From Methanoculleus oceani (lineage in GTDB: Archaea > Halobacteriota > Methanomicrobia > Methanomicrobiales > Methanoculleaceae), in the NCBI RefSeq assembly GCF_023702065.1, contig NZ_QFDM01000002.1:744001-808000 (forward strand): a stretch of 64,000 bases of DNA, in the 5' to 3' direction. This document shows positions 1-64,000 of this stretch, in pieces. How positions within the stretch are numbered: the stretch's first letter is position 1; every line of letters starts with the position of its first letter. The notes under the pieces were generated by a model. That model saw only the letters and a program-made list of their open reading frames with translations, ran no database searches and was not told the DNA's origin. The position numbers were made by a program, and so were the translations under genes.

Positions 1-773
1 ACGAGTACGCAGGCGGCGTTCGGGTCGTGCTCGGCCTGGGCGAGGATGTCGGCCGCGACAAAGGTCGGGTTCGCCGTGCTGTCTGCGAGGATCGCGATCT
101 CGCTCGGACCCGCGGGGAAGTCGATCTCGGCCTCGTCGCGCAGAAGCATCTTCGCGGCGGTGACGTAGACGTTCCCCGGGCCGACGATCTTTTCCACCCG
201 CGGGACCGTTTCGGTCCCTATTGCCATCGCCGCGATCGCCTGGGCGCCGCCGACCCGGTAGACCTCGTCGACCCCGGCGATGTCGAGCGCGACGAGGGTG
301 ATCGGGCTCGTCGGCGGCGGGGTGCAGCAGCAGATCTCTCGGACCCCCGCGACTTTGGCCGGGATCGTGCACATCAACGCCGTCGAGGGGTATGCCGCCC
401 GCCCGCCGGGGACGTAGGCTCCGATCCTCGCAAGGGGCGTCGTCCTGACGCCGAGGGTGATCCCGGGCTCCACCTCCTGCAGCCAGAGGTCGCGCCCGCG
501 CTGCAGCTCGTGGAACCGGCTGATCCGCTCCTCCGCCTCCACGAGGCTCTCGACCAGCCGTGCGTCCACCTGATCGTAGGCCGCCTCCCGCTCCTCGTCG
601 GAGACGGCGATCTCCTCCAGATCGATGCCGTCGAACCTCTTCGTCAGGTCGAGCAGGGCGGCGTCGCCCTCCGCCCGCACCCTCCCGATGATCTCAAAGA
701 CCGGTCCCTTCACCCGGTCGAGGTCCGACCGCCGTCCGGCGAGCCAGGTCTCGATATCCAGCGCCTGCCACAT
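1..773 (-). CDS. hisD: Histidinol dehydrogenase, N-terminal part (cut by window edge)
   Basis: The reverse strand encodes about 257 N-terminal residues of histidinol dehydrogenase, the NAD-dependent enzyme that oxidises L-histidinol to histidine in the last two steps of histidine synthesis. The protein starts MWQALDIETW at the ATG complementary to 771-773 and runs off the left edge, so roughly 60% of the usual 430 residues are visible. Family blocks seen are YVPGGRAAYPST, GGAQAIAAMA, VGPGNVYVTAAK and FPAGPSEI. Another histidine gene, hisC, lies 22 kb away, so the pathway genes are dispersed. No clear Shine-Dalgarno site precedes the start. Confidence 0.93.
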   Translation of the reverse strand, partial: MWQALDIETWLAGRRSDLDRVKGPVFEIIGRVRAEGDAALLDLTKRFDGIDLEEIAVSDEEREAAYDQVDARLVESLVEAEERISRFHELQRGRDLWLQEVEPGITLGVRTTPLARIGAYVPGGRAAYPSTALMCTIPAKVAGVREICCCTPPPTSPITLVALDIAGVDEVYRVGGAQAIAAMAIGTETVPRVEKIVGPGNVYVTAAKMLLRDEAEIDFPAGPSEIAILADSTANPTFVAADILAQAEHDPNAACVL

Positions 774-875
774 GAGGAGAAGAGTCGGCGGGTCGGAGCG
801 TTAAGGTTTCGACCTCTTTATCTATTGACCGCTCCCCGTCCTATTAACCTGGTTTAATTAACAGACCAAACGAGA

Positions 876-887
876 TAATTATATATT
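876..887 (+). promoter_or_regulatory. TATA-like box of first tupABC operon
   Basis: An A/T-only stretch, TAATTATATATT, is centred about 32 nt before the ATG at 914, with no Shine-Dalgarno motif between them. This fits an archaeal promoter giving a nearly leaderless mRNA. Just upstream, GGTTTAATTAA at 851-861 resembles GGTTAAATTAA at 8500-8510 in the promoter region of the MOT1-like gene. Confidence 0.5.
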
Positions 888-913
888 GTGGAAGGTCGTT
901 CTGACGCGCTGCT

Positions 914-1885
914 ATGAAGACAAATGCGACCCATCTGGCGGCAGGCATCATCACGATCCTGCTCATCCTCGCCCTCTGTGCCGGGTGCACGAGTCCGGCG
1001 CCGGGCGGAAACGCGACGCCTGCCGGCACGGCGACGACCGCTCCCGCCGGCGGGGGGAACATCCTGCGGATAGCCACCACGACGAGCCTGGAGAACACCG
1101 GGCTGCTCGCGGAGCTCGAACGGGTCTACGAGGAAGAGACCGGGATGGACCTCCAGTTCATCGCCCAGGGCACGGGACAGTCGATCGACTCCGGCAGGCG
1201 CGGCGACGTCGATCTCGTCCTCGTCCACGCTCCGGACCTTGAGCAGCAGTTCATCGACGACGGCTTCGGGATTAACCCACGGTGCATCGCCTACAACTAC
1301 TACATCATCGTCGGCCCCGAGTCCGACCCGGCGGGGATCGCGAACATGACCCCGGTGGAGGCCTTCGAGACGATCTACGCGGCTGGCACGAATGAGACGG
1401 CGGGCGTCGCGTTCGTCTCCCGCGGCGACAACTCCGGAACGCACGCCCAGGAGAAGGTACTCTGGGAAGAGGCGGGCTACGACTACGACACCGAGATCAT
1501 CGACGCAGGAGGTTGGTACGTCGAGGCCGGCAAGGGCATGGGAGACACCCTGATCCTTGCGAACGAGCAGCAGGCATACACCCTCTCCGATGAGGGAACC
1601 TACCTTTCGTTTGCGGACAGGCTGGATCTAGTCCCGGTCGTCGCGGAGGGCGCGGAACTCCTGAACCGCTACAGCGCGATCGCCGTCAACCCCGAACAGC
1701 ACCCGGACGTGAACGCAGAGGGTGCCGCAGACTTCATCAACTGGCTTCTTGAGGATGAGACAAAGGAGATGATCGGGGAGTTCGGGGCCGAGGAATTCGG
1801 CAAACCGCTCTTCACGCCTCTCTACGCGCCCGAGTGCACCGAACCCCCGTTCAACTGCACCTGCGCGGAGCCGATAACAACGTGA
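914..1885 (+). CDS. tupA: Tungstate ABC transporter substrate-binding lipoprotein (TupA-like, copy 1)
   Basis: This is an extracytoplasmic anion-binding lipoprotein of 323 residues. A hydrophobic signal ends in a lipobox with the acylated Cys at residue 25, followed by a Gly/Ala/Thr-rich linker. The mature part opens with LRIATTTSLENTGLL and contains AQGTGQSIDSGRRGDVDLVLVHA, SRGDNSGTH and NEQQAYTLSDEGTYLSF in scattered blocks. These are hallmarks of the TupA family, which prefers tungstate, rather than of ModA or WtpA. It is first in a tupABC operon and has a close paralogue at 11683. Oxyanion preference (W over Mo) is inferred from family. Confidence 0.88.
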   Translation: MKTNATHLAAGIITILLILALCAGCTSPAPGGNATPAGTATTAPAGGGNILRIATTTSLENTGLLAELERVYEEETGMDLQFIAQGTGQSIDSGRRGDVDLVLVHAPDLEQQFIDDGFGINPRCIAYNYYIIVGPESDPAGIANMTPVEAFETIYAAGTNETAGVAFVSRGDNSGTHAQEKVLWEEAGYDYDTEIIDAGGWYVEAGKGMGDTLILANEQQAYTLSDEGTYLSFADRLDLVPVVAEGAELLNRYSAIAVNPEQHPDVNAEGAADFINWLLEDETKEMIGEFGAEEFGKPLFTPLYAPECTEPPFNCTCAEPITT

Positions 1886-1963
1886 AAAGCATCGGGAGAG
1901 GACACGGGGAGATGTGGACGAGGTGATTGGAAGGGAGGAAGAGAGTCCGGGGGGTGAGAACCC

Positions 1964-2659
1964 GTGGTGAACGGAAACCCAATCATCGAGGGGTTCATCG
2001 AGGCTATCGAGCTCATCATCACCCTCAACCCCCAGGTGGTGGAGATCACCATCCGCTCGCTCTACATCTCCCTCACCGCCACCTTCTTTGCCGCGCTGAT
2101 CGCCCTCCCTATCGGGGCGCTCATCTACTTCTACGAGTTCCGGGGGAAGCACGCGGTCGTCTCCACGCTGCAGACACTGTACGCGCTCCCCACGGTCATC
2201 GTGGGCCTGCTCGTGTTCCTCTTCCTCTCGAACATCGGTCCCTTCGGGTTCCTCCGTCTCCTCTACACCCCCGGCGGCATGATCGCCGCCCAGACGATCC
2301 TCATCATCCCGCTCCTGATGGGGCTGACGGTCGCGGCGCTCTCCGGGATCGACCGGGACAAACGCTACACGATCACCGCGCTCGGCGCGAGCAGGCTCCA
2401 GACGGTCATGACCATCATCGCGGAGGCCCGGTTCGCGGTCATGGCCGGCGTCCTCCTGGGCTTCGGGCGGGCTATCGCCGAGGTGGGGACGGTGATGATC
2501 GTCGGCGGCAACATCCGGGGCGCCACCCGCGTCCTCACAACCGCGATCGCGCTCAACACATCGATGGCAAATTACTCCCTCTCGATTGCACTCGGGATCA
2601 TCCTCCTCGGGGTGGCGCTCGGGGTGAACATAGCCCTCTCTCTCGTACAACGGCGGTGA
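1964..2659 (+). CDS. tupB: Tungstate ABC transporter permease (TupB-like, copy 1)
   Basis: A 231-residue inner-membrane permease of the binding-protein-dependent type, with about five to six hydrophobic helices. The cytoplasmic EAA-type loop that docks on the ATPase is near ALGASRLQTVMTIIAEAR, ending in GFGRAIAEVGTVMIVGG. The start is GTG at 1964, chosen because GGGTGAG (1952-1958) sits five bases upstream. It follows tupA by 78 nt and precedes tupC by 4 nt, as expected for one operon. It closely resembles the second copy at 12667. Confidence 0.87.
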   Translation: MVNGNPIIEGFIEAIELIITLNPQVVEITIRSLYISLTATFFAALIALPIGALIYFYEFRGKHAVVSTLQTLYALPTVIVGLLVFLFLSNIGPFGFLRLLYTPGGMIAAQTILIIPLLMGLTVAALSGIDRDKRYTITALGASRLQTVMTIIAEARFAVMAGVLLGFGRAIAEVGTVMIVGGNIRGATRVLTTAIALNTSMANYSLSIALGIILLGVALGVNIALSLVQRR

Positions 2660-2663
2660 CACC

Positions 2664-3752
2664 ATGGCGATCATCGAGGCACACAACATCAAAAAATCCT
2701 ACGGCAGCCTTGAAGTTCTGCACGACGTCGACCTCTCGGTCGGGGAAGGCGAGATCCTCGCGCTCATCGGCCCGAGCGGGTCGGGGAAGAGCACGCTTCT
2801 CCGGATCCTCGACCTTATCGAGCCCGCGAACGAGGGGGAACTCTCGGTCTTCGGTATCGACACGGTGGAGGAGCACGGCCGCTGGCTCGACCTCCGCCGC
2901 CGGATGGGGATGCTCTTTCAGCGGCCGATCGTCTTCAACTCGTCCGTCTACGACAACGTCGCGATGGGGCTGCGTTACCGCCATGCCTCCGGCAGCGAGA
3001 TCGATCGAAAGGTGAAGGAAGCCCTCGAGGCCGTCGGGCTCTCTCGTTACGTCAAGAGCAAGGCGCTCGATCTCTCCGGCGGCGAACAGCAGCGGGTGGC
3101 GTTATCAAGGGTGCTCGTGACCGACCCCGAGATCCTCTTCCTGGACGAACCGACGGCGAACCTGGACCCGACATCGACCGCCACCATCGAGGCGATCGTG
3201 ACACGGCTGAATCGCGAGGCCAACATGACCGTCGTGATCAGCACCCACGACCTCATGCAGGGGCAGCGTCTCGCCCACCGGGTCGGGGTGATGATCGAGG
3301 GCACGATCGCCCAGACGGGACTGTCCCGCGAGATATTCCACGAGCCCAAAGACAGGAGGATCGCCCGGTTCGTGGGCGTCCAGAACATCGCCCCCGGTCG
3401 GGTCGTCGCGCAAAGAGAGGGACTCACCGTGGTGGAAGTGAGGGGGAAACAGATCCTCTCGGCGACCCCGCCGCCCGCCGACGAAGTCGAGATGATAGTC
3501 CGGGGCGAAGACATCTCCCTGCACCGGAGGGAACCGGCGCACGAGGAGGCGGAGAACCTCTTCCCCGCCACGGTTACCGGCATCGAGCCCACGGCGCCGT
3601 TCGTGAACGTGACGGTGCACTGCGGGTGCGATCTTGTCGCACTGGTGACCGCAAGAAGGGCGGAGACCCTCGGACTTCACGAGGGTCTGGAGGTCTGGGT
3701 CTCCCTCCAGGCGAAGGCGGTCCACCTGATCCCCCGAAATGGACCCGGATGA
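2664..3752 (+). CDS. tupC: Tungstate ABC transporter ATP-binding protein with TOBE domain (TupC-like, copy 1)
   Basis: The cytoplasmic ATPase of the importer, 362 residues. The N-terminal nucleotide-binding domain has Walker A GPSGSGKST, signature LSGGEQQR, Walker B ILFLDEP and the H-loop STHDL. The last third looks like a Mop/TOBE oxyanion-binding region (INIVRGEDISLHRR-like and QAKAVHLIP segments). Such domains bind molybdate or tungstate and can inhibit transport when the cell is replete. The start ATG has GGTGA just upstream within the end of tupB. It is last in the operon. Confidence 0.88.
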   Translation: MAIIEAHNIKKSYGSLEVLHDVDLSVGEGEILALIGPSGSGKSTLLRILDLIEPANEGELSVFGIDTVEEHGRWLDLRRRMGMLFQRPIVFNSSVYDNVAMGLRYRHASGSEIDRKVKEALEAVGLSRYVKSKALDLSGGEQQRVALSRVLVTDPEILFLDEPTANLDPTSTATIEAIVTRLNREANMTVVISTHDLMQGQRLAHRVGVMIEGTIAQTGLSREIFHEPKDRRIARFVGVQNIAPGRVVAQREGLTVVEVRGKQILSATPPPADEVEMIVRGEDISLHRREPAHEEAENLFPATVTGIEPTAPFVNVTVHCGCDLVALVTARRAETLGLHEGLEVWVSLQAKAVHLIPRNGPG

Positions 3753-3809
3753 AGCCCCGAATCCATATTACGCGGAAATTCTGAGGCTGCTGCCCCGCCC
3801 GGGAACGCC

Positions 3810-3833
3810 GAGTAAACCGATTTTGTTTAACTC
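3810..3833. promoter_or_regulatory. Imperfect dyad upstream of wtpA
   Basis: GAGTAAACC at 3810-3818 faces GTTTAACTC at 3825-3833, an inverted repeat with one extra base in the right arm and a perfect TAAAC/GTTTA core. It lies 50-73 nt before the wtpA ATG, upstream of the TATA-like ATACTTTTA at 3846-3854. The same nine bases GAGTAAACC occur upstream of the second tupA at 11631-11639. It could be a metal-responsive operator; that is inference. Confidence 0.35.
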
Positions 3834-3882
3834 TTGCCGGAACGAATACTTTTAACAATCGAGCATTCTCAAAAGTTATTTT

Positions 3883-4974
3883 ATGAAATTAACCCGCCTA
3901 TCTGCTTTTATCTATCTCATCGTCGCTGCCGCGGTCCTGATCTGCGGCTGCACGGGGACGACGAACACCGATTCGGTGCCCGGTGCAGGCAACCAGACGA
4001 CGACCCCCACACCGACGGCAGCTGCTGCCGAAGACGTTCAGGTAAAGGTTTTCCACGCCGGGAGCCTGACCGGGCCGTTCGAGAAGGTGAAAGCGGAATT
4101 CGAAACTGAACATCCCGGTGTCACCGTGCTCCTCGAGCCCGCCGGCAGCGTCGACTGCATCAAGAAGGTGACCGAGAACGGCAAACCCGCCGATGTCGTC
4201 GCCTCCGCCGACTACGCGCTCATCCCGGATATGATGATTCCTGAGGACGCCGACTGGTATCTCACGTTCGCGAAGAACCGGATGGTGCTCACCTACTCGA
4301 ACGAGAGCATGTACGCGGACGAGATCACCGCCGAGAACTGGTACGAGATCCTCGACCGCGACGGCGTCCGGTGGGGCTTCTCCGACCCGAACTCCGACCC
4401 CTGCGGCTACCGCAGCCCGATGGTGATCCAGCTCGCCGAGGCCTACTATGAGGACGACCAGATCTTTGAGACCCTCGTCGGGGAGCACAGCGAGATCACC
4501 GTCACCGAAGAGGGCGGGGTCTACACGATCCACGCCGCCGACCCGAAGCCCGACAGCATCACCCTGACGATCCGGCCTAAGAGTGTCGAACTCGTCCAGA
4601 TGATCCAGGCCGGCGGACTTGACTACGCCTGGGAGTACCGGAGCGTTGCCGTGCAGAACGATCTTCGCTTCCTCGAACTCCCCGAGGAAATCGACCTCTC
4701 GTCGATAGACTTTGCGGAGAACTACGCGACCGTCCGGACCGAGGCGAAGAAGGGCGACGGCACGACGGTCTACGCAGGCTCGCCGATCGTCTACGGCGTG
4801 ACCGTCCCGAAGATCGCAGAGCACCCCGACCTCGGTCTCGAGTTCGTGGAGATGCTGATCGGCGCCACCGGGCAGGAGATCCTCGCCGCCGACGGCCAGC
4901 CCCCGATCGTGCCTGCAGGCGGCTACGGCGACGTCCCGACCGCTCTCCAGTCGCTCGTCGAGATGAAAGCCTGA
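3883..4974 (+). CDS. wtpA: Molybdate/tungstate ABC transporter substrate-binding lipoprotein (WtpA)
   Basis: A 363-residue secreted lipoprotein with a signal peptide whose lipobox Cys is residue 23, then a Thr/Ala-rich linker. The mature domain starts VKVFHAGSLTGPFEKVK and contains PAGSVDCIKKVTE, SADYALIPDMM, WGFSDPNSDPCGYRS and EYRSVAVQ. This is the WtpA/archaeal ModA pattern, distinct from the two TupA proteins here. Family members bind molybdate and tungstate with six-coordinate geometry. The start ATG follows a TATA-like box by about 30 nt with no Shine-Dalgarno site, suggesting a leaderless transcript. It begins the wtpABC operon. Confidence 0.92.
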   Translation: MKLTRLSAFIYLIVAAAVLICGCTGTTNTDSVPGAGNQTTTPTPTAAAAEDVQVKVFHAGSLTGPFEKVKAEFETEHPGVTVLLEPAGSVDCIKKVTENGKPADVVASADYALIPDMMIPEDADWYLTFAKNRMVLTYSNESMYADEITAENWYEILDRDGVRWGFSDPNSDPCGYRSPMVIQLAEAYYEDDQIFETLVGEHSEITVTEEGGVYTIHAADPKPDSITLTIRPKSVELVQMIQAGGLDYAWEYRSVAVQNDLRFLELPEEIDLSSIDFAENYATVRTEAKKGDGTTVYAGSPIVYGVTVPKIAEHPDLGLEFVEMLIGATGQEILAADGQPPIVPAGGYGDVPTALQSLVEMKA

Positions 4975-5044
4975 ACCCCTCCCCTTCTTTTATGCCACCA
5001 ATTATCAGCGGACGCGTACAACGTTTAGTTGGGAACGTGCGGAT

Positions 5045-5926
5045 ATGAAGACTCAAACGGTGTCGGGCGACATCCTTCAGGGTGAAGGTGAGGTATCTCT
5101 CCCCTGGTGGAGGCAGCGCAGGAGGCAGCAGGTAGACTGGTGCACCGTCTGGTTCTGCATCATGGGAGCGGCACTCGTCGGTATCACGGTGCTCGCGCTC
5201 GCGAACATCGCAACGACGGAACTTGCCGACCCGGCTCACCTTCTCAAGGTCGCGGCGTCGTCGGAGGTGATCGGATCGATCTTCCTCACGTTCGGTGCGG
5301 GGGCGAGCGCCGTCCTCCTCCTCATCCTCTTCGGGACCCCGCTCGCCTACGTCCTCGCGCGGTCCCGCCCATCCCGCTTCAAGGGGGTCGTCGAGAGCCT
5401 CGTCGACATCCCGCTCATCCTGCCGCACACCGTGGCGGGCCTGCTCGTCTACCTCCTCTTCATGCGCCGGGGATGGCTCGGCGCGCCGCTCTCGGACGTC
5501 GGGCTCGCCTTCGAGGACGCACTCCCGGGGACGGTGGTCGCGATGCTCTTCGTCGCCTCGCCGTTCTTCGTCAACACCATGCGGGAGGGGTTCGAGAAGG
5601 TGCCCGTCCATCTGGAGAACGTCGCCCGCACGCTCGGTGCCGGCACGTTCACCACCTTCTGGACGGTCACGCTCCCCTTGAGCCTCCGGCACATGTACAG
5701 CGGGGCCGTCCTCGCATGGGGAAGAGCGATCGGGGAGTTTGCCGGTGTCATCATGATCGCCTACTACCCGTTCATCATATCGACGCTGATCTACTACTCC
5801 TTCACGACGGACGGCATTCACACGAGCAGGAGCATTGCTTTTACGGTTATTCTGGTCAGTTTCGGGGTCTTCTACCTGCTCCGGCGGATGACCCGGTACC
5901 TGGGGAGGTACGATGATCGCGTTTGA
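5045..5926 (+). CDS. wtpB: Molybdate/tungstate ABC transporter permease (WtpB)
   Basis: A 293-residue permease with five to six transmembrane segments. After a polar N-terminal extension of about 38 residues (rich in Gln, Arg and Trp) come DIPLILPHTVAGLLVYLLF and the EAA coupling loop around ENVARTLGAGTFTTFWTVTLP, then WGRAIGEFAGVIMIAYYP. The extension is longer than in a minimal ModB/WtpB, so an internal start is possible, but no better start with a ribosome site is evident. The 3' end overlaps wtpC by 14 nt, implying translational coupling. Confidence 0.9.
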   Translation: MKTQTVSGDILQGEGEVSLPWWRQRRRQQVDWCTVWFCIMGAALVGITVLALANIATTELADPAHLLKVAASSEVIGSIFLTFGAGASAVLLLILFGTPLAYVLARSRPSRFKGVVESLVDIPLILPHTVAGLLVYLLFMRRGWLGAPLSDVGLAFEDALPGTVVAMLFVASPFFVNTMREGFEKVPVHLENVARTLGAGTFTTFWTVTLPLSLRHMYSGAVLAWGRAIGEFAGVIMIAYYPFIISTLIYYSFTTDGIHTSRSIAFTVILVSFGVFYLLRRMTRYLGRYDDRV

Positions 5927-6980
5927 CCGCGTCTCGCTCGCACTCGGCTCGTTCTCCTTGAACGACGTCAGTCTCTCGATCAACCGGGGCGACTACTACT
6001 TCATCGTCGGGCCGTCGGGGGCAGGGAAGACAGTGCTCCTGGAGGCGATCGCCGGCCTTCACCGGCCGGACCGGGGGCACATACTCCTCCGGGGCACCGA
6101 GATCACCACCCTGCCCCCGGAGAAGCGGAGGGTTGGCCTCGTCTACCAGGACTACTCGCTCTTCCCGAACATGACGGTCGCGGGCAACGTCTCCTACGGC
6201 CTCCGGGTCCGGCGGATGCACAAGGGTGAGGCCAGGAGCGAGGTTGCCGGCCTCCTCGAACGGTTCGGGATCGATCATCTTGCGGACCGCTACCCGGGCA
6301 CCCTCTCCGGCGGCGAGCAGCAGCGGGTAGCGCTCGCGAGAGCCGTCGCGGTGAAACCGGATATCCTCCTCCTCGACGAACCGCTCTCGGCCCTCGACCC
6401 CGTCACGCAGGAGAAGTTCATCGCCGACCTCAAGCAGCTTCACCGGGAGGACGGGCTCACCATCGTGCAGGTGAGCCACTCGCGCCGGGAAGCGCACCTG
6501 CTCGCAACCCGGATGGCGGTGATCATCGACGGGACGCTCGTGGACGAAGGAGAGGCCGGGGTTGTGCTGAACACGCCGAAGAGTCGCGAGGTTGCAACGT
6601 TCATCGGGATCGAGAACATCCTGGACGGGATCGTGACGGCGAACGACGGCGGGCACGCGACGGTGGATGCCGGTGGGCGGACGTTCGAGGCGTTGACGGA
6701 CGCCGCCGTGGGCGAGGAGGTCAGCCTCTGCATCCGGGCCGACGACGTCGTCGTCGCCGTCGGCGACGGCCGCCGGTCGAGCGCCCGGAATACGATGGCC
6801 GGGACGGTCATCAATATCGCCGAGAACGGCCCCGTGGCCGAGGTGAAGGTTGACGGCGGCGTGGAACTGACCGCGGTCCTGACGCGGCGGTCTGTGCAGG
6901 AACTCGGCCTTGCCCCGGGGATTCCGGTGACCCTATCCGTCAAGGCGACGGCGATCCACGTCATCCGTTCTTTTTCTTGA
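5913..6980 (+). CDS. wtpC: Molybdate/tungstate ABC transporter ATP-binding protein with TOBE domain (WtpC)
   Basis: A 355-residue ATPase with Walker A GPSGAGKT, Q-loop VYQDYSLFPNMTV, signature LSGGEQQR, Walker B ILLLDEP and the switch histidine in QVSHSRREA. Roughly residues 235-355 form a TOBE/Mop-like regulatory tail (LCIRADDVVVAV, AENGPVAEVKV, SVKATAIHVI). The start ATG follows GGGGAGG by four bases inside the end of wtpB. Its stop overlaps the stop of the convergent SemiSWEET gene by 20 nt. Confidence 0.92.
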   Translation: MIAFDRVSLALGSFSLNDVSLSINRGDYYFIVGPSGAGKTVLLEAIAGLHRPDRGHILLRGTEITTLPPEKRRVGLVYQDYSLFPNMTVAGNVSYGLRVRRMHKGEARSEVAGLLERFGIDHLADRYPGTLSGGEQQRVALARAVAVKPDILLLDEPLSALDPVTQEKFIADLKQLHREDGLTIVQVSHSRREAHLLATRMAVIIDGTLVDEGEAGVVLNTPKSREVATFIGIENILDGIVTANDGGHATVDAGGRTFEALTDAAVGEEVSLCIRADDVVVAVGDGRRSSARNTMAGTVINIAENGPVAEVKVDGGVELTAVLTRRSVQELGLAPGIPVTLSVKATAIHVIRSFS

Positions 6981-7215
6981 GAGACAGGATCAGGCCGACG
7001 AGGGCGGCGGTGACGGCGTTCGCCGCAACGATGGCAGGATCCCCTTTCACCACCCCGTAGGCGAGCCAGAGCAGGACGCCGGCGAGGAGGACGGCGAGCG
7101 TCGCAAGCGAGAGGTCGGCGGTCGACCGCGTGCGCCACGCCCGGATGACCTGCGGTGCGAACGAGAGCGTTGTGAGCGTGCCGGCGGCAAGACCGAGTGC
7201 GGTGACGGTGTCCAT
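6961..7215 (-). CDS. SemiSWEET / PQ-loop membrane protein
   Basis: An 84-residue protein with three predicted transmembrane helices and the PQ motif in TLSFAPQVIRAWRTRS, followed by a second helix ending LAYGVVKGDPAIVAAN. This matches the SemiSWEET (MtN3/saliva) family, small transporters that work as dimers, typically for sugars. The ATG at 7215 is preceded by GAGGAGAG. It is convergent with wtpC, sharing 20 bp at the 3' ends. Why it sits between two molybdate/tungstate transporters is unknown; the substrate cannot be told from sequence. Confidence 0.82.
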   Translation of the reverse strand: MDTVTALGLAAGTLTTLSFAPQVIRAWRTRSTADLSLATLAVLLAGVLLWLAYGVVKGDPAIVAANAVTAALVGLILSLKKKNG

Positions 7216-7261
7216 GAGTCTCTCCTCAGATCTCCGCCAGAAGAAATAAACCCGGGTCAGG

Positions 7262-8395
7262 TCAGGACCCGGGCTGCTGCCTTCCCGCCCACCACTGCAG
7301 GGCGTAGGCGAGGACCATCCCGACGATGAACGCGACCGTGAGCCCGACCACGAGGGTGAGGACGGCGATGACTCCCGTGACCAGGTACGACTCCGTCTTC
7401 GCGCTGTGCTTCCCGAGCTCGAGCGCCACGAAGACCAGGAGCGCACCGAAGACGCCGAAGGGAATGAGGGTCAGCACCTCCGGCGGGGCGAAGGCGACGG
7501 CGAATACGAGGATGAAGAGGCCGGCGACGATGTTCGCTCCGCCGGTCCTCGCGCCGAACCGGTACATCGCGGCAAGCCCTCCCGCGCCGTGGCACATGGG
7601 GAATCCCCCGAGCGGCGTCGAGATCAGGTTCATGGCGCCGATGGTCCGGGAGAGCCGGTCGGGGTCCACGCCCTTCTTCGGGAAGAGGTCGTAGGTGAGG
7701 AGCGATGTGGCGAGGATGGCGTTCGCGATGGTGAGCGGCACCTGCGGGAGGACGAGGTCCCAGGTGCCGGTGATGAAATCCGCCGGCGCGGGTATGATGA
7801 GGGCGGGAAGAGGCATCAGACGGAACGGCGGCATCCCCTGCACGGCGATGCCTGCGGCAAGCCCGATGAGAAGCACCAGCAGGGCGGAGACGTCCGGGAC
7901 CCGGGTGCGTTGCGATGCGATGAAGAAAGCAACGATGATCCCGATCGCGAGCACCGCAACGAGGAGATCGGTGAGGATGTAGCCGAGCGACGTCCTGAGG
8001 AGGAGGAGCGCAAGCCCCGCCTGGACACCCCGGATGACGCTTTTCGGGATCCGGTCCCCAAGCCAGGTCATGCCGCCGACGAGTCCGAGCAGGAGGAAGA
8101 GCGCACCGACGACGAGCCCCGATGCCACGATCTCGCCGGCACAGAGCCCTTCCGCGATGACGATGGCGCCGATCGCCTTCATCGGTTCGATGGGGACCGG
8201 GAGGCGGTAGTAGAGTCCGGTAATGATGAACCAGGCAGCGAGGAAGAGGAAGAAGTGGCTGACGTTCACGTCCGGGCAGACGATGGCGACACCGAGCAGT
8301 ATGGGGAAGATGGTGCCGAAGTCGCCGACGGCTCCGGCGACCTCCTCGAGGGTGATCCTGATGCCGCTCTCCTCCGTTCCGGTGCTCTCCTCCAT
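7262..8395 (-). CDS. MOT1-type molybdate (or sulfate) transporter
   Basis: A 377-residue polytopic membrane protein with about ten hydrophobic segments. Two family blocks are clear: GAVGDFGTIFPILLGVA near the N-terminus and YYRLPVPIEPMKAIGAIVIAEGL. A second pair, PLGGFPMCHGAGGLAAMYRFGARTG, falls in the C-terminal half. These are typical of the MOT1 molybdate permeases related to SulP sulfate transporters. Sitting between wtpABC and the storage-protein homologue, it would be a fourth oxyanion uptake route, ATP-independent. Substrate (molybdate, tungstate or sulfate) is inferred from the family and neighbours. Confidence 0.83.
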   Translation of the reverse strand: MEESTGTEESGIRITLEEVAGAVGDFGTIFPILLGVAIVCPDVNVSHFFLFLAAWFIITGLYYRLPVPIEPMKAIGAIVIAEGLCAGEIVASGLVVGALFLLLGLVGGMTWLGDRIPKSVIRGVQAGLALLLLRTSLGYILTDLLVAVLAIGIIVAFFIASQRTRVPDVSALLVLLIGLAAGIAVQGMPPFRLMPLPALIIPAPADFITGTWDLVLPQVPLTIANAILATSLLTYDLFPKKGVDPDRLSRTIGAMNLISTPLGGFPMCHGAGGLAAMYRFGARTGGANIVAGLFILVFAVAFAPPEVLTLIPFGVFGALLVFVALELGKHSAKTESYLVTGVIAVLTLVVGLTVAFIVGMVLAYALQWWAGRQQPGS

Positions 8396-8462
8396 TTCGA
8401 GACCCCTTTATCTTCTCCCTCTGGGGTTTTTGATGAACGATCCGGTGCGTCTCTGCCCGACT

Positions 8463-8479
8463 ATAATAAACTTTATTAT
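8463..8479. promoter_or_regulatory. Perfect 17-bp palindrome upstream of MOT1-like gene
   Basis: ATAATAAA and TTTATTAT face each other around a single C. A second, partly overlapping dyad TTATTG-N5-CAATAA occupies 8476-8492. They lie in the 221-bp spacer between the divergent MOT1-like and TrmO-like genes, 68 nt upstream of the MOT1 start. The left part ATAATAAACTT recurs exactly at 11604-11614 before the second tupA. The AT-rich content makes promoter function likely; operator function is a guess. Confidence 0.4.
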
Positions 8480-8532
8480 TGCTTCCCAATAACCAAGTGG
8501 GTTAAATTAAAACCGTTGATTCGCTCCGATCT

Positions 8533-8544
8533 ATAAACGTTTAT
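8533..8544. promoter_or_regulatory. Perfect palindrome ATAAACGTTTAT, likely promoter of the TrmO-like gene
   Basis: A 12-bp perfect palindrome 73-84 nt upstream of the ATG at 8617. It shares ATAAAC with the 17-bp palindrome nearby and with the direct repeats before the second tupA. It may be a TATA element, an operator, or both. Confidence 0.35.
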
Positions 8545-8616
8545 TTTGTCCTCCTGAGTAATTATTCATATGAAAGTACACCTGCCCTGATATACCAGGA
8601 CAGAGGGAGAAGTCGC

Positions 8617-9120
8617 ATGGAAGTCACCTACCGGATCATCGGAACCATTCACTCACCGTTCACCGACCAGGACACAACACCCATCCAGAGCATCTTCTCC
8701 GAAGCGGAGGGGACGATCGAGGTCTTTCCCGAATACGCCGAAGGGTTGCAGGGGGTCGAGGGGTTCTCCCACATCATCCTCCTCTACCACTTTCACCGGG
8801 CAAACGGCTTTAGCCTGCTCCAGCGTCCGTTCGTCGATGGCAGCAAGGAGCGGGGGATCTTTGCCATACGCCACTTCAGCCGCCCGAACCCGATCGGGAT
8901 CTCCCTCGTCGAAGTCATTGCCGTCGAGGGCAACACAGTCCGGGTCCGCGGAATTGACGTGCTTGACGGCACGCCGCTTCTCGACATCAAACCCTACGTC
9001 CGCCAGTTCGACCATCGCGACGACGTCCGGAGCGGCTGGGTCGACGCAAAGCACATCGAGGAGGTAAAGGTCCGGAGTTTCTCGCCAAAGGACCTCCGGG
9101 AGCATGAGGAGTCCTCATGA
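8617..9120 (+). CDS. UPF0066/TrmO-like (TsaA-like) SAM-binding protein
   Basis: A 167-residue protein of the TsaA/UPF0066 family. Characterised bacterial members (TrmO) N6-methylate t6A37 in tRNA using S-adenosylmethionine. Visible family blocks are IGTIHSPF at the start, GVEGFSHIILLYHFHR, FAIRHFSRPNPIGISLVEV, and GTPLLDIKPYVRQFD. It is a single domain without the extra C-terminal region of E. coli TrmO. The ATG follows GAGGGAGA. It is divergent from the MOT1-like gene in the molybdenum/tungsten island. A tRNA role is family knowledge; a metal-linked role is only suggested by location. Confidence 0.85.
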   Translation: MEVTYRIIGTIHSPFTDQDTTPIQSIFSEAEGTIEVFPEYAEGLQGVEGFSHIILLYHFHRANGFSLLQRPFVDGSKERGIFAIRHFSRPNPIGISLVEVIAVEGNTVRVRGIDVLDGTPLLDIKPYVRQFDHRDDVRSGWVDAKHIEEVKVRSFSPKDLREHEESS

Positions 9121-9208
9121 GGCATCGGAACTCCTCTCACATTTCCGGACGACGATGCCGGCGATCTCGTCTTCCGGCCTTCGGCGGCCCACGTCTACCC
9201 TTCAGAGT

Positions 9209-9565
9209 TCAGGAAGGGGCCTGACCAACGCGGGCCTGCAACGCCCGGAGGACGCCCACACCCAGGACCTCCTCTGCGCGCTCGCCGTGCCGCTCCACCA
9301 TGACCGCGAGGAGCCGCTCTGTCCCCGCCGCCGTGGTGGAGATGCCGACCCGCTCCGTTCTGCGGATCAGCCCGTCACGCTCCATCTCCCCGAATCGGGG
9401 GAGGACGTAGTAATGCGGGATCCCGAGGTGCTCGGCGAGTTTCCGGGTCGTGGGGAACCGTATGGCGATGCCGCCCGGGTAAAAACCAATCGTTACGCAC
9501 CGGTCCTCTTCGAGGAGGATCCGGACTGCCGCATCGATGATATCATCATGTTCGTGCGTGGACAT
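9209..9565 (-). CDS. Winged-helix DNA-binding protein
   Basis: A 118-residue protein with a winged-helix-like region around residues 10-85. It has an IIDAAVRILLEED helix, FPTTRKLAEHLGIPHYYVLPRFGEMERDGL as the helix-turn-helix, and a wing RRTERVGISTT. The final 30 residues are a helix. I do not recognise a precise family and see no metal-binding TOBE domain. It lies in the middle of the molybdenum/tungsten genes, next to the gene for a 78-residue protein on the same strand and the divergent storage-protein homologue, so a local regulator is plausible but unproven. Confidence 0.68.
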   Translation of the reverse strand: MSTHEHDDIIDAAVRILLEEDRCVTIGFYPGGIAIRFPTTRKLAEHLGIPHYYVLPRFGEMERDGLIRRTERVGISTTAAGTERLLAVMVERHGERAEEVLGVGVLRALQARVGQAPS

Positions 9566-9614
9566 CCGATCGTAACAGTACTCGCGTCCGGCGGAAAAAA
9601 GAGAGTCGGTTTGG

Positions 9615-9851
9615 TTATGCCGCTTCTGCCTTCTTCATCTCGCCCCGCTCTTCCTCGGGCATCTCTTCGAGGTAGATGATCTCCGCCCCGATGTCCTTTG
9701 AAATCTGTTCGAGTTCGAGCTTCCTGAAGTGAGTTCCCTCCACCTTCAGGTGCTTTGATTCGCCCTGCTCTTCAACGACGGCGACGACTCGGAACCGGGG
9801 CTGCTTAACGCCGGTGCCGACTTTCTGGCGTTCTCGTGCATAGATCTTCAT
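9615..9851 (-). CDS. Conserved small hypothetical protein, 78 aa
   Basis: A 78-residue basic-then-acidic protein beginning MKIYARERQKVGTG and ending in a Glu/Lys-rich tail. The N-terminal half (KQPRFRVVAVVE then KHLKVEGTHFRKLELEQI) looks like a small beta-rich fold, and IGAEIIYLEEM follows. I do not recognise a function. The ATG follows GATGGG. It is transcribed divergently from the storage-protein homologue across a 94-bp spacer carrying a perfect palindrome, so both genes may share control. Confidence 0.7.
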   Translation of the reverse strand: MKIYARERQKVGTGVKQPRFRVVAVVEEQGESKHLKVEGTHFRKLELEQISKDIGAEIIYLEEMPEEERGEMKKAEAA

Positions 9852-9865
9852 GGTTTTCCCATCCC

Positions 9866-9879
9866 ATACCAATTGGTAT
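9866..9879. promoter_or_regulatory. Perfect 14-bp palindrome between divergent genes
   Basis: ATACCAATTGGTAT is a perfect palindrome, overlapped by a second one, GGTATACC (9875-9882). It sits 15-28 nt upstream of the 78-aa gene and 67-80 nt upstream of the storage-protein homologue. The placement suits an operator that could control both genes. The rightward gene has its own TATA-like ATACTTAA at 9903-9910. Confidence 0.45.
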
Positions 9880-9945
9880 ACCAGCAGGTAGTGGTCGCAA
9901 AGATACTTAATGTTTTCCTTCACACCAGAGTTAAGTGATGTTATC

Positions 9946-10752
9946 ATGGCAGAGCGATTTGAGATGGATTCGAGGTTCCGCGGCGAGAGCCTTGTCCGGC
10001 GGAGCCTGCTTCGCGAGACCAGAAGCGGCCGGCAGGTCAGGATCATGCCGGACTTAAACGTCGTCAAGATCGGCGGCCACGGGGTCATCGACTACGGGAA
10101 GGAGATCATCTACCCGCTGGTCGAAGAGATCGGAGAACTCTCCCGGAACAACAAGATCCTGGTCGCCACCGGCGGCGGCGTCCGGGTGCGTCACATCCTC
10201 GACGTCGGCATCGATCTGGGGATGCCGACGGGAGTGCTTGCGGAACTGGCGGGCAAGATCAGCGAGCAGAACGCGATCATGATGTCCATCCTCTTTTCGA
10301 AGTACAACGGTGTCCGGATCCACACCGCCGATCTCTTAAACCTCCCCTCGGTCATATCTCTCGGGATGCTCCCCGTCGTGCAGGGCACCCCGCCCTACGG
10401 ACTCTACGAGCACCCGCCGAAACTCGGGAGCATCCCGCCTCACCGGACCGATACCGGCGCCTTCCTGATGGCCGAGGTGGTAGGCGGGAAAAATTGCATC
10501 CTCGGGAAGAACGTGAACGGCCTCTACACAGAAAACCCGTTCGTGAACCCCGACGCCGAGTTCATCGCCGATATCACGGCTGAAGAACTCCTGGAGATGG
10601 AGATGGAGGATATGGTGCTTGAACCCAAGGCAGTCGAGCTGCTCCGGGATGCCGTCCACGTAAAGGAGATCAAGGTGGTGAACGCCCACGTCCCCGGGAA
10701 CATTGCAAAGGCTCTCAACGGGGAGCGGGTAGGCACCATCATCCGGGCCTGA
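9946..10752 (+). CDS. Molybdenum storage protein homologue (amino acid kinase fold)
   Basis: A 268-residue protein of the amino acid kinase superfamily, about the length of the MosA/MosB subunits of the bacterial molybdenum storage protein, which bind ATP and pack polyoxomolybdate or tungstate in a cage. Matches to that subfamily include VVKIGGHGVIDYG, ATGGGVRVRHI, LAGKISEQNA, GTPPYGLYE, IPPHRTDTGAFLMAE, and the C-terminal VPGNIAKALNGERVGTII. The start at 9946 is preferred over 9910 because GTGATG lies five bases upstream and the TATA-like box is 36 nt away. Its location within three oxyanion importers supports Mo/W storage; a plain kinase is the alternative. Confidence 0.82.
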   Translation: MAERFEMDSRFRGESLVRRSLLRETRSGRQVRIMPDLNVVKIGGHGVIDYGKEIIYPLVEEIGELSRNNKILVATGGGVRVRHILDVGIDLGMPTGVLAELAGKISEQNAIMMSILFSKYNGVRIHTADLLNLPSVISLGMLPVVQGTPPYGLYEHPPKLGSIPPHRTDTGAFLMAEVVGGKNCILGKNVNGLYTENPFVNPDAEFIADITAEELLEMEMEDMVLEPKAVELLRDAVHVKEIKVVNAHVPGNIAKALNGERVGTIIRA

Positions 10753-10839
10753 CAGCCCAGGAGTCAACTTCTTTTCTTTAACCCCGGAGAAGCCTTCTTC
10801 AATCTTGTGTGCGGATCAGTATAGCGAGTAAGCGATCCT

Positions 10840-11538
10840 ATGACCCTCTACCTTGGCATCGACGACACCGACACCCGCGAGTCCCGGGGAACCGGACGGC
10901 TCGCCCGCATGATTGCAGCAGAACTCGCCCGGTCGTACACGGTGACGGGGGTGACCCGTCACCAGCTCTTTGTCCATCCCGCCGTCCCCTACACCTCCCA
11001 CAACAGCTCCGCGGTCATCCACATCCAGGATACCGGGAACGGGATCGCGGCCGGGGTGTTCGCGGCGGCAAAGGAACTGATGCTCAACGACTTCATCGAG
11101 GGGAGCGACCCCGGCATCTGCGTCGCCGCCGACCGGGAGATCGGAAACGACCTCTCCCGCTTCGGCTTCTCGGCAAAGACGAGCATCGTGACGCAGGAAC
11201 AGGCACGCACACTCGCCCGGGAGGCGGGAGTCCTCCTCGAAGGCCTCGGCGGCACCGAGGACGGCGTGATCGGTGCGCTTGCCGGCATAGGGCTTGCGGC
11301 ATCGGGCAACGACGGCCGGTTCGTCCAAAAGGGAACGACCCGGGACCTCCGCGGCAACCAGACGGTCGCTGCAATCCTCGCCTCCGGCGTCGACCGGGTA
11401 GAGACCCGGGACGGGGCGGTGGTCGGCGAGGGCGTAGTCGCGCTCCGGAAGTTCCCGAAGCCCGCCCGTGTCGGGGGGAAGGCAGTCCTCTTTGTCGAGG
11501 CCGACGGCGACGCGTACCACGATCTCGTGATCGGGTGA
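10840..11538 (+). CDS. Short TiaS-like protein (N-terminal domains only)
   Basis: A 232-residue protein that begins LYLGIDDTDTRESRGTGRLARMIA, the signature of the kinase-like domain of archaeal TiaS, which makes agmatidine at tRNA-Ile2 position 34. Next come TRHQLFVHPAVPYTSHNSSA and GTEDGVIGALAGIGLAASGNDGRF, also TiaS-like. Full TiaS is about 420 residues with OB-fold and zinc-ribbon RNA-binding domains; both are absent here. It is therefore more likely a paralogue with another substrate than the tRNA enzyme. It stands alone between the storage-protein homologue and the second tup operon. Confidence 0.75.
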   Translation: MTLYLGIDDTDTRESRGTGRLARMIAAELARSYTVTGVTRHQLFVHPAVPYTSHNSSAVIHIQDTGNGIAAGVFAAAKELMLNDFIEGSDPGICVAADREIGNDLSRFGFSAKTSIVTQEQARTLAREAGVLLEGLGGTEDGVIGALAGIGLAASGNDGRFVQKGTTRDLRGNQTVAAILASGVDRVETRDGAVVGEGVVALRKFPKPARVGGKAVLFVEADGDAYHDLVIG

Positions 11539-11603
11539 GAGGCGGGCCGGAAGGCCACGGCCTTCAATTTCGCTTTTGTTGTTGACATCCCCCATAGGTC
11601 AAC

Positions 11604-11639
11604 ATAATAAACTTGATAAACTTGATTTTAGAGTAAACC
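11604..11639. promoter_or_regulatory. Direct repeats and shared motif upstream of second tup operon
   Basis: ATAAACTTG is repeated head to tail at 11607-11615 and 11616-11624. The stretch ATAATAAACTT (11604-11614) matches the palindrome upstream of the MOT1-like gene. GAGTAAACC (11631-11639) matches the dyad upstream of wtpA. A TATA-like CATTTAAATG follows at 11645-11654, 29 nt before the ATG. These may be sites for one regulator. Confidence 0.4.
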
Positions 11640-11682
11640 AATAGCATTTAAATGTAAGTATTCCGATACCTGATTGATAATT

Positions 11683-12609
11683 ATGCAAAGAAGAACCGTT
11701 TTTGCCGTTGCGGCCGTCATGGTCGCCCTCCTGTTCATCTGCGGCTGTACCGGGACGACAACCGACCCGACCCCCGTAGAGAAGCAGCAGCTCCGTATCG
11801 CGACGACGACGAGCCTTTACGACACCAAACTCCTCGATCACCTCACACCGATCTTCGAGGAGCAGTACAACGCCGAGGTGCTGATCGTCTCCGCCGGGAC
11901 CGGTAAGGCGATCGAATACGGACAGAACGGAGACGTGGACGTCCTGATGGTGCACGACCGTGCGCGTGAAGACGCCTTCCTCGCCGACGGCTACGGTACC
12001 GACCGGCGCGTGTTCGCCTACAACTACTTCGTCCTCATCGGACCCGAGTCCGACCCGGCAGGCATCAAGGGCATGCAGCCTGAAGCGGCGTTCACCACCA
12101 TCCGGGAGACTGGAATGGCCGACGGATCGGATGTCGTCTTTGTCTCGCGCGGCGATGCCTCAGGCACGCACTCCAAGGAGAAGGCCATCTGGAAGGGAGC
12201 CGGATTCAACTACTCCGCGGACGTGCAGGGCTCCGGCGACTGGTACCAGGAGGCCGGGACGGGCATGGGTGCAACCCTGACGATGGCGAACGAGAAGCAG
12301 GCCTACACCCTCTCCGACATCGGGACCTACCTCGCCTACAAGGGCGACCTCGAGCTCGTGACGCTCGTGGACGAGGGCGACATCCTGCTCAACGTCTACT
12401 GCGCCATGCAGATCAACCCCGAGAAGTACCCCGACACCAACACCACCGTCGCGAAAGACTGGATCAACTTCATGATCTCCGACGATGTTCAGGAGGAGAT
12501 CGCCTCCTTCGGTGTCGACCAGTACGGCCAGCCACTCTTCTACGCCGCCCAGAACGACTGGGAGAAGATCGGCGTAACAGAGGCTGAAGTGAAGGACCCG
12601 GTCCTCTGA
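11683..12609 (+). CDS. tupA: Tungstate ABC transporter substrate-binding lipoprotein (TupA-like, copy 2)
   Basis: A 308-residue lipoprotein paralogous to the protein at 914. The signal peptide ends at lipobox Cys22, then LRIATTTSLYDTKLLDHL, GTGKAIEYGQNGDVDVLMVHD, VFVSRGDASGTHSKE and NEKQAYTLSDIGTYLAY follow. The start ATG at 11683 is chosen over the in-frame TTG at 11674 because it gives a compact positively charged signal peptide. It lacks the longer Gly/Ala linker of copy 1. It leads an operon with the same order and gene sizes as copy 1, so an operon duplication is likely, although the copies have diverged considerably. Confidence 0.88.
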   Translation: MQRRTVFAVAAVMVALLFICGCTGTTTDPTPVEKQQLRIATTTSLYDTKLLDHLTPIFEEQYNAEVLIVSAGTGKAIEYGQNGDVDVLMVHDRAREDAFLADGYGTDRRVFAYNYFVLIGPESDPAGIKGMQPEAAFTTIRETGMADGSDVVFVSRGDASGTHSKEKAIWKGAGFNYSADVQGSGDWYQEAGTGMGATLTMANEKQAYTLSDIGTYLAYKGDLELVTLVDEGDILLNVYCAMQINPEKYPDTNTTVAKDWINFMISDDVQEEIASFGVDQYGQPLFYAAQNDWEKIGVTEAEVKDPVL

Positions 12610-12666
12610 TCCGGCCCCTATTCCCACCCCCTTTTTGCCTTCGGCAGAGTATAATCAGGTGCAGGC

Positions 12667-13368
12667 ATGTACGAGATCATTGAGGGATTCATAGAGGCGA
12701 TCCGGCTCATCGTCACGCTCGACCCCGACGTGATGGCCATCGCCGCGAGAAGCATCATCGTCTCTCTCACCGCGACGATCTTTGCCACCCTGATCGCCAT
12801 CCCGCTCGGCGCCGCGATCAACTTCGGCACGTTCCCCGGAAGGAAGAGTCTCATCAACCTGATCCAGACGCTCTACTCCCTGCCGACGGTCATTGTCGGG
12901 CTCCTCATATTCCTGCTCATATCCCGCGTCGGACCGTTCGGATCCCTGCGGCTGCTCTTCACTCCGACCGCCATGGTCATCGCGCAGACGGTCCTCATCC
13001 TGCCGATCATGACCGGCCTCACTATCTCCGCGCTCTCGGGGATCGACCCGGTCGTCAGGGATACCCTCTACTCGCTCGGGGCGACCCGCCTCCAGTTCCT
13101 CGTAAACATCATGAAAGAGGCCCGATTTGCAATCCTCGCGGCCGTCGCGGTCGGGTTCGGGCGGGCGATATCCGAGGTCGGGGCGGCCATCCTCGTCGGC
13201 GGCAACATCATGGCGTCGTCGTTTGCGAGTTCGACCCGGGTCCTGACGACCGCGATATCGCTTGAGACCTCGATGGGGAACATTCCCCAGTCCATCGCAC
13301 TCGGACTGGTCCTCCTCGCCATCGCCCTCGGCGTGAATCTCGCCATAACCACGGTACAGCACCGGTGA
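12667..13368 (+). CDS. tupB: Tungstate ABC transporter permease (TupB-like, copy 2)
   Basis: A 233-residue permease collinear with the one at 1964: IIEGFIEAIRLIVTLDPDV at the N-terminus, PTVIVGLLIFLLISRVGPFG, and the coupling loop SLGATRLQFLVNIMKEARF followed by GFGRAISEVGAAILVGGN. The ATG follows AGGTG by five bases. It lies 57 nt after tupA and 4 nt before tupC. Residue-level similarity to copy 1 is high through the whole length. Confidence 0.88.
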   Translation: MYEIIEGFIEAIRLIVTLDPDVMAIAARSIIVSLTATIFATLIAIPLGAAINFGTFPGRKSLINLIQTLYSLPTVIVGLLIFLLISRVGPFGSLRLLFTPTAMVIAQTVLILPIMTGLTISALSGIDPVVRDTLYSLGATRLQFLVNIMKEARFAILAAVAVGFGRAISEVGAAILVGGNIMASSFASSTRVLTTAISLETSMGNIPQSIALGLVLLAIALGVNLAITTVQHR

Positions 13369-13372
13369 CCCC

Positions 13373-14458
13373 ATGATTGAACTTGCAGACGTCTCAAAGC
13401 AATTCGATGATAAGACGGTGCTCGACGGCGTCACCGCGCGCATCGGGCGGGGAGAGATCTTCGCCGTCATCGGGCCGAGCGGATCCGGGAAGTCGACCCT
13501 GCTGCGCCTCATCGACCTCCTCGATACCCCGACGGGAGGAGCGATCCGCATCGACGGTGTCGACATCCACGCCGGAAAGGAGCAGAGCCTCCGAACCCGC
13601 CGGATGATGGGGATGGTCTTCCAGAAGCCTGCCGCCTTCAACTCGACGGTCACAGAGAATGTCGCCATCGGGCTCCGGTTCCGGGGAGCGAGCGAGAGTG
13701 TGATCCGCAAGAAGACCAGGGACGCCCTCGCTCTGGTCGGCCTTGCCGGCTATGAGGATCGGCGGGCCCGGACGCTCTCGGGCGGGGAGATGCAGCGGGT
13801 GGCTCTTGCCCGGGCGATGGTGATCGAGCCGGAGATCCTCTTAATGGACGAGCCGACCGCGAATCTCGATCCGGTCTCGGTGGAGAAGATCGAGGAGCTG
13901 GTCCTCCGGATCAACCGCGACCTCGGCACGACTATCCTTTTTTCGACCCACGACATGTACCAGGGGCAGCGGCTCGCCCACCGGATCGGCGTGCTGATGA
14001 AGGGCGTGTTCGCGCAGGTGGGGTCCCCGAGAGATATTTTCACCGTACCGGCGAGCAGCGAGGTTGCCCGGTTCGTCGGCACCGAGAACGTCGTCGAAGG
14101 GGTAGTCGAGGCCGACGGGAACGACTTCTCCGTCGTCGACGTCGGCGGCGTCCGGGTCAGAACAAAATTCTCGTTTGGCAGGGGAGAGAACGTCTGCCTC
14201 TGCATCCGGTCGGAGGATATACGGATCGCCCCGGCGGGTGGTGGGAAGGCCACTCCCGGCAAGAACGCCCTCCCCGGCATCGTGGCCTCCGTCTCCCCGC
14301 GCGGCCCGTTCAGCAGGGTGACGGTCGACTGCGGGTTTGCGCTCTCGTCAGTCCTCTCCTGGAAGGCGGTGGACGACCTGGACCTGCGGGAAGGCAGCCG
14401 GGTTACCGCCTCGTTTACGGCGGAGTCGGTCCACGTCGTCAGGGCGACGCGGAACTGA
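13373..14458 (+). CDS. tupC: Tungstate ABC transporter ATP-binding protein with TOBE domain (TupC-like, copy 2)
   Basis: A 361-residue ATPase paralogous to the one at 2664, with Walker A GPSGSGKST, signature LSGGEMQR (Glu-Met in place of Glu-Gln), Walker B ILLMDEP and H-loop STHDM. The C-terminal third carries TOBE-like segments (LCIRSEDIRIAP, RGPFSRVTVDCGF, FTAESVHVV). The ATG has GGTGA upstream inside the tupB end. It is the last gene of the island; 191 bp without a gene follow. Confidence 0.88.
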   Translation: MIELADVSKQFDDKTVLDGVTARIGRGEIFAVIGPSGSGKSTLLRLIDLLDTPTGGAIRIDGVDIHAGKEQSLRTRRMMGMVFQKPAAFNSTVTENVAIGLRFRGASESVIRKKTRDALALVGLAGYEDRRARTLSGGEMQRVALARAMVIEPEILLMDEPTANLDPVSVEKIEELVLRINRDLGTTILFSTHDMYQGQRLAHRIGVLMKGVFAQVGSPRDIFTVPASSEVARFVGTENVVEGVVEADGNDFSVVDVGGVRVRTKFSFGRGENVCLCIRSEDIRIAPAGGGKATPGKNALPGIVASVSPRGPFSRVTVDCGFALSSVLSWKAVDDLDLREGSRVTASFTAESVHVVRATRN

Positions 14459-14649
14459 AGCCTGTCTCCCTCCTCACGCGTGCCCGGCCGTCAGCAAGAC
14501 CCGCGACGATCCGGCCGACCTCCCTCTGCCGGGAGCCCTCCGTTGCGCTCATGCCCTCTCATCAGGTAACGGTGTCCCGGACCCCGGGGCTCTTTTTGCA
14601 CGGTTCACCGCCGTGTCCTTAAATAGCCGCACGGCCCACCATTTCTACA

Positions 14650-15435
14650 ATGGAACTGACAGTCCTCGCCAGCGGGAGCAAAGGAAACTGCACCTTTCTG
14701 CGGGGGGAGCGCGGCGCGCTTCTCATCGACGCGGGGCTCTCCGCTCGTGAGACCCTTCGCCGCCTCAGATGCGCAGGCGCCGATGCATCGCTCGTCGAGG
14801 CGATTCTCGTTACGCACGAGCATATCGACCACATCCGGGGCGTCGATGTCCTGGCAAGAAAACTCGGCGTGCCGGTCTACGCAACCGGCGGAACGCTTGA
14901 GGCGTTCCGCGAGAAGTGCGGGGGGACGTCGGCGGAGATCCGGCGATGCCGCTGTGACGAGACGTTCTGTGTGGGCGACTTCTCGATCGAACCTTTCGCC
15001 GCCTCTCACGATGCCCGGGAACCCTGCGGGTTCTCCGTCAGGGAAGGAGACCTCCGTGTCGGGTGCTGCACCGACACCGGCACCGTCACCACGACCATCT
15101 TCGACCGGCTCGCATCCTGCGACGCCGTTCTCCTCGAGAGCAACCACTGTCCCGATATGCTCGAGAACGGCCCGTATCCCGCGTACTTAAAGAGCCGGAT
15201 CCGATCGAAACGCGGGCACCTCTCGAACCCGGATGCCGCCCGCTGCCTGCAGAGACTCGCCGATCACATCCACATGGCGGTGCTCGCCCACGTAAGCGAG
15301 ATCAATAACACGCCAGAGAAGGTGCTCCTCTCCGCGCTCGAAGGGCTCGGGTTCTACTCCGACCAGGTGGGGGTCACCGTGGCGCCCCAGGACCCCGGGG
15401 CGGTCCACCCCGAGTCCTGCGGCTTCAGGCTCTGA
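14650..15435 (+). CDS. Metallo-beta-lactamase-fold hydrolase, YycJ/WalJ-like
   Basis: A 261-residue cytoplasmic protein of the metallo-beta-lactamase superfamily. The metal-binding signature THEHIDH gives His56, His58, Asp60 and His61. A second ligand region is SHDAREPCGFSV, and GCCTDTGTVT and LESNHC follow. The overall layout (VLASGSKGNCTFL at the N-terminus) resembles the YycJ/VicX group, some of which act as 5'-3' exonucleases on nucleic acid. It stands alone between the tup operon and an opposite-strand PAS protein. The precise substrate cannot be told. Confidence 0.83.
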   Translation: MELTVLASGSKGNCTFLRGERGALLIDAGLSARETLRRLRCAGADASLVEAILVTHEHIDHIRGVDVLARKLGVPVYATGGTLEAFREKCGGTSAEIRRCRCDETFCVGDFSIEPFAASHDAREPCGFSVREGDLRVGCCTDTGTVTTTIFDRLASCDAVLLESNHCPDMLENGPYPAYLKSRIRSKRGHLSNPDAARCLQRLADHIHMAVLAHVSEINNTPEKVLLSALEGLGFYSDQVGVTVAPQDPGAVHPESCGFRL

Positions 15436-15447
15436 GCGTCCCCATCC

Positions 15448-16731
15448 TTACAACTTCTGAATCGTGCAGACCATGCCGATCACGACACCCGCGGCATCGA
15501 TGATCGGGTCGGCGGAGATGCGGACCGCCTGTTTTGAACCGTCGTTTCTCACGAGTACCGCACCCTGCTTGCACTCTGCGGACCTGCCCTGCCGCAGCAC
15601 TTCCTCCGAGAGAATCTCCCTGGTATCGCTGCAGAGGAGGGACCATACCGGCTTTCCGGTCAGTTCTTCTCCGGCCTGGCCGGTCAGGCGCTCGGCTTCC
15701 GGACTGACGATGATGACCGTCCCGGCAGCATCGGTGGTGATCCTTGCCTCCTCCGGTTCAGGCACGCCCAGGATGCCCTGCTCGACCGATGAGTCCAGCC
15801 ACCCCTCCGCGGCTTTCCGCTCGGTCACCTCGATGCAGTAGAGAAGCTGCTCGAGCTGCTGGTTCGCACGTTCGAGTTCGGCGGTCCGCTCGGCAACGAG
15901 ATCTTCCAGGTGCTCGCGATGCCGGTGCAGCTCCTGCTCCGCTTCTTTGCGCTCCGTGATATCCCTGATGACGGCCATCAGGTGCATCTCGTACAGCGGC
16001 ACAACGCGGGCTTCGTAATGCCGGACCTCTCCGGTTTCCGTATGGCTGAACTCCAGGGGTGCGGCGGGAGCGCCTGTCCGCACGGCCTGCTGCAGTGCAT
16101 CCAGAAATGCCTCTCCTACCCCGGCAGGGAGCAGATCCTGCATCCGCCGCCCGAGCAGTGCCCGGGATACAAGCGGCGTCTCCGCGAGCCTCCCTGCTCT
16201 GGAGTCGAGGATCGTGCCGTCGGCGTTCAGTCGGATAAAGAGGTCCGGGAAGGCTTCGATCGCCGCGGTCAGTTCGGATGTGGCCTGCCTGAGGTGCTCC
16301 TCGGTCAGAGTCTGCTCGGTGACGTCCCGGATTGTGAGCAGAATGCAGCCACCCTCGACCGACGCCCGCCGGAACTCGATATCGCGCACCTTGCCGTCCC
16401 GGCAGACGGCACTCGCAACCAGGGTGCTCCGGTCGCCCAGGAGCAGTTCCTGCACCATACCCTGCACTTTTTGCCGGTATCCCGGGTTCGGGTGGGCATG
16501 CTCGAACCACGCGGCGAGGGTCGGTACATCCTCCCGGGTATACCCGGTGATCCGGGTAAACGCCGGGTTCAGGTACCGGCCTCCGCCCTCGCCGTCCACC
16601 AGAACGAGTCCGTCCGGCGCTTCACGAAGGATCGAGAGACAGACATCCTCTCCAAGGTGCGGCGATCCCCGGGCGTCGTGGGTGCCGGATGCTCCCCTCA
16701 CGGTGTCTCGAGCAGTATTGTTTCCCGTCAT
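15448..16731 (-). CDS. Multi-PAS sensory protein without output domain
   Basis: A 427-residue soluble protein made of three PAS domains, at about residues 30-140, 155-265 and 310-427. The first two are followed by the usual PAC ends (IRDVTEQ and IRDITERKEAEQEL), and a coiled linker runs through residues 265-305 (LVAERTAELERANQQLEQLL). No histidine-kinase, GGDEF or HTH domain is present and the protein ends with the third PAS. It must pass its signal by protein contact, for example to the kinase at 25483 or one outside the window. The ligand is unknown. It may be transcribed on its own. Confidence 0.82.
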   Translation of the reverse strand: MTGNNTARDTVRGASGTHDARGSPHLGEDVCLSILREAPDGLVLVDGEGGGRYLNPAFTRITGYTREDVPTLAAWFEHAHPNPGYRQKVQGMVQELLLGDRSTLVASAVCRDGKVRDIEFRRASVEGGCILLTIRDVTEQTLTEEHLRQATSELTAAIEAFPDLFIRLNADGTILDSRAGRLAETPLVSRALLGRRMQDLLPAGVGEAFLDALQQAVRTGAPAAPLEFSHTETGEVRHYEARVVPLYEMHLMAVIRDITERKEAEQELHRHREHLEDLVAERTAELERANQQLEQLLYCIEVTERKAAEGWLDSSVEQGILGVPEPEEARITTDAAGTVIIVSPEAERLTGQAGEELTGKPVWSLLCSDTREILSEEVLRQGRSAECKQGAVLVRNDGSKQAVRISADPIIDAAGVVIGMVCTIQKL

Positions 16732-16986
16732 TGTAATCGATCCTCCCTGATGTATCCGAATATTCTGGGCCGTAAGCGCAGTCCGTAGGAGATTTTGCCT
16801 GTTGCGATAAATATATTCATCGTTATGCCTTTCCGTCTTATCTTCGAGATTGGCTTTTTTAACGGGACATCCAGAGGATTACCGTAAATTCGACACTGCC
16901 CGGAGGGAACGGGTGAATCCAGGAGGGGACGCGGGGTCGCCCACGACCAGGGATCTCCGGGGGATCTTTGCAATACGAAGTCACGT

Positions 16987-18165
16987 TCAGGTCTCCTTGA
17001 TCTTCAGGATCCGCAGACTATACTGGTCGACGCTCGTGAAGAAAGCGGACCTCGCCCCTTTCGCCCGATCTTCGTCTCCCTCGATGAAGTCGCGGAGGAT
17101 GTACTCCAGTGCCGTGATGTAGTAATCCCGCCCTGGCGAAGCCTTCTTTGCCTCCTCAAAGCAGACGTAACTCTCGGTCTTGTGGTTGCACATGACCTCG
17201 AGCACGGCATCCAGCATCAGGAGCAGGTGCCGGGGGAACTCTTTCAAGATCGCCAGTTTTCGGAAACTGGCGTAGGATCTCGATTGCCCTCCGAGAATCG
17301 CAAGTTTCATCCCGTAATAGAGCGGCTCATGGTCGTCGGGATACTGCTGCATCATCTGTTTGACGATAGCGGCGGCACCGCTCCCGTTGCGCAGCTCTAC
17401 ACGGGTATTGAACGCCTCGGTCAGGAAGAATCTGTCATCCGAGAACCGTTCCGTAGCAAGGGAAAGGAGGTGCTGGCGACGTTCCGCATCCCCTTCGTGT
17501 TTTGTCCGGGAGATACCGATGCGATAGAACCCCGGTTCGCTCGGGAACCAGGTGAACGCCAGATCCAGCATGAACCAGAAGATCGAGTTCAGCCGGGTTT
17601 CTTTGCGATCGAAGAAACCGAGGCGGTTGAGCGGGGCGCGGATCCGGGAGAGATTCAGCATCTCCTCGCGGGCATGAAGCTCCAGATCGTCGGGACGGGG
17701 ACCCGGCGTCCTGTTCTTCGCCAGGGACAGGGCGTAGTAACAGTAGGCTATTGCGGCGTTGATACGACCGTCATGGGCCTTATGGGGCGTAAGGTACTCG
17801 ATTGCATGATGGTAGTTGCCGGTATCGATCAGTTTGAGGCCCACGATCACATCGAGGGTTACCCGGCCCTTTCTCCGCCGCTTGTTCCCCATGGCATGCC
17901 GCAGGGTCTTCTCGAGAAACTCCGTAGTAGGGGCCTCGCGCGTGGTGTTGATGAGCGTGAAGACGGTCGCATCGATGAAGTCATCGTGGGCCCCGTCGTC
18001 CAGGTCGGGAAAGGTCTTGTCGAGCGTGGCGGCAACGTGCCCGAAGAAGACCGGGAGGTTTGCTTCAACCTGTTCGGTATGCTTTACGATGTAATCGTCC
18101 ATGGTAGCCCGGAGCTGCTCGAGTCTCCTGTTCCGGAGTGCTTCGGGCTGCCATGCACCTTCCAT
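16987..18165 (-). CDS. Uncharacterised helical-repeat-like protein
   Basis: A 392-residue protein I do not recognise. It is predicted almost entirely alpha-helical and has repeat-like helix pairs resembling TPR units (KLIDTGNYHHAIEYLTPHK, then AIAYCYYALSLAKNR, then YYITALEYILRDFIEGDEDRA in short blocks). It has no signal peptide or membrane segment and is charged throughout. The start is uncertain: MEGAWQPEAL at 18165 or MDDYIVKHTE at 18102, neither with a clear ribosome site. It is flanked by a PAS-only protein and a thioesterase, with no operon partner. Confidence 0.62.
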   Translation of the reverse strand: MEGAWQPEALRNRRLEQLRATMDDYIVKHTEQVEANLPVFFGHVAATLDKTFPDLDDGAHDDFIDATVFTLINTTREAPTTEFLEKTLRHAMGNKRRRKGRVTLDVIVGLKLIDTGNYHHAIEYLTPHKAHDGRINAAIAYCYYALSLAKNRTPGPRPDDLELHAREEMLNLSRIRAPLNRLGFFDRKETRLNSIFWFMLDLAFTWFPSEPGFYRIGISRTKHEGDAERRQHLLSLATERFSDDRFFLTEAFNTRVELRNGSGAAAIVKQMMQQYPDDHEPLYYGMKLAILGGQSRSYASFRKLAILKEFPRHLLLMLDAVLEVMCNHKTESYVCFEEAKKASPGRDYYITALEYILRDFIEGDEDRAKGARSAFFTSVDQYSLRILKIKET

Positions 18166-18451
18166 ACCGGTACAGATAGAGGACGAAACGAGATATTTGT
18201 TTTTATATGATCTCCGGGACCCATCCGGCAGTGAGGAGCATCCGCTCCCGTATTCGCCACGTTAAGGAGAGGAACCGTTCCGGGCGAGGGGTTGCCGGAA
18301 CCCTGGCGAGGGAATCGGCCCGACCGGGTACGGTGCAGCGGCGACCCCGGCCTTCAACCGATAAAACGGCCGGTTACACGAATGAAACGCTGCATCAGGC
18401 ATGATATTCACAACGTTTATCCCGGCGGACCTCAAAGCCTCTCGCACACAG

Positions 18452-18874
18452 GTGCGTGGTCGCGTGGGCTACATTGACGAACTAAAACGGGTTGGAAGAG
18501 ACGCGAATCCCTTCTTTACGTTGATGGGGATAGAGGTGGGTGAGTTCGGCGACGGGTGCGCCCGCCTCACCATGGAGGTCAGACCGGATATGCTGAACGG
18601 TGCCGGGTGGCTCCAGGGAGGGATCTACGTGGCGCTCGCAGACGAGGCGATTGCCCTTGCACTCTACACGCTCCTTGCCGAGAACGAAAGGATCGCCACG
18701 ATCGACGAGCACACCAGTTTCATCAAAGGCGTCAACGTCGGGACGATAGCCGCCACCGGAAGGGTCATCCGCAAAGGGCGCCGGGTGGCGTTTGCAGACG
18801 GAGAGGTCCGGAGCGCGGCGGACGACACGCTTCTTGCCCGGACGTCGACATCGTTTGCGGTCATCGAGAAGTGA
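18452..18874 (+). CDS. PaaI-type hotdog thioesterase
   Basis: A hotdog-fold protein of about 140 residues. Characteristic blocks are [44 protein letters not shown] (the GG-x7-D catalytic helix) and [12 protein letters not shown]. Family members hydrolyse acyl- or aryl-CoA thioesters. I chose GTG at 18452 because a TATA-like CGTTTATC lies about 33 nt upstream and it leaves the usual short N-terminus. An ATG at 18401 would add 17 residues that overlap that box. Natural substrate unknown. Confidence 0.75.
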
Positions 18875-19011
18875 CACCACGGCGGACTGCCGGCAGAACC
18901 CCCCGTTGCGCGGCCGGGGATTCTGCGGGACTGCCGGAACAATACATTCTCAATACCCAAGATCACATACATAAGATAGAGAACCTGGAACAACCGGAGG
19001 GGAACGAGAGT

Positions 19012-20601
19012 TTGAAGTATATCGTTGTAACCGGCGGCGTCATGAGCGGGCTCGGGAAGGGCATCACCACCGCATCCATCGGCCGCCTCTTAAAAAACCG
19101 CGGATACCAGGTAACGGCGGTGAAGATCGACCCGTACCTGAACATCGATGCCGGCACCATGAACCCCGCCCAGCACGGTGAGGTCTTCGTCCTCTCCGAC
19201 GGCGGGGAAGTCGACCTCGACCTCGGCAACTACGAACGGTTCCTGAACATCAGCCTCAGATCAATCCACAATATCACGACGGGCAAGGTTTACCGGGACG
19301 TCATCGAGAAAGAGCGGCGCGGGGACTTCCTCGGCGCGACCGTCCAGATCATCCCTCACATCACCGACGAGATCCGGCACTGCATCGGCCGGGCGGCAAA
19401 GGAGCAGATCAACGGCGACAGGGTAGCCGAGATCTGCCTGGTGGAGGTCGGCGGCACGGTCGGCGATATCGAGAGCATGCCGTTCCTCGAGGCCGTCCGG
19501 CAGATGCACGGCGAACTCGCGCCGGAGGACATGATCCTGGTCCATGTCACCCTGGTCCCGGTGGACACCATGGGAGACTTCAAGACCAAGCCCACGCAGC
19601 ACTCGGTCAAGGCCCTGCGGGAACTCGGGCTACAGCCCGACATCATCGTCGCGAGGAGCCGCGAGGTGCTCAGCCCGCAGACGAAGAAGAAGATATCCAC
19701 CTTCACCGATGTCCCGGCAAAAGCCGTGATCTCGGCAAAGGACGTCCCCGACATCTACCAGATCCCGATGGAACTGGAGAAGGAGGGGCTTGCGGACGTC
19801 GTCTGCAACTACCTGACCCTCGATAACAGGGAGCCGGACACCGCGTGGTACCGGGTCGTCTCGCAGGAATACACGAACCGGGCGACGGTCGCCATCGTCA
19901 GCAAGTACGGGATCGAGGACGTCTACATCTCCATCAAGGAGTCGCTCAAGCATGCAGGCAGGGCGCTCTCCACCGAGGTAAACATACGCTGGCTGGATGC
20001 GGAGGCGTTCGAACTCCGTGACCTTGCCGATGTCGACGGCATCCTGATCCCGGGAGGGTTCGGCAAGCGCGGCATCGAAGGTAAGATCCGGGCGATACAG
20101 TATGCCCGCGAGAACAACAAACCCTACCTCGGCCTCTGCCTCGGCTTCCAGCTCTCGGTGATCGAGTATGCGCGGCACGTCCTCGGCATTCCCGATGCCA
20201 CCAGCGAAGAGATGGGACCAGGGGCGCACGTCATCGCCATCCTCCCCGAGCAGGAGGAGGTCTCTGATCTCGGCGGCACGATGCGCCTCGGGAACTGCGA
20301 CGTCGTTCTCAAGGAAGGGACGAGGGTGGCCGGCCTCTACGGCAGGACCGCGATCGTGGAGCGGCACCGGCACCGCTACGAGGTGAACCCGAAGTTCATC
20401 GCCGACCTTGAGAACGCCGGCCTCGTCTTCTCGGGCACCTGCGGGAACCGGATGGAGGTCTGCGAACTCCCGGATCACCCCTTCTACCTCGCGACACAGT
20501 TCCACCCCGAGTTCAGATCGAGCCCCACAAACCCCTCCCCGCCCTACATCGGCTTTGTAGCTGCATGCAAAAAGAATAAATCAACTTCAGATACCAGGTG
20601 A
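19012..20601 (+). CDS. pyrG: CTP synthase
   Basis: CTP synthase of 529 residues, which aminates UTP to CTP using glutamine and ATP. The amidoligase domain starts [19 protein letters not shown], with [16 protein letters not shown] and the [14 protein letters not shown] block. The C-terminal glutamine amidotransferase carries the nucleophile in LGLCLGFQ and ends near LATQFHPEF. The start is a TTG at 19012, preceded by GGAGGGG at about nine bases, because the longer open frame upstream has no family similarity. It is followed after 9 nt by the GMP synthase gene. Confidence 0.95.
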
Positions 20602-20610
20602 GACAGCAAA

Positions 20611-21528
20611 ATGGTAAACGTTGAGAAGTTTATCGATCAGGCAGTCCGGCAGATACGCGATACTGCAGGTGTTGATAAAGTCGTGATGGCACTCTCCGGC
20701 GGCGTGGACTCGTCGGTCTGCGCGGCACTGGCTGCCCGTGCCATCGGCGACCAACTCGTCCCGATATACGTGGATACCGGCCTCATGCGGAAGGGAGAGA
20801 CCGAACGGATTCGGTCTCTCTTTGCCGACGTAAACCTCCGTGTCGTGGATGCGGCAGATGAATTCTTCGAGGCGCTCACAGGCGTCACGGACCCCGAAGA
20901 GAAGCGCAAGGTCATCGGTGCGAAGTTCATCCGGATCTTCGAGCGTGAAGCAAAAAGGACGGGAGCGACGATGCTCCTGCAGGGGACCATCTACCCCGAC
21001 CGTATCGAGAGCGAAGGGGGCATCAAGAGCCACCACAACGTGGGAGGCATGCCCCTCGATATCGAGTTCAAAGGTGTCATCGAGCCGCTTGCCGACCTCT
21101 ACAAGGACGAGGTCCGCGATGTGGCCGGCGGGCTCGGCCTTCCCGTGGAGATCCAGCACCGGATGCCTTTCCCGGGACCGGGACTCGCCGTCAGGGTGCT
21201 CGGCGAGGTGACGAGGGAGAAGATCGCGATCGTCCGGGAGGCAAACGCCATCGTCGAGGAGTGCCTGGTGGAGAAGTTCCAGCCCTGGCAGTGCTTTGCC
21301 GCGCTCCTCGGCCTCGGGACCGGGGTCAAAGGAGACATCCGGCTGCACGGCTGGATCGTCGCGGTCCGGGCCGTCCAGTCACGGGACGGTATGACCGCCG
21401 ACCCCCTGCTCCTGCCCTACGACACCCTTGCCCGGATAGCGACCAGGATCACCGCCGAGATCCCCGGTGTCGCCCGGGTCGTCTACGACGTCACCCCCAA
21501 ACCCCCCGCGACGATCGAGTACGAGTGA
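20611..21528 (+). CDS. guaAB: GMP synthase, ATP-pyrophosphatase subunit B
   Basis: A 305-residue subunit that activates XMP with ATP and aminates it to GMP using ammonia from a separate glutaminase subunit. The PP-loop SGGVDSSV is near residue 30, then [25 protein letters not shown] and [12 protein letters not shown], ending with the dimerisation domain. No glutaminase domain is present, as in the two-subunit archaeal enzyme; the partner gene is not in this window. It sits 9 nt after pyrG and 8 nt before argD. Confidence 0.94.
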
Positions 21529-21536
21529 GGAAGAAT

Positions 21537-22703
21537 ATGGAACAAAAATCACGGGAGGGTAATGCCCGCGACTACATCATGGAAGAAGATTCACGGGAAC
21601 TTGATGCTCGCTACTACATGCCCGCGTTTTCCCGGACGATGAAGATCGTCCGCGGTGCGGGGTCGCGCGTCTGGGACGACCAGGGACGGGAGTACATCGA
21701 CTGCGTGGCCGGGATCGCGGTCTGCAGCACCGGCCACTGCCACCCGAAGGTGGTAGAGGCGATCTGCGACCAGGCTCACCGGCTGATCCACTGCTCAAAC
21801 CTCTACTACGTCCCGAACCAGGCGGAACTTGCGGAGAAACTGGTGGGGATCACGGGACTATCCAAAGCGTTCCTCTCGAACTCCGGCGCGGAGGCGAATG
21901 AAGGCGCGATAAAACTCGCCCGCGTCCGGACGGGGAAAAAGAAGTTCGTCGCGTTCACTCACGGGTTCCACGGCAGGACCTGCGGGTCGCTCGCCGTCAC
22001 CCACAAACCCGCGATCCGGGAGCCGTTCGAGCCGCTCTCGCCCGCCTGCACCTTCGTGGACTACGGCGACCTGGACGCTCTCGCGGAGGCCGTCGATAGG
22101 GATACCGCGGGTGTCTTCGTCGAGCCGATCCAGGGAGAAGCAGGGGTCCTGATCCCGCCCGACAGTTACCTCCGGGGCATCCGGGAGATCTGCGACGATG
22201 CCGGCGCGCTGATGATCGTCGACGAGGTGCAGACCGGGATGGGCCGGACCGGCAAGTGGCTTGCCATCCAGCACACCGGCGTCACCCCCGACATCGTCAC
22301 GCTCGCAAAAGGGCTTGCAAGCGGCTTTCCGATCGGCGCGCTCGTCGCCCGCGAGGGGCTTGAGTTTGGAAGGAGCGAGCACGGCAGCACCTTTGCCGGA
22401 GGGCCGCTCGCCTGTGCGGCGGCACTCGCGACGATCGGCGTCATCGAGGAGGTCCTCCCCGATGTCGCGCGGAAGGGCGAGCGGTTCATGAAAGGCCTTG
22501 CCCCCCACAACCCGCGGGGCCGCGGCCTGATGATCGGCATCACGGTCGGCGACCGGTGCGCGGAGATCCAGCGCACCTGCGCCGAGCACGGGGTGCTCGT
22601 CAACTGCGCAGCCGATGGGAATCTCCGCCTGATCCCCCCGCTGGTGATCACGGACGAAGAGATCAACGCGGCTCTCGGTGTCATCAATGCGGCACTTGAT
22701 TAG
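21537..22703 (+). CDS. argD: Acetylornithine aminotransferase
   Basis: A 388-residue class III PLP aminotransferase for arginine synthesis, possibly also succinyldiaminopimelate transamination. Visible are NSGAEANEGAIKLAR, FHGRTCGSLAVT, VEPIQGEAGV, IVDEVQTGMGRTG and the PLP lysine in LAKGLASGFPIGA. The start at 21537 has GTGAGGA upstream. Its first 28 residues are a near-duplicate of a 14-residue unit (SREGNARDYIM, then SRELDARYYM), so the ancestral start was probably 21579. It overlaps hisC by 17 nt. Confidence 0.92.
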   Translation: MEQKSREGNARDYIMEEDSRELDARYYMPAFSRTMKIVRGAGSRVWDDQGREYIDCVAGIAVCSTGHCHPKVVEAICDQAHRLIHCSNLYYVPNQAELAEKLVGITGLSKAFLSNSGAEANEGAIKLARVRTGKKKFVAFTHGFHGRTCGSLAVTHKPAIREPFEPLSPACTFVDYGDLDALAEAVDRDTAGVFVEPIQGEAGVLIPPDSYLRGIREICDDAGALMIVDEVQTGMGRTGKWLAIQHTGVTPDIVTLAKGLASGFPIGALVAREGLEFGRSEHGSTFAGGPLACAAALATIGVIEEVLPDVARKGERFMKGLAPHNPRGRGLMIGITVGDRCAEIQRTCAEHGVLVNCAADGNLRLIPPLVITDEEINAALGVINAALD

Positions 22704-23748
22704 AGCGTGCTTTTCGGGCGCGACGGGATACTCCTACGCCAAGAAGGCGGAGGATGTCGCGCGGGAGCACGGCATCGACCGGGTGGCACGCCTCGCGAGC
22801 AACGAGAACCCCCGGCCGCCCTCGCCCGCCGCAATCGAAGCGGCGACAGCCGCTCTCCGGACGATCAATCGTTACCCGGACGAGCGGGCGTCGGCGCTCG
22901 TCGAGGCCCTCCGCCGCTACCACGGCGACTACCGGTTCGTCACCGGCGCAGGGATGGACGGCGTCATCGAGACGGTGATCCGGACGGTCGTCGAGCCCGG
23001 GGAGACGGTGGTCGTCTCGACCCCAACCTTCTCATTCTACGGGCTCGCGGCCGCGGCGCACGGTGCCCGGGTCGTGAGCGTCCCCCGCCGGGAGAAGGAC
23101 TTCTCGGTCGATACGGCGGGATTCATCGAGGCATGCCGGGGGGCGAAACTCGCCTTCCTCTGCACCCCGAACAACCCCACGGGGAACTCGGTCCCGCCGG
23201 AAGCGGTCGAGGAGATCCTCGAGGGGATGGAGGGGCTGCTCTTCCTCGACAACGCTTACGTCGACTTTGCGGATCTTGACTACCGCCCCCTCATGCAGCG
23301 GCACGAGAACCTGATCCTCGGGCGGACGATGTCGAAGATCTTCGCCCTCGCCGGGCTGCGGGTCGGCTACGCCTTCGTCCCCGGGTGGCTGGAACCGTTC
23401 TACCACCGGGCGGCGACCCCGTTTGCGCTGAACTCGGTCTCTCTCGCGGCGGCCGCCGGGGCGCTTACCGACCCCGACCGGGTGCTTGAAGCCCGCGACC
23501 ACATCCGGGAGTGGAGGCAGCGGTTCCTCGAGGAGATCCCGTTTAAGACGTATCCCTCGGACGCAAACTTTGTTATGATAGACGTCGCTCCTCACACCGG
23601 GGACGAGGCGACGGAACGCCTCGCGGCGAAGGGCGTCCTCGTCCGATCCTGCACCGGTTTCCCGGGACTCGGCAACCGTTTCATCAGGGTCAGCATCGGC
23701 GAAGACTGGGAGAACATTCGATTCCTCGAGGCGATCAAAGACTTATGA
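22687..23748 (+). CDS. hisC: Histidinol-phosphate aminotransferase
   Basis: A 353-residue class I/II PLP aminotransferase acting in histidine synthesis. It shows LASNENPRPPSPAA, RYPD, TPNNPTGNSVP, DNAYVDFA, and the PLP lysine in TMSKIFALAGLRVGY, all typical of HisC. The most natural start is ATG at 22687 within the end of argD; GTG at 22678 is an alternative. Its stop overlaps the start of the adenylate-kinase-like gene, so argD-hisC-AK6-phosphatidyltransferase form one translationally coupled unit. Confidence 0.9.
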   Translation: MRHLIRACFSGATGYSYAKKAEDVAREHGIDRVARLASNENPRPPSPAAIEAATAALRTINRYPDERASALVEALRRYHGDYRFVTGAGMDGVIETVIRTVVEPGETVVVSTPTFSFYGLAAAAHGARVVSVPRREKDFSVDTAGFIEACRGAKLAFLCTPNNPTGNSVPPEAVEEILEGMEGLLFLDNAYVDFADLDYRPLMQRHENLILGRTMSKIFALAGLRVGYAFVPGWLEPFYHRAATPFALNSVSLAAAAGALTDPDRVLEARDHIREWRQRFLEEIPFKTYPSDANFVMIDVAPHTGDEATERLAAKGVLVRSCTGFPGLGNRFIRVSIGEDWENIRFLEAIKDL

Positions 23749-24257
23749 TGACGGGCATCACCGGCACGCCGGGAACAGGGAAGACATCCATCGCGGCCGA
23801 ACTCGAGCACCGGGGCTACCCGGTCGTCCGCCTGGCCGATACGGTGCGGCCCTACATCATCGAGGAGGACTGCTCCCGCCAGACGCTGGTGGTGGACGTC
23901 GACCGGTGGGTGGAAGAGTTCGAGGCGGTCGACGGGCTTGTCGAGGGGCACCTCGCGCACCTCCTCCCCTGCGACCGGGTAGTGGTGCTCCGGTGCCGTC
24001 CCGACATCCTGCGGCAGCGTCTCGCGCCGCGGAACTACCCGGAGGGGAAGGTCGCGGAGAACGTCGAGGCGGAGGCGCTCGACGTCATCCTGATCGAGAC
24101 GCTCGAGGAACACCCGGAAGATCACGTCTTTGAGATTGATACGACCGATCTCTCCGTCGGCGAATGTGCAGACCGGATCGAGCAGGTTATCCGGGGAGAA
24201 CTCCCGCCTTCCTGCGGGTCCATCGACTGGACCGATTACCTGGAGCCCGGCAGATGA
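23745..24257 (+). CDS. AK6/Fap7-like adenylate kinase
   Basis: A 170-residue P-loop kinase with GTPGTGKTS at residues 7-15, LVVDVDRWVEEF, GHLAHLLPCDRVVVLRC and RNYPEGKVAENVEAE. This is the archaeal AK6 (UPF0129) family, whose eukaryotic relative Fap7/hCINAP has adenylate kinase and ATPase activity and helps 18S rRNA processing with uS11. Its start codon overlaps the hisC stop and its stop overlaps the next start (ATGA). The coupling to amino-acid genes is probably positional. Confidence 0.88.
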   Translation: MMTGITGTPGTGKTSIAAELEHRGYPVVRLADTVRPYIIEEDCSRQTLVVDVDRWVEEFEAVDGLVEGHLAHLLPCDRVVVLRCRPDILRQRLAPRNYPEGKVAENVEAEALDVILIETLEEHPEDHVFEIDTTDLSVGECADRIEQVIRGELPPSCGSIDWTDYLEPGR

Positions 24258-24856
24258 CACTGGACCAGTTCCGGCCGCATGTGCAGGGCATCGTGCAGCC
24301 CGTGGTGAACCTGGCAAGAAAGATCGGGGTCACTCCGAACGGGCTGACGATTGCATCGTTTTTTGTTTCGATACTTGCCGGTATTGCGTTCTATGCCGGG
24401 GGGGTCGTGCTCGGCGTCGTCATGGTCGTCTTCAACGCCGTCTTCGACGCGCTTGACGGAGCGCTCGCCCGGGACATGGGGATCGCGGGCCTCCGCGGGG
24501 ATTTCCTGGACCATGTCATCGACCGGTACGCCGACATCTTCATCATCACCGGGATCTTTGCGGGCGGCGCCGCATCCTGGCCGATCGGCGTCTTCGCGCT
24601 GACCGGGGTCCTGATGTCCTCATACCTCGGCACCCAGGCGCAGGCCGTCGGGGTGGGAAGGTTTTACGGGGGCATTCTCGGCCGGGCAGACCGCCTGGTG
24701 TTGATCATCATCGCCGGCGTGCTCACGGTGCTGCTTCCGGGAGAGATCTACGGTCTGAACTACCTCGGGTGGCTTCTCGTCATATTCGGCGTCCTCGGGC
24801 ACTACACCGCCTTCCAGCGTTTCGCCCACGTCTGGCGGCAGATCGAAAAAAAGTGA
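24254..24856 (+). CDS. CDP-alcohol phosphatidyltransferase family (archaeal phospholipid headgroup synthase)
   Basis: A 200-residue membrane enzyme with about six transmembrane helices. The complete CDP-alcohol transferase signature D-x2-D-G-x2-A-R-x8-G-x3-D-x3-D is present, starting at DALDGALAR and ending DHVID. The compact size and IGVTPNGLTIASF N-terminus resemble archaetidylinositol phosphate synthase, which joins CDP-archaeol to inositol phosphate, but other headgroups cannot be excluded. It overlaps the AK6 gene by 4 nt and is convergent with tspO, 6 nt away. Confidence 0.87.
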   Translation: MTLDQFRPHVQGIVQPVVNLARKIGVTPNGLTIASFFVSILAGIAFYAGGVVLGVVMVVFNAVFDALDGALARDMGIAGLRGDFLDHVIDRYADIFIITGIFAGGAASWPIGVFALTGVLMSSYLGTQAQAVGVGRFYGGILGRADRLVLIIIAGVLTVLLPGEIYGLNYLGWLLVIFGVLGHYTAFQRFAHVWRQIEKK

Positions 24857-24862
24857 CCGTCC

Positions 24863-25348
24863 TCACGGGTTGAGGACGTAGATGCCGTAGTTGAGGTAGG
24901 CCGCAAAACTCACCCAGAGAAGGTAGGGGACGAGGAGCACCGCCGCGGATACCGATACCCGGTAGAAGGCGGCTATCGTCATGAGGATTGCAATCCAGAG
25001 GAGCACGATCTCGAGAAAAGCGAAGTACGGTGCCTGGAGTCCGAAGAAGAGGTACGACCAGAGGACGTTTAAGACAAGCTGGATGCCGAAGATCGCCATA
25101 GCGACGCGTACGTTCTTCTGTCCCCACCCCCTGCTCCAGACAAGATAGAGCGCGATGCCCATGAGAATGTAGAGTACCGTCCAGACGGGACCGAAGACCC
25201 ACGCAGGAGGGTTCAGCTCGGGTTTCGCAAGAGCGGCGTACCAGGTCGGGATTGCTGGTGTCGTGAAGATCGACCCGATCAGCGCCGCAAGCAGGCAGAT
25301 CGTGATCGAAGTAAATAACTGGGTAACCCGGACGTATACAGATGCCAC
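24863..25348 (-). CDS. tspO: TspO/MBR family membrane protein
   Basis: A 161-residue protein with five hydrophobic helices. The family motifs are clear: WYAALAKPELNPPAWVFGPVWTVLY split over the first loop and helix 2, then GIALYLVW, QLVLNVLWSYLFFGLQAP, and VPYLLWVSFAAYLNYGIYVLN at the end. TspO proteins bind tetrapyrroles and respond to oxygen or stress in bacteria. Methanogens make tetrapyrroles such as F430 and corrinoids, so a link is possible. It is monocistronic and convergent with the phosphatidyltransferase gene. Confidence 0.9.
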   Translation of the reverse strand: MASVYVRVTQLFTSITICLLAALIGSIFTTPAIPTWYAALAKPELNPPAWVFGPVWTVLYILMGIALYLVWSRGWGQKNVRVAMAIFGIQLVLNVLWSYLFFGLQAPYFAFLEIVLLWIAILMTIAAFYRVSVSAAVLLVPYLLWVSFAAYLNYGIYVLNP

Positions 25349-25482
25349 GACGCTAAATAGTGACCGTGTGCCTTAAAACTTTTGCTCTCGGTGCGAAACG
25401 TCAGCCCTCGCTCCGACGTAAAGCCGACGATATACCGCTCCTGACCCGGGACCGAGGAGACTCTTCGGACAGAGCCGGGGAG

Positions 25483-27834
25483 TCACTCGTATTCCTCCCC
25501 GTCTGGATACTCGTCGTCTTCGTCGCCCCCGGTAGGGAGGGCTTCGCGGAGAGTAAACCTGAACACCGCACCGAGATCCTGCCGCTCCTCCACCCGGTCT
25601 TCCACGCGGATGGTGCCGCCGTAGCGCTCGACGAGGGTGCGGACGATGAAGAGCCCGAGCCCGTCGCCGCACCCCCCGACCCATCCCCGCTCGAACCGGG
25701 AAAAGATCGACTCCTTCATGGGGTCGGGAATGCCCGGCCCGGTATCCTCGACGGAGACCAGCACGTTCTCGCCGTCGTAATCGTCCACCCGGATGGCGAT
25801 CCTGACCTCCGGACCGCCGGACTTGACGGCGTTCCGGATAAGGTTGGCGAAGACCTCGGAGAGGAGATCGTCCGCCCAGACCTGGCGATGGCTGACCGAA
25901 AACTCAATCGCAACGTCCGGGAAGGCGGCGACTTCCTCCCTGATGACGAGATCGAGGTCGACCGGCCCGACGTCGGGCGAGTCGTGGTGAATGCGGCGGA
26001 TGGTGGTGACGTTCCCGAGGATCTCTGCGCTTCTCTCGATGCTGCTCCGGATCTTTCTCGCATACAGCGCACCCTCACCCTCCAGCATCTCGGTGAGGAG
26101 ATCGGCATAGAGACCCGAGACGTTCTCGGCGTTCCTGATATCGTGCGTCATGATATCCAGGTAGAGGTTCGCCTCCCGGTTCGCCGCCTCCAGTTTCTTG
26201 TGCAGCATCCCTTTCAGGATACCCGACCCGATCTCTTTTCCCACCATCTCCAGAAGCGTCATCTCCTCGCGGGAGAAGGATTCCTTCGTCCTGCTGCCGA
26301 CATAAACCGCCCCGACAACGACCGATTCGGCGATGAGAGGGATGCAGGCGAGCGCCGATACCTCGAGCTCCTCGAGTATGCTGGCCTCGATGGAACTCAG
26401 GTCGGGCTGCCGCTGCATGTAGCGGGGCTGGCCGGCGATGAAGATGAAGTTGAACGGCCAGTGGTGGACCTTGATGATACGGCTCCGGGACATGCACGAT
26501 GTGGGCAGCCCCCTCTGGTGCTGCAGCAGGGCCCGCTTGCGCTCGGCATCGAGCATGTAGACGATGCCGACATGGAACCCCATCAATTCGAGCGTCTTCT
26601 CGAGCGACTCCTCCAGGAGTTCGGCAAGAGAGAGGGAGGCAGCCGAGACCCCGACCACCTGGTTGAGTACCATGAGCTGCTCGTTCCGGGTGCGGGTCTC
26701 CTCTTCCGCCCGTTTTCGTTCGGTGATATCCATCACGCCGGCAATAGAGCCCCGGAATTCTCCGGATTCATCGGTGAACGGAGACGCTATCATCAGCGCG
26801 GTGATCCGGTCGCCTTCCTTCCGGACGAATTCGCACTCGTACTGCTCCCGGGTGCCGTCTCTCCGGCAGTTCAGACGGTCCCGCATCGCGGCACCGCAGG
26901 AAGGAGAGAGGAACGAATAGAGGGACTTTCCAATCATCTCTGCCGGGGCATAGCCGAGCATCTCCGCCATCCGGGGGTTGACAAACGACGTGCAGGCGTC
27001 CCGGTCGATCACCCATATCCCCTCGCTGAGGCTCTCCACGACGAGCCGGTACTTCTGCTCGCTCTGCCTGAGCGCCTCCTCCGCCCTTTTGCGGCCGGTG
27101 ATGTCGAGCACCCCGGCAAGACATCCGCCAAAGGCGCCGGCAGTATCGATGATCGGCGACGTGACCACGAGGGCGTGGATGCTTCTCCCGTCGCTGTGGA
27201 GAAGGTCCAGTTCGAACTCCTGCCTCCGGTCGGTCAGCCAGCAGAACGGATGTCCGGCGGCCGAAACGGTCCCGTCGAAGAGCCCGGTGATCGGCGACCC
27301 TATCAGGCTTCCGGCAGGGCAACCGAGGATCTCCTCCATGCGCGGGTTTGCGAAGGTGATGATACCGGTCTCGTTCACGGCGAGAACGCCTTCGTTGAGG
27401 TTCTCGACCAGTCTCCTGTACATCGTCTCCGAGTGCCGGAGCGCGAGTTCCACCCGCGTCCGCTCCAGTGCGTACCTGACGGCCCGGCAGAGCAGTTCGC
27501 CGTCGGTCTTCTCTTTGACGAGGTAATCCTGCGCGCCGCGCTGCATCGCACGGAGGGCAGCGGGGTCGTCTCCCCCCGCGGTGAGCACGATGATCGGGAT
27601 GTCGGGCGCCGTCCGGCGCAGGCGGTCGAAGGCCGCCGTCCCCTGCCCGGCCGCGAGATCGAGGTCGAGGAGCACCACGTCGATTCCACCCCCCGATACC
27701 AGAGCAAGCCCGTCTTCGGGGCGTCCGCAGTGCGCCACCTCGACCTCGCGTCCGCACTCCCCGAGCATCTCCCGGACACTCCGGAGATCGCCGGGGTTCT
27801 CCCCGATCAACAATACTCTCAACGGTTCGCTCAT
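25483..27834 (-). CDS. Hybrid sensor histidine kinase (REC-PAS-PAS-GAF-HATPase)
   Basis: A 783-residue cytoplasmic sensor kinase. The order is an N-terminal receiver (residues about 5-120, phospho-accepting Asp in VVLLDLDL and KEKT conserved Lys), two PAS domains (135-255 and 262-380, each ending in MDITERKRAEE or LDITGRKRAEE), a GAF domain (about 395-555), the phospho-acceptor histidine in LDIMTHDIRN, and an ATPase domain with NLIRNAVK, DTGPGIP and GDGLGLFIV. No transmembrane segment is seen. The ATG at 27834 places the receiver at the extreme N-terminus. No cognate regulator is adjacent. Confidence 0.92.
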   Translation of the reverse strand: MSEPLRVLLIGENPGDLRSVREMLGECGREVEVAHCGRPEDGLALVSGGGIDVVLLDLDLAAGQGTAAFDRLRRTAPDIPIIVLTAGGDDPAALRAMQRGAQDYLVKEKTDGELLCRAVRYALERTRVELALRHSETMYRRLVENLNEGVLAVNETGIITFANPRMEEILGCPAGSLIGSPITGLFDGTVSAAGHPFCWLTDRRQEFELDLLHSDGRSIHALVVTSPIIDTAGAFGGCLAGVLDITGRKRAEEALRQSEQKYRLVVESLSEGIWVIDRDACTSFVNPRMAEMLGYAPAEMIGKSLYSFLSPSCGAAMRDRLNCRRDGTREQYECEFVRKEGDRITALMIASPFTDESGEFRGSIAGVMDITERKRAEEETRTRNEQLMVLNQVVGVSAASLSLAELLEESLEKTLELMGFHVGIVYMLDAERKRALLQHQRGLPTSCMSRSRIIKVHHWPFNFIFIAGQPRYMQRQPDLSSIEASILEELEVSALACIPLIAESVVVGAVYVGSRTKESFSREEMTLLEMVGKEIGSGILKGMLHKKLEAANREANLYLDIMTHDIRNAENVSGLYADLLTEMLEGEGALYARKIRSSIERSAEILGNVTTIRRIHHDSPDVGPVDLDLVIREEVAAFPDVAIEFSVSHRQVWADDLLSEVFANLIRNAVKSGGPEVRIAIRVDDYDGENVLVSVEDTGPGIPDPMKESIFSRFERGWVGGCGDGLGLFIVRTLVERYGGTIRVEDRVEERQDLGAVFRFTLREALPTGGDEDDEYPDGEEYE

Positions 27835-28035
27835 GGTATCACTCGTATGCAGGGCCCGGCACCCCCGGTACCGGTCGTGAACCCGGGTAATCCGGCCGGG
27901 GACGGCTGCCGCCGCATCCGGGGGACATCCCGCCGCAGGGCTGCTCGCCGCTCTCCCGCGCGGGTCTGACCGCACGCGGCCGGGTTCTCACTACTGTAGT
28001 ACCGCCTTCGGGGAATTTATACCTCATTCTTTGGG

Positions 28036-28348
28036 CGTGGACGCCGCCGGGACGACGGTCACCTTCAGGGCCGCGACCCCCGGGTTCTCCCTCTTCGCGA
28101 TCAGCGGGATCGAGCAGGCCGGTGAAGTGACGACCCCGACAGCGGCACAGACCACTGCGCGTGCGGTCGCAGAACCCACCGCAACGCAGACCGCAGCCGC
28201 TCCGGCCGGCGGGGCGGCGCCCGACCTCCCGCTTGGCACGATTGCGGTTGTCGGTGTGGGCGCTCTGGTGTTGATCGGCGGCGGATTCCTGGTCCGGCGC
28301 TGGTGGCAACACAGGCAGAACCCGGCGCTGTTCAAGGACTACGACTGA
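28036..28348 (+). pseudogene. 3' remnant of a PKD/kelch surface-protein gene
   Basis: About 105 codons match the last part of the surface protein at 28533-32129: the end of the PGF-pre-PGF-like domain (FRAATPGFSLFAI), the Thr/Ala-rich stalk, a transmembrane helix and the tail RRWWQHRQNPALFKDYD. Homology begins abruptly at 28036 with no upstream PKD or kelch sequence, no promoter and no signal peptide. At the DNA level it is close to identical to 31816 onwards. It is best read as the leftover of a deleted third tandem paralogue. Confidence 0.82.
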
Positions 28349-28358
28349 TGCGGTGAAA

Positions 28359-28381
28359 GGGAGCGGAACACTCCCCTTTTT
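28359..28381 (+). terminator. Hairpin plus T-run after the surface-protein remnant
   Basis: GGGAG (28359-28363) pairs with CTCCC (28371-28375) around a 7-nt loop and is followed by five T residues. It lies 10 nt after the remnant's stop codon, so the terminator of the lost gene is retained. Confidence 0.6.
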
Positions 28382-28497
28382 CCGATCCATCCCGATCCTG
28401 TGCGGAGAAGACACACGATTGCACGGCGATCGGCAATTTCTGACGTTTACATGCGTATCCCAAGCCTAAATCCCGCCCAATACGCAATAAAAAACCA

Positions 28498-28508
28498 GAA
28501 TGCTTATC
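28498..28508 (+). promoter_or_regulatory. Promoter element conserved between the two surface-protein genes
   Basis: GAATGCTTATC is located 25 nt before the ATG at 28533. The paralogue has GAATGTTTATC at the same distance. The TTATC part sits where an archaeal TATA box would place the transcript start at the ATG itself, suggesting a leaderless mRNA. Confidence 0.55.
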
Positions 28509-28532
28509 GTTTATGAATTTCTTAAACCTTTC

Positions 28533-31500
28533 ATGGCAAATTTTTTCATAAACATTTCTGTGACGGCACTGTGCCTGATCGTTGCAGCCCTGCTGCTTGT
28601 CGGCACCGCAAGCGCTGTCGGACCGATGCCCCCGACGGCCGCGTTCACCGGCACGCCGACCACCGGCCCGGCGCCTCTCACGGTGCAGTTCACCGATACT
28701 TCAGCAGGGTGGCCGAGCTCATGGTCCTGGGATTTCGGCGACGGCGGGACCTCGACTGAGCGGAACCCCGCGCACGTCTATTCCTCCGCCGGAACCTACA
28801 CGGTCAGCCTGACGGTCACCAACCCGGATGGATCGGACACGGAAACCAGGCCCGATTACATCACGGCCACCTCTCCCCCGCCGGAAGCAGCCTTCAGCGG
28901 CACCCCGACGTCCGGGGCCCCACCCCTGACCGTCTCCTTCACCGACGAATCGACCGGCGACCCGAGCGGGTGGGCGTGGTTCTTCGGCGACGAGACCTAC
29001 GATCAGGCATGGACGCAGGTGAATGCGAATCCCGATTGGTCGAAACGACGAGCCCATACGGCGGTCGTACTGCCGGACGGGGACATCATACTCATGGGCG
29101 GTTGGGCATCCGGAGGTTATCAAAACGACACGTGGCGGTCGGACAATGGCGGCACAACCTGGACGCGGATGAACGCGAGTTCCGGGTGGACGAAAAGAGC
29201 CGAACACACCAGCGTCGCGATGCCGGACGGAAGCATCGTACTCATGGGCGGTTATACCAACGTCGGTGGCGCCACCAGATTGAACGACACCTGGCGGTCG
29301 ACAGATAAGGGCGCAACCTGGACACAGGTGAACGCGAGTCCCGGGTGGACGGCAAGAACCGAGCACACCAGCGTCGCGATAGGCAACAGCATCCTGCTCA
29401 TGGGCGGTACTGACAGCACCCTTAAGAACGATGTGTGGCGGTCGACCGACAATGGCGCAACATGGACGCAAGTGAACGCGAATGCCGGGTGGACGGGAAG
29501 AACCGACCTTACAGCGGTCGCGATGCCGGACGACAGCATCGTAATCATGGGCGGTCAGAGCGGCGGATTTAGGAACGACGTGTGGCGGTCGACCGATCTC
29601 GGCACAACCTGGACGCAGATGACCGAGAATGCGGGGTGGTCGGGAAGAGAGAGCCATACGGCGGCCGTGCTGCCGGACGGGGACATCCTGCTCATGGGCG
29701 GTTGGGCATCCGGAGGTTATCAAAACGACACGTGGCGGTCGGACGATTACGGCGCAACATGGACGCAGGTGAACGCGAGTCCCGGGTGGACGGCACGATG
29801 GGGCTCCACTAGCGTCGCGATGCCGAACGGCAGCATCGTACTCATGGGCGGCGATGACGGCGCCTATACGAACGACGTGTGGCGGCTCCAGACCGCAGGC
29901 TCGACGGCAGAGAACCCCACGCACACCTATACCGCCGCGGGCACCTACTCGGTGGCGCTGCAGGCGTACAACGACGACGGCTATGGCAGCACGCGACGGA
30001 CCGATTACATCACGGTCACCCCTCCTCCACCGGAAGCAGACTTCAGCGGCACCCCGACGTCCGGCACTGCGCCCCTGACCGTATCCTTCACCGACGACTC
30101 CACCGGCGCCCCGACCGGGTGGGCGTGGTTCTTCGGCGACGAGACCTACGATCAGGCATGGACGCAGTTGCCCGACGCCGGGTGGTCGGGGCGGAGTTTC
30201 CCTGTGGCGGTCACGATGCCGAATGGGAACGTCGTACTCATGGGCGGTTTTCCTATCACCGGCGACCTTACGACCGGGAACGACGTGTGGCGGTCAGCCG
30301 ATAACGGCGCAACCTGGACACGGGTGAACGCGAGTGCCGGGTGGACGGGGCGATACGGTCATACGGCGGTCGCGGTCGGCGACAGCATCGTCCTCATGGG
30401 CGGTTTTGACAGCGTTGGCCGTAAGAACGATGTATGGCGGTCGGACGATGACGGCGCAACGTGGACGCGGGTGAACGCGAGTGCCGGGTGGACCCCAAGA
30501 CACTGGCACACCAGCGTTGCGCTGCCGGACGGAAGCATCGTACTCATGGGAGGTTGGGACAGCACCTATCTCCAGGTGAACGATGTCTGGCGGTCGACCG
30601 ATTACGGCGCGACGTGGGAGGAAGTTGCGACGAGTGGCCCCATCTGGACGCCAAGAGAGGACCACGCGGCGGTCACGATGCCGGACGGGAGCATCGTCCT
30701 CATGGGGGGTTATGACGGCACCCGGTTGAACGACGTGTGGCGGTCGGACGATGGCGGCGCGACGTGGACGCAGCAGACCGAGCACGCCGGGTGGACGGCA
30801 CGGGCCTTCCATACGGCCGTCACGATGCCGGACGGGAGCATCGTCCTCATGGGCGGACATGACGGAGCCATGAAGAACGACGTGTGGCGGTCGACCGATA
30901 ACGGCACAACCTGGGAACCGTTGCCCGACGCCGGGTGGGATGCAAGATACGCTCACACCAGCGTCGTGCTGCCGGACGGGAGCATCCTCGTGATGGGCGG
31001 TGAGGACAACGGCATGATCCGTCTGAACGATACGTGGCGGCTCCAGCCCGCAGGATCGACAGAAGAGAACCCGTCGCATGTGTATGATGCTCCGGGTACC
31101 TATACGATAGCGTTGCAGGCATACAATGCCGGTGGGTACGACAGCATATGCGAGATCAATTACATCACGGTCTCGGCCCCCGTCGCCCCAACGGCAGCCT
31201 TCAGCGGCACCCCTACCTCCGGCACAGCGCCCCTGGCCGTTGACTTCACCGACGCCTCGACCGGTTCGCCCACGGTATGGACCTGGGACTTCGGCGACGG
31301 CGCAACCTCGACCGAGCAGAACCCGGCCCACACCTACGCTGCCGCCGGGACCTACACGGTCAACCTCACGGTCGGTAACGCGGTAGGCACCGATATGCTC
31401 TCCCGGAGCGGGTATATCACGGTTACGGAGCCGGAGCCGACGCAGACCCCCACCCCCACCCCGACCCGCAGGCCGGTCTACAGCGGCGGTGGCGGCGGCG

Positions 31501-32129
31501 GCTCAACGGGCGGACCGGACGGATATAACGTGGGTGGCGACTCCGCCGTGAGCAAGGTCACCGTCACCGGCACCGGGCTTGAGATGCTCATCGTCACCGG
31601 CTGGAAGCAGTCCTCCCCGAGGACCGGGATCCCCCCGGCGCCGGGAACCCCGTATCAGTACGTCGACCTGGTGCCGGCCCGGTTTGAGGAGATCACCGGC
31701 GCGAATATCACCTTCACCGTCCCGGCCGCGTGGCTGGAGGAGCATGGATTCACCCCTGAAGAGATCGTGCTCTACCACTACAACGGCACGGCGTGGGAAG
31801 CGCTCCCGACGTGGGTCGTGGATGCCGCCGGGACGACGGTCACCTTCAGGGCCGCGACCCCCGGGTTCTCCCTCTTCGCGATCACCGGGATCGAGCAGGC
31901 CGGTGAAGTGACGATCCCGACAGCGGCACAGACCACCGTACAGGCGGTCGCAGAGCCCACCGCAACGCAGACCGCAGCCGCTCCGCCCGGCGGGCCGGCG
32001 CCGGACTTCCCGCTCGGGACCGTCGCCCTTGTCGCCGGAGTCGTCCTGGTGCTCGCCGCCGGGGGCTACCTGGTCCGGCGGTGGTGGATGCACCGGCAGA
32101 ACCCGGCGCTCTTCCGGGACTACGATTGA
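28533..32129 (+). CDS. Giant surface protein: PKD domains with nested kelch/Asp-box propellers (paralogue A)
   Basis: A secreted, membrane-anchored protein of 1198 residues. The signal peptide is residues 1-28. An intact PKD domain (about 32-113) is followed by two split PKD domains: the first half ends WAWFFGDE, then a six-repeat kelch propeller (about 153-454 and 538-836), then the second half resumes as STAENPTHTY..TYSVAL. A further intact PKD (884-966), a Thr/Pro linker, a PGF-pre-PGF-like domain (about 996-1122), a transmembrane helix and the tail RRWWMHRQNPALFRDYD complete it. Each blade has RxxHTxV, IVLMGG, NDVWRS and an Asp-box STDNGATW. Start 28533 aligns exactly with the paralogue's signal peptide. 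Role, probably adhesion or S-layer association, is inferred. Confidence 0.88.
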   Translation: MANFFINISVTALCLIVAALLLVGTASAVGPMPPTAAFTGTPTTGPAPLTVQFTDTSAGWPSSWSWDFGDGGTSTERNPAHVYSSAGTYTVSLTVTNPDGSDTETRPDYITATSPPPEAAFSGTPTSGAPPLTVSFTDESTGDPSGWAWFFGDETYDQAWTQVNANPDWSKRRAHTAVVLPDGDIILMGGWASGGYQNDTWRSDNGGTTWTRMNASSGWTKRAEHTSVAMPDGSIVLMGGYTNVGGATRLNDTWRSTDKGATWTQVNASPGWTARTEHTSVAIGNSILLMGGTDSTLKNDVWRSTDNGATWTQVNANAGWTGRTDLTAVAMPDDSIVIMGGQSGGFRNDVWRSTDLGTTWTQMTENAGWSGRESHTAAVLPDGDILLMGGWASGGYQNDTWRSDDYGATWTQVNASPGWTARWGSTSVAMPNGSIVLMGGDDGAYTNDVWRLQTAGSTAENPTHTYTAAGTYSVALQAYNDDGYGSTRRTDYITVTPPPPEADFSGTPTSGTAPLTVSFTDDSTGAPTGWAWFFGDETYDQAWTQLPDAGWSGRSFPVAVTMPNGNVVLMGGFPITGDLTTGNDVWRSADNGATWTRVNASAGWTGRYGHTAVAVGDSIVLMGGFDSVGRKNDVWRSDDDGATWTRVNASAGWTPRHWHTSVALPDGSIVLMGGWDSTYLQVNDVWRSTDYGATWEEVATSGPIWTPREDHAAVTMPDGSIVLMGGYDGTRLNDVWRSDDGGATWTQQTEHAGWTARAFHTAVTMPDGSIVLMGGHDGAMKNDVWRSTDNGTTWEPLPDAGWDARYAHTSVVLPDGSILVMGGEDNGMIRLNDTWRLQPAGSTEENPSHVYDAPGTYTIALQAYNAGGYDSICEINYITVSAPVAPTAAFSGTPTSGTAPLAVDFTDASTGSPTVWTWDFGDGATSTEQNPAHTYAAAGTYTVNLTVGNAVGTDMLSRSGYITVTEPEPTQTPTPTPTRRPVYSGGGGGGSTGGPDGYNVGGDSAVSKVTVTGTGLEMLIVTGWKQSSPRTGIPPAPGTPYQYVDLVPARFEEITGANITFTVPAAWLEEHGFTPEEIVLYHYNGTAWEALPTWVVDAAGTTVTFRAATPGFSLFAITGIEQAGEVTIPTAAQTTVQAVAEPTATQTAAAPPGGPAPDFPLGTVALVAGVVLVLAAGGYLVRRWWMHRQNPALFRDYD

Positions 32130-32277
32130 CGCGGCATGACGTGGAAAACATTCAACCATTTTTGATCGAAACCCGATATAAGACGGGAACTGTATACCAC
32201 GCTCCATCCGGTGGCCCGTGGCCATTAAAGGGCAAATCAGGCCCCGAATACCCCCTACTGACCTGAATTGAAAATCG

Positions 32278-32288
32278 GAATGTTTATC
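32278..32288 (+). promoter_or_regulatory. Promoter element of surface-protein paralogue B
   Basis: GAATGTTTATC, 26 nt before the ATG at 32314, matches the element before paralogue A with one difference. Flanking sequence is not conserved to the same extent, which points to a functional promoter core. Confidence 0.55.
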
Positions 32289-32313
32289 CCAATAAAAATT
32301 TTTTTCTTCCTAT

Positions 32314-35300
32314 ATGGATGATCGTCGAAAGAACATTCCCCCAATGGCGCTGTGCCTGTTCATTGCAGTCCTCCTGCTCATCGGCACCGCGAGCGCCGCC
32401 GCCCCGGAAGCGGCGTTTGGCGGCACGCCGACCTCCGGCGTCGTACCCCTGACCGTAGACTTCACCGACCAATCGACCGGCGATCCGGATGGCCGGGCGT
32501 GGTTCTTCGGCGACGAGACCTACGGCGAAGCCTGGACGGAGCAGACCGGCAATGCCGGGTGGTCTGAGCGGTACAGTCATACGACGGTCGCGATGCCGAA
32601 CGGCAGCATCGTCCTCATGGGTGGTGGGAAGACTGGTGTGCCTAGCCTCTATGAAAACGACACGTGGGTGTCACACGATTATGGCACGACGTGGACGCTG
32701 GTGAACGCAAGTTCCGGGTGGGGGGCACGCCTGGACCATACGGCGGTCGTGATCGGTGATAGTATCGTACTCATGGGCGGTAAGAGCGGTGTCACCTTCC
32801 TGAACGACACGTGGGTGTCGCACGACTGCGGCGCAACATGGACCGAGGTGAACGCGAGTGCCGGGTGGTCGGCACGCTACTGTCACACCAGTGTCGCACT
32901 GCCGGACGGGAGCATCCTGCTCATGGGCGGTTCTAACGGCACCTACCTGAACGACACGTGGGTGTCACACGATTACGGCACAACGTGGGAGGAGGTGAAC
33001 GGGAGCTCCGGGTGGTCAGCACGCTCATCCTCTAGAGCGGTCGCGATAGACAGCAGCATCGTACTCATAGGCGGTTTTGACGCCAGCGGCCACGTGAACG
33101 ATGTGTGGCGCTCGACCGACGGCGGAGCCACATGGACACTGGCGACCGAGCATGCCGGGTGGGAGGCAAGAGATGGCTATACCGCGGTCGCGATGCCGGA
33201 TGGCAGCATCGTACTCATGGGTGGTGGGGATGCTTACCCCTATAAAAACGACGTGTGGCGGTCGACCGATGGCGGAGCCGCATGGACGCAGCTGCCGAAT
33301 GGCGGGTGGTCGGCAAGAATCTATCACACCAGCGTCGCGATGCCGGACGGGAGCATCCTGCTCATGGGTGGTTATAATGGCCCTACCTACCTGAACGACG
33401 TGTGGCGGCTCGACCCCGTGGGCTCGACGGAACAGAACCCGTCGCACATCTATACCGCTACGGGCACCTACACGGTAGCATTGCAGGTGTTCAACGGCGA
33501 CGGGTACAACAGTACGCGCGAGATCAATTACATCACGGTTGAGGCCCCGGTTGCCCCGACAGCAGCGTTCAGCGCCGACCTGACGTCCGGTCCAGCACCG
33601 CTGACCGTGCAGTTCACTGACTCTTCGACCGACATACCGACCGGCTGGGCATGGTTCTTCGGCGATGAGACGTACGAGGAGCCGTGGACGCAGGTGAACG
33701 AGAGTGCCGGGTGGCCGGGGCGGTATGTCTATACGGCGGTCACGATGCCGGACGGAAGCATCCTCCTCATGGGCGGTCATGGCGACACCTACTTGCACGA
33801 CGTATGGCGGTCGACCGACGGCGGAGCCACGTGGACGCTGGCGACCGGTAACGCCGGGTGGTCGGCAAGAACCGGCCACACCAGCGTCGTGCTGCCGGAC
33901 GGAAGCATCGTACTCATGGGCGGTCATCACGGCCCCTCATTGAATGACACGTGGCGGTCGACCGACGGCGGCGTTCACTGGGACCTGCTACCGAATACCG
34001 GGTGGCCGGCAAGAGATGGACATACCAGCGTCGTGCTGCCGGACGAGAGCATTGTACTCATGGGCGGTTCTAACAGCACCACCCGATTTAACGACGTGTG
34101 GCGGTCACACGATGGCGGCGCAACCTGGACGCAACAGACCGGCAATGCCGGGTGGCCGGCAAGAACCTATCACACCAGCGTCGTGATGCCGGACGGGAGC
34201 ATCGTCCTCATGGGCGGTTGGAACGGCACCTACAGGAACGACGTGTGGCGGTCGGAAGATGGCGGCGCAACCTGGACGCAACAGACCGGTAACGCCGGGT
34301 GGGGAGCAAGGGCCATTCACAGCAGCGTCGCGATGCCGGACGGAAGCATCCTGCTCATGGGCGGTGATGACGGCTATAACTATAATAACGACGTGTGGCG
34401 TTCGACCGATTACGGCGCAACGTGGACGCGGGTGGACGAGAGTGCCGACTGGTCGGGGCGGTATGGACATACGGCGGTCGTGCTGCCGGACGGCAGCGTC
34501 GTACTCATTGGCGGCAAGAGCGGTTCCGTTTATATGAACGATATATGGCGGTTCGACCCCGTGGGCTCGTCGGAACAGAACCCCACGCACGAATACGCCG
34601 CTTCGGGCACCTACTCGGTAGCACTGCAGGCATACAATGCCGCCGGGTACGGCAGTACGCGCGAGGTCAATTACATCACGGTTACCTCCTCTGATGTTCC
34701 GACAGCAGCCTTCAGCGGTACGCCGACGTCCGGCACCGCACCCCTGATCGTGCAATTCACCGACGCCTCAACCGGTTCGCCCATGGCATGGAACTGGTCG
34801 TTTGGGGACGGCGAGTGGTTCAACACCACGAGCGCGGCGGAGAAAAGCCCCACGCACACCTATGCCTCTGCCGGGACCTACACGGTCAACCTGACGGTCG
34901 GCAACCTGGGAGGAGACGACACGCACTCCGAGGCAGGGTACGTCACGGTCACGGCCCCGACGCCGACCCCCGGGCCGATCTACGACAGCGGCGGCGACAG
35001 CCCGACGGTCACCCCCGTGCAGACCCCCACCACCGTCGAAATGAGCGTGGGCGGGAACTCGCCCGTGAGCAAAGTCAGCGTCACCGGCACCGGGATCGGC
35101 GGGCTCACCGTCACCGGCACGGTGCAGTCCCTGCCGGGCATCGTATACGAGTACTTCAGCCTCGTGCCTGCCCGGTACACAACCATCACCGCGGCAACGA
35201 TCACCTTCTCCGTCCCGGCCGCGTGGCTCGAGGAGCACGGCCTCTCGGCGGAGGATATCGTGCTTTACCATCATAACGGCGCGGCGTGGACCGCCCTGCC

Positions 35301-35619
35301 GACGACGGCCGGGGCCACCGAAAACGGGCAGGTCACCTTCACGGCAACGAGCCCCGGGTTCTCCCTCTTCGCGATCTGCGGAGTCGAGCAGGCGGGTGCG
35401 GTTATTACGCCAACTGCAGCGACGACGACGTCGCGTGCGGTCGCAGAACCCACCGCGGAGCAGACCACGGCCGTGCTGCCCCAACCGGCGCCAGAATTCC
35501 CGCTTCCGATGATCGCCCTTGTCACCGGGGCCGTCCTGGTGCTGGCCGGGGCCGGATACCTGATCCGGCGCTGGTGGATGCGGCGGCAGAACCCGGCGCT
35601 CTTCCGGAATTACGACTGA
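32314..35619 (+). CDS. Giant surface protein: PKD domains with nested kelch/Asp-box propellers (paralogue B)
   Basis: A 1101-residue paralogue of the preceding protein. Its signal peptide (ALCLFIAVLLLIGTASA) aligns without gaps to that of A. It lacks A's first intact PKD. Two split PKD domains each hold a six-blade kelch/Asp-box propeller (about residues 68-367 and 451-749). In the first propeller three blades have WVSHDYGTTW in place of WRSTDGGATW. An intact PKD (796-882), a PGF-pre-PGF-like domain, a stalk, a transmembrane helix (about 1064-1087) and RRWWMRRQNPALFRNYD follow. Many Asn-x-Ser/Thr sites suggest glycosylation. Probably cell-surface; ligand unknown. Confidence 0.88.
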   Translation: MDDRRKNIPPMALCLFIAVLLLIGTASAAAPEAAFGGTPTSGVVPLTVDFTDQSTGDPDGRAWFFGDETYGEAWTEQTGNAGWSERYSHTTVAMPNGSIVLMGGGKTGVPSLYENDTWVSHDYGTTWTLVNASSGWGARLDHTAVVIGDSIVLMGGKSGVTFLNDTWVSHDCGATWTEVNASAGWSARYCHTSVALPDGSILLMGGSNGTYLNDTWVSHDYGTTWEEVNGSSGWSARSSSRAVAIDSSIVLIGGFDASGHVNDVWRSTDGGATWTLATEHAGWEARDGYTAVAMPDGSIVLMGGGDAYPYKNDVWRSTDGGAAWTQLPNGGWSARIYHTSVAMPDGSILLMGGYNGPTYLNDVWRLDPVGSTEQNPSHIYTATGTYTVALQVFNGDGYNSTREINYITVEAPVAPTAAFSADLTSGPAPLTVQFTDSSTDIPTGWAWFFGDETYEEPWTQVNESAGWPGRYVYTAVTMPDGSILLMGGHGDTYLHDVWRSTDGGATWTLATGNAGWSARTGHTSVVLPDGSIVLMGGHHGPSLNDTWRSTDGGVHWDLLPNTGWPARDGHTSVVLPDESIVLMGGSNSTTRFNDVWRSHDGGATWTQQTGNAGWPARTYHTSVVMPDGSIVLMGGWNGTYRNDVWRSEDGGATWTQQTGNAGWGARAIHSSVAMPDGSILLMGGDDGYNYNNDVWRSTDYGATWTRVDESADWSGRYGHTAVVLPDGSVVLIGGKSGSVYMNDIWRFDPVGSSEQNPTHEYAASGTYSVALQAYNAAGYGSTREVNYITVTSSDVPTAAFSGTPTSGTAPLIVQFTDASTGSPMAWNWSFGDGEWFNTTSAAEKSPTHTYASAGTYTVNLTVGNLGGDDTHSEAGYVTVTAPTPTPGPIYDSGGDSPTVTPVQTPTTVEMSVGGNSPVSKVSVTGTGIGGLTVTGTVQSLPGIVYEYFSLVPARYTTITAATITFSVPAAWLEEHGLSAEDIVLYHHNGAAWTALPTTAGATENGQVTFTATSPGFSLFAICGVEQAGAVITPTAATTTSRAVAEPTAEQTTAVLPQPAPEFPLPMIALVTGAVLVLAGAGYLIRRWWMRRQNPALFRNYD

Positions 35620-35623
35620 TACA

Positions 35624-35654
35624 GTGAGACGCGATAAAACGCTCACCCTTTTTT
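35624..35654 (+). terminator. Hairpin plus T-run after surface-protein paralogue B
   Basis: GTGAG (35624-35628) pairs with CTCAC (35642-35646), with an internal CG/CG pair possible, followed by six T residues at 35649-35654. It is 5 nt after the stop and lies between convergent genes. Confidence 0.55.
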
Positions 35655-35675
35655 GATACGAAAAATTGAGATGGG

Positions 35676-35951
35676 TTACTTCTTCCTCGCCCGCAGCCGC
35701 GCGAGCTCCTCGCCGCCCGGGACCTTCACCACGAACGTCCCGTGGCAGGGCTTGGTGTAGGGGAAGATCAGGTGTTCGCCCTCGACGCCGATATAGAGCG
35801 GCGGGACACCGATGATGTGGACGTCGAATATCTTGTAGCCGGGTTCGACTTCGTGGCATTCCCGGACGTTCTTCTTGATATACTCCCGCGCCTCCTTAAA
35901 TGAAGCCTGGGAGAGGATGATCTCGGGTTTCAGCGCTTCAAGACAGCCCAT
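35676..35951 (-). CDS. DUF1894 family methanogen protein
   Basis: A 91-residue protein beginning MGCLEALKPEIILSQASF, with CHEVEPGYKIFDVHIIG, PLYIGVEGE and FPYTKPCHGTF, ending in a basic tail. From memory this is the DUF1894 family, known mostly from methanogens and of unknown function. The conserved Cys residues (near positions 3, 32 and about 69) are worth noting. It is last in a four-gene operon behind fdhD and overlaps the DUF1890 gene by 22 nt, so translation is coupled. A role with formate dehydrogenase or metal handling is inference from context. Confidence 0.75.
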   Translation of the reverse strand: MGCLEALKPEIILSQASFKEAREYIKKNVRECHEVEPGYKIFDVHIIGVPPLYIGVEGEHLIFPYTKPCHGTFVVKVPGGEELARLRARKK

Positions 35952-36403
35952 TGCATCACCTCGTCGAGTTTCCGCTTCAGCGGCATGGGGTTGTGCACGG
36001 CCTTTGCCGCGACAACCTCGCAGGGGAACTCGATCTCGCCGGCAAGTTCTTCCGCGTGCTCCCCGAAGAGGAGCGTATACAGCCGTGCCTTTGAGATGTA
36101 GGCCATAGTACCTGCGTAGGCGATCCCGGAATCGTTGTGGATGAAGACGAAGCAGAGGTCGAAATCTCGTTGTTTTCCCGTGATCTCGTCGATAGTGTCG
36201 TCGAGATCGGTCATCTCCGAAACGTAGTACCGGCCCGGGTCGGCCACCTCCATCAGTTTCCGTGCCGCCGTCGTCCCGGCAATCACCGGCCGGATGTCCC
36301 GCTGCTTCAGGCCATGCACCAGATAAAGCGCCAGGCTCGTCTGGACGGGCACCTGCGGGCACCCGAGCAGGATCAGTGCGGTCTTTTCGTTGTTTTCCGT
36401 CAT
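35930..36403 (-). CDS. DUF1890 family methanogen protein
   Basis: A 157-residue protein with an alternating alpha/beta pattern: TALILLGCPQVPVQTSLALYL at the N-terminus, PVIAGTTAARKLME, DFDLCFVFIHNDSGIAYAGT and FPCEVVAAKAVHNPMPLKRKL in short blocks. This looks like the DUF1890 family of archaea, with a Rossmann-like fold but no catalytic assignment. It starts 4 nt inside the end of fdhD (ATGA) and overlaps the DUF1894 gene. The two DUFs probably form a functional pair. Confidence 0.75.
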   Translation of the reverse strand: MTENNEKTALILLGCPQVPVQTSLALYLVHGLKQRDIRPVIAGTTAARKLMEVADPGRYYVSEMTDLDDTIDEITGKQRDFDLCFVFIHNDSGIAYAGTMAYISKARLYTLLFGEHAEELAGEIEFPCEVVAAKAVHNPMPLKRKLDEVMQWAVLKR

Positions 36404-37149
36404 GGTTGAGTCTTCTCCAGTTGTTTGAGGACTTCGGGCACACGTTCCGGGTGCGTGTAGATGGTGAACCGCTCACCCCGCGAGAAACCGACCAGGGTGA
36501 GACCCGCGCGCTCTGCCGTGAGGATACCCCGGTCGGTCGTGGCGGCGCGGGAGACGACGATCGGGATACCCGCGTTCGCCGCCTTCGCCACCATCCCCGC
36601 CGGCTGCCTCCCGGTGCACCCGAGGATGCAGGTCGACCGGTCGAGCCCCCGGAGGGCCGCGTAGCCCACGACCTTGTCGACGGTGTTGTGCCTGCCGACA
36701 TCGCAGGCCCGGGTGACGAGTTCGCCGTCGCAGAAGAGGACCGAGCAGTGGACGCCGCCGGTTCTCCGCCAGGTATCGGACTCGATCGCCGCCGTGACCG
36801 CACGGATGCCGTCCGCCGTGACCGTGATCGACGAGGCAACCCCTTTAGGCTCGCCGAGCACGCGGTAACCGCCGGACGACTCCACCTCGAGCCGGATGTC
36901 CTTTTTGATCGGGGCGGCAATGTGCACGTCCTTCCCCGATACCACCACTGAGTCGATCCCGTCCGCCAGCCCCTCGCAGACGATAAACCCGGCCCCGAGA
37001 TCGTCCAGGCGGTCGGGGCTCGCCACCAGGGTCGTGAGGTACTCGCCGTTCAAAAAGAGCCGGACATGGTCCTCGACGATGATGTCGTCGTGGACGGTGC
37101 GCGCACCGTCGCCCGTCACCTGGATCCCGGCGCGGCAGACGATCTCCAT
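36400..37149 (-). CDS. fdhD: Formate dehydrogenase accessory sulfurtransferase FdhD
   Basis: A 249-residue FdhD. The family delivers sulfur from a cysteine desulfurase to the Mo/W-bis-pyranopterin cofactor before insertion into formate dehydrogenase. Visible blocks are EDHVRLFLNGEYLTTL, DDLGAGFIVCEGLA, RTGGVHCSVLF, CDVGRHNTVDKVVGYA, LGCTGRQPAGMVAKAANAGIPIVVS and VGFSRGERFTIYT. It lies third from the end of the cutA-fdhD-DUF1890-DUF1894 operon. A cysteine desulfurase gene is 0.5 kb upstream on the same strand and could be the sulfur donor. This gene links the window's Mo/W transport island to formate metabolism. Confidence 0.93.
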   Translation of the reverse strand: MEIVCRAGIQVTGDGARTVHDDIIVEDHVRLFLNGEYLTTLVASPDRLDDLGAGFIVCEGLADGIDSVVVSGKDVHIAAPIKKDIRLEVESSGGYRVLGEPKGVASSITVTADGIRAVTAAIESDTWRRTGGVHCSVLFCDGELVTRACDVGRHNTVDKVVGYAALRGLDRSTCILGCTGRQPAGMVAKAANAGIPIVVSRAATTDRGILTAERAGLTLVGFSRGERFTIYTHPERVPEVLKQLEKTQP

Positions 37150-37466
37150 CAGGCCGTCTCCTCCCGGACCCAGTCAAGGTACGGGGCATAGCCGCCGACG
37201 ATGGGAATGGCGATGACCTCGGGGAGGTCGTAACTGTGGAGTTCCCGGATCCGCGCGATGAGGGGGTCGAGCAGGCGGTGCTGTGTCTTGATGACCAGGA
37301 GTTGTTCGGGCTCGCTCTTGACCGTGCCCTCCCACCGGAAGCAGGACCGGACACTGGTAACGTTCACGCAGGCCGCCAGCCGGGCATCGACGAGCGCTTT
37401 CGCGAGTTCCCCCGCCTCGCCGGCAGGGGCGGTGCAGAAGACCAGAATAAATTCCGGGAGAACCAT
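37149..37466 (-). CDS. cutA: CutA divalent-cation tolerance protein
   Basis: A 105-residue CutA1 homologue, a trimeric ferredoxin-like-fold protein. It has the family order FCTAPAGEAGELAKALVDARLAACVNV, FRWEGTVKSEPEQLLVIKT (both in scattered conserved positions) and HSYDLPEVIAIPI, ending YLDWVREE. Roles in copper or other cation tolerance have been proposed in bacteria. The ATG at 37466 starts the family-like sequence; the longer open frame upstream does not match. Its stop overlaps the fdhD start by one base. Confidence 0.9.
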   Translation of the reverse strand: MVLPEFILVFCTAPAGEAGELAKALVDARLAACVNVTSVRSCFRWEGTVKSEPEQLLVIKTQHRLLDPLIARIRELHSYDLPEVIAIPIVGGYAPYLDWVREETA

Positions 37467-37595
37467 GGTTTTACCTTCGTACCAACCGTATTTAATCGTT
37501 CTCGGGAGGGGAGACGCACCCGGACCCCCGAGAGCATCCACGCGATCCGGTCTCCCGGGGGTCCGGGATCTCCCCCGCCACTCTTCCGGCAGACA

Positions 37596-38795
37596 TCAGT
37601 CGGCCTCCGGTGCCCGGGCGGAAGCAGGCGTCAGCGGCGATATCTGCCGAAGCCGCCCGATCACGTCGGGGAGGACTTCAAGAACGCAGTCGACATCCTC
37701 TTCCGTGTTGGCGTCGCCGAGCGTCAGCCGGAGCGAGCCGTGCGCCTCCTCGTGGGGGAGCCCGATCGCGAGCAGCACGTGCGACGGCTCCAGCGACGCC
37801 GAGGAGCAGGCGCTCCCGGTGGAGGCGCAGATCCCGCGGGCGTCGAGCAGCAGCAGGATCGATTCGCCCTCGACGTAGCGGAAACTGAAGTTCGCGTTGT
37901 TTGCGAGCCGCTCGGTCGGGTGACCGTTCAAACGGGCATCCGGGATCGACCCGAGAACCCCCCGGACCAGCCGGTCCCGCATCGCGGCGATCCTGCGGTT
38001 GTGCTCCTCGATATCGGCGGTCGCGAGCGCGATCGCCCGCCCGAGCCCGACGATGCCGGGGACGTTCTCGGTCCCGGCCCGCCGGCCCCGCTCCTGTGCG
38101 CCTCCGTGGATCAGATTCTCGATGCGGGTCCCCCGCCGGATATAGAGCGCTCCGGCCCCCTTGGGGCCGTAGAACTTGTGCGCGGAGAGCGAGAGAAGGT
38201 CGATCTCCATTCGCTCCACGTCGATCGGGACCGCCCCGATCGCCTGGACGGCGTCGGTGTGGAAGAGGACGCCGTGGTCGTGCGCGACCCGACCGATCTC
38301 CGCGACCGGCTGAACAGTCCCGATCTCGTTGTTCGCCGTCATCACCGAGACGAGGATGGTCTTTGAGGTGATCGCGTCCTCGACGTCGGCCGGGTCCACC
38401 CGGCCGAACTCGTCGACAGGGAGGTAGGTGACGGAGAACCCCTGCTTCTCGAGCCACCCGCAGGTGTGGAGGACGGCGTGGTGCTCGATTAAGGAGGTGA
38501 CGATATGGTCGCCGCGCCCCCGGTTCGCGAGAGCAGCCCCCTTGATCGCCCAGTTGTCGGCCTCGCTGCCGCCCGCGGTGAAGAAGATCTCATCCGGCCC
38601 CGCCCCGAGAGCCGCTCCAACCTCCCGGCGCGCCTCCTCAACGCCCTTCCGGGACTCGCTGGAGAACCGGTAGAGGGACGAGGGGTTGCCGAAGTATCGG
38701 GAGAAATACGGGACCATCGCCGCGATGACCTCTGGTTTCATGAATGTCGTCGCCGCATGGTCCATATATATGGGGCGTTGATCCTGGTCGTTCAT
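37596..38795 (-). CDS. Cysteine desulfurase (NifS/IscS type)
   Basis: A 399-residue class V PLP enzyme that removes sulfur from cysteine for Fe-S clusters, thiolated tRNA or molybdopterin sulfuration. It has YMDHAATTFMKPEV at the N-terminus, TAGGSEADNWAIKG, the PLP lysine in SAHKFYGPKGAG, GGAQERGRRAGTENV and the catalytic Cys loop CASTGSACSS. No IscU scaffold gene adjoins it, unusual for a NifS group member. It is divergent from the dapL-like gene and lies just upstream of cutA-fdhD on the same strand, so supplying FdhD is plausible. Confidence 0.92.
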   Translation of the reverse strand: MNDQDQRPIYMDHAATTFMKPEVIAAMVPYFSRYFGNPSSLYRFSSESRKGVEEARREVGAALGAGPDEIFFTAGGSEADNWAIKGAALANRGRGDHIVTSLIEHHAVLHTCGWLEKQGFSVTYLPVDEFGRVDPADVEDAITSKTILVSVMTANNEIGTVQPVAEIGRVAHDHGVLFHTDAVQAIGAVPIDVERMEIDLLSLSAHKFYGPKGAGALYIRRGTRIENLIHGGAQERGRRAGTENVPGIVGLGRAIALATADIEEHNRRIAAMRDRLVRGVLGSIPDARLNGHPTERLANNANFSFRYVEGESILLLLDARGICASTGSACSSASLEPSHVLLAIGLPHEEAHGSLRLTLGDANTEEDVDCVLEVLPDVIGRLRQISPLTPASARAPEAD

Positions 38796-38909
38796 GTCCG
38801 GTACATCGTTGGGTCCGGGAGTGTATCAGCGTTACCGGTTCGGGAGCCGTCGGGAGCCCTGGAAGCGCGAGTGAGAAAATAAATAGGGTCTCGTGCGCAA
38901 TATCTGATA

Positions 38910-40058
38910 ATGTACTCGAGACGGATGGATCACCTTCCCCCTTACCTTTTTGCGCGCATTGACGAGATGAAAGAGGAGAAACGGCGCCAGGGTGTCGATG
39001 TCATCGACCTCGGGGTCGGCGACCCCGACCTCCCCACCCCCCCGCATATCGTGGAGGCCCTCTGCACCGCGGCCCGCGACGAAAAGAACCACCACTACCC
39101 CTCCTACACCGGCATGCTCGCTTACCGCGAGGCGGTGGCCCACTGGTACCGGGGCAGGTTCGGGGTCGACCTGGACCCGAAGAAGGAGACGCTCGCGCTC
39201 ATCGGGTCCAAGGAAGGCATCGCGCACATCGCCGAGGCATTCGTCAACCCGGGAGAGGTCGTCCTCGCCGCCGACCCCGGCTACCCCGTCTACAAGACTT
39301 CAACGCTCTTTGCCGAAGGAAAGGTCCACGAACTGCCTATCCGGGCGGAGAACGACTTCCTCCCGGTCCTCGAGGACATCCCCGCCGACGTCGTGAAGCA
39401 GGCGAAGTTGATCTTCATCAATTACCCGAACAACCCCACGGCCGCGACGGCGCCCCTCTCGTTCTTCGAGGAGGTCGTCGAGTTCGCGCGGGAGCACAAC
39501 ATCGTCGTCGTCCACGACAACGCCTACTCCGAGATCACCTTCGACGGCTACCGGGCGCCCTCGTTCCTCGAGGCGGACGGCGCTATGGAGGTCGGGATCG
39601 AGATGCACTCGCTCTCGAAGACCTACAACATGACCGGATGGCGAATCGGCATGGCCTGCGGGAACCCCGGGATCATCGCCGGGCTCGGCCGGGTCAAGAC
39701 CAACGTCGACTCGGGCGCGTTCGACGCCATCCAGCACGCCGCTATCGCCGCGCTCACCGGACCGCAGGACTGCGTGCAGCAGGCCTGCTCGATCTACCAG
39801 GAGCGCCGGGACGTGCTCGTCCGGGGTCTCTCGGAGATCGGTCTTGACGTCACGGCCCCGAAGGCCACCTTCTACGTCTGGGCGCCTGTCGACGACTGCA
39901 TGGCGTTTGCCGCACGGCTCCTTGATTCGGCCGGGATCGTCGCGACTCCCGGAGTCGGCTTCGGCAGGAACGGCGAGGGGTTCGTCCGGTTCGCGATCAC
40001 CCGGTCGGTCGAGCGGATCAACGAGGCAGTGGACCGGATGCGGGGGCTCGGCCTGTGA
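38910..40058 (+). CDS. LL-diaminopimelate aminotransferase-like PLP enzyme
   Basis: A 382-residue class I/II aminotransferase with [59 protein letters not shown] and the PLP lysine in [17 protein letters not shown]. The GSKEGI and NYPNNPTAA motifs point to the DapL2 type, which converts tetrahydrodipicolinate directly to LL-diaminopimelate. Overlap by 4 nt with lysA supports a lysine pathway role. A general aromatic or aspartate aminotransferase is the alternative. Confidence 0.88.
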
Positions 40059-41347
40059 TCCTCCCCTCCCACCTCTCGGTCGGGGACGGCCACCTCCGGA
40101 TCGGCGAGCACGACACGGTGGACCTTGCCCGGCAGTTCGGCACCCCGCTCTACGTCACCGACGAAGGGCGGATCCGGGAGAACTTCCGCCGCCTTGCGGG
40201 CGCCCTCACCGCCCACTACAAAAAGGTCCGCATACTCTACGCCGCGAAAGCGAACGGCAACCTGGCAATCTTCCGGACCCTCGCGTCGATGGGTGCCGGG
40301 GCCGACGTCTTCTCTGCGGGAGAGGTCGCGCTCGCCCTTGCCGCCGGGATGCGCCCTGAGTCGCTCCTCTTCAACGGGAGCTCGAAGACCCCGGCCGACC
40401 TCGCCCTCGCCGTAGAGAAGGGCATCCGGGTCTCGGTGGACTCGCCCGACGAACTCCGGCAGCTCGATGCGGCAGCCGGAAAGGCGGGGAAGACCGTCGA
40501 TATCGCCTTCCGGGTCAACCCCGCGATCGACGTCCCCACCCACCCGAAGATCGCGACCGGTCTTGCCACGAGCAAGTTCGGTATCCCGGCGGGAGAGATC
40601 CTCGATGCCTACCGGGAGGCGCTCGCCGCCGAGCATGTCAACCCGGTCGGGGTCCACTGTCACATCGGGTCGCAGATCCTTGCCGTGGAGCCCTTCGCCC
40701 GCGAGGTCGAGGTGCTGATCGGTGTCGCCCGCGATCTGCTCGATATCGGGGTCGACCTGAAATTCATCGATATCGGGGGAGGCCTCGGCATCCCCTACCG
40801 CCGGGAGATCGACCGGGCTCCGACGCCGGAGGAGTATGCGGGAGCGGTCATGCCGGTCTTCCTGAAGGGTATCCGCGACCTCGGGATCGAGCCCGAACTC
40901 TGGGTCGAGCCGGGCCGGTGGCTCGTCGCCGACTCGACGGTCCTTTTGACGCGGGTCAACTCGGTCAAGACCGCTCATGCGACCTTCGCCAACGTCGACG
41001 CCGGGTTCAACCTGCTCGTCCGCCCGACGATGTACGACTCCTACCACGAGATCGTGGCGGCAGACAGGGCAGACGCACCCGCGGTGCGGGAGTACTCCGT
41101 CACGGGGCCGATCTGCGAGACGGGCGACATCCTTGCAAAGGGCCGGATGCTCCCCGATCTATCGGCCGGCAATCTCATCGCGGTGCTGGATGCCGGGGCA
41201 TACGGGTTTGCGATGTCGTCCCAGTACAACAGCCGTCCCCGGTGCGCCGAGGTGCTCCTCGCGGGCGAGAAGGCGGCCCTGATGCGCCGGGCCGAGACGA
41301 TCGAAGACCTGACCGCCCCCATGGTGACACCGCCCTGGCAGGAGTAG
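40055..41347 (+). CDS. lysA: Diaminopimelate decarboxylase
   Basis: A 430-residue fold-III PLP enzyme that makes lysine from meso-diaminopimelate. The PLP lysine is in [12 protein letters not shown], followed by [43 protein letters not shown], and [11 protein letters not shown] with the active-site Cys. The GTG or ATG start lies inside the end of the dapL-like gene, so the two are coupled. The RPA-like gene follows 16 nt later. Confidence 0.93.
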
Positions 41348-41363
41348 GAGCGGAGCCGCAGCC

Positions 41364-42647
41364 GTGAAGTTTCACTACCTTCTGGTCGATGACCTCCTCG
41401 AAAAGGGAGAGTTCGAGCGCCGGGTGGAGGAGAAGGTAGCGGAGTCGGGGGACCTCCTCGACGACCGGACGGCGGCGATGCTGGTCGTCAAAGACCTCGG
41501 ACGGGCGCATATCCGTATCCACGACCTCGCGGCGGCCCCGAGCCTCGCGTGCTTCTTTGCAAAGGTGCTCGCCGTCGAGGAGCCCAGGGAGTTCGAGCGG
41601 CCCGACGGCGCGACCGGTCTTGTCGCGAACGTAACGGTGGGCGACGAGACCGGCAGGGCCAGGCTGACCCTCTGGGACGAGAAGGCCGCGGGCGTCCGTG
41701 AGATCGAGGTAGGGGACGTGCTCGAGATCCTCGGCCGGCCGAAGGGCCGCGGGAAGATCCCCGACGTCACCGCCGTCGCCATCCAGGAGGCTTCGTGCGA
41801 GATCGCCTGCGAGGAGACGGCAACCGCCGCGCTTCCCGAACAGAAGGGAGACCTCGATGTCAGGCTCATCTCCGTCGAGAGCCCGCGGACGTTCACCCGG
41901 CGCGACGGCAGCCCGGGGGAGATGGTCGAAGCGGTCATCGGGAACGAAGACGGTGTCTTCCGGCTCGTCGCCTGGGCGCCGGCCGTCCTCCTCGGGGTGG
42001 AACCCGGAGAAAGCATCGTCATCCGCGGCGCCGTTGCACGGGAGAGCGACCGGGGGATCGAATACAGCCTCGGCGAGGCGGCATCCGTCTCGCGTGCCGA
42101 CCGGGAGATCGTCCTCCCGCTCGATACCGTCGCGGGTATAGAAGAAGGGGGGTCGTATTCGCTCGCCGGAACGGTTCTCTCCGTACAGCCCCCTCACGCG
42201 TTTACCACGCGGAGCGGGCGGCAGTCCTCGGTCAGGAACCTGGTCGTTGCCGACGAGACCGCCGGGATCCCGGTCGTGATCTGGGGCGAGAAGGCGGACG
42301 AGCACCTGGTCCCGGGAGACCGGATCGAGGTCTACAACGCAACCGCCCGGCGGGGGCGGTACGGCGACCTCGAACTGCACCTCTCCTGGGGGAGCGCTCT
42401 CGTCGTCCTCACCGATGAAGAGAAGGAAGTGGAGGTCGAGGGGACGATCATCGCCACCAGGCAGGGGATCTCTCTTGATACCGGCGATGCCTGCTACCTC
42501 CTTGATGAGCCGCTGCCCGTCGGGTACCGTGTGCGCGCCAGGGGTACGGTGCACCGGGGCGTGATCAGGCCAAGCCACCTGGAGGCCGCACCGCCCGATC
42601 CCGAGGGTCTGCAACGTCGCCTGGATCGGTTCTCCAGGAAACCCTGA
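41364..42647 (+). CDS. Replication protein A-like single-stranded DNA-binding protein
   Basis: A 427-residue protein with a helical N-terminus (about 1-55) and three to four OB folds. Repeated OB-fold signatures are seen: VANVTVGDETGRARLTLWDEKA (about 90-110), VEAVIGNEDGVFRLVAWAP, and VRNLVVADETAGIPVVIWGEKA. No zinc finger with four cysteines is evident, unlike some euryarchaeal RPA subunits. It would coat single-stranded DNA, and the next gene is radA, which acts on such filaments. The start is GTG at 41364. Confidence 0.82.
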   Translation: MKFHYLLVDDLLEKGEFERRVEEKVAESGDLLDDRTAAMLVVKDLGRAHIRIHDLAAAPSLACFFAKVLAVEEPREFERPDGATGLVANVTVGDETGRARLTLWDEKAAGVREIEVGDVLEILGRPKGRGKIPDVTAVAIQEASCEIACEETATAALPEQKGDLDVRLISVESPRTFTRRDGSPGEMVEAVIGNEDGVFRLVAWAPAVLLGVEPGESIVIRGAVARESDRGIEYSLGEAASVSRADREIVLPLDTVAGIEEGGSYSLAGTVLSVQPPHAFTTRSGRQSSVRNLVVADETAGIPVVIWGEKADEHLVPGDRIEVYNATARRGRYGDLELHLSWGSALVVLTDEEKEVEVEGTIIATRQGISLDTGDACYLLDEPLPVGYRVRARGTVHRGVIRPSHLEAAPPDPEGLQRRLDRFSRKP

Positions 42648-42755
42648 TCCCGATCTTCACTTTCACCCCGCACGGCAAGCGACCTTTATCTCTCCCACTA
42701 TAGACTCTTAGTGTAGCGTAACAGAACACACCATAGAGATCAAGTGAGGATTGAA

Positions 42756-43730
42756 ATGTCAGAGATTGATCTTGAAGATTTACCCGGCGTCGGGGCAACC
42801 ACTGCAGAAAAACTCCGTGAGGCCGGATACGGGACCGTCGAGAGCGTTGCAACGGCCACCACGTCGGATCTCGCCGAGGCGGCGGAGATCGGCGAGGCGA
42901 CCGCAAAGAAGGTGATCCTTGCCGCCCGGAAGATGGCGGATATCGGAGGCTTCAAGACGGGCCGGGATATCCTGGACAAGAGGAAGGGTATCAAGAAGCT
43001 CAGGACGCTGGTCCCCGAGTTCGACGAACTGGTCGGCGGCGGCCTCGAGACGCAGGCGATAACGGAGGTCTACGGCGAGTTCGGGTCCGGGAAGAGCCAG
43101 CTCGTCCACCAGATGGCCGTCAACGCCCAGCTCCCCGAAGAACTCGGCGGCCTCGCCGGCGGGGTCATCTACGTCGATACAGAGAACACGTTCCGCCCGG
43201 AAAGGATCGAGCAGATGTTGAACGGACTCCCCGAAGAGGCGGACCTCGGTTCGATCGATGACGTCCTCGAACGGATCCACGTCGCGCGGGCGCACAGCTC
43301 CGACCACCAGATGCTGCTCCTCGAGACTGCACGGGAGCTCGCGAACGACCTGCGGACCTCCGACTATCCGGTCAGACTCTTCGTCATCGACTCGCTGACG
43401 TCGCTCTTCCGGTCGGAGTACGCGGGGAGGGGCACCCTTGCTCCCCGGCAGCAGAAACTGAACCGCCACATGCACGACCTCCTGAAACTGATCGACGATC
43501 ACAACGCCGTCGGCCTCGTGACCAACCAGGTGATGTCGAACCCCGGCGTCCTCTTCGGCGACCCCACCAAACCGATCGGCGGCAACATCGTCGGGCACAC
43601 CGCGACCTTCCGCCTCTACCTCCGTAAGAGCAAGGGCGGCAAGCGGGTTGCCCGCCTGGTAGACAGCCCCAACCTCCCCGAGGGCGAGGCGGCATTCATG
43701 GTCGAACAGGCAGGGCTCAAGCCGTGCTGA
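42756..43730 (+). CDS. radA: DNA repair and recombination protein RadA
   Basis: Archaeal RadA recombinase, 324 residues. The N-terminal helix-hairpin-helix domain ([18 protein letters not shown]) is followed by the RecA core with Walker [10 protein letters not shown] at 107-115, [14 protein letters not shown]-type switch, Walker [12 protein letters not shown] and the L2 loop region near TNQVMSNPG. The ATG at 42756 is chosen because GTGAGG sits six bases upstream; an upstream GTG (42744) is part of that site. It is downstream of an RPA-like gene, consistent with a recombination module, and its stop overlaps the next start. Confidence 0.96.
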
Positions 43731-44428
43731 AGGCGCTCGTAACGGATGTCGACGGCACCATCACCGACCGGCGGCGGCGCATCAACACCGCTGCCGTCGA
43801 GGCCGTCCGGACCCTCGTCGATGCCGGGATCGAGGTGGTGCTCGCAAGCGGCAACACCGTCTGCTTCATGGACGGACTCTGTAAGATGGTCGGGACGGAC
43901 GGGACGATCATCGGCGAGAACGGCGGCGTCTACCGGAGGGGGTTTTCAGGCACCCTCCGGATCCCCGGCGACCAGAAGACTTGCCTCGCAGCATTCGAGG
44001 TGCTCAACGACTATTTTGCCGGAAAAGGCGTCGAACTCGAACTCTTCGGCGCACAATACCGGTTCGCCGACGTGGCCTTCGCCCGGACCATCGACCCCGA
44101 AGAAGCAAGAGCAGTCATCCGTGACCGTCACCTCCCCGTCCGGTTGCTGGATACCGGGTTTGCGATCCACATTCAGGCACCCGGCGTGAGCAAGGGGACG
44201 GCACTCGTGGAACTTGCCCGTGAGATGGGCCTTTCCCCTTCCGAGATGATGGCCGTCGGAGACTCCGAAAACGACATCGAGATGCTTGAAGTTGCCGGCA
44301 TCGGCGTTGCGGTGCGAAATGCCCCGGAACAGGCCCGTACGGCGGCGGACTGGGTCACCGGAGGAGCCTACGGAGACGGATTTGTGGAAGCGATAAAAAA
44401 GTATTATCCCGATCTCTTCAGCAGGTAG
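43724..44428 (+). CDS. Archaeal phosphoglycolate phosphatase (HAD family)
   Basis: A 234-residue HAD phosphatase of the archaeal PGP type, closer to sucrose-phosphatase-like HADs than to bacterial Gph. Motif I is [10 protein letters not shown] with the nucleophile Asp near residue 8, motif II is LASGN, the cap lies between about 80 and 150, and [10 protein letters not shown] is motif IV. It removes phosphoglycolate formed during DNA repair or, in principle, by RuBisCO-type reactions. The start GTG overlaps the radA stop. Its 3' end overlaps the convergent PRC-barrel gene by 25 bp. Confidence 0.9.
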
Positions 44429-44661
44429 CGATCGACCACAACGTAGTCTTTTATGTCCTTTACCGCCTCGAACGGCACGAGCATCTTGTCCCCGTCCGTC
44501 CTGTAACCGTCGGTCTTAAACGTCTCGTCCGGTTTGACGAGCAGGTCGACAACCTGCCCTGTGTTGAGGTCGACCATAATATTCTTGATAGTCCCGATGA
44601 GCATGCCATCATTACTCATCACTTTCTTCCTCGCAAGGGCGCGGCAGAACGTTTTGCTCAT
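44404..44661 (-). CDS. PRC-barrel domain protein
   Basis: An 85-residue single-domain protein. The pattern ARKKVMSNDGMLIGTIKNIMVDLNTGQVVDLLV followed by MLVPFEAVKDIKDYVVV matches the PRC-barrel fold seen in photosynthetic reaction centre H subunits, RimM and many archaeal small proteins linked to RNA or cell division. No other domain is present. It starts at ATG 44661 and overlaps the phosphoglycolate phosphatase 3' end on the other strand. Function unknown. Confidence 0.85.
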   Translation of the reverse strand: MSKTFCRALARKKVMSNDGMLIGTIKNIMVDLNTGQVVDLLVKPDETFKTDGYRTDGDKMLVPFEAVKDIKDYVVVDRYLLKRSG

Positions 44662-44939
44662 ACAAAACGTGGGGCGTTTGTACTATTTAAATCTTCTAAA
44701 GTCTATAAAATCACGGGAAAACTGCTTTGTAGATTCCATATCGGGAAGGCGGATTCTTTATCCGGAAGAGTTTGCGCCGCCGCTGACCGTGGCCGAAGGG
44801 CGTTCGGAGGCCTCCTTCTTCGGAGAGCCGCATTACGACTTCCACGGTAACAGGCTTTCCTCCGGCCAACTTCGAAACAAGAGGTTCATATCGGCGGCGC
44901 AGGTAACTCCCGGCCGCAAAAAATAGATTCAGGGTTGAG

Positions 44940-45149
44940 TTACTTCACGGTCTCGGCCGCCATCCGGACATCGGTTGCCTTGACCGTCTTTCTGCCTGCA
45001 TGACCCGCCAGTTTGATCGCCTCTTTCGCGATCCTTGACGCGTACTGCTCCATCAGTTTTGCGAGCTCTTCATTGGCATCGGAACTCACACGTTCCGCGC
45101 CGGACTTCTTTACAATTCTGCCAACAGGTGCCAGAGGTATATCAGTCAT
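44940..45149 (-). CDS. Archaeal histone
   Basis: A 69-residue histone-fold protein: IPLAPVGRIVKKSGAERVS, then SDANEELAKLMEQYASRIAKEAIKLAGHAGRKTV in helix 2 and its loop, then KATDVRMAAETVK. It has no tails, like HMfA/HMfB, and would wrap DNA as dimers and higher oligomers. The ATG follows a purine-rich GGGGGAAA. A 10-bp inverted repeat lies in the predicted 5' leader, and a TATA-like box is found on the reverse strand near 45232-45243. Confidence 0.95.
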   Translation of the reverse strand: MTDIPLAPVGRIVKKSGAERVSSDANEELAKLMEQYASRIAKEAIKLAGHAGRKTVKATDVRMAAETVK

Positions 45150-45172
45150 GATCTCATTTCCCCCTTTTCATT

Positions 45173-45205
45173 GAGTTCTGTGAAATGCACTCACACACAG
45201 AACTC
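45173..45205 (-). promoter_or_regulatory. Stem-loop in the predicted 5' leader of the histone mRNA
   Basis: GAGTTCTGTG (45173-45182) and CACAGAACTC (45196-45205) are perfect complements separated by 13 nt. The reverse-strand TATA-like TATTTATATGAG at 45232-45243 predicts a transcript start near 45212, placing this hairpin at about +7 to +40, just upstream of the ribosome site. It could affect mRNA stability or translation, or be a protein operator. Confidence 0.5.
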
Positions 45206-45293
45206 GTTTTACAGAAGCACCATAGGTATTCTCATATAAATACTTATCCGTCCCCAGAGGGGTTGAAGCGCGAAATTCAGAACGGGGAGGGTA

Positions 45294-46172
45294 TCAAAGT
45301 GAGGGAAAGACCCGAATAATATCGGTCTGGGTAACGATCCCGATGGGCTTGCCGTCCTCGACCACAATCAGCCTCCCGATCTCCCGTTCCTTGAACCGGC
45401 CCACCAGTTCATAGAGCCGGATCGACGACGGCGCTTCCACCACATCGGTGGTCATGACCTTTGTGACGGGCGCATCCAGTGTCATGCCCCCGTCCAGGCC
45501 GCGGGCAACATCGCTCAACGTCACGATGCCCGCGAGGTCGCCGTCCTGCAGCACCGGCGCCCCGTGGATGTGATGCTTGCTGAAGAGGCGAACCGCATCC
45601 CGGAGGGTGGCGGAGAGCGGCAGGGCCAGGAGCGGGGTGCTCATGTAGTGCTTGATCGACTGCTTGGGGAGGGATATCATCTCCGCGACACTGATCAGGA
45701 GCGCCTGCTGGTTTTCGTCCATCCCGAAGATCTCGCCGCGGACGAGGAGTTTGTTCACCGGCGTGGGCCCGATCGAGACCATATCCCCTACGCGGAAGAG
45801 TTTCACGCTCCCGATGATCTTGACCACCGCCTGACAGAGGTCCGGGTGGCAGAGGGTGGTGAAACCGAGCTCCGCGACCCGGACGCCCTTTACCTTCTCA
45901 CCGTCGCGGAAGATCGGCACCTCGGACTGGTGCTCGAGGTCTCCGAGATTCAGTTCCTTGTACGCACCTGCAGTCGGGCTGTAACCCCCTTTGGGACCGG
46001 GAACGCCGTCTACAAGCCCCAGCGCCTTCAATGCCTGCATCTGGTTGCGGACTGTGCCGGGGTTGCGCTTCAGCACATCCGCGATCTCCTCACCTTTTAT
46101 AGAGTGGGAGAACTGATGATATAGAGTAATCAGAGTTATCAGGATGTCCTTCTGAATCGGAGAGAGATCCAT
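45294..46172 (-). CDS. HTH transcriptional regulator with CBS domain pair
   Basis: A 292-residue protein. A winged-helix region occupies residues 1-70 (SIKGEEIADVLKRNPGTVRNQMQALKALGLV), a middle region of about 80 residues (VRVAELGFTTLCHPDLCQ) may be a small-ligand domain, and two CBS motifs (about 180-235 and 240-292) end the protein. CBS pairs usually bind adenosine nucleotides or SAM, so this is likely a regulator that senses energy or metabolite state. A dyad covers its own start codon, suggesting autoregulation. It is divergent from NOG1 across 39 bp. Confidence 0.88.
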   Translation of the reverse strand: MDLSPIQKDILITLITLYHQFSHSIKGEEIADVLKRNPGTVRNQMQALKALGLVDGVPGPKGGYSPTAGAYKELNLGDLEHQSEVPIFRDGEKVKGVRVAELGFTTLCHPDLCQAVVKIIGSVKLFRVGDMVSIGPTPVNKLLVRGEIFGMDENQQALLISVAEMISLPKQSIKHYMSTPLLALPLSATLRDAVRLFSKHHIHGAPVLQDGDLAGIVTLSDVARGLDGGMTLDAPVTKVMTTDVVEAPSSIRLYELVGRFKEREIGRLIVVEDGKPIGIVTQTDIIRVFPSL

Positions 46173-46188
46173 AATTATCAGTAATTAT
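46171..46188. promoter_or_regulatory. Perfect dyad at the divergent promoter of HTH-CBS and NOG1 genes
   Basis: ATAATTA (46171-46177) and TAATTAT (46182-46188) are perfect inverted repeats around TCAG. The left arm overlaps the ATG of the HTH-CBS gene. The right arm doubles as a TATA-like box 25 nt before the NOG1 GTG, while TTTAAA at 46194-46199 lies about 25 nt before the HTH-CBS ATG in the other direction. Both transcripts would be leaderless. Autoregulation by the HTH-CBS protein is a plausible inference. Confidence 0.5.
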
Positions 46189-46211
46189 ACGTTGTTTAAA
46201 TACATTAGGTT

Positions 46212-47201
46212 GTGCGTACAGTGGAGTTTGAAACTATCCCGACCGTTCCGACGGCGGACGAAGTGCTCGACCGCAGTCTTCGCAGGGCGGCAGCCAAGAA
46301 GAAGCTGAAGACCAACGTCGATACCGCAAACGAAGAGTTCGTAAGAGCGGTCGCGAAAGCCCTCCACGACAAGTTAAAAAGCGTGGTCAGTTCGTTCCCG
46401 AGTTTCGAGCGCCTTTCCCCCTTCTACCAGGAGGCGACCGAGATCCTCGTCTCGCTCGACCGGCTGAAACAGTCCCTCGGCGCCGTCAACTGGGCGGCCG
46501 ACCAGGTCTGGGTCATCGGCTCCGGTTACACCCGCAGCATGCGATCGGGGATAGATACCGACAGGAAACGGCGGCAGGCAGTCGCCCGCATAGCCTCCAT
46601 CGTTCACCAGGTGGAAGACGACCTCGTATTCTTAAACGAGGCGAGAAACATCCTTCGGAAACTCCCGCACGTTGGCGAGGACGAGTTCACCGTGGTGGTG
46701 GCGGGATTCCCGAACGTCGGAAAATCTTCGTTTATCCGGCACGTATCAACGGCAGAGCCCGAAATCGCCGCCTACCCGTTCACCACCAAGGGGATCATCG
46801 TCGGCCACCACGATATCGGGAAACGCGAACGGATCCAATTCATCGACACGCCCGGAGTCCTCGAACGTCCGGCCGAAGAGCGGAACCCCATCGAGCGGCA
46901 GGCGGTAAGCGCCATCATCAACACGGCCGACGTCGTCCTCTTCATCCTGGACGCAAGCGAGCACTGCGGATACGCACTCGACGACCAGCTCCGGCTCCTT
47001 GAGGAGATACACCGGCTCGTCGACGTGCCGGTGGTGACGGTCGTAAACAAGATGGATATCCGGGGGATCGAGGGTTACCCGGCGATGTCCACGCTCACCG
47101 GCGAGGGAACGGAGGCGGTGCTCAACCTCCTGCTCACCTTCAGAAAGGAAGCCACGAAAACGAACCTGCGAGAGCCGCCCCAACCAGAAACCCAGCAATA
47201 G
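46212..47201 (+). CDS. NOG1-like GTPase
   Basis: A 329-residue Obg-related GTPase. After a helical N-terminal domain (1-155) come G1 AGFPNVGKSS at 164-173, G3 DTPGVLERP, and G4 NKMD. Eukaryotic NOG1 works in 60S subunit assembly, so the archaeal protein is likely a large-subunit assembly factor. GTG at 46212 is favoured over GTG at 46221 because the TATA-like box is 25 nt upstream. The last 62 nt overlap the convergent presenilin-homologue gene. Confidence 0.92.
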   Translation: MRTVEFETIPTVPTADEVLDRSLRRAAAKKKLKTNVDTANEEFVRAVAKALHDKLKSVVSSFPSFERLSPFYQEATEILVSLDRLKQSLGAVNWAADQVWVIGSGYTRSMRSGIDTDRKRRQAVARIASIVHQVEDDLVFLNEARNILRKLPHVGEDEFTVVVAGFPNVGKSSFIRHVSTAEPEIAAYPFTTKGIIVGHHDIGKRERIQFIDTPGVLERPAEERNPIERQAVSAIINTADVVLFILDASEHCGYALDDQLRLLEEIHRLVDVPVVTVVNKMDIRGIEGYPAMSTLTGEGTEAVLNLLLTFRKEATKTNLREPPQPETQQ

Positions 47202-48045
47202 CGCCGCTGTTCAAGGGAGGAAGGCCCGCCTGGGGCTTCCCCTTGTTGACAAAGTAGAGGAGGACGGCGAGACCGGCAAGCGACCCCGCCATCGCGCCGA
47301 GCGTCGGGGCGGAGAGGATCCAGAGGACGGCGGGCGCGTCTACAAAGACGTGCGACGATGCCACGAGAATGGAGGGCATGATCAGGTCGCCCATGCCCAT
47401 GACGAACGCGCCGCGCTCCTCCCCCTCCGCGATGTTGAGGCCCTCCCGCCGGAATGAGTAGTCCGTTCTCTTCGGAACCACGACCATGATGGGAGCTTTT
47501 GTCTCGAGGACGCCTTCGGCGAGCGTAATCATGTGTTTTGTCCGGTAGACCGATATGGCGTCGTAGACCGCGAGCAGCACGAGCAGCACGAGCACCGGCA
47601 GGATGGCGAGGGATATCCCGAAGATGGATGCGACACCCGCGGATATCAGCACGCCGAGGATATCGATGACGTACCACTCCGGGTAGAGATAGAGGAGCGC
47701 CGTCGCCGCTCCGGCACCGATGAGCGTCCCGACGGCGGCGGCACCGGTGGCCCCGAGCGCGAGGGTGGAGAGCGCCGAAAAGATGTAGACGAACGTCAGG
47801 AATATGGAGATGCCGATGAAGATGGAGATGAAACGCCGTCCTCCCATCCGGATCAGGAGGAGCAGGATCAGCGTGAAGACGAGCAGCATCCCTATGAAAA
47901 TCAGGGGATTTGCAACCGATTCGGGATCCTCGAACGCCACAAGCCCCGCCGCCTGCATGGGTATGACGAGGATGATGGCAATCATCTGGACCGAGAGGAG
48001 CATAAGGGGCATTCCAAGAAGTGGCAGCCAGTCGCGTATCTGCAT
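47140..48045 (-). CDS. Presenilin-family intramembrane aspartyl protease (PSH)
   Basis: A 301-residue membrane protease with nine hydrophobic segments. Starting at the ATG at 48045, the catalytic aspartates fall at residue 162 in AVYDAISVY and 220 in GMGDLIMPS, the numbering reported for the structure of the presenilin homologue from Methanoculleus marisnigri. The PAL-like motif appears as GLPPLNSG near the C-terminus. It would cut membrane-spanning helices; natural substrates are unknown. It is divergent from a small two-helix membrane protein gene and overlaps NOG1 by 62 nt at the 3' end. Confidence 0.95.
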   Translation of the reverse strand: MQIRDWLPLLGMPLMLLSVQMIAIILVIPMQAAGLVAFEDPESVANPLIFIGMLLVFTLILLLLIRMGGRRFISIFIGISIFLTFVYIFSALSTLALGATGAAAVGTLIGAGAATALLYLYPEWYVIDILGVLISAGVASIFGISLAILPVLVLLVLLAVYDAISVYRTKHMITLAEGVLETKAPIMVVVPKRTDYSFRREGLNIAEGEERGAFVMGMGDLIMPSILVASSHVFVDAPAVLWILSAPTLGAMAGSLAGLAVLLYFVNKGKPQAGLPPLNSGAIAGFLVGAALAGSFSWLPF

Positions 48046-48072
48046 CACAAAACTCCATTCACTATAGGTAGG

Positions 48073-48080
48073 TTAATTAA
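48073..48080. promoter_or_regulatory. Symmetric TATA-like element between divergent genes
   Basis: TTAATTAA is palindromic and lies 22 nt before the ATG at 48103 and 27 nt from the reverse-strand ATG at 48045. In a 57-bp spacer it could serve as the TATA box in both directions, giving leaderless mRNAs for the presenilin homologue and the small membrane protein. Confidence 0.45.
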
Positions 48081-48102
48081 TGCATCCTCATCACTTTAAA
48101 AT

Positions 48103-48417
48103 ATGGAGATTCGCGAACTCATCGGCGACATCGTTCTCACCATCGTGATGGTGGTCTCCACCGTCGTACTGGTGATGCGGTTCTGGCAGGACCTGATCAT
48201 AGCGGTTGCTGCGACGTTCATGATGCTCTCCCTCGGGGGGCTGCTCATATCTCTCGGTATGAAGATTTTGAGCCTTGAGGCGAGCGTCGCGCAGCGGGAG
48301 CGCACCATGCGCGTGAACATGGAGGAGATGGGAAAGACGATGAGCGCCAAATACGACAATACGGTCAGCCACATCGAAGAGATTGTAGACGGGCTCTCCC
48401 GGCGGATGTACCGGTAA
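48103..48417 (+). CDS. Small two-helix membrane protein with coiled-coil tail
   Basis: A 104-residue protein with two hydrophobic helices (about 8-25 and 30-54) and a hydrophilic helix rich in Glu, Met and Arg from residue 55 on (LEASVAQRERTMRVNMEEM). I do not recognise a family. It starts near a promoter shared with the presenilin homologue, so it could be a partner or substrate, but this is conjecture. It is 49 nt upstream of the FEN1 gene on the same strand. Confidence 0.7.
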   Translation: MEIRELIGDIVLTIVMVVSTVVLVMRFWQDLIIAVAATFMMLSLGGLLISLGMKILSLEASVAQRERTMRVNMEEMGKTMSAKYDNTVSHIEEIVDGLSRRMYR

Positions 48418-48465
48418 ACCGGATCGTCATCTTAATGGCCTCTCCCTCTCTCATGATCAGGTAGC

Positions 48466-49467
48466 ATGGGCGTTGCTATCCGAGATATCCTGGCAGACTG
48501 TAAAGAGACGGTGACGTGGGACGGCCTTTCCGGCATCGCCGCAGTGGACGCTCATAACGCGCTCTACCAGTTTCTCTCCATCATCCGGCAGCCGGACGGC
48601 ACCCCGCTGATGAACGGCGCAGGCAGGATCACCTCGCACCTCTCCGGCATCCTCTTCAGGACGGTCAACTTCCTGGAGAAAGGCATCAAACCGGTCTTTG
48701 TCTTCGACGGGAAGCCACCGGATTTCAAGCAGGAGACGATCGAGGAGCGGCGCCTCGTCCGCACCAGGGCCGACGAGGCCTGGAAGACGGCCCTGAGAGA
48801 GGGGGATATGGAGGAGGCGTACAAGCAGGCGAGCGCATCCGCCCGTATCGACAGCCACGTCGTCGCGTCGTCCCGCGAACTCCTCGACCTGCTCGGCCTC
48901 CCCTGGGTGCAGGCACCGAGCGAAGGCGAAGCACAGGCGGCCCACATGGCACAGAGGGGAGACGTCACCTACGCGGTCTCCCAGGACTACGACTCGCTCC
49001 TCTTCGGCTCCCCGGTGCTGGTGCGCAACCTCACCGTCAGCGGCCGGCGAAAGACCAGGGGGCGGACGATCACGGTGAACCCTGAGAGGATCGTCCTCTC
49101 TTCCCTCCTCGACTGTCTCGGCGTCACGAGGGAGCAGCTCGTCGAGATCGGGATCCTGGTGGGAACGGACTTCAACCCAGGGATCCGGGGCATCGGCGGC
49201 AAGACGGCCTTGAAAGTCGTCCGAAACGGCGAATTTGAGTCAGTGATCGCGGAGAAATCGCCCGACTTCGACCCCGGACCGATCCGGGATTTCTTCCTCG
49301 ACCCGCCGGTCACCGACGACTACGCCCTCGAGTGGAGGCCGCCGGACGTCGAAGGGGTCGCAGAGATGCTTTGTAAGCGCTACGACTTCTCCGAAGAACG
49401 GGTCAGGAGCGCTCTCGACAAGGTTTCGGTGAAGGCGACACAGAAGACGCTGGACGCCTGGTTCTGA
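48466..49467 (+). CDS. fen: Flap endonuclease 1
   Basis: A 333-residue FEN1, which removes 5' flaps during Okazaki fragment maturation and repair. The XPG N-domain ([35 protein letters not shown]), the XPG I-domain ([24 protein letters not shown]) and a helix-hairpin-helix ([22 protein letters not shown]) are present in order. The C-terminus TQKTLDAWF is a PCNA-interacting peptide with aromatic Trp-Phe. The ATG follows CAGGTAGC weakly; the start aligns with family members. Confidence 0.95.
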
Positions 49468-49881
49468 ACGCCGAAGCGGCAACTTTCCGCCGGACCGACC
49501 CCGAGAAGCATCCGATAACCCGAACCCGACCTCTTTTCCCCCGGATACGGGCTTTACCGAACGGCATAACAGATATATGTGGGAACGACCAATTACGCCG
49601 ATTGACGAATCTCTACCAGGCATTCAAGGCAAGATAGAATGTACAGGGACCGACAGTGAATCTCTCTATCCCCGGCCGTCGTTCAAGCATCATCGACCAT
49701 TACCGGTCACCGTTCTCCCGGCTCTTCCAGCCCCTCCCCGGGGCCACACCACCATCCGCATTCTCCGTCGCCCAGAGTCGTTCTGCTAAACCCGGGGTCC
49801 TGCAGGGACCGCCGTAAGGATTGCTCCTCCGAACATGCTGTCCGCAGGATCGGGCAGCAGGATACCATCAGGTGATCCGAT
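49468..49881. other. 414-bp spacer before DUF2193 gene, possible long leader
   Basis: No open frame with coding character is visible. A TATA-like AGATATATG at 49571-49579 is the only strong AT box, about 300 nt before the DUF2193 start. If used, the mRNA would have a leader of about 285 nt, long for this genome where most starts look leaderless. I cannot identify a known riboswitch or tRNA. Confidence 0.4.
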
Positions 49882-51381
49882 ATGAGAGAACTCTACGAGA
49901 AGATGATAAACGAGGCCATGGCCGCCCAGCGGGCGGACGTGGATACGGTAAAGGCGAAACGCGGCCAGAAGTTTACCATCGAGGACACGAAACCCTACGT
50001 CGATGCGGTCCGGAAGATGACGGCGATCGGCGACCAGAGCCAGGCGGTCATCGACCTCCACAAGAACTCGGTGATCTCGCATTCCGAGATTCTTCAAGGC
50101 CTCGCAGCAACCGTCCGTCCCGAAGACGACCCGTTCGTCGAGCACTACCAGACACCCGTGGTGCTCGAGATCCTGAAGAGTCAGGACGAAGCGTTCGCGC
50201 GAAGCGTCGATGCCTTCATCCAGGCGATCGCGGATACGGAGGCCAGGATCGGCCTTGAGGCGGTGCGGCGCTACGGCGGGTTCTACGGGCCCACCTGCGT
50301 CGTCGACTTCGCACTGATCCCGGGGAGCACGAGCAACGTCGTGAACCGGGTCTTGAAGAAGACTGATATCCCGGTCGAGCACAAGCGGGCGATCCTCGCC
50401 GCCAAATCCTGGGGCATGAACACCTCCTACGGGTTCGGGGACGTCTTCGCCCACGCCCTCGAGGCAGGGGCCACCCCCGCCGAGGCGACGAAAAAAGAGA
50501 TCGCGATCATGCAGAGGATCTACCGTGAACCCGTCGAGGCCCAGGCGGAGCTGATGGACGAGGCCGGGATGACGTCCTTTGACCCGCGGAAGTACATGAG
50601 CGAGTACCGGCGGCGGATGGAAGGAACCGTCAGGGCCGCGATCGACGACGGCGTCCACTACGGCAACATCCTGACGGTCCCCGCCTACAGCGTCGGCGAC
50701 GTCGCGCACCACATCGCACAGTCGACCTTCAACATGTGCAAGGACGACGTCGTCATGGCGGTGATCGAGGCGGTTACGGAGGTGATGGAGTCGACGCTAC
50801 GAAACTCGCTCGACTCATACGGGAGTTACTGGGACGTCCTCTCGCTTGCCACCGGTGCATCGGCCTCCGCGACCGAGTACATCCTCGAACTCGACTCATT
50901 CAACGCCCCGATGGTCGTCGACCTGCTCACGAAGAAGTTCCACAACTATGTCCTCTCCTACCCCACCCGGGGAGCGGCGGCGGAACTCCACAACTGCGAC
51001 TTCATGGACATGATCTACCGCGGGTGGAAGCTCATCGACAGGGCGCGGAAGAACCGGAACGGGTCCGACGAAGTCCTGACCCCGATGGTCGGCAAGTACC
51101 CCGTCGATCTTTCACCCATCCACGCAAACGAGGTGCTGATGAACCCGCAGTGGTACGCCTACCCGGCCTGTGCGATAACCGTCCGGTTCTCCGCCCTGAT
51201 GCGTCTTGCCGACTACCCGTGCCTCCTCACGAGCGAACCCGTGACCGCGACAATGATGACCAACGTCATCGCTCTCGAGAAGGACCAGTCCGCCGCCCCG
51301 GTGCGGGGCTGCAAGAACTGCGCCACGACGAGCCTTGTCGACCAGCGGCAGCACTATTGCCAGTGGAAAGAGGCGGTCTGA
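49882..51381 (+). CDS. DUF2193 family methanogen protein
   Basis: A 499-residue soluble protein beginning MRELYEKMINEAMAAQRADV. From memory this is the DUF2193 family, found almost only in methanogens, with no assigned reaction. It is helix-rich through residue 260, has GFYGPTCVVDFALIPGSTSN and HYGNILTVPAYSVGDVAHH, and a Cys-rich end (GCKNCATTSLVDQRQHYCQW) that could bind metal. The ATG follows AGGTGAT by five bases. It is paired with the DUF2180 zinc-binding-like gene 13 nt downstream, apparently as an operon. Confidence 0.8.
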   Translation: MRELYEKMINEAMAAQRADVDTVKAKRGQKFTIEDTKPYVDAVRKMTAIGDQSQAVIDLHKNSVISHSEILQGLAATVRPEDDPFVEHYQTPVVLEILKSQDEAFARSVDAFIQAIADTEARIGLEAVRRYGGFYGPTCVVDFALIPGSTSNVVNRVLKKTDIPVEHKRAILAAKSWGMNTSYGFGDVFAHALEAGATPAEATKKEIAIMQRIYREPVEAQAELMDEAGMTSFDPRKYMSEYRRRMEGTVRAAIDDGVHYGNILTVPAYSVGDVAHHIAQSTFNMCKDDVVMAVIEAVTEVMESTLRNSLDSYGSYWDVLSLATGASASATEYILELDSFNAPMVVDLLTKKFHNYVLSYPTRGAAAELHNCDFMDMIYRGWKLIDRARKNRNGSDEVLTPMVGKYPVDLSPIHANEVLMNPQWYAYPACAITVRFSALMRLADYPCLLTSEPVTATMMTNVIALEKDQSAAPVRGCKNCATTSLVDQRQHYCQWKEAV

Positions 51382-51394
51382 AGGGGGCTACGCT

Positions 51395-51604
51395 ATGAAG
51401 TGCTACATCTGCGCCCTTGAGGGGGGAGAGAGCGAGGCGGTGGCAGTCTGCATCGTCTGCGGGATGGGACTCTGCATGGAGCACGCCATCCGGAAGGATG
51501 TCGATCTCTGGGAGGGCGGCTACCCGCTTCCCAGCAAGCGCGTGAAGGCTCCGCTGCCGAGGATTCTCTGTCCCGAGTGCTATGCTGCCCTGTACGGGAA
51601 GTAA
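51395..51604 (+). CDS. DUF2180 family small zinc-binding-like protein
   Basis: A 69-residue protein with cysteines at 3, 6, 19, 22 and 27, His30, and LCPEC near residue 60, arranged like a treble zinc-ribbon or B-box. I recall this as the DUF2180 family of archaea. It begins at ATG 51395, 13 nt after the DUF2193 stop. It likely works with DUF2193, perhaps as a metal-binding or assembly partner. Confidence 0.8.
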   Translation: MKCYICALEGGESEAVAVCIVCGMGLCMEHAIRKDVDLWEGGYPLPSKRVKAPLPRILCPECYAALYGK

Positions 51605-51673
51605 GGCACTCGCCCGGCCATTTTTGGGCAAATCTTCATCTCTGAAACGGTGTTACCTTGATCTGGTGAAACA

Positions 51674-52417
51674 ATGACTGTATCTCTCGGAAAACGATTC
51701 GTCGCCGAAGCGCTCGGGACGTTCCTCCTGGTCTTCTTCGGGGCCGGGGCCGCGGTCGTCACGCTGATGATCGCGGCGGGAACCACCCCGTCGACGCCGT
51801 TCAACATAGGGATCGGGGCGCTCGGCGGCCTCGGCGACTGGCTCGCCATCGGGCTTGCCTTCGGCATCGCCATCGCCGGGGCTATCTACGCCCTTGGAAG
51901 GATATCGGGCTGCCACATCAACCCGGCGGTGACGATAGCCCTCTTTGCAACCCGGCGGTTCCCCGGAAGCGATGTGGCCCCGTACATCGCCGCCCAGCTC
52001 CTTGGCGCAGCCGCCGCAAGCCTGCTCTTTGCCTGGGCCGTCGGCCCGGACGCAGTCACGATCGGCGGTCTCGGGGCGACAGCGCCCTTCCACGGTATCG
52101 GCTACCTGCAGGCGATCGTCATCGAGGCGATCGGGACGTTCCTCCTGATGCTCGTCATCATGGGCGTCGCCGTCGACGAGCGGGCCCCGCCGGGCTTTGC
52201 CGGTCTCATGGTAGGCCTCGCGGTCGCCGGCATCATCACGACGATCGGGAACCTGACCGGCGCGTCGTTAAACCCCGCCCGCACGTTCGGGCCGTACCTC
52301 GGGGACTGGCTCATCGGAGGACAGAACCTCTGGGCGTTCTTCCCGATCTACATCGTCGGCCCCATCGTCGGTGCGGTGCTCGCCGCGTTCCTCTACGATT
52401 ACCTCTCCGGCGAGTAA
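51674..52417 (+). CDS. Aquaporin (MIP family channel)
   Basis: A 247-residue channel with six membrane helices and two half-helices carrying both NPA motifs, HINPAVTIALFA and SLNPARTFGPYL. The Arg after the second NPA is the selectivity-filter arginine. It resembles the archaeal AqpM group, which conducts water and some small solutes such as glycerol, hydrogen sulfide or CO2. The ATG is preceded by GGTGAAAC. It stands alone, convergent to the TPP enzyme with a 425-bp gap. Confidence 0.92.
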   Translation: MTVSLGKRFVAEALGTFLLVFFGAGAAVVTLMIAAGTTPSTPFNIGIGALGGLGDWLAIGLAFGIAIAGAIYALGRISGCHINPAVTIALFATRRFPGSDVAPYIAAQLLGAAAASLLFAWAVGPDAVTIGGLGATAPFHGIGYLQAIVIEAIGTFLLMLVIMGVAVDERAPPGFAGLMVGLAVAGIITTIGNLTGASLNPARTFGPYLGDWLIGGQNLWAFFPIYIVGPIVGAVLAAFLYDYLSGE

Positions 52418-52842
52418 CCAGACCCTATCACTCTTTTCGCAACGGTTGTAGTCCGATTAAAAACCCCGCCGGTTTGCCGGCAGGAAGAAGAGCGGTGAAC
52501 CGGAGCGGACCCGGTTCGCCGCAAGTTTGCCCGAATGCCCGTCGATTACACGGGCACCAGGGAACCCTTAGCGTGGAGCAGACGAAGCGACTCCGGTGCT
52601 CCCACCCGGATCGACATCCGGAGATCCGCACGTACCCGGCACAGGCGTCGCGGACCGCGTACCCATGACCGGGATGTTCACATTACCCTCGGAACCCCAT
52701 TCCCACGGAGGATATTTATAGATTTCGGATGAGCGCCGTGCCGCGCCCTGCCGGTGCCTGCACCAGACCGGTCCGGTCCGGGCTCGCGCTTTCGCGGGGT
52801 ATCGTGGCCCCACTGCATCCCGATGGGGAACGGGGCGGAACC
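52418..52842. other. 425-bp spacer between convergent genes
   Basis: This stretch lies between the aquaporin and the TPP enzyme, which point towards each other. I see no open frame with coding character, no tRNA-like clover pattern and no clear inverted repeat. A short AT-rich tract (ATATTTATAGATTT) at about 52713-52726 could be a promoter for a small RNA, with no other support. Confidence 0.5.
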
Positions 52843-54462
52843 TCACTCGAACCGCTTCGGATCGGTCTCGATATCGATGACGACGGGTTTGTTCATCTGC
52901 ACCGCCCGGAGAACGGCCTCCGGGAGGTCCTGCGGCCGGGTCACCCGCATCCCGGCGCCGCCGCAGGTCTCTGCAAAGGCGGCAAAGTCGGGGTTCGTGA
53001 GATCGGTGCCGAACGGCGGGTAGTCCGCCTCCCGCTGCTCCTCCCGGATCATGGCAAGTTCGTGGTTGTTTAAGACCACGACGACGATGGGAAGATCGTA
53101 CTTGACCGTTGTGGCGAAGTCGGCCATGACCATGGAGAACCCGCCGTCCCCGGTTATGCAGACGACGGTCTTCTCCGGATAGGCCAGTTTCGCCGCAATC
53201 GCCCCGGGGAGGCCGAACCCCATCGTCCCGAGGTAGCCCGACATCGCGAACCGCTGCCGCTTCATCCGGAAGTTCCTCCCGAACCACCACTGGTTCTCCC
53301 CGACGTCGAGAGAGATGACCGCATCCTCCGGCAGGGTCTCGGAGAGGACCTTCATGATGTAGGGCGGGCGGATAGGGACGATCTGTGGGTCGGCCTCCCG
53401 GTCGAGCCGGTCGAACCACTCCCGTCTCCGCTCCGCGAGCCATGCGCGGGTCCCCGCGTCCTCCCGCTGCCGGACCCGCTCCCGGATCCGGGGCAGGGCG
53501 ACGGCACAGTCACCCCAGACCGCCACGACAAACGGGTGTTTGCCGAGCTGGAGCGGGTCAATATCGATGTGGACGGCCCTTTTGTCCCCGGGTATCCCGG
53601 TGAGGTCGGAGAAACTCGCCCCGCAGGCGATCACGAGGTCCGACTCGCTGACGAGCGTGCGGGCATGCGGCGTCCCGAGCGGCCCGTGCACCCCGGCAAC
53701 CCACTCGTCCTCGTCGGGGAGGATGCCCTTCGCCCGGAAGGTGGTGACGACCGGCGCCTGGATCGTCTTTGCGAGATCGAGGACCGCTCCGGCCGCACCC
53801 ATGGCCCCGAAACCCGCGAGGATGACCGGCCGTGCGGCGCCGTCGATCGCCTCGGCCGCCGCCCGGACGGCCTCGTCGGTCGGGGCCACCGTGACCGCCG
53901 GGAGACAGGTCTCGCGTTCGCAGTAGGCGGGTTCGAGGGGTTCCGCCTGGACGTCGTTCGGGAGCGAGAGCTGGGCGACACCGCGGGCGATGACGGCGTA
54001 ACGGAGCGCCCGGGTGAGGAGTTTGACCGCCGTCGTCGGGTCGGCGACGGTGTTGTTGAAGACCGTGATGGGCCGGAAGAACGCGTCCTGGTCGATCTCC
54101 TGGATGCCGCCGGGACCGGCGTACTGCGTCTTCACCTGCCCGGAGAGCGCAAGCACGCTCGCCCGGTCCTCCTTCGCGTCGTAGAGCCCGGTGGCGAGGT
54201 TCGTCGCCCCGGGTCCGGCGATGGTCAGGCAGACCGCGATCTTTCCCGTAAACTTGTTGTAGGCAGACGCCGCCAGCGCCGCGGTCTGCTCGTGCCGGAC
54301 GACGATATACCGGGCACCGGGGTTCTTCCTCACCGCGTCCACGAACGGGAGCGACGATGAACCGGGGATACCGAAGTACAGGGTGATCCCCCATGCCGCG
54401 AGTTCCGAGACCAGAACGTCGGCCACGGTCATGGCGGCCCCTTCAGAGGTAGTCTTCTTCAT
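52843..54462 (-). CDS. Thiamine-pyrophosphate enzyme, pyruvate oxidase / acetolactate synthase-like
   Basis: A 539-residue three-domain TPP enzyme. The N-terminal PYR domain has YFGIPGSSSLPFVDAV and the activating Glu in VRHEQTAALAA. A central nucleotide-binding-like domain includes RPVILAGFGAMGAAG. The C-terminal domain has the TPP/Mg motif starting ITGDGGFSMVMADF and ending VVVLNN. No acetolactate synthase small-subunit gene adjoins it, which favours a PoxB-like or decarboxylase role. The start at 54462 has GAGGTGA six bases upstream and overlaps the rubredoxin stop by 20 nt, so rubredoxin may be its electron partner. Confidence 0.86.
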   Translation of the reverse strand: MKKTTSEGAAMTVADVLVSELAAWGITLYFGIPGSSSLPFVDAVRKNPGARYIVVRHEQTAALAASAYNKFTGKIAVCLTIAGPGATNLATGLYDAKEDRASVLALSGQVKTQYAGPGGIQEIDQDAFFRPITVFNNTVADPTTAVKLLTRALRYAVIARGVAQLSLPNDVQAEPLEPAYCERETCLPAVTVAPTDEAVRAAAEAIDGAARPVILAGFGAMGAAGAVLDLAKTIQAPVVTTFRAKGILPDEDEWVAGVHGPLGTPHARTLVSESDLVIACGASFSDLTGIPGDKRAVHIDIDPLQLGKHPFVVAVWGDCAVALPRIRERVRQREDAGTRAWLAERRREWFDRLDREADPQIVPIRPPYIMKVLSETLPEDAVISLDVGENQWWFGRNFRMKRQRFAMSGYLGTMGFGLPGAIAAKLAYPEKTVVCITGDGGFSMVMADFATTVKYDLPIVVVVLNNHELAMIREEQREADYPPFGTDLTNPDFAAFAETCGGAGMRVTRPQDLPEAVLRAVQMNKPVVIDIETDPKRFE

Positions 54463-54646
54463 CCGTCTTCACCTCTTCCTCTTCTCCGTTGACCCGCACG
54501 AACGCTCCCTTCCCCACGGTGCAGCGCGGGCACCGCCAGTCGTCGGGGAGCTCCTCAAACGGCGTACCCGGCGGTATGCCGGTTGCCGGGTCCCCCGCTT
54601 CCTCATTGTACTCGTAATCACAGACACTGCACACCCATCGTGCCAT
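54443..54646 (-). CDS. Rubredoxin with acidic C-terminal extension
   Basis: A 67-residue one-iron electron carrier. The four iron ligands are Cys6, Cys9, Cys39 and Cys42 in CSVC and CPRC; aromatic core residues and PPGTPFEELPDDWRCPRC are standard. A Glu-rich tail of about 12 residues extends past the usual end. Its stop overlaps the TPP-enzyme start by 20 nt, an uncommon coupling. Rubredoxin also reduces FprA-type flavoproteins in some anaerobes, and an FprA is 2 kb away. Confidence 0.94.
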   Translation of the reverse strand: MARWVCSVCDYEYNEEAGDPATGIPPGTPFEELPDDWRCPRCTVGKGAFVRVNGEEEEVKTDEEDYL

Positions 54647-54740
54647 ACCCTCCACGCTCCGATGATAACTCTCCGGGCCGTACCCCATCTCCACGTATAA
54701 AAATGCCTCGCCTCCCGGCGACATGCGGCAGGGAGCGGAG

Positions 54741-55697
54741 TCAGGGCGACCCGGGTTTCCCCACCGCAGGGGGACGGGGCTTCTCATCACCGGCTGCGAC
54801 CCCCCGGCTGTCCCCGTTTTCCTCCGCCACGTTTTTGGCGAGCGCCGAGAGGCCGAGGGTGGTCCCGAGGGTCATCGTGTCGAGCACCGATGCCGGAACG
54901 AGGACGAGCGTCGCCTTCTCCTTGAGGCCTTCGTAGAGCATGTTCATCGCCCGGAGGTGGAGGGCGGTCGGGTTGTTCTGGTAGGTCTTCGCCGCCTCCT
55001 CGAACTTCTTCGCGACCTGCAGCTCGGAGTCGCCGAGGATCACCCGCGCCTGCCGCTCGCGCTCCGCCTGGGCCTGCATGGACATCGCGTCCTGCAACTC
55101 GCGGGGGATCAGGATATCCCGGATCTCCACGGAACTGACATGGATTCCCCACTGTTCGGTCCGGACGTCGATGATCCGCTGCAGCTCCGCATCGAGCCTC
55201 TCCCGGCCCTCGAGCATATTTGCGAGGTCGGACTTCCCGATGACCTCCCGGAGCGCCGTCTGCGCCGCCCAGCTGATGGCTGAGCGGTAGTCCTCGACCT
55301 CCAGCGCCGCCTTTTCCGGGTCCCTCACGCGCCAGAAGAGGACCGCCTCGACGTCGACCGGGACCGTATCGCGGGTGAGGGTCTTTTCCGCCCGAAACGA
55401 CGTCGTGATAGTGCGGAGATCGATCCAGTAGGCCACCGTATCGATGAGCGGCACGATGATGAAGGCGCCCGGACCCCTGAGGCCCGAGAACCGGCCCAGG
55501 CGCAGCACGACCGCTTTCTCCCACTGGTCGGCGATCTGCACCGAGGCGGCGGCGAGCACCCCCGCGAGGACGATGGCGGCGGCAACCCAGATGACGGGGG
55601 AGAGGCCGGGGATTGTGAAGGCAGCGTACGCGACCAGCACTCCAAGGAGCGCGATCAGGAGGGCAATTGCATATCGCAGCGGGTTCTGCCTGCTCAT
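54741..55697 (-). CDS. SPFH/stomatin-like membrane protein (slipin)
   Basis: A 318-residue protein. Two hydrophobic stretches at the N-terminus (about 8-28 and 33-52) are followed by the SPFH domain (55-215: EKAVVLRLGRFSGLRGPGAF, VDVEAVLFWRV, LREVIGKSDLANML, VRDILIP-like segment) and a coiled helix with repeated Glu/Ala and Gln (MSMQAQAERERQARVI). Slipins form membrane-associated oligomers. A NfeD-type partner protease gene, often linked to such proteins, is not adjacent. It is divergent from nfi. Confidence 0.92.
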   Translation of the reverse strand: MSRQNPLRYAIALLIALLGVLVAYAAFTIPGLSPVIWVAAAIVLAGVLAAASVQIADQWEKAVVLRLGRFSGLRGPGAFIIVPLIDTVAYWIDLRTITTSFRAEKTLTRDTVPVDVEAVLFWRVRDPEKAALEVEDYRSAISWAAQTALREVIGKSDLANMLEGRERLDAELQRIIDVRTEQWGIHVSSVEIRDILIPRELQDAMSMQAQAERERQARVILGDSELQVAKKFEEAAKTYQNNPTALHLRAMNMLYEGLKEKATLVLVPASVLDTMTLGTTLGLSALAKNVAEENGDSRGVAAGDEKPRPPAVGKPGSP

Positions 55698-55796
55698 AAG
55701 GTTCTACCCGCCGGATGATGTACGCCCCAGGTATATAATAATGCTTATATAGTCCATTTTGAATCAACACTTTTCGCCGTGAGACGGGAGACGACC

Positions 55797-56513
55797 ATGG
55801 AGCTCGGTGATGTTCACTCGTTCGACCTGACACCGGCCGAAGCAATCCGCCTCCAGGAGGCGCTCCGGGCCCGGGTCCGCCTATCCGGCGATATCGGGGA
55901 GATCTCCCTCGTGGCCGGCGCCGACGCCTCCTACGAGAAGGGCTCGGACGAGATCCACGCGGTCGTCGTCGCCCTTGGTTACCCGGATCTCACCGTCGTC
56001 GAGCGGGTCTCCGCAAGCACGGAGACGTCGTTTCCCTACATCCCCGGCCTCCTGACCTTCCGGGAAGGCCCCGCCCTCATCGAGGCGTTCCGGAGACTGC
56101 GGTCCGAGCCGGATGTCGTCTTCTTCGACGGGCAGGGGATCGCCCACCCCCGGGGCCTCGGCATCGCGAGCCACATGGGCATCCTGCTCGACCGGCCCAC
56201 CGTCGGGGTCGCAAAGAGCCTTCTTTCGGGAACAGCGACGGAGCCGGGGCCCGGCATGGGATCGACCGCCCCCATACTTCGCGACGGCGAGACGATCGGG
56301 ATGACGGTCCGGACGAAAGAGAAGACGAAACCGGTCTATGTCTCGGTGGGGCACCGGATCACTCTTTCAACCGCGGTCGACCTCGTCCTCGCGACCTCCC
56401 GGGGATACCGGCTCCCGGAGCCGACCCGGCAGGCCCACCTCTTCGCGAACACCGTCCGGAGGGAGGGGAGCGGAGAGGGGAGACAGACTACCCTCCTCTC
56501 CGGAGGGGGGTAG
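55797..56513 (+). CDS. nfi: Endonuclease V
   Basis: A 238-residue Endonuclease V that nicks DNA near deoxyinosine and other deaminated bases. The catalytic Asp43 is in AGADASY, the wedge motif is PYIPG near residues 80-84, and the second Asp is at 111 in FFDGQGIAHPRGLGIASH. ATG at 55797 is preferred over GTG at 55779 because GGGAG lies six bases upstream. The extended tail (GEGRQTTLLSGGG) seems dispensable. Confidence 0.93.
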   Translation: MELGDVHSFDLTPAEAIRLQEALRARVRLSGDIGEISLVAGADASYEKGSDEIHAVVVALGYPDLTVVERVSASTETSFPYIPGLLTFREGPALIEAFRRLRSEPDVVFFDGQGIAHPRGLGIASHMGILLDRPTVGVAKSLLSGTATEPGPGMGSTAPILRDGETIGMTVRTKEKTKPVYVSVGHRITLSTAVDLVLATSRGYRLPEPTRQAHLFANTVRREGSGEGRQTTLLSGGG

Positions 56514-56669
56514 AGCGAAACCGTTATCACCGTTCGGGCCGGAGAGACGTTTGCCGACCGGTGCGGCAGGCCCTGCCGGGACGGTTAAGAGTCTACGGAG
56601 CATGAAGCATGTCGGATACCTGCGTATACCGTATAACATCCGGAGCATGGTCGATGGAGGCGGCAGGAC

Positions 56670-57860
56670 ATGGCCGCACGTGAGATTGTGCCGGGCGTCT
56701 TTTCAGTCGGCGCCATCGACTGGGACCGCCGGCTCTTCGACGAACTGATCCCACTTCCCGACGGCACCACCTACAACAGTTACCTGGTGAGGGGCAGCGA
56801 GAAGACGGCGCTGATCGATACCGTCGATCCGACGAAGACCGCAGAACTCATGGGGAACCTGGACGGCCTCGGGGTCGGGAGCATCGACTACATCGTCTCC
56901 AACCATGCCGAACAGGATCATTCGGGATCGATACCGGCGATGCTCGACCGATTCGGCGACGCGAAGGTGGTGACGAACCAGAAGTGCCGCGACTTCCTGG
57001 TCGATCTTCTGCATATCCCGCAGGACCGGGTCGTCGTCATCGGCGACGGCGATACACTCGACCTCGGGGACAGAACGTTCGAGTTCATCATCGCCCCCTG
57101 GGTCCACTGGCCGGAGACGATGCTGACCTACCTCCGGGAAGACCGGATCCTCTTCTCCTGCGATCTCTTCGGCTCGCACTACGCGACGAGTTCCCTCTAC
57201 GTCCCCGACGAGGGTGCGATCTACGAGTCCGCGAAGCGTTACTACGCCGAGATCATGATGCCCTTCCGGTCGAGCATCAAGGCGCACCTCGCGAAACTCG
57301 CGTCGCGGGAGATCGACGTGATCGCCCCGAGCCACGGCCCGGCCTATGACAGGCCGGCGTTCATCGTCGACGCCTACCTGGACTGGACGGACGACGCCGT
57401 GAAGAACATGGTGGTGCTTCCTTTCGTCTCCATGCACGGAAGCACGCAGGCGATGGTCGACCACTTCGTCGATGCCCTGATGCAGCGGGGTATCCCGGTC
57501 CAGCCGTTCAACCTCACAAAGACCGATATCGGCGACCTCGCAAAGGCTCTCGTGGATGCTGCGACGGTCGTGATCGGGTCGCCGACGGTCATCTTCGGCC
57601 CCCACCCGCAGGCGGTCTACGCGGCGTACCTCGCAAACCTCCTCCGCCCGAAGACGCGGTACGCGACGGTGATCGGGTCCTACGGCTGGGGCGGGAAGAC
57701 GGTCGACACCGTGAAGGATATGCTCGGCCGGCTCAAGGTCGAGTTCCTCGAGCCGGTCTACGTCAGGGGCTACCCGAAGGAGGAGGACTTCGCGGCGCTG
57801 GACCGGCTCGCCGACGAGATCCAAAAGAAACACGAGGAAGCGGGGATCGCCCCGTCCTGA
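56670..57860 (+). CDS. fprA: F420H2 oxidase (FprA, A-type flavoprotein)
   Basis: A 396-residue diiron flavoprotein which in methanogens reduces O2 to water with F420H2. The metallo-beta-lactamase-like domain has the ligands His79, Glu81, Asp83 and His84 in NHAEQDHSG, plus His148-region and Asp in SCDLFGSHYA. The flavodoxin domain (from about 250) has SMHGSTQAMVD for the FMN phosphate, then GSPTVIFGPHP and GSYGWGGKTVD. The ATG follows GGAGG by nine bases. It fits an oxygen-defence role with the nearby rubredoxin. Confidence 0.94.
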   Translation: MAAREIVPGVFSVGAIDWDRRLFDELIPLPDGTTYNSYLVRGSEKTALIDTVDPTKTAELMGNLDGLGVGSIDYIVSNHAEQDHSGSIPAMLDRFGDAKVVTNQKCRDFLVDLLHIPQDRVVVIGDGDTLDLGDRTFEFIIAPWVHWPETMLTYLREDRILFSCDLFGSHYATSSLYVPDEGAIYESAKRYYAEIMMPFRSSIKAHLAKLASREIDVIAPSHGPAYDRPAFIVDAYLDWTDDAVKNMVVLPFVSMHGSTQAMVDHFVDALMQRGIPVQPFNLTKTDIGDLAKALVDAATVVIGSPTVIFGPHPQAVYAAYLANLLRPKTRYATVIGSYGWGGKTVDTVKDMLGRLKVEFLEPVYVRGYPKEEDFAALDRLADEIQKKHEEAGIAPS

Positions 57861-57961
57861 CATCCCTTCTTCTTTCGCGTTCTGCCGTCAGGTGCAGGAA
57901 CCGCACGCCCGGCACCGAAATCTTAACAGTGTAGGATACCGACCAATCCTCGAGCTGACTT

Positions 57962-58987
57962 ATGCCCCCGTCCGACTTCAAGAGAGTCATTGCAGAGTCG
58001 CCCTACGTCTTCATCATCGGCGTGGCGGGAGACAGCGGGACCGGAAAGACCACGTTCACCCGGGCGATCAGGGAGATCTTCGGAGAGGACCTCGTCTCCA
58101 CCATCACCATCGACGACTACCACAAATACGACCGCCGGGAGCGCAAAGAGCTCGGGATCACGCCGCTCGTCCCCGAGGCGAACCGGTTCGACCTGCTGGA
58201 GGAGCACCTCTCTGACCTCAAAGCGGGAAGGAAGATCGTCAAACCGGTCTACAACCACGACAACGGGCGGTTCGACCCGCCGGTGCCCTTCAGCCCCACG
58301 AAGATCCTGATCCTCGAGGGGCTGCACCCATTTATAACCCCAAAGATGCGGACCCTGATCGACTTCAAGCTCTACGTGGACCCGGACCCCGACGTCAAAC
58401 GCGCCTGGAAGATCAAGCGCGACGTGGAACGGCGGGGATACTCCCCCGACGCGGTCGAGAGAGAGATGGAAGAGCGCAAGCCCGACTTCGAGCGGTACGT
58501 CGCGCCGCAGTGCCTGTTCGCGGACGCGGTCATCAGGATCGCCTTCTCGAAGTACGGCCGGGAGGTGAGCGAGGAGAGGAACGTCTACCACGTCACCCTC
58601 TGCCAGAACAAGCTTGATCGAAGCATCGGGGACGTCGACCTCTCCATCGACCTCTTCGGGCTCCTCTCGCTCTCCGAGCGCGACTTCATGGTCGAGTTCA
58701 CGACGGAAGACGTCGGCGGGAGGACGATGGGGGCGCTCACGTTCGATGGAGAGTTAAACGACGCCGTTGTCAGGAAACTGGAGAGGAACATCGAGATCCA
58801 GACGCAGGTGGAGCCCATCGATCTCGTCCAGAGCGGTGCTTACCTGACGGCCGGCGATATGGCCCAGCTCATCCTCGCCTGGCGGATCATCAACCGGCGC
58901 ATCTTCATCGAGAGCGCCCCGGAAACGGCCGGGGGGGAGCAGGCGGCGTCGGCCGAAAGAGGCGGGTGCCGATGCGGCCGCAGGTGA
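57962..58987 (+). CDS. prk: Archaeal phosphoribulokinase
   Basis: A 341-residue kinase with P-loop GVAGDSGTGKTT at residues 20-31, TITIDDYHKYDR, and PVYNHDNGRFDPPVPF, followed by LILEGLHPF. This is the archaeal PRK described from Methanospirillum, which makes ribulose-1,5-bisphosphate for the reductive hexulose-phosphate pathway with a form III RuBisCO; the sequence also resembles uridine kinases. No RuBisCO or hexulose-phosphate enzymes are in the window. The C-terminus ends in a Cys/Gly/Arg-rich tail (RGGCRCGRR). It starts at ATG 57962. Confidence 0.88.
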   Translation: MPPSDFKRVIAESPYVFIIGVAGDSGTGKTTFTRAIREIFGEDLVSTITIDDYHKYDRRERKELGITPLVPEANRFDLLEEHLSDLKAGRKIVKPVYNHDNGRFDPPVPFSPTKILILEGLHPFITPKMRTLIDFKLYVDPDPDVKRAWKIKRDVERRGYSPDAVEREMEERKPDFERYVAPQCLFADAVIRIAFSKYGREVSEERNVYHVTLCQNKLDRSIGDVDLSIDLFGLLSLSERDFMVEFTTEDVGGRTMGALTFDGELNDAVVRKLERNIEIQTQVEPIDLVQSGAYLTAGDMAQLILAWRIINRRIFIESAPETAGGEQAASAERGGCRCGRR

Positions 58988-59067
58988 TTCGGGGCGCCCT
59001 CCTGCCCCGGGGAGTCGAACGGCTGTGCATGAGAAAGTAAATAAGACCGCCCGGAGAACGTGTACCA

Positions 59068-60525
59068 ATGGATAGGATCGAGCAGTTCTCGATCATCGCA
59101 CCCGATATCGGCAATATCTTCAGGTACATGAGCATCGCCACGGCGGTGCCGCTTGTCGTGGCGGTGATCTATCGGGAGTGGGAGATGATCCTGCCCATGG
59201 TCTCCGTCCCGGTCGTCCTTTTTCTCCTCGGGACACTTCTTGTCCGGGTTCCCCGGAAAGAGCGTGAGGCGCCCCTGTCCGCCGCCCTTATGGCCGTCGC
59301 CCTGATCTGGCTGATCATCGCGCTGGTGAGCGCCCTGCCGTTCAGCCTCGGGCTCGGCGTCTCCTACCTCGACGCCGTCTTCGAGGCGATGTCGGGGTGG
59401 ACCGATACGGGCCTGACAATGATGCGGTCGGTCGAGGACCTGCCACGGACGCTCCTCTTCTGGCGGTCGCTGATGCAGTGGCTCGGCGGTATCGGGATCG
59501 TCGCCTTCACCGTCGCGATGGCTTCGAGGACCGGGCTGACGCAGTTCCGCCTCTACCGGTCGGAAGGTCGCTCGGAGGCGCTGATGCCGAGCGTCGTCGC
59601 AACGGGCTTTGAGATGTGGAAGATTTACCTGGTGCTGACCGCCGCCTCGATCGGCCTCGTCCTCCTCTCGGGGATACCCCTCTGGGACGCGGTGAACATC
59701 GCCCTTGTCGCGATCTCCACCGGAGGGTTCTCCGTCCACTCGGAAGGGATCCCCTTCTACAACAACCCGCTCCTCGAAGTCCTCATCGTCCCGATCATGA
59801 TCGCCGGTGCCCTCCCGTTCAAGATCTACTACCTCCTCTACCGCCAGAAAGGTGTGCGGTTCTTCGACGACCAGCAGGCACGCCTCCTCTTCATACTCGT
59901 CGCGCTCGGGATCGTCGTGATCGCATGGGACCTCATCACGCTCAGCGCGACCGATCTGCCCACCGCCATCCCCCAGGCGCTCTTCATGTCGGCCGCGGCG
60001 GTCACCAGTACCGGGTTCCAGGTCGCCTCTCCGAACGAGTGGGCGAGCGTGACCGTCCTCTTTCTATCCATGCTGATGGTGATCGGCGGGTCGTCGGGGA
60101 GCACCGCCGGCGGTATCAAACTCTCCCGGGTGGTCCTCGGGTTCCAGAGCCTGCTCTGGTGGTTCCGGCGGATGTTCGTCTCCGGGAAGGTGCTCGTGCC
60201 CTTCAAGTACGACGGTAAGGTGATCCCGAAGAACATCGCCGACCTCGAGGTCTCCCGGAACATGCTGACCATCATGCTCTATTTCCTGATCATCTTCGTC
60301 GCCACGATACTGGTGATGCACCTGCAGCCGACGCCCTTCGACTCGAGCAACGTGATCTTCGAGGTCGTCTCCGCGATGTGCAACAACGGCATCTCCACAG
60401 GGTTCGTCTCACCCGATATGGCCGATTCGGCGAAGGTTCTCTTCATCATGGTCATGTGGATCGGGCGCCTAGAGATCATCCCGGTGATCATGCTCGTTAT
60501 GGGTGTCCTCAAGCGGTTCGAGTGA
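59068..60525 (+). CDS. trkH: TrkH-type potassium transporter
   Basis: A 485-residue membrane protein with four pore-loop repeats typical of the TrkH/KtrB superfamily: SGWTDTGLTMMRSVEDL, ISTGGFSVHSEGIPFYNNP, SAAAVTSTGFQVAS and SAMCNNGISTGFVSP, each around a Gly selectivity residue. GGSSGSTAGGIKLSR is the gating loop. No trkA gene is adjacent. The start at ATG 59068 has an AT-rich AAAGTAAATAAG about 30 nt upstream as TATA-like signal. A TrkA or KtrA regulatory subunit is presumably elsewhere. Confidence 0.92.
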   Translation: MDRIEQFSIIAPDIGNIFRYMSIATAVPLVVAVIYREWEMILPMVSVPVVLFLLGTLLVRVPRKEREAPLSAALMAVALIWLIIALVSALPFSLGLGVSYLDAVFEAMSGWTDTGLTMMRSVEDLPRTLLFWRSLMQWLGGIGIVAFTVAMASRTGLTQFRLYRSEGRSEALMPSVVATGFEMWKIYLVLTAASIGLVLLSGIPLWDAVNIALVAISTGGFSVHSEGIPFYNNPLLEVLIVPIMIAGALPFKIYYLLYRQKGVRFFDDQQARLLFILVALGIVVIAWDLITLSATDLPTAIPQALFMSAAAVTSTGFQVASPNEWASVTVLFLSMLMVIGGSSGSTAGGIKLSRVVLGFQSLLWWFRRMFVSGKVLVPFKYDGKVIPKNIADLEVSRNMLTIMLYFLIIFVATILVMHLQPTPFDSSNVIFEVVSAMCNNGISTGFVSPDMADSAKVLFIMVMWIGRLEIIPVIMLVMGVLKRFE

Positions 60526-61312
60526 GTGGCCCTCCCGGTGGGGTTAGGGCGGGCCGGCTGTATGCCAGGATCGGGCCGGTCAGTGGGCTCATGCCTCCTT
60601 TGGTTTGGCTAGGTCCCGTATACTGGACTGTGGGAGTATCGCCACGGGGGATGGGGCTGACGGGGAGTGCGATGTTCCGACAGGAACGGAGCACGAGAAG
60701 GCCGAAGGCCTTTGAGGTGCGAGCGAGAGCGAGCTTGAGCACCGTTAGGTGCGAGGTGCGAACGGAGTGAGCATGAGAAACTCGAAGAGTTTCGAGGGGG
60801 GGCATGCCCCCCTCCCCTGTCTCAACCCCACTAAAATGACGTCTACAACCCCCACCCTGCCCGGCCTCCGGCCTCCTCACCCGCACCTGCGGTGCTCATG
60901 CTCCGGCCCTACGGCCCGTCACAACCCGCACCTGCGGTGCTCATGCTCCGGCCCTACGGCCCGTCACAACCCGCACCTGCGGTGCTCATGCTCCGGCCCT
61001 ACGGCCCGTCGCACCCCACACCTCGGGGCGGGGGCAGTGCGTGGCGATATGCGACGTTCTGGTAGGAACGGAGCTCGAGCACCGTAGGTGCGCAGTCCCC
61101 TCGAAAGCCGTGCACGAGTCCATCATGTCCTGAACAGTGGTAAGTTGGGCATGTGAGACCTAGATGTTGCAGGCTCCGGGATGTAATCTTCGAGAAACGT
61201 CGTCCCTTCGGAGGCTCACGCCCCTGTCCCTCGCAAGGATCCCTCCAGGATTACCTCGCCGGCAAGTCGACCAAACCGGTTCTCCCGGGCCGCAAAAGAA
61301 AAGATTAGCCGG
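60526..61312. other. 787-bp non-coding tract with clustered mini-hairpins
   Basis: No gene is evident. Short perfect hairpins with 3-4-nt loops are packed along it: GTTCC-GACA-GGAAC (60674-60687), AAGGCC-GAA-GGCCTT (60698-60712), GCACC-GTTA-GGTGC (60739-60752), AAACTC-GAA-GAGTTT (60778-60792), the palindrome GGGGGGCATGCCCCCC (60797-60812), and GCACC-GTA-GGTGC (61079-61091). Linkers of GAGC..GAG type recur between them, and a unit GTTCY-N4-GGAACGGAGC-N-CGAG occurs twice (from 60674 and from 61056). A tandem repeat occupies the centre. Confidence 0.7.
60880..61014. repeat. Three tandem copies of a 45-bp unit
   Basis: Copies lie at 60880-60924, 60925-60969 and 60970-61014. The first two are identical and the third differs only near its last bases. 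Each unit contains two mini-hairpins, GCACC-TGC-GGTGC and GGCC-CTAC-GGCC, linked by TCATGCTCC. There are no unique spacers, so it is not a CRISPR array. The 45-bp period would keep a reading frame, but no gene is supported here. Confidence 0.95.
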
Positions 61313-61933
61313 TTACTCCGGCCGGTAGTTCAGGTACAGGTCGTCCACCGTCGCCCTGTCCCCGCCGCTCTTTGCAAGCAGGTCCATGTAGGTGTAGACC
61401 TCGGGGGCATCCTTCTTTAAGAGTGCCGGGGTGGTGTGGTAGAGCATGAAGGCATCGGCAAAGAGCGCCGCCTCCTTCTCCTCACCGGGCGGTGCGTCGA
61501 TACCGGCCAGGTAGGACCCGGGGTTTGCGGCCAGCGTCGCAAAGACCGTGCTCTCTCCAAACTCCCTGGTATGGTAGACCCGGTACCCGACCTGCTCGGC
61601 GAAGACCTCGTCGGCCCGCGCCGGGTCCCTGTCCGAGCGGATGTAGATGGCGCTCTCCTCAGGGACGTACAGGCCGTTCACGCTCCCGGTCCCATCCCGC
61701 TGCCTGAACAACGCATTTCCGCTGTCGATGTAGACAGTGAGGTTCTCCATAAACTCTTCTCTGATCTTGGTGCTCTGCTGCAGCACCAGGGCCTCTGCAA
61801 GTGCCGCTTCGGTGCCGCTCCCATCCCTGTTTTCCAGACGGAAACCGGTGACCGGGCTCACTGAGAAGGCCGAACAAACGACGATCAGGAGAATGATCGC
61901 CGCGATCAACCGTGATCGAAATCGTGGGTCCAT
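61313..61933 (-). CDS. Secreted or anchored hypothetical protein
   Basis: A 206-residue protein with an N-terminal signal (AAIILLIVVCSAFSVSP) after a short basic segment, then a soluble domain. It has EEFMENLTVYIDSGN, YVPEESAIYIRSD, EVFAEQVGYRVYHTREFGES and ADAFMLYHTTPALLKKDAPEVYTYMDLL. No family is recognised with confidence; the ADAF-x10-LLKKDAPEVY segment recalls metalloprotease-associated toxin lethal-factor-like folds, but this is weak. The start at 61933 follows GGGAAAG. It is divergent from the NifH-like gene. Confidence 0.68.
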   Translation of the reverse strand: MDPRFRSRLIAAIILLIVVCSAFSVSPVTGFRLENRDGSGTEAALAEALVLQQSTKIREEFMENLTVYIDSGNALFRQRDGTGSVNGLYVPEESAIYIRSDRDPARADEVFAEQVGYRVYHTREFGESTVFATLAANPGSYLAGIDAPPGEEKEAALFADAFMLYHTTPALLKKDAPEVYTYMDLLAKSGGDRATVDDLYLNYRPE

Positions 61934-62158
61934 CGCTTTCCCTCTGCTTGACAAGAGTTTCAAACTGTTCAATATATACTTTTCTAATTTTAAAAAACAG
62001 AATATAAATCCCTGATTATTAAAATGCCGTAAGAAATTCAGGACTTTAGTAAAAGGACCTCTCAGATACACCGATCCAACCACAACAAAGCATATATAGT
62101 TAAGGAATGTGAACCCCATCCGACACCTAATTACCCATGCAAGCGCATAGTAGAAACA

Positions 62159-62977
62159 ATGAAACAGATCGCTCTCTACGGGAAGGGGGGAATCGGGAAA
62201 TCCACCACTGCAGCGAACCTGTCGGCAGCACTCGCAGGAGAGGGGCTCGATATCCTGCAGATCGGCTGCGATCCGAAGCACGACAGCACCCGCATGCTGA
62301 TGCACGGGACCTGGATCCCGACGGTCCTCGACCTCATCCGGGAGCGTGGAGACGAGAGCATCACCGCCGACGACGTGGTCTACGAGGGCTTCCGGGGGGT
62401 GCGCTGCGTGGAGGCCGGCGGCCCAGAACCGGGGATCGGGTGCGCCGGCCGGGGCATCATCGCGACATTCCAGCTCCTCGAACGCCTGGAGGCCCTCAAA
62501 GGCGACGTGATCGTCTACGATGTCCTCGGAGACGTCGTCTGCGGCGGCTTCGCGATGCCGATGCGTGAGGGATACGCGCAGGAGGTCTACCTGGTCACCT
62601 CCGGCGAACTGATGTCCGTCTACGCAGCGAACAACATCGCAAAAGCCATCGCCCGCCTCTCGCGCAGGGTGCGGAGCAGGTGCTCCCTCGGAGGCGTGAT
62701 CTGCAACGCAAAGAACATCGAGGGCGAACGGGACCTGGTGGAGGAGTTCGCACGCCGGATCAACTCACGGCTCATCGCCTACATCCCCCGCTCCCGGGTC
62801 GTGCAGGTTGCGGAACTGCACAAGCAGACGGTCGTCGAGTACGCCCCCGAATCGGACCAGGCGGCGGTCTACCAGGAACTTGCACGCACGATTTACGGAA
62901 ACGAAACGACGAGTATCCCCACCCCCCTCGAGATGGATGAGCTCGAAACCTTCGCCCTCGAATTCGTCCAGGTTTGA
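62159..62977 (+). CDS. NifH-like reductase ATPase (CfbC or other nitrogenase-like family)
   Basis: A 272-residue homologue of nitrogenase iron protein. The P-loop GKGGIGKST is at 9-17, and the [4Fe-4S] ligands are Cys95 in GIGCAGRG and Cys128 in GDVVCGGF, with the switch motif DPKHDST. Members include NifH, ChlL/BchL and CfbC, which reduces Ni-sirohydrochlorin diamide in coenzyme F430 synthesis. The immediate partner is a NifD-like protein with matching cluster cysteines. The absence of nifK/E/N in view and the methanogen setting favour a F430 or group IV nitrogenase-like role over nitrogen fixation. A TATA-like CATATATAG lies at 62090-62098. Confidence 0.9.
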
Positions 62978-64000
62978 GGGGTGTACCCTGACCGGAGCGC
63001 TCTCGGTGCTCACGGAGGTACGGGACGCTGTCTGCATCGTCCACGGTCCGGCGGGGTGCACGCACCATAACTTCTCCCTTCTTCACGCCACGTTGCTCTC
63101 GAACGGCCGGGTCGAAGTCCCCCGCCTCCTCTCCACCCGCTTAACGGAGAACGGCATCATCTTCGGGGGGGAAGAGGCGCTGGAGAAGACCATAACACGG
63201 GCGCTCTCGCTCTCGCCCACGCCCGCTTCCGTCTTCGTCCTCTCGACCTGCATCGTCGAGACGATCGGGGACGACGTCGCGGCGGTCTGCGCAAAAGAGC
63301 GGAGCATCCCGGTCATCGCCGTCCCGACCGCCGGGTTCCTCGGGGGGGTATTTGAGACCGGCATCAGAAACGCCCTCTCCTCCGTAGCCTCGCTCGCCCG
63401 GCCCGGAGGCGAGGCGACCCTCTCGGCAAACCTGGTCGGCGAGAAGAACCTGGAGTACGGCGTCGACGAGAATGCGGCCGAGATCGCACGCCTCCTCAGC
63501 CGGCTCGGCATCGGGGTCAACCTCAGGTTCGTCCGGGAGATCGGTACCAGGGATATCGAACGCCTCGGCTCTGCCGCCGTGAACATCCTCCGCGAACCGG
63601 CGCTCCGGCCGGTCGGGGAAGACCTCAAACGGAGGCTCGGCACGCCCTACGTGGACTCGTTCCCGGCAGGCCTTACGGGGACGTGCCGATTCCTTGAGGA
63701 TGTCGGCCGGATCTGCGGCATCGACGCCTCGGCAGCCGTCGAAGAGGAGCGCGCCTATCAGGCGGCGATGCTCGCGAGGTTCGCCGGGATCGCGGGCAGC
63801 AGGGTGCACTTCCAGTCTCCCCACCCCATGCTCAAGACCGATCCGGGCGCGGAGGCCATCTGCACCGAATGCGCCGAAGCCCTCGACCTCGCCGTCGTCC
63901 CGGACGGGGCGGCCATCCCCCTTCCGTACCCGGCGCCCGTGGGGACCGCCGGCCTCCGGCGGATGCTGCACCGGTGGCGGGTTCTTATCCGGGAGAAGAG
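62937..64000 (+). CDS. NifD-like nitrogenase component 1 protein (cut by window edge)
   Basis: The reading frame begins at ATG 62937, overlapping the NifH-like gene by 41 nt, and runs off the right edge after 354 codons. [26 protein letters not shown] and [13 protein letters not shown] place Cys16, Cys41 and Cys105 where NifD has P-cluster ligands 62, 88 and 154 (spacings 25 and 64 against 26 and 66). The rest matches the nitrogenase/oxidoreductase component 1 domain ([36 protein letters not shown]). CfbD is one candidate; a distinct nitrogenase-like system is another. A later Cys/His cofactor ligand cannot be judged because the gene is truncated. Confidence 0.85.

Follow-up and report, generated by a model that had tools for sequence, protein, structure and literature searches.

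Two divergent genes lie at the locus, one encoding a 268-amino-acid (aa) protein (positions 9946 to 10752, forward strand) and the other a 78-aa protein that we name SM (9615 to 9851, reverse strand). Between them, at 9866 to 9879, is a perfect 14-bp palindrome, ATACCAATTGGTAT, 14 bp before the SM gene and 66 bp before the other gene. All positions refer to the window, the whole 64-kb stretch of DNA that was analyzed. An earlier note on this DNA had described the two genes and the palindrome, and the open reading frames (ORFs) and the palindrome were indeed located there. In the ORF list, the 268-aa gene starts at the ATG at 9946 and its stop codon ends at 10752; a 280-aa version starting at 9910 was rejected, as homologs begin near 9946. 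The SM gene runs from a start at 9851 to a stop at 9615, and its homologs share its MKIY start or are slightly longer there. The extra part of a longer, 157-aa reading of this gene is not conserved. Directly behind SM is a gene for a 118-aa winged-helix-like putative regulator (9209 to 9565, reverse strand), for which only weak helix-turn-helix or winged-helix matches below the cutoffs were obtained.

The pair is flanked by genes for molybdate and tungstate import. Upstream are a WtpABC-type system and a MOT1-type molybdate transporter (7262 to 8395, reverse strand; Pfam MFS_MOT1, 172 bits, over the cutoff). The former comprises the tungstate/molybdate-binding protein WtpA (3883 to 4974, forward; NCBIfam PRK04168, 414 bits, cutoff of 355), a WtpB-like permease (5045 to 5926, forward; NCBIfam WtpB, 234 bits, below the cutoff of 340), and a WtpC-like ABC ATPase (5913 to 6980, forward) assigned by position from the ORF list and the tblastn neighborhood. 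Downstream is a TupABC-type system with a TupA-like tungstate-binding protein (11674 to 12609, forward; NCBIfam TupA, 193 bits, below the cutoff of 400), a TupB-like permease (12667 to 13368, forward; NCBIfam ABC_perm1, 237 bits, over the cutoff, and TupB, 162 bits, below the cutoff of 320), and a TupC/WtpC-like ABC ATPase with a TOBE domain (13373 to 14458, forward; Pfam and NCBIfam, with a good TupC-like score below the cutoff). The placement among Mo/W importers proposed earlier therefore holds, with WtpA and the MOT1-type protein over their NCBIfam and Pfam cutoffs and the WtpB-, TupA-, TupB-, and TupC-like proteins below those of their named families.

We counted the neighbors of related genes by tblastn in 122 loci (L069 to L190), some of them from the same genomes. 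Relatives of SM were found in 112 loci, of the winged-helix protein in 94, of TupC in 77, of MOT1 in 75, of TupB in 74, and of TupA in 67; no winged-helix relative was found by tblastn in the bacterial loci among them. Four Asgard assemblies (Borrarchaeum L134, L159, and L190 and Sifarchaeum L160) have the SM-winged-helix unit, a homolog of the 268-aa gene, and tup genes. A 232-aa protein resembling TiaS and methanogenesis marker 11 (10840 to 11538; scores below the cutoffs) has relatives near the 268-aa homolog in 40 of the 122 loci, and such a gene adjoins bacterial copies too (L187, L251, and L253). In L111 and other loci of the genus, extra WtpB/WtpC-like genes (about 3500 to 5270; 33 to 43% identity), which the window does not have, lie between TrmO and the winged-helix gene.

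The closest named relatives are Methanoculleus genomes (92% identity). A phmmer search of the PDB with the 268-aa protein gave as best match MosB of Azotobacter (2ogx_B; E value of 1.1e-61 over residues 13 to 268), a subunit of the molybdenum storage protein (MoSto) in which nitrogen-fixing bacteria stockpile molybdenum or tungsten, with MosA matching at about 1e-45 and UMP kinases at 1e-9 or weaker. A MoSto-like profile scores 458 bits on the protein and 42 bits on the UMP kinase of the same genome, and phylogenetic analysis, which the earlier note had proposed for separating MoSto from UMP kinases, groups the protein with MosA and MosB. The very long UMP kinase branch (8.8) leaves the root of this tree uncertain. 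That the protein is instead a divergent UMP kinase or another enzyme of the amino acid kinase type is scarcely credible: it has the amino acid kinase fold (Pfam AA_kinase, 85 bits) and nucleotide-site residues in common with PyrH, and weak PyrH and aspartate kinase scores, but it lies far under the UMP kinase cutoffs (59 bits on the NCBIfam archaeal model, cutoff of 158), it clusters with MosA and MosB, and the genome already has a true pyrH elsewhere (L004; 269 bits against the same cutoff). Membership in the MoSto (MosA/MosB) kin, as the earlier note had proposed, is thus near certain from the sequence comparisons. The genome (G000) has one MoSto-type gene and not the tandem alpha and beta arrangement of MosAB.

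The alignment with Azotobacter vinelandii MosA and MosB (PDB 2OGX) covers residues 13 to 268 of 268, and the invariant MoSto residues are kept. The MosB-type site residues K41, G43, G44, R80, R82, H83, Q108, N109, and D169 are all present; of these, R80, R82, H83, Q108, N109, and D169 recur in 97% or more of 65 MoSto-like rows. The 268-aa protein also has R80, H83, P94, G96, Q108, and G171, which are common to MosA and MosB and differ from the organism's own UMP kinase. At position 188, in the KNVNG segment, it has a MosB-like lysine; this residue is K in Azospirillum MosB and the archaea and E in Azospirillum MosA. Glu129, His140, and His156 of MosA, which by this numbering we take to be the alpha-type metal ligands and whose letters match 2ogx_A, were not found in the 268-aa protein, which has H, V, and G at those columns. 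The position of Met-beta-149, said by Bruenle in 2019 to act as a gate, is Thr in the 268-aa protein, in all 31 other archaeal rows, and in 9 of 9 Geobacter-type rows. The residue roles followed here were reportedly worked out by Kowalewski in 2012 and Bruenle in 2019, as was the closing of the beta ATP site by the N-terminal arm of the alpha subunit. All 55 single-gene rows have R4 and E14 of this arm, residues that vary among the 10 paired rows. In a passage of a review, octamolybdate is described as bound to a His and a Glu.

The earlier note had named a lack of the residues lining the Mo-binding pockets as a finding that would refute its reading. The MosA ligands are indeed absent, but since MosB and most Desulfobacterota pairs lack them too, their absence does not decide on storage, and we dropped MosA-type ligands as a storage test. 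The description of the system as bacterial-style MosAB has to be given up: the Azotobacter protein is encoded by two genes, while here a single MosB-like gene encodes a protein that lacks MosA residues 129, 140, and 156 and carries Thr at the gate. Unlike the Azotobacter system, it nearly always has SM as a neighbor, and it is found in methanogens and other anaerobes, with no need for nitrogenase.

By its co-occurrence and its alignments, the 78-aa ORF is a real protein, a member of a conserved partner family without a Pfam, NCBIfam, or PDB match. Pfam and NCBIfam scans with 13 SM members and E values up to 10 gave only isolated weak single-member matches, none of them to a TOBE domain, and nothing significant came from PDB sequence searches with SM and the SM profile. 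Tub of Eubacterium limosum and other TOBE/Mop proteins are likewise small proteins in Mo/W storage, according to a passage of PMC11980592; SM differs from them in having no TOBE match in Pfam or NCBIfam. K2, R6, R8, K10, H41, R43, and K44 of SM are kept in 40 archaeal members, and most of the conserved basic residues are kept in bacterial members too. A first structure model of SM had a pLDDT of 69. A model from a deeper alignment, made for the compact relative L247 and not for the window's SM, reached a pLDDT of 80.8 and a pTM of 0.65, with a predicted strand-strand-helix-strand-helix fold. Fold searches with this model, to be read with its middling confidence, gave a best Foldseek E value of 0.13 and a best VIA Z score of 3.7 (root mean square deviation of 4.8 over 57 residues). 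A complex I S4-type subunit, ribosomal protein S16, and YciH were rejected as SM folds, as they appeared in weak rows only. Because the model has no significant fold match and middling confidence, contact between SM and MoSto is argued from genomics.

We investigated the distribution of the two genes. Across 199 genomes of the order, MoSto was found in 132 and SM in 133, with both in 131, MoSto only in 1, SM only in 2, and neither in 65. The one MoSto without a recognizable SM is in G170 (L236); a long open frame holds MoSto there, and a fusion to SM was looked for but not seen in it. The two genomes with SM only are G056 and G153, the SM gene of the latter lying at a contig end. Among 392 genomes of the phylum, MoSto was found in 67 and SM in 70, and all 67 MoSto-positive genomes have SM; the three others (G217, G226, and G240) carry an SM paralog or its remains. 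In the Asgard phylum of one locus, 4 of 158 genomes have SM.

A contig-wide scan gave 473 related stretches, of which 80 were kept, mostly from methanogens and also from Asgard archaea, Geobacter argillaceus, other Desulfuromonadales-type bacteria, and Anaeromyxobacter. SM is present in 76 of the 80; two of the others end at a contig edge near MoSto, one has SM beyond the flank, and one (L145) has a deleted remnant of it. Several of the entries are metagenome assemblies, so that single cases may be misbinned; Geobacter argillaceus is represented by a named strain. The genes are usually divergent in archaea and adjacent in varied orientations in bacteria. The MoSto-like gene is therefore not peculiar to one methanogen, and the small gene is, by these counts, a genuine partner. 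The co-occurrence is strong evidence from comparative genomics for co-function of SM with single MoSto. In one methanogen genus (L085 to L090), there are two tandem SM-MoSto pairs, each copy with its own SM. Variants were also seen: one MoSto gene has two adjacent SM genes in L076, L078, and L205, and in L250 (4022 to 4342) an intact SM lies beside a broken MoSto, which is partial and has an in-frame TGA. In f7/g39 genomes, an SM paralog without MoSto nearby lies behind an aspartate-semialdehyde dehydrogenase gene (L256, 4637 to 4846; L257, 5423 to 5635); the SM match in L258 is poor.

The tie to single MoSto genes is sharpest in Desulfobacterota, where 16 of 247 genomes have SM and 18 have MoSto. 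All 15 single-MoSto genomes have SM about 60 to 200 bp away, upstream or downstream and co-directional, or convergent, while SM is found in none of the three genomes with two MoSto genes (G526, G571, and G600), the only such genomes in the set. No SM was found at the Azospirillum mosAB loci. A maximum-likelihood analysis of 66 proteins unites MosA and MosB with the three Desulfobacterota pairs in one clade (support of 96/97) that excludes every single MoSto gene; several of the paired rows are long-branched, and the tree program warns that such branches may join falsely. In three of three Desulfobacterota genomes (L240, L265, and L266), moaA and moaC are immediately preceded by a divergent SM relative, with MoSto not adjoining. 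The first of these, G682 (L240, 1720 to 1968), has only this relative, before moaA, moaC, and a MOSC-domain gene; the other two are further genomes of its class.

The palindrome was scanned for as TACCA-N2-TGGTA with up to 2 mismatches. Such sites were found in 92 of 100 distinct divergent spacers, where about 8 would be expected. All 30 spacers of the genus have one, against about 2 expected, as do 58 of the 66 from other archaea, against about 6, and all 4 from Asgard archaea. The 8 spacers without a site are those of L081 and L082 and the inner spacers of tandem copies. Because it is conserved across spacers, the palindrome stands above chance, and on this conservation it is a conserved, putative operator. 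Of 132 distinct sites in 1.32 Mb, the SM/MoSto promoter accounts for 92 and the region upstream of tupA or tupB for 18, with 18 more near no tested gene; of two scrambled palindromes used as controls, one had 6 of its 41 distinct sites at the SM/MoSto promoter and the other none of its 8. The 2.46-Mb genome contains the exact site a single time. A second, weaker site with 2 mismatches (9878 to 9891, forward strand) partly overlaps the first, and a second inverted repeat is seen in many spacers of the genus. The window contains no other site within 2 mismatches; shuffled sequence has a mean of 0.43 such sites and at least 2 in 7 of 100 shuffles. As there is no third such site at the other importers in the window, operator control of every importer was rejected.

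The site goes with the SM side of the spacer. At nondivergent loci, it stands before SM and not before MoSto (L069, L070, L079, L107, L157, L244, L248, and L249); at L073, L080, and L106, where the genes are no longer divergent neighbors, there is no site before SM. Among 91 spacers checked, all 73 with a winged-helix gene behind SM contain the operator, as do 10 in which no such gene was found (one at a contig end and 9 with room for it); the remaining 8 lack both. In the tandem pairs of L085 to L090, operator and winged-helix gene occur only with the outer pair. The earlier note had suggested that the small protein could be a partner or a regulator; the former role is borne out by the gene distribution, while that of regulator fits the winged-helix protein better.

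We propose, with a probability of about 0.6, that the locus serves as a module for storing molybdate or tungstate, namely, a one-subunit, MosB-like, ATP-driven store that needs SM as a partner. This proposal draws on what the sequences themselves show: MoSto kinship, the MosB-type residues, co-occurrence, adjacency, the absence of SM in the paired-gene genomes searched, and the conserved operator. The single MosB-like subunit would presumably form a homo-oligomeric cage, into which ATP would move molybdate or tungstate as clusters. SM would be an obligate partner, most likely a basic cap, a plug, or a cluster- or oxyanion-binding subunit, filling the role that falls to a second MoSto-type subunit in classical MoSto. 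The winged-helix protein may bind the palindrome and control the operon of SM and its own gene, as repressor or activator, and in some families may also control the tup tungstate importer. Counting against the proposal are MoSto genes without SM (G170, and L145 with a remnant only), SM relatives without MoSto (G217, G226, G240, and G682), the missing octamolybdate-holding MosA residues and the change of the gate Met to Thr, and the 9 spacers in which, despite an operator and room for it, no winged-helix gene was found behind SM.

SM could instead be an oxyanion chaperone, carrying its load to the store or from the store to cofactor synthesis with no stable binding to MoSto. We think this unlikely, though the moa-linked SM relatives in three of three genomes speak for it; the conserved basic residues and the SM paralogs that three f7 genomes carry away from any MoSto would suit such a carrier as well. 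An integral partner, however, would better explain why SM nearly always accompanies single MoSto and is absent beside paired MoSto. The MoSto-like protein might itself be an ATPase or sensor that responds to Mo/W, gates import, and stores nothing in bulk, as its lost MosA-type ligands, changed gate residue, and usual place among importers could suggest. This seems improbable to us, as the family-wide MoSto residues are kept and MosB and most Desulfobacterota pairs also lack the MosA ligands. It is likewise quite improbable that SM is a regulatory protein that acts at the palindrome together with the winged-helix protein and is tied to MoSto by shared regulation only. SM and the winged-helix gene do form one unit behind the operator, which stays with SM where the two divergent genes have parted, but bacterial loci have no winged-helix relative by tblastn and yet keep SM beside MoSto in varied orientations.

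Under the proposed storage module, the first step of methane formation offers a use for the metal. This step needs molybdenum or tungsten, and formylmethanofuran and formate dehydrogenases are Mo/W enzymes. Stored metal may serve these enzymes rather than nitrogenase. Nitrogenase was rejected as the reason for storage in this organism, as its genome has no nifD match at an E value of 1e-60; 21 of 130 genomes of the order are nifD positive (20 over the cutoff), and 9 of the 21 have MoSto, compared with 132 of 199 in the order. A passage of a 2019 paper (PMC6448029) describes MoSto as having no known homologs in protein databases, and the titles and abstract openings of the literature searched held no report of MoSto in archaea.

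One-gene MoSto with SM, found in methanogens and some anaerobic bacteria, points to a widespread putative metal storage module on the evidence of its genes. A tentative further reading, which we consider less likely than not, is that this form of polyoxometalate storage is older and more widespread than the Azotobacter alpha/beta cage, extending over methanogens, Asgard archaea, and anaerobic bacteria, and that the Azotobacter cage arose from it by gene duplication, the second subunit replacing an SM subunit of 70 to 80 residues that makes up part of the cage. If the storage module is real, stockpiling of molybdenum or tungsten would be a common trait of methanogens and not a specialty of nitrogen fixers, and an undescribed protein of 70 to 80 residues would belong to Mo/W storage.

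Follow-up and report, generated by a model that had tools for sequence, protein, structure and literature searches.

Six-bladed kelch/Asp-box propellers nested within PKD domains of predicted surface proteins in Methanoculleus oceani and other methanogenic archaea

The DNA analyzed here (the window) is a stretch of 64,000 nucleotides from the genome of Methanoculleus oceani (2.46 Mb, in 3 contigs). It contains two adjacent open reading frames, both on the + strand, whose products are paralogues: protein 1 (28500-32129, 1,209 amino acids; a first-pass annotation of this DNA had started it at 28533, which is an internal ATG) and protein 2 (32314-35619, 1,101 amino acids). Each has a signal peptide, PKD domains, a PGF-pre-PGF domain (TIGR04213; 31635-31889 with 66.1 bits in protein 1, and 35125-35382 with 63.5 bits in protein 2, against a cut-off of 28) and, judging by sequence, a C-terminal hydrophobic segment followed by a basic tail starting RRWW (31995-32126 and 35482-35616), which is a probable membrane anchor and whose two paralogous copies are 82% identical in DNA. 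Comparison of both proteins with NCBIfam gave no C-terminal sorting-signal model (PGF-CTERM or PEF-CTERM) at E ≤0.1. We infer that both proteins are exported, membrane-anchored and located at the cell surface. From the amino-terminus, protein 1 contains a PKD domain, two units in which a PKD domain and a propeller are nested, a second PKD domain and a low-complexity linker ahead of its PGF-pre-PGF domain, and protein 2 contains two nested units and one PKD domain. The intact PKD domains are residues 44-125 (28629-28874; WSWDFGDG; best PF18911 stretch 45-122) and 896-977 (31185-31430; WTWDFGDG; PKD_4 E value 7e-20) of protein 1, and residues 795-881 (34696-34956; WNWSFGDG; PF18911 over 796-879) of protein 2.

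In the four nested units the PKD chain is interrupted after WAWFFGDE (RAWFFGDE in unit 3), an insert of 298 to 303 residues follows, and the PKD domain resumes at GS[TS]x[EQ]NP[ST]H. Unit 1 (residues 126-508 of protein 1) consists of an N-terminal PKD half (residues 126-165, 28875-28994), a propeller insert of 301 residues (166-466, 28995-29897) and a C-terminal PKD half that opens with GSTAENPTHTY (467-508, 29898-30023). It is followed by unit 2 (residues 509-893), with an N-terminal half at residues 509-548 (30024-30143), an insert of 303 residues (549-851, 30144-31052) and a C-terminal half at 852-893 (31053-31178). In protein 2, unit 3 (residues 30-411) has its N-terminal half at residues 30-68 (32401-32517), an insert of 301 residues (69-369, 32518-33420) and its C-terminal half at 370-411 (33421-33546), and unit 4 (residues 414-792) has the corresponding parts at residues 414-452 (33553-33669), 453-750 (298 residues, 33670-34563) and 751-792 (34564-34689). 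Aligned with unit 1 over 393 columns, the window units show about 61% identity to it.

In every insert the [MI]GG strand and the [NH]D[VTI]W strand each occur six times and the Asp-box (SxDxGxxW or SHDxGxxW) five times, which amounts to 24 blades and 20 Asp-boxes over the four inserts, with a di-glycine strand b and an N-D-x-W strand c in all 24 blades. Pfam kelch families score above their cut-offs in both proteins, and E values for whole proteins go down to 1e-62 (a kelch model) and 1e-52 (PKD_4), so chance similarity is excluded. The two PKD halves of a unit sum to 81 or 82 residues, and the three intact PKD domains of the same proteins measure 82, 82 and 87. When the insert is removed and the halves are joined, all four units match PKD_4 with E values between 4e-12 and 9e-16 over most of the model, and all four pass the Pfam cut-offs for both PKD_4 (PF18911) and PKD (PF00801); for unit 1 the joined halves reach 9e-16, compared with 7e-4 for the N-terminal half and 5e-8 for the C-terminal half alone. 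It is therefore strongly supported that the PKD (Ig-like) domain of each unit is discontinuous and that the loop following its strand C (WxFFGDE) carries a six-bladed kelch/Asp-box propeller. The first-pass annotation had described just such a split around six repeats in four cases, repeated in tandem, and the motif anatomy and joined-half matches bear this out, with exactly six repeats in each of the four propellers and two nested units in each protein. Its motifs need some correction: the break strand that it gave as WAWFFGDE is found in units 1, 2 and 4 but not in unit 3, and the strand at which it had the PKD domain resume is the right one, although the [TE]ENP written for it reads [AE]ENP in protein 1 and EQNP in protein 2.

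We modeled the fold of unit 1 with AlphaFold2, using as input an alignment of 66 units (alignment A2). Confidence is high throughout the model (mean pLDDT 97.4, pTM 0.93, all residues at or above 70, and 94-98 across all 10-residue blocks). Fold searches (Foldseek, VIA-align) superpose model residues 42-341 on six-bladed kelch domains, the best match being the LZTR1 kelch domain (Z 36.4, 291 residues aligned, rmsd 2.5 Å), followed by KLHDC2, KLHDC3, NS1-BP, YjhT and Keap1; these matches cover residues 42-342 only, that is, the propeller part and not the PKD domain. The modeled strands run in the order d (47-50), five sets of a-b-c-d, and a-b-c (312-315, 320-327 and 331-339), with PKD strands at 349-352, 356-366 and 369-381, and the chain is therefore predicted to enter the propeller as strand d and to leave it from strand c, both in the last blade. 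A second model, of a tandem of 852 residues, was based on 10 sequences; it is of moderate confidence (pLDDT 80.6, pTM 0.51), and its alignment is too shallow to judge how neighboring units are arranged relative to each other. Within it, the strands of a split PKD domain start at 6, 12, 17 and 31 before the break and at 348, 355 and 370 after it, and those of an intact PKD domain at 771, 777, 782, 796, (806), 818, 825 and 841: the order is the same and the spacings agree to within one residue on each side of the break, apart from a short additional strand in the intact one. With a confident unit model, and with strands ordered and spaced as in an intact PKD domain, the two halves probably pack together as one domain, and the structure prediction proposed with the first-pass annotation as a check on this packing is in keeping with it. 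It is highly improbable that the PKD fragments are instead separate, degenerate remnants on either side of a free propeller with no true nesting, for although the halves score more weakly alone and partial repeats often accumulate in PKD-rich proteins, complete units always pair one N-terminal and one C-terminal half around a propeller, the summed halves have the length of an intact PKD domain and match the whole Pfam model when joined, the single unit is modeled with confidence as one body, and the strand spacing in the tandem model is that of an intact domain.

Blade 6 has no Asp-box hairpin, and its fourth strand (d) comes from the segment just after the PKD break. The earlier suggestion of velcro closure is upheld to this extent (the last repeat lacks an Asp-box, and the N-terminal segment closes blade 6), but that segment supplies strand d and not the Asp-box turn. 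The PKD domain occupies the position where the c-d (Asp-box) hairpin of blade 6 would sit; as the chain goes out to the PKD domain from strand c and comes back as strand d, the PKD domain replaces this hairpin and no long linker is necessary. The same coincidence could be read the other way round, as a PKD domain inserted into a propeller at the c-d hairpin of blade 6, and both readings lead to an identical final topology. We consider this reverse nesting improbable. The host chains hold uninterrupted arrays of PKD domains, so PKD is the resident repeat, and velcro-closed Asp-box propellers have at most n-1 boxes, with 1+3 closure as the norm (PMC2716378), a rule that the nested units obey exactly (six blades and five boxes in four of four window copies). 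Moreover, free-standing secreted or membrane-anchored propellers of related archaea (L135, L136, L138 and L141) already begin with strand d (for example, GNWTEI or SEWTEV) and terminate in strand c without a sixth box. Since these relatives share the termini of the nested propellers, no circular permutation is needed, and an ordinary velcro-closed propeller could be inserted by its natural ends. By its termini, the guest inside the PKD domain looks like an ordinary velcro-closed propeller, joined by its natural, adjacent and antiparallel ends. This anatomy establishes or strongly supports where the PKD domain is interrupted, that the guest has six blades, and where the two join at blade 6. One exception elsewhere (L066/L142) has six Asp-boxes and starts directly at strand a, at the same PKD site, and its propeller looks to be closed independently, without velcro.

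The nested PKD domains carry a signature of their own at the break, W[FY]FGDE, in place of the WDFGDG or WSFGDG seen at this point in intact PKD domains of the same proteins. Of 89 nested PKD domains, 88 have the aromatic residue in W[FY]FGD and 85 the final E; among 68 intact ones the numbers are 1 and 0. Searching the DNA of 60 Methanomicrobiales genomes with the pattern W[FY]FGDExY gave 33 sites, all 33 of which lie at nested units by their coordinates; a protein with eight units departs from the full signature (W[FYH]FGDEEF). The private junction signature and the repetition of whole units fit one ancestral insertion that was later copied as a unit, and on these sequence grounds a single insertion, copied whole, in which the residues at the junction became adapted to the guest, is the history that we would infer. 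For annotation, W[FY]FGDE together with six kelch/Asp-box blades is a handle that marks a widespread archaeal surface module, which profile searches see merely as PKD domains plus loose kelch repeats.

A search for the split-PKD pattern in other archaeal surface proteins, which the first-pass annotation had also proposed, found it many times. Scanning genome contigs gave 73 loci, mostly in Methanoregula, Methanoculleus, Methanolinea, Methanocalculus and Methanogenium, plus one in Methanosarcina, and nested units were parsed with purpose-made profiles of the N-terminal half, the blade and the C-terminal half. Among 80 distinct nested units outside the window, 73 are six-bladed, three have five blades, two have four, one has two and one has twelve (L059); in a second genome sample, which partly overlaps the first, all 41 complete units have six. 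Six blades with velcro closure, as originally claimed, hold for the window and for the great majority of units elsewhere, but a strict rule of always six is ruled out by the inserts with apparently five, four or two blades and the one with twelve, and L066 departs from velcro closure. In Methanomicrobiales, matches at E ≤1e-100 occur in 61 of 232 genomes, representing 12 of the 40 genera of the order; in a phylum-wide sample of 393 genomes, matches outside the order occur only in one further family (f8), which is probably Methanosarcinaceae, given that a named Methanosarcina carries a nested unit (L013). An assembly artefact as the source of the nesting is rejected, because single-contig genomes (among them G168, G187, G279, G311 and G330) and named isolates have the nesting as well. 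No relative turned up among the viral contigs of IMG/VR, which at the sensitivity of that scan gives no hint of a viral source. Proteins carry from one to eight nested units, and a single-contig genome encodes the longest array as a protein of 3,366 amino acids, with eight nested units and a dockerin-like segment at its end. Most of the inserts with other than six blades come from metagenome or short-read assemblies, in which collapse of repeats is possible.

Sequence variation is distributed unevenly over the propeller. The geometry of an antiparallel four-stranded blade puts the b-c and d-a loops together on one face and the a-b and c-d turns on the opposite one. In alignment A2 the mean entropy per position is 3.0-3.3 bits in the b-c loops and about 1.8-2.3 in the d-a loops, compared with about 1.5 bits in the Asp-box turns, 0-1.5 in the a-b turns and 0.5-1.0 in strands b and c. 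The PKD domain is attached at c-d, and the variable b-c/d-a face is therefore directed away from the presumed stalk formed by the PKD chain. Unit 4 and its counterpart in L012 are 93% identical in the PKD domain and 41% in the b-c loops, and for L063 and L043 the PKD frame is 85% identical and the b-c loops 21%, with dS far higher in the propeller too, as if a propeller had been exchanged within a constant PKD frame. Rapid divergence of the loops is not general, because several Methanocalculus and Methanolinea pairs conserve them (60-92% identity), and the variability may come from relaxed constraint and not from selection for binding.

Taken together with the topology, we think it probable, with some reserve, that the nested units are binding heads, mounted as rigid side branches on the load-bearing PKD stalk of anchored surface proteins. 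The PKD chain would be the stalk, and each propeller a putative binding head held in fixed orientation by two covalent links, whose b-c and d-a loops would bind a ligand (possibly other cells, surfaces or polysaccharide). End-to-end tension would run through the N- and C-terminal strands of the PKD domain and past the propeller, which, placed in the loop after strand C, would hang beside the force path; placed in series instead, the propeller would have to bear the load through its velcro strand. The PKD domains of an archaeal surface protein owe their resistance to force to contacts between the A-A' region and strand G (PMC2862302), which lie at the ends of the chain, and a guest after strand C would therefore be bypassed by tension. 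If this side-branch arrangement is correct, it would be a way for archaea to have a stalk under load carry heads for binding while shielding them from tension.

Alternatively, the propeller might act as an enzyme outside the cell (sialidase-, galactose-oxidase- or NanM-like) and not as a binding head. Glycosidases, oxidases and mutarotases do occur among Asp-box and kelch propellers, and the structural matches include YjhT (2uvk; Z 32.2), but conservation falls on the motifs that build the blades (GG, NDxW and Asp-box), found in all blades; the blades of one propeller are near-equivalent (mean identity 55.9%); no asymmetric invariant set of catalytic-type residues is obvious in the 66 units of A2; and protein-binding kelch domains head the structural matches. 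We therefore regard an enzyme as rather unlikely. There is a small but real chance that the units have no ligand and are structural parts of a lattice, in the S-layer or the cell sheath, because a propeller and PKD domains are combined in archaeal S-layer proteins (1L0Q, which is matched over its PKD part) and because many units per protein and a stiff attachment would suit a lattice. The patchy distribution among the Methanomicrobiales genomes and the wide range in units per protein argue against an essential lattice, as does the hypervariability of one face, illustrated by the contrast between b-c loops and PKD frame in L063 and L043. Returning to binding heads, a broader version of that proposal, which we put forward tentatively and think has the odds against it, is that the units form a display cassette of methanogenic archaea, in which a signature PKD frame presents interchangeable propellers off the force path, with one face diversifying fast and up to eight copies per protein, as a variable repertoire for surface recognition.

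Several parts of this architecture have precedents. Like the window units, 1L0Q combines PKD and a propeller in a methanogen surface protein; it differs in having the two in series (we take its propeller to be a seven-bladed YVTN propeller), whereas the window units have a six-bladed kelch/Asp-box propeller inside the PKD domain. The kelch domains of LZTR1 and KLHDC2, which are the best matches over the whole propeller (Z 34-36), are eukaryotic and intracellular, with about 20% identity and no Ig-like host domain. The archaeal protein A3CWT3 may, we presume, belong to the family of nested units. It was named as a putative archaeal kelch hybrid when Quistgaard and Thirup noted kelch/Asp-box hybrid propellers in 2009 (PMC2716378); those hybrids combine kelch and Asp-box motifs as the window propellers do, but PKD has zero mentions in that article and its section on hybrids describes no nesting. 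Continuous amplification of propellers from single blades is likewise already known (PMC9218822). Insertions of one fold into another have been seen with other partners. The integrin beta hybrid domain, which holds an inserted I-like domain, is an insertion into an Ig-like fold. Vibrio sialidase has a domain inserted in an Asp-box propeller ('type 2'; PMC2716378). These cases have another guest or the reverse nesting, and neither is known to be repeated many-fold in tandem within a chain. The open-access titles, abstracts and passages covered by our literature search did not describe any PKD domain with a propeller nested in it; methanogen surface proteins with propeller and PKD, hybrid propellers and insertion into Ig-like domains are already known, and the nesting of a propeller in PKD appears, as far as those sources reach, to be new. 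The units provide a natural, repeated case of a whole repeat-built fold placed inside another fold, and such an insertion can work because the ends of a velcro-closed propeller are adjacent and antiparallel and can replace a hairpin. The stand-alone relative in L141 is joined to a kinase, which shows that relatives of the nested propeller can serve sensing rather than adhesion.

Within the first propeller, blade pair 1-2 and blade pair 5-6 (window 29010-29251 and 29610-29851) are 83% identical over 242 nt, and both copies of this stretch carry the same b-c loop, WASGGYQ, on the propeller face away from the PKD stalk; the likeness of the two blade pairs points to recent copying or conversion within the propeller. 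One relative (L139, G291:C1:3059000-3064000), from a single-contig genome whose family we take to be Methanosarcinaceae, has about 15 near-identical blades in one expanded nested unit, which is then broken by a frameshift with more identical blades beyond it. This expansion looks like blade amplification still under way, or an assembly problem. At another locus (L059/L143, G397:C7) a single PKD domain encloses 12 blades in 682 aa, which may be two propellers of six blades each in one loop.

The PKD insertion site is unchanged in L066/L142 (G315:C30), where the propeller has six Asp-boxes and lacks the velcro strand (strand d of the last blade, supplied by the segment just after the PKD break); this propeller looks like a variant closed independently. 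In a single-contig genome within the order Methanomicrobiales, one protein (L174, G330:C1:1007300-1019500) has eight nested units and a dockerin-like segment at its end.

A minus-strand ORF of at least 706 aa, truncated where its stretch ends (L141, G061:C42:4500-8379), encodes a free-standing propeller that has six blades and belongs to the family of the nested ones; after the propeller come a membrane segment and then a Ser/Thr protein-kinase-like domain with the motif HHDLKPLN. The product is apparently a receptor kinase of a Methanocalculus-like archaeon. Immediately upstream of the two surface-protein genes in the window, and divergent from them, lies a sensor histidine kinase gene of PAS/response-regulator type (25483-27975).

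Nested or related units were also found on contigs labelled as bacterial MAGs (L014, L030, L034, L046, L055 and L062; Sumerlaeota, Syntrophomonadaceae, Spirochaetaceae, Brocadiaceae and Wenzhouxiangella), all from sediment samples with similar names; these may be mis-binned archaeal contigs, or may reflect transfer. Bacterial relatives (L064, L067-L069, L073 and L074) lack the PKD halves and have about 12 blades in an array, enough for two propellers.
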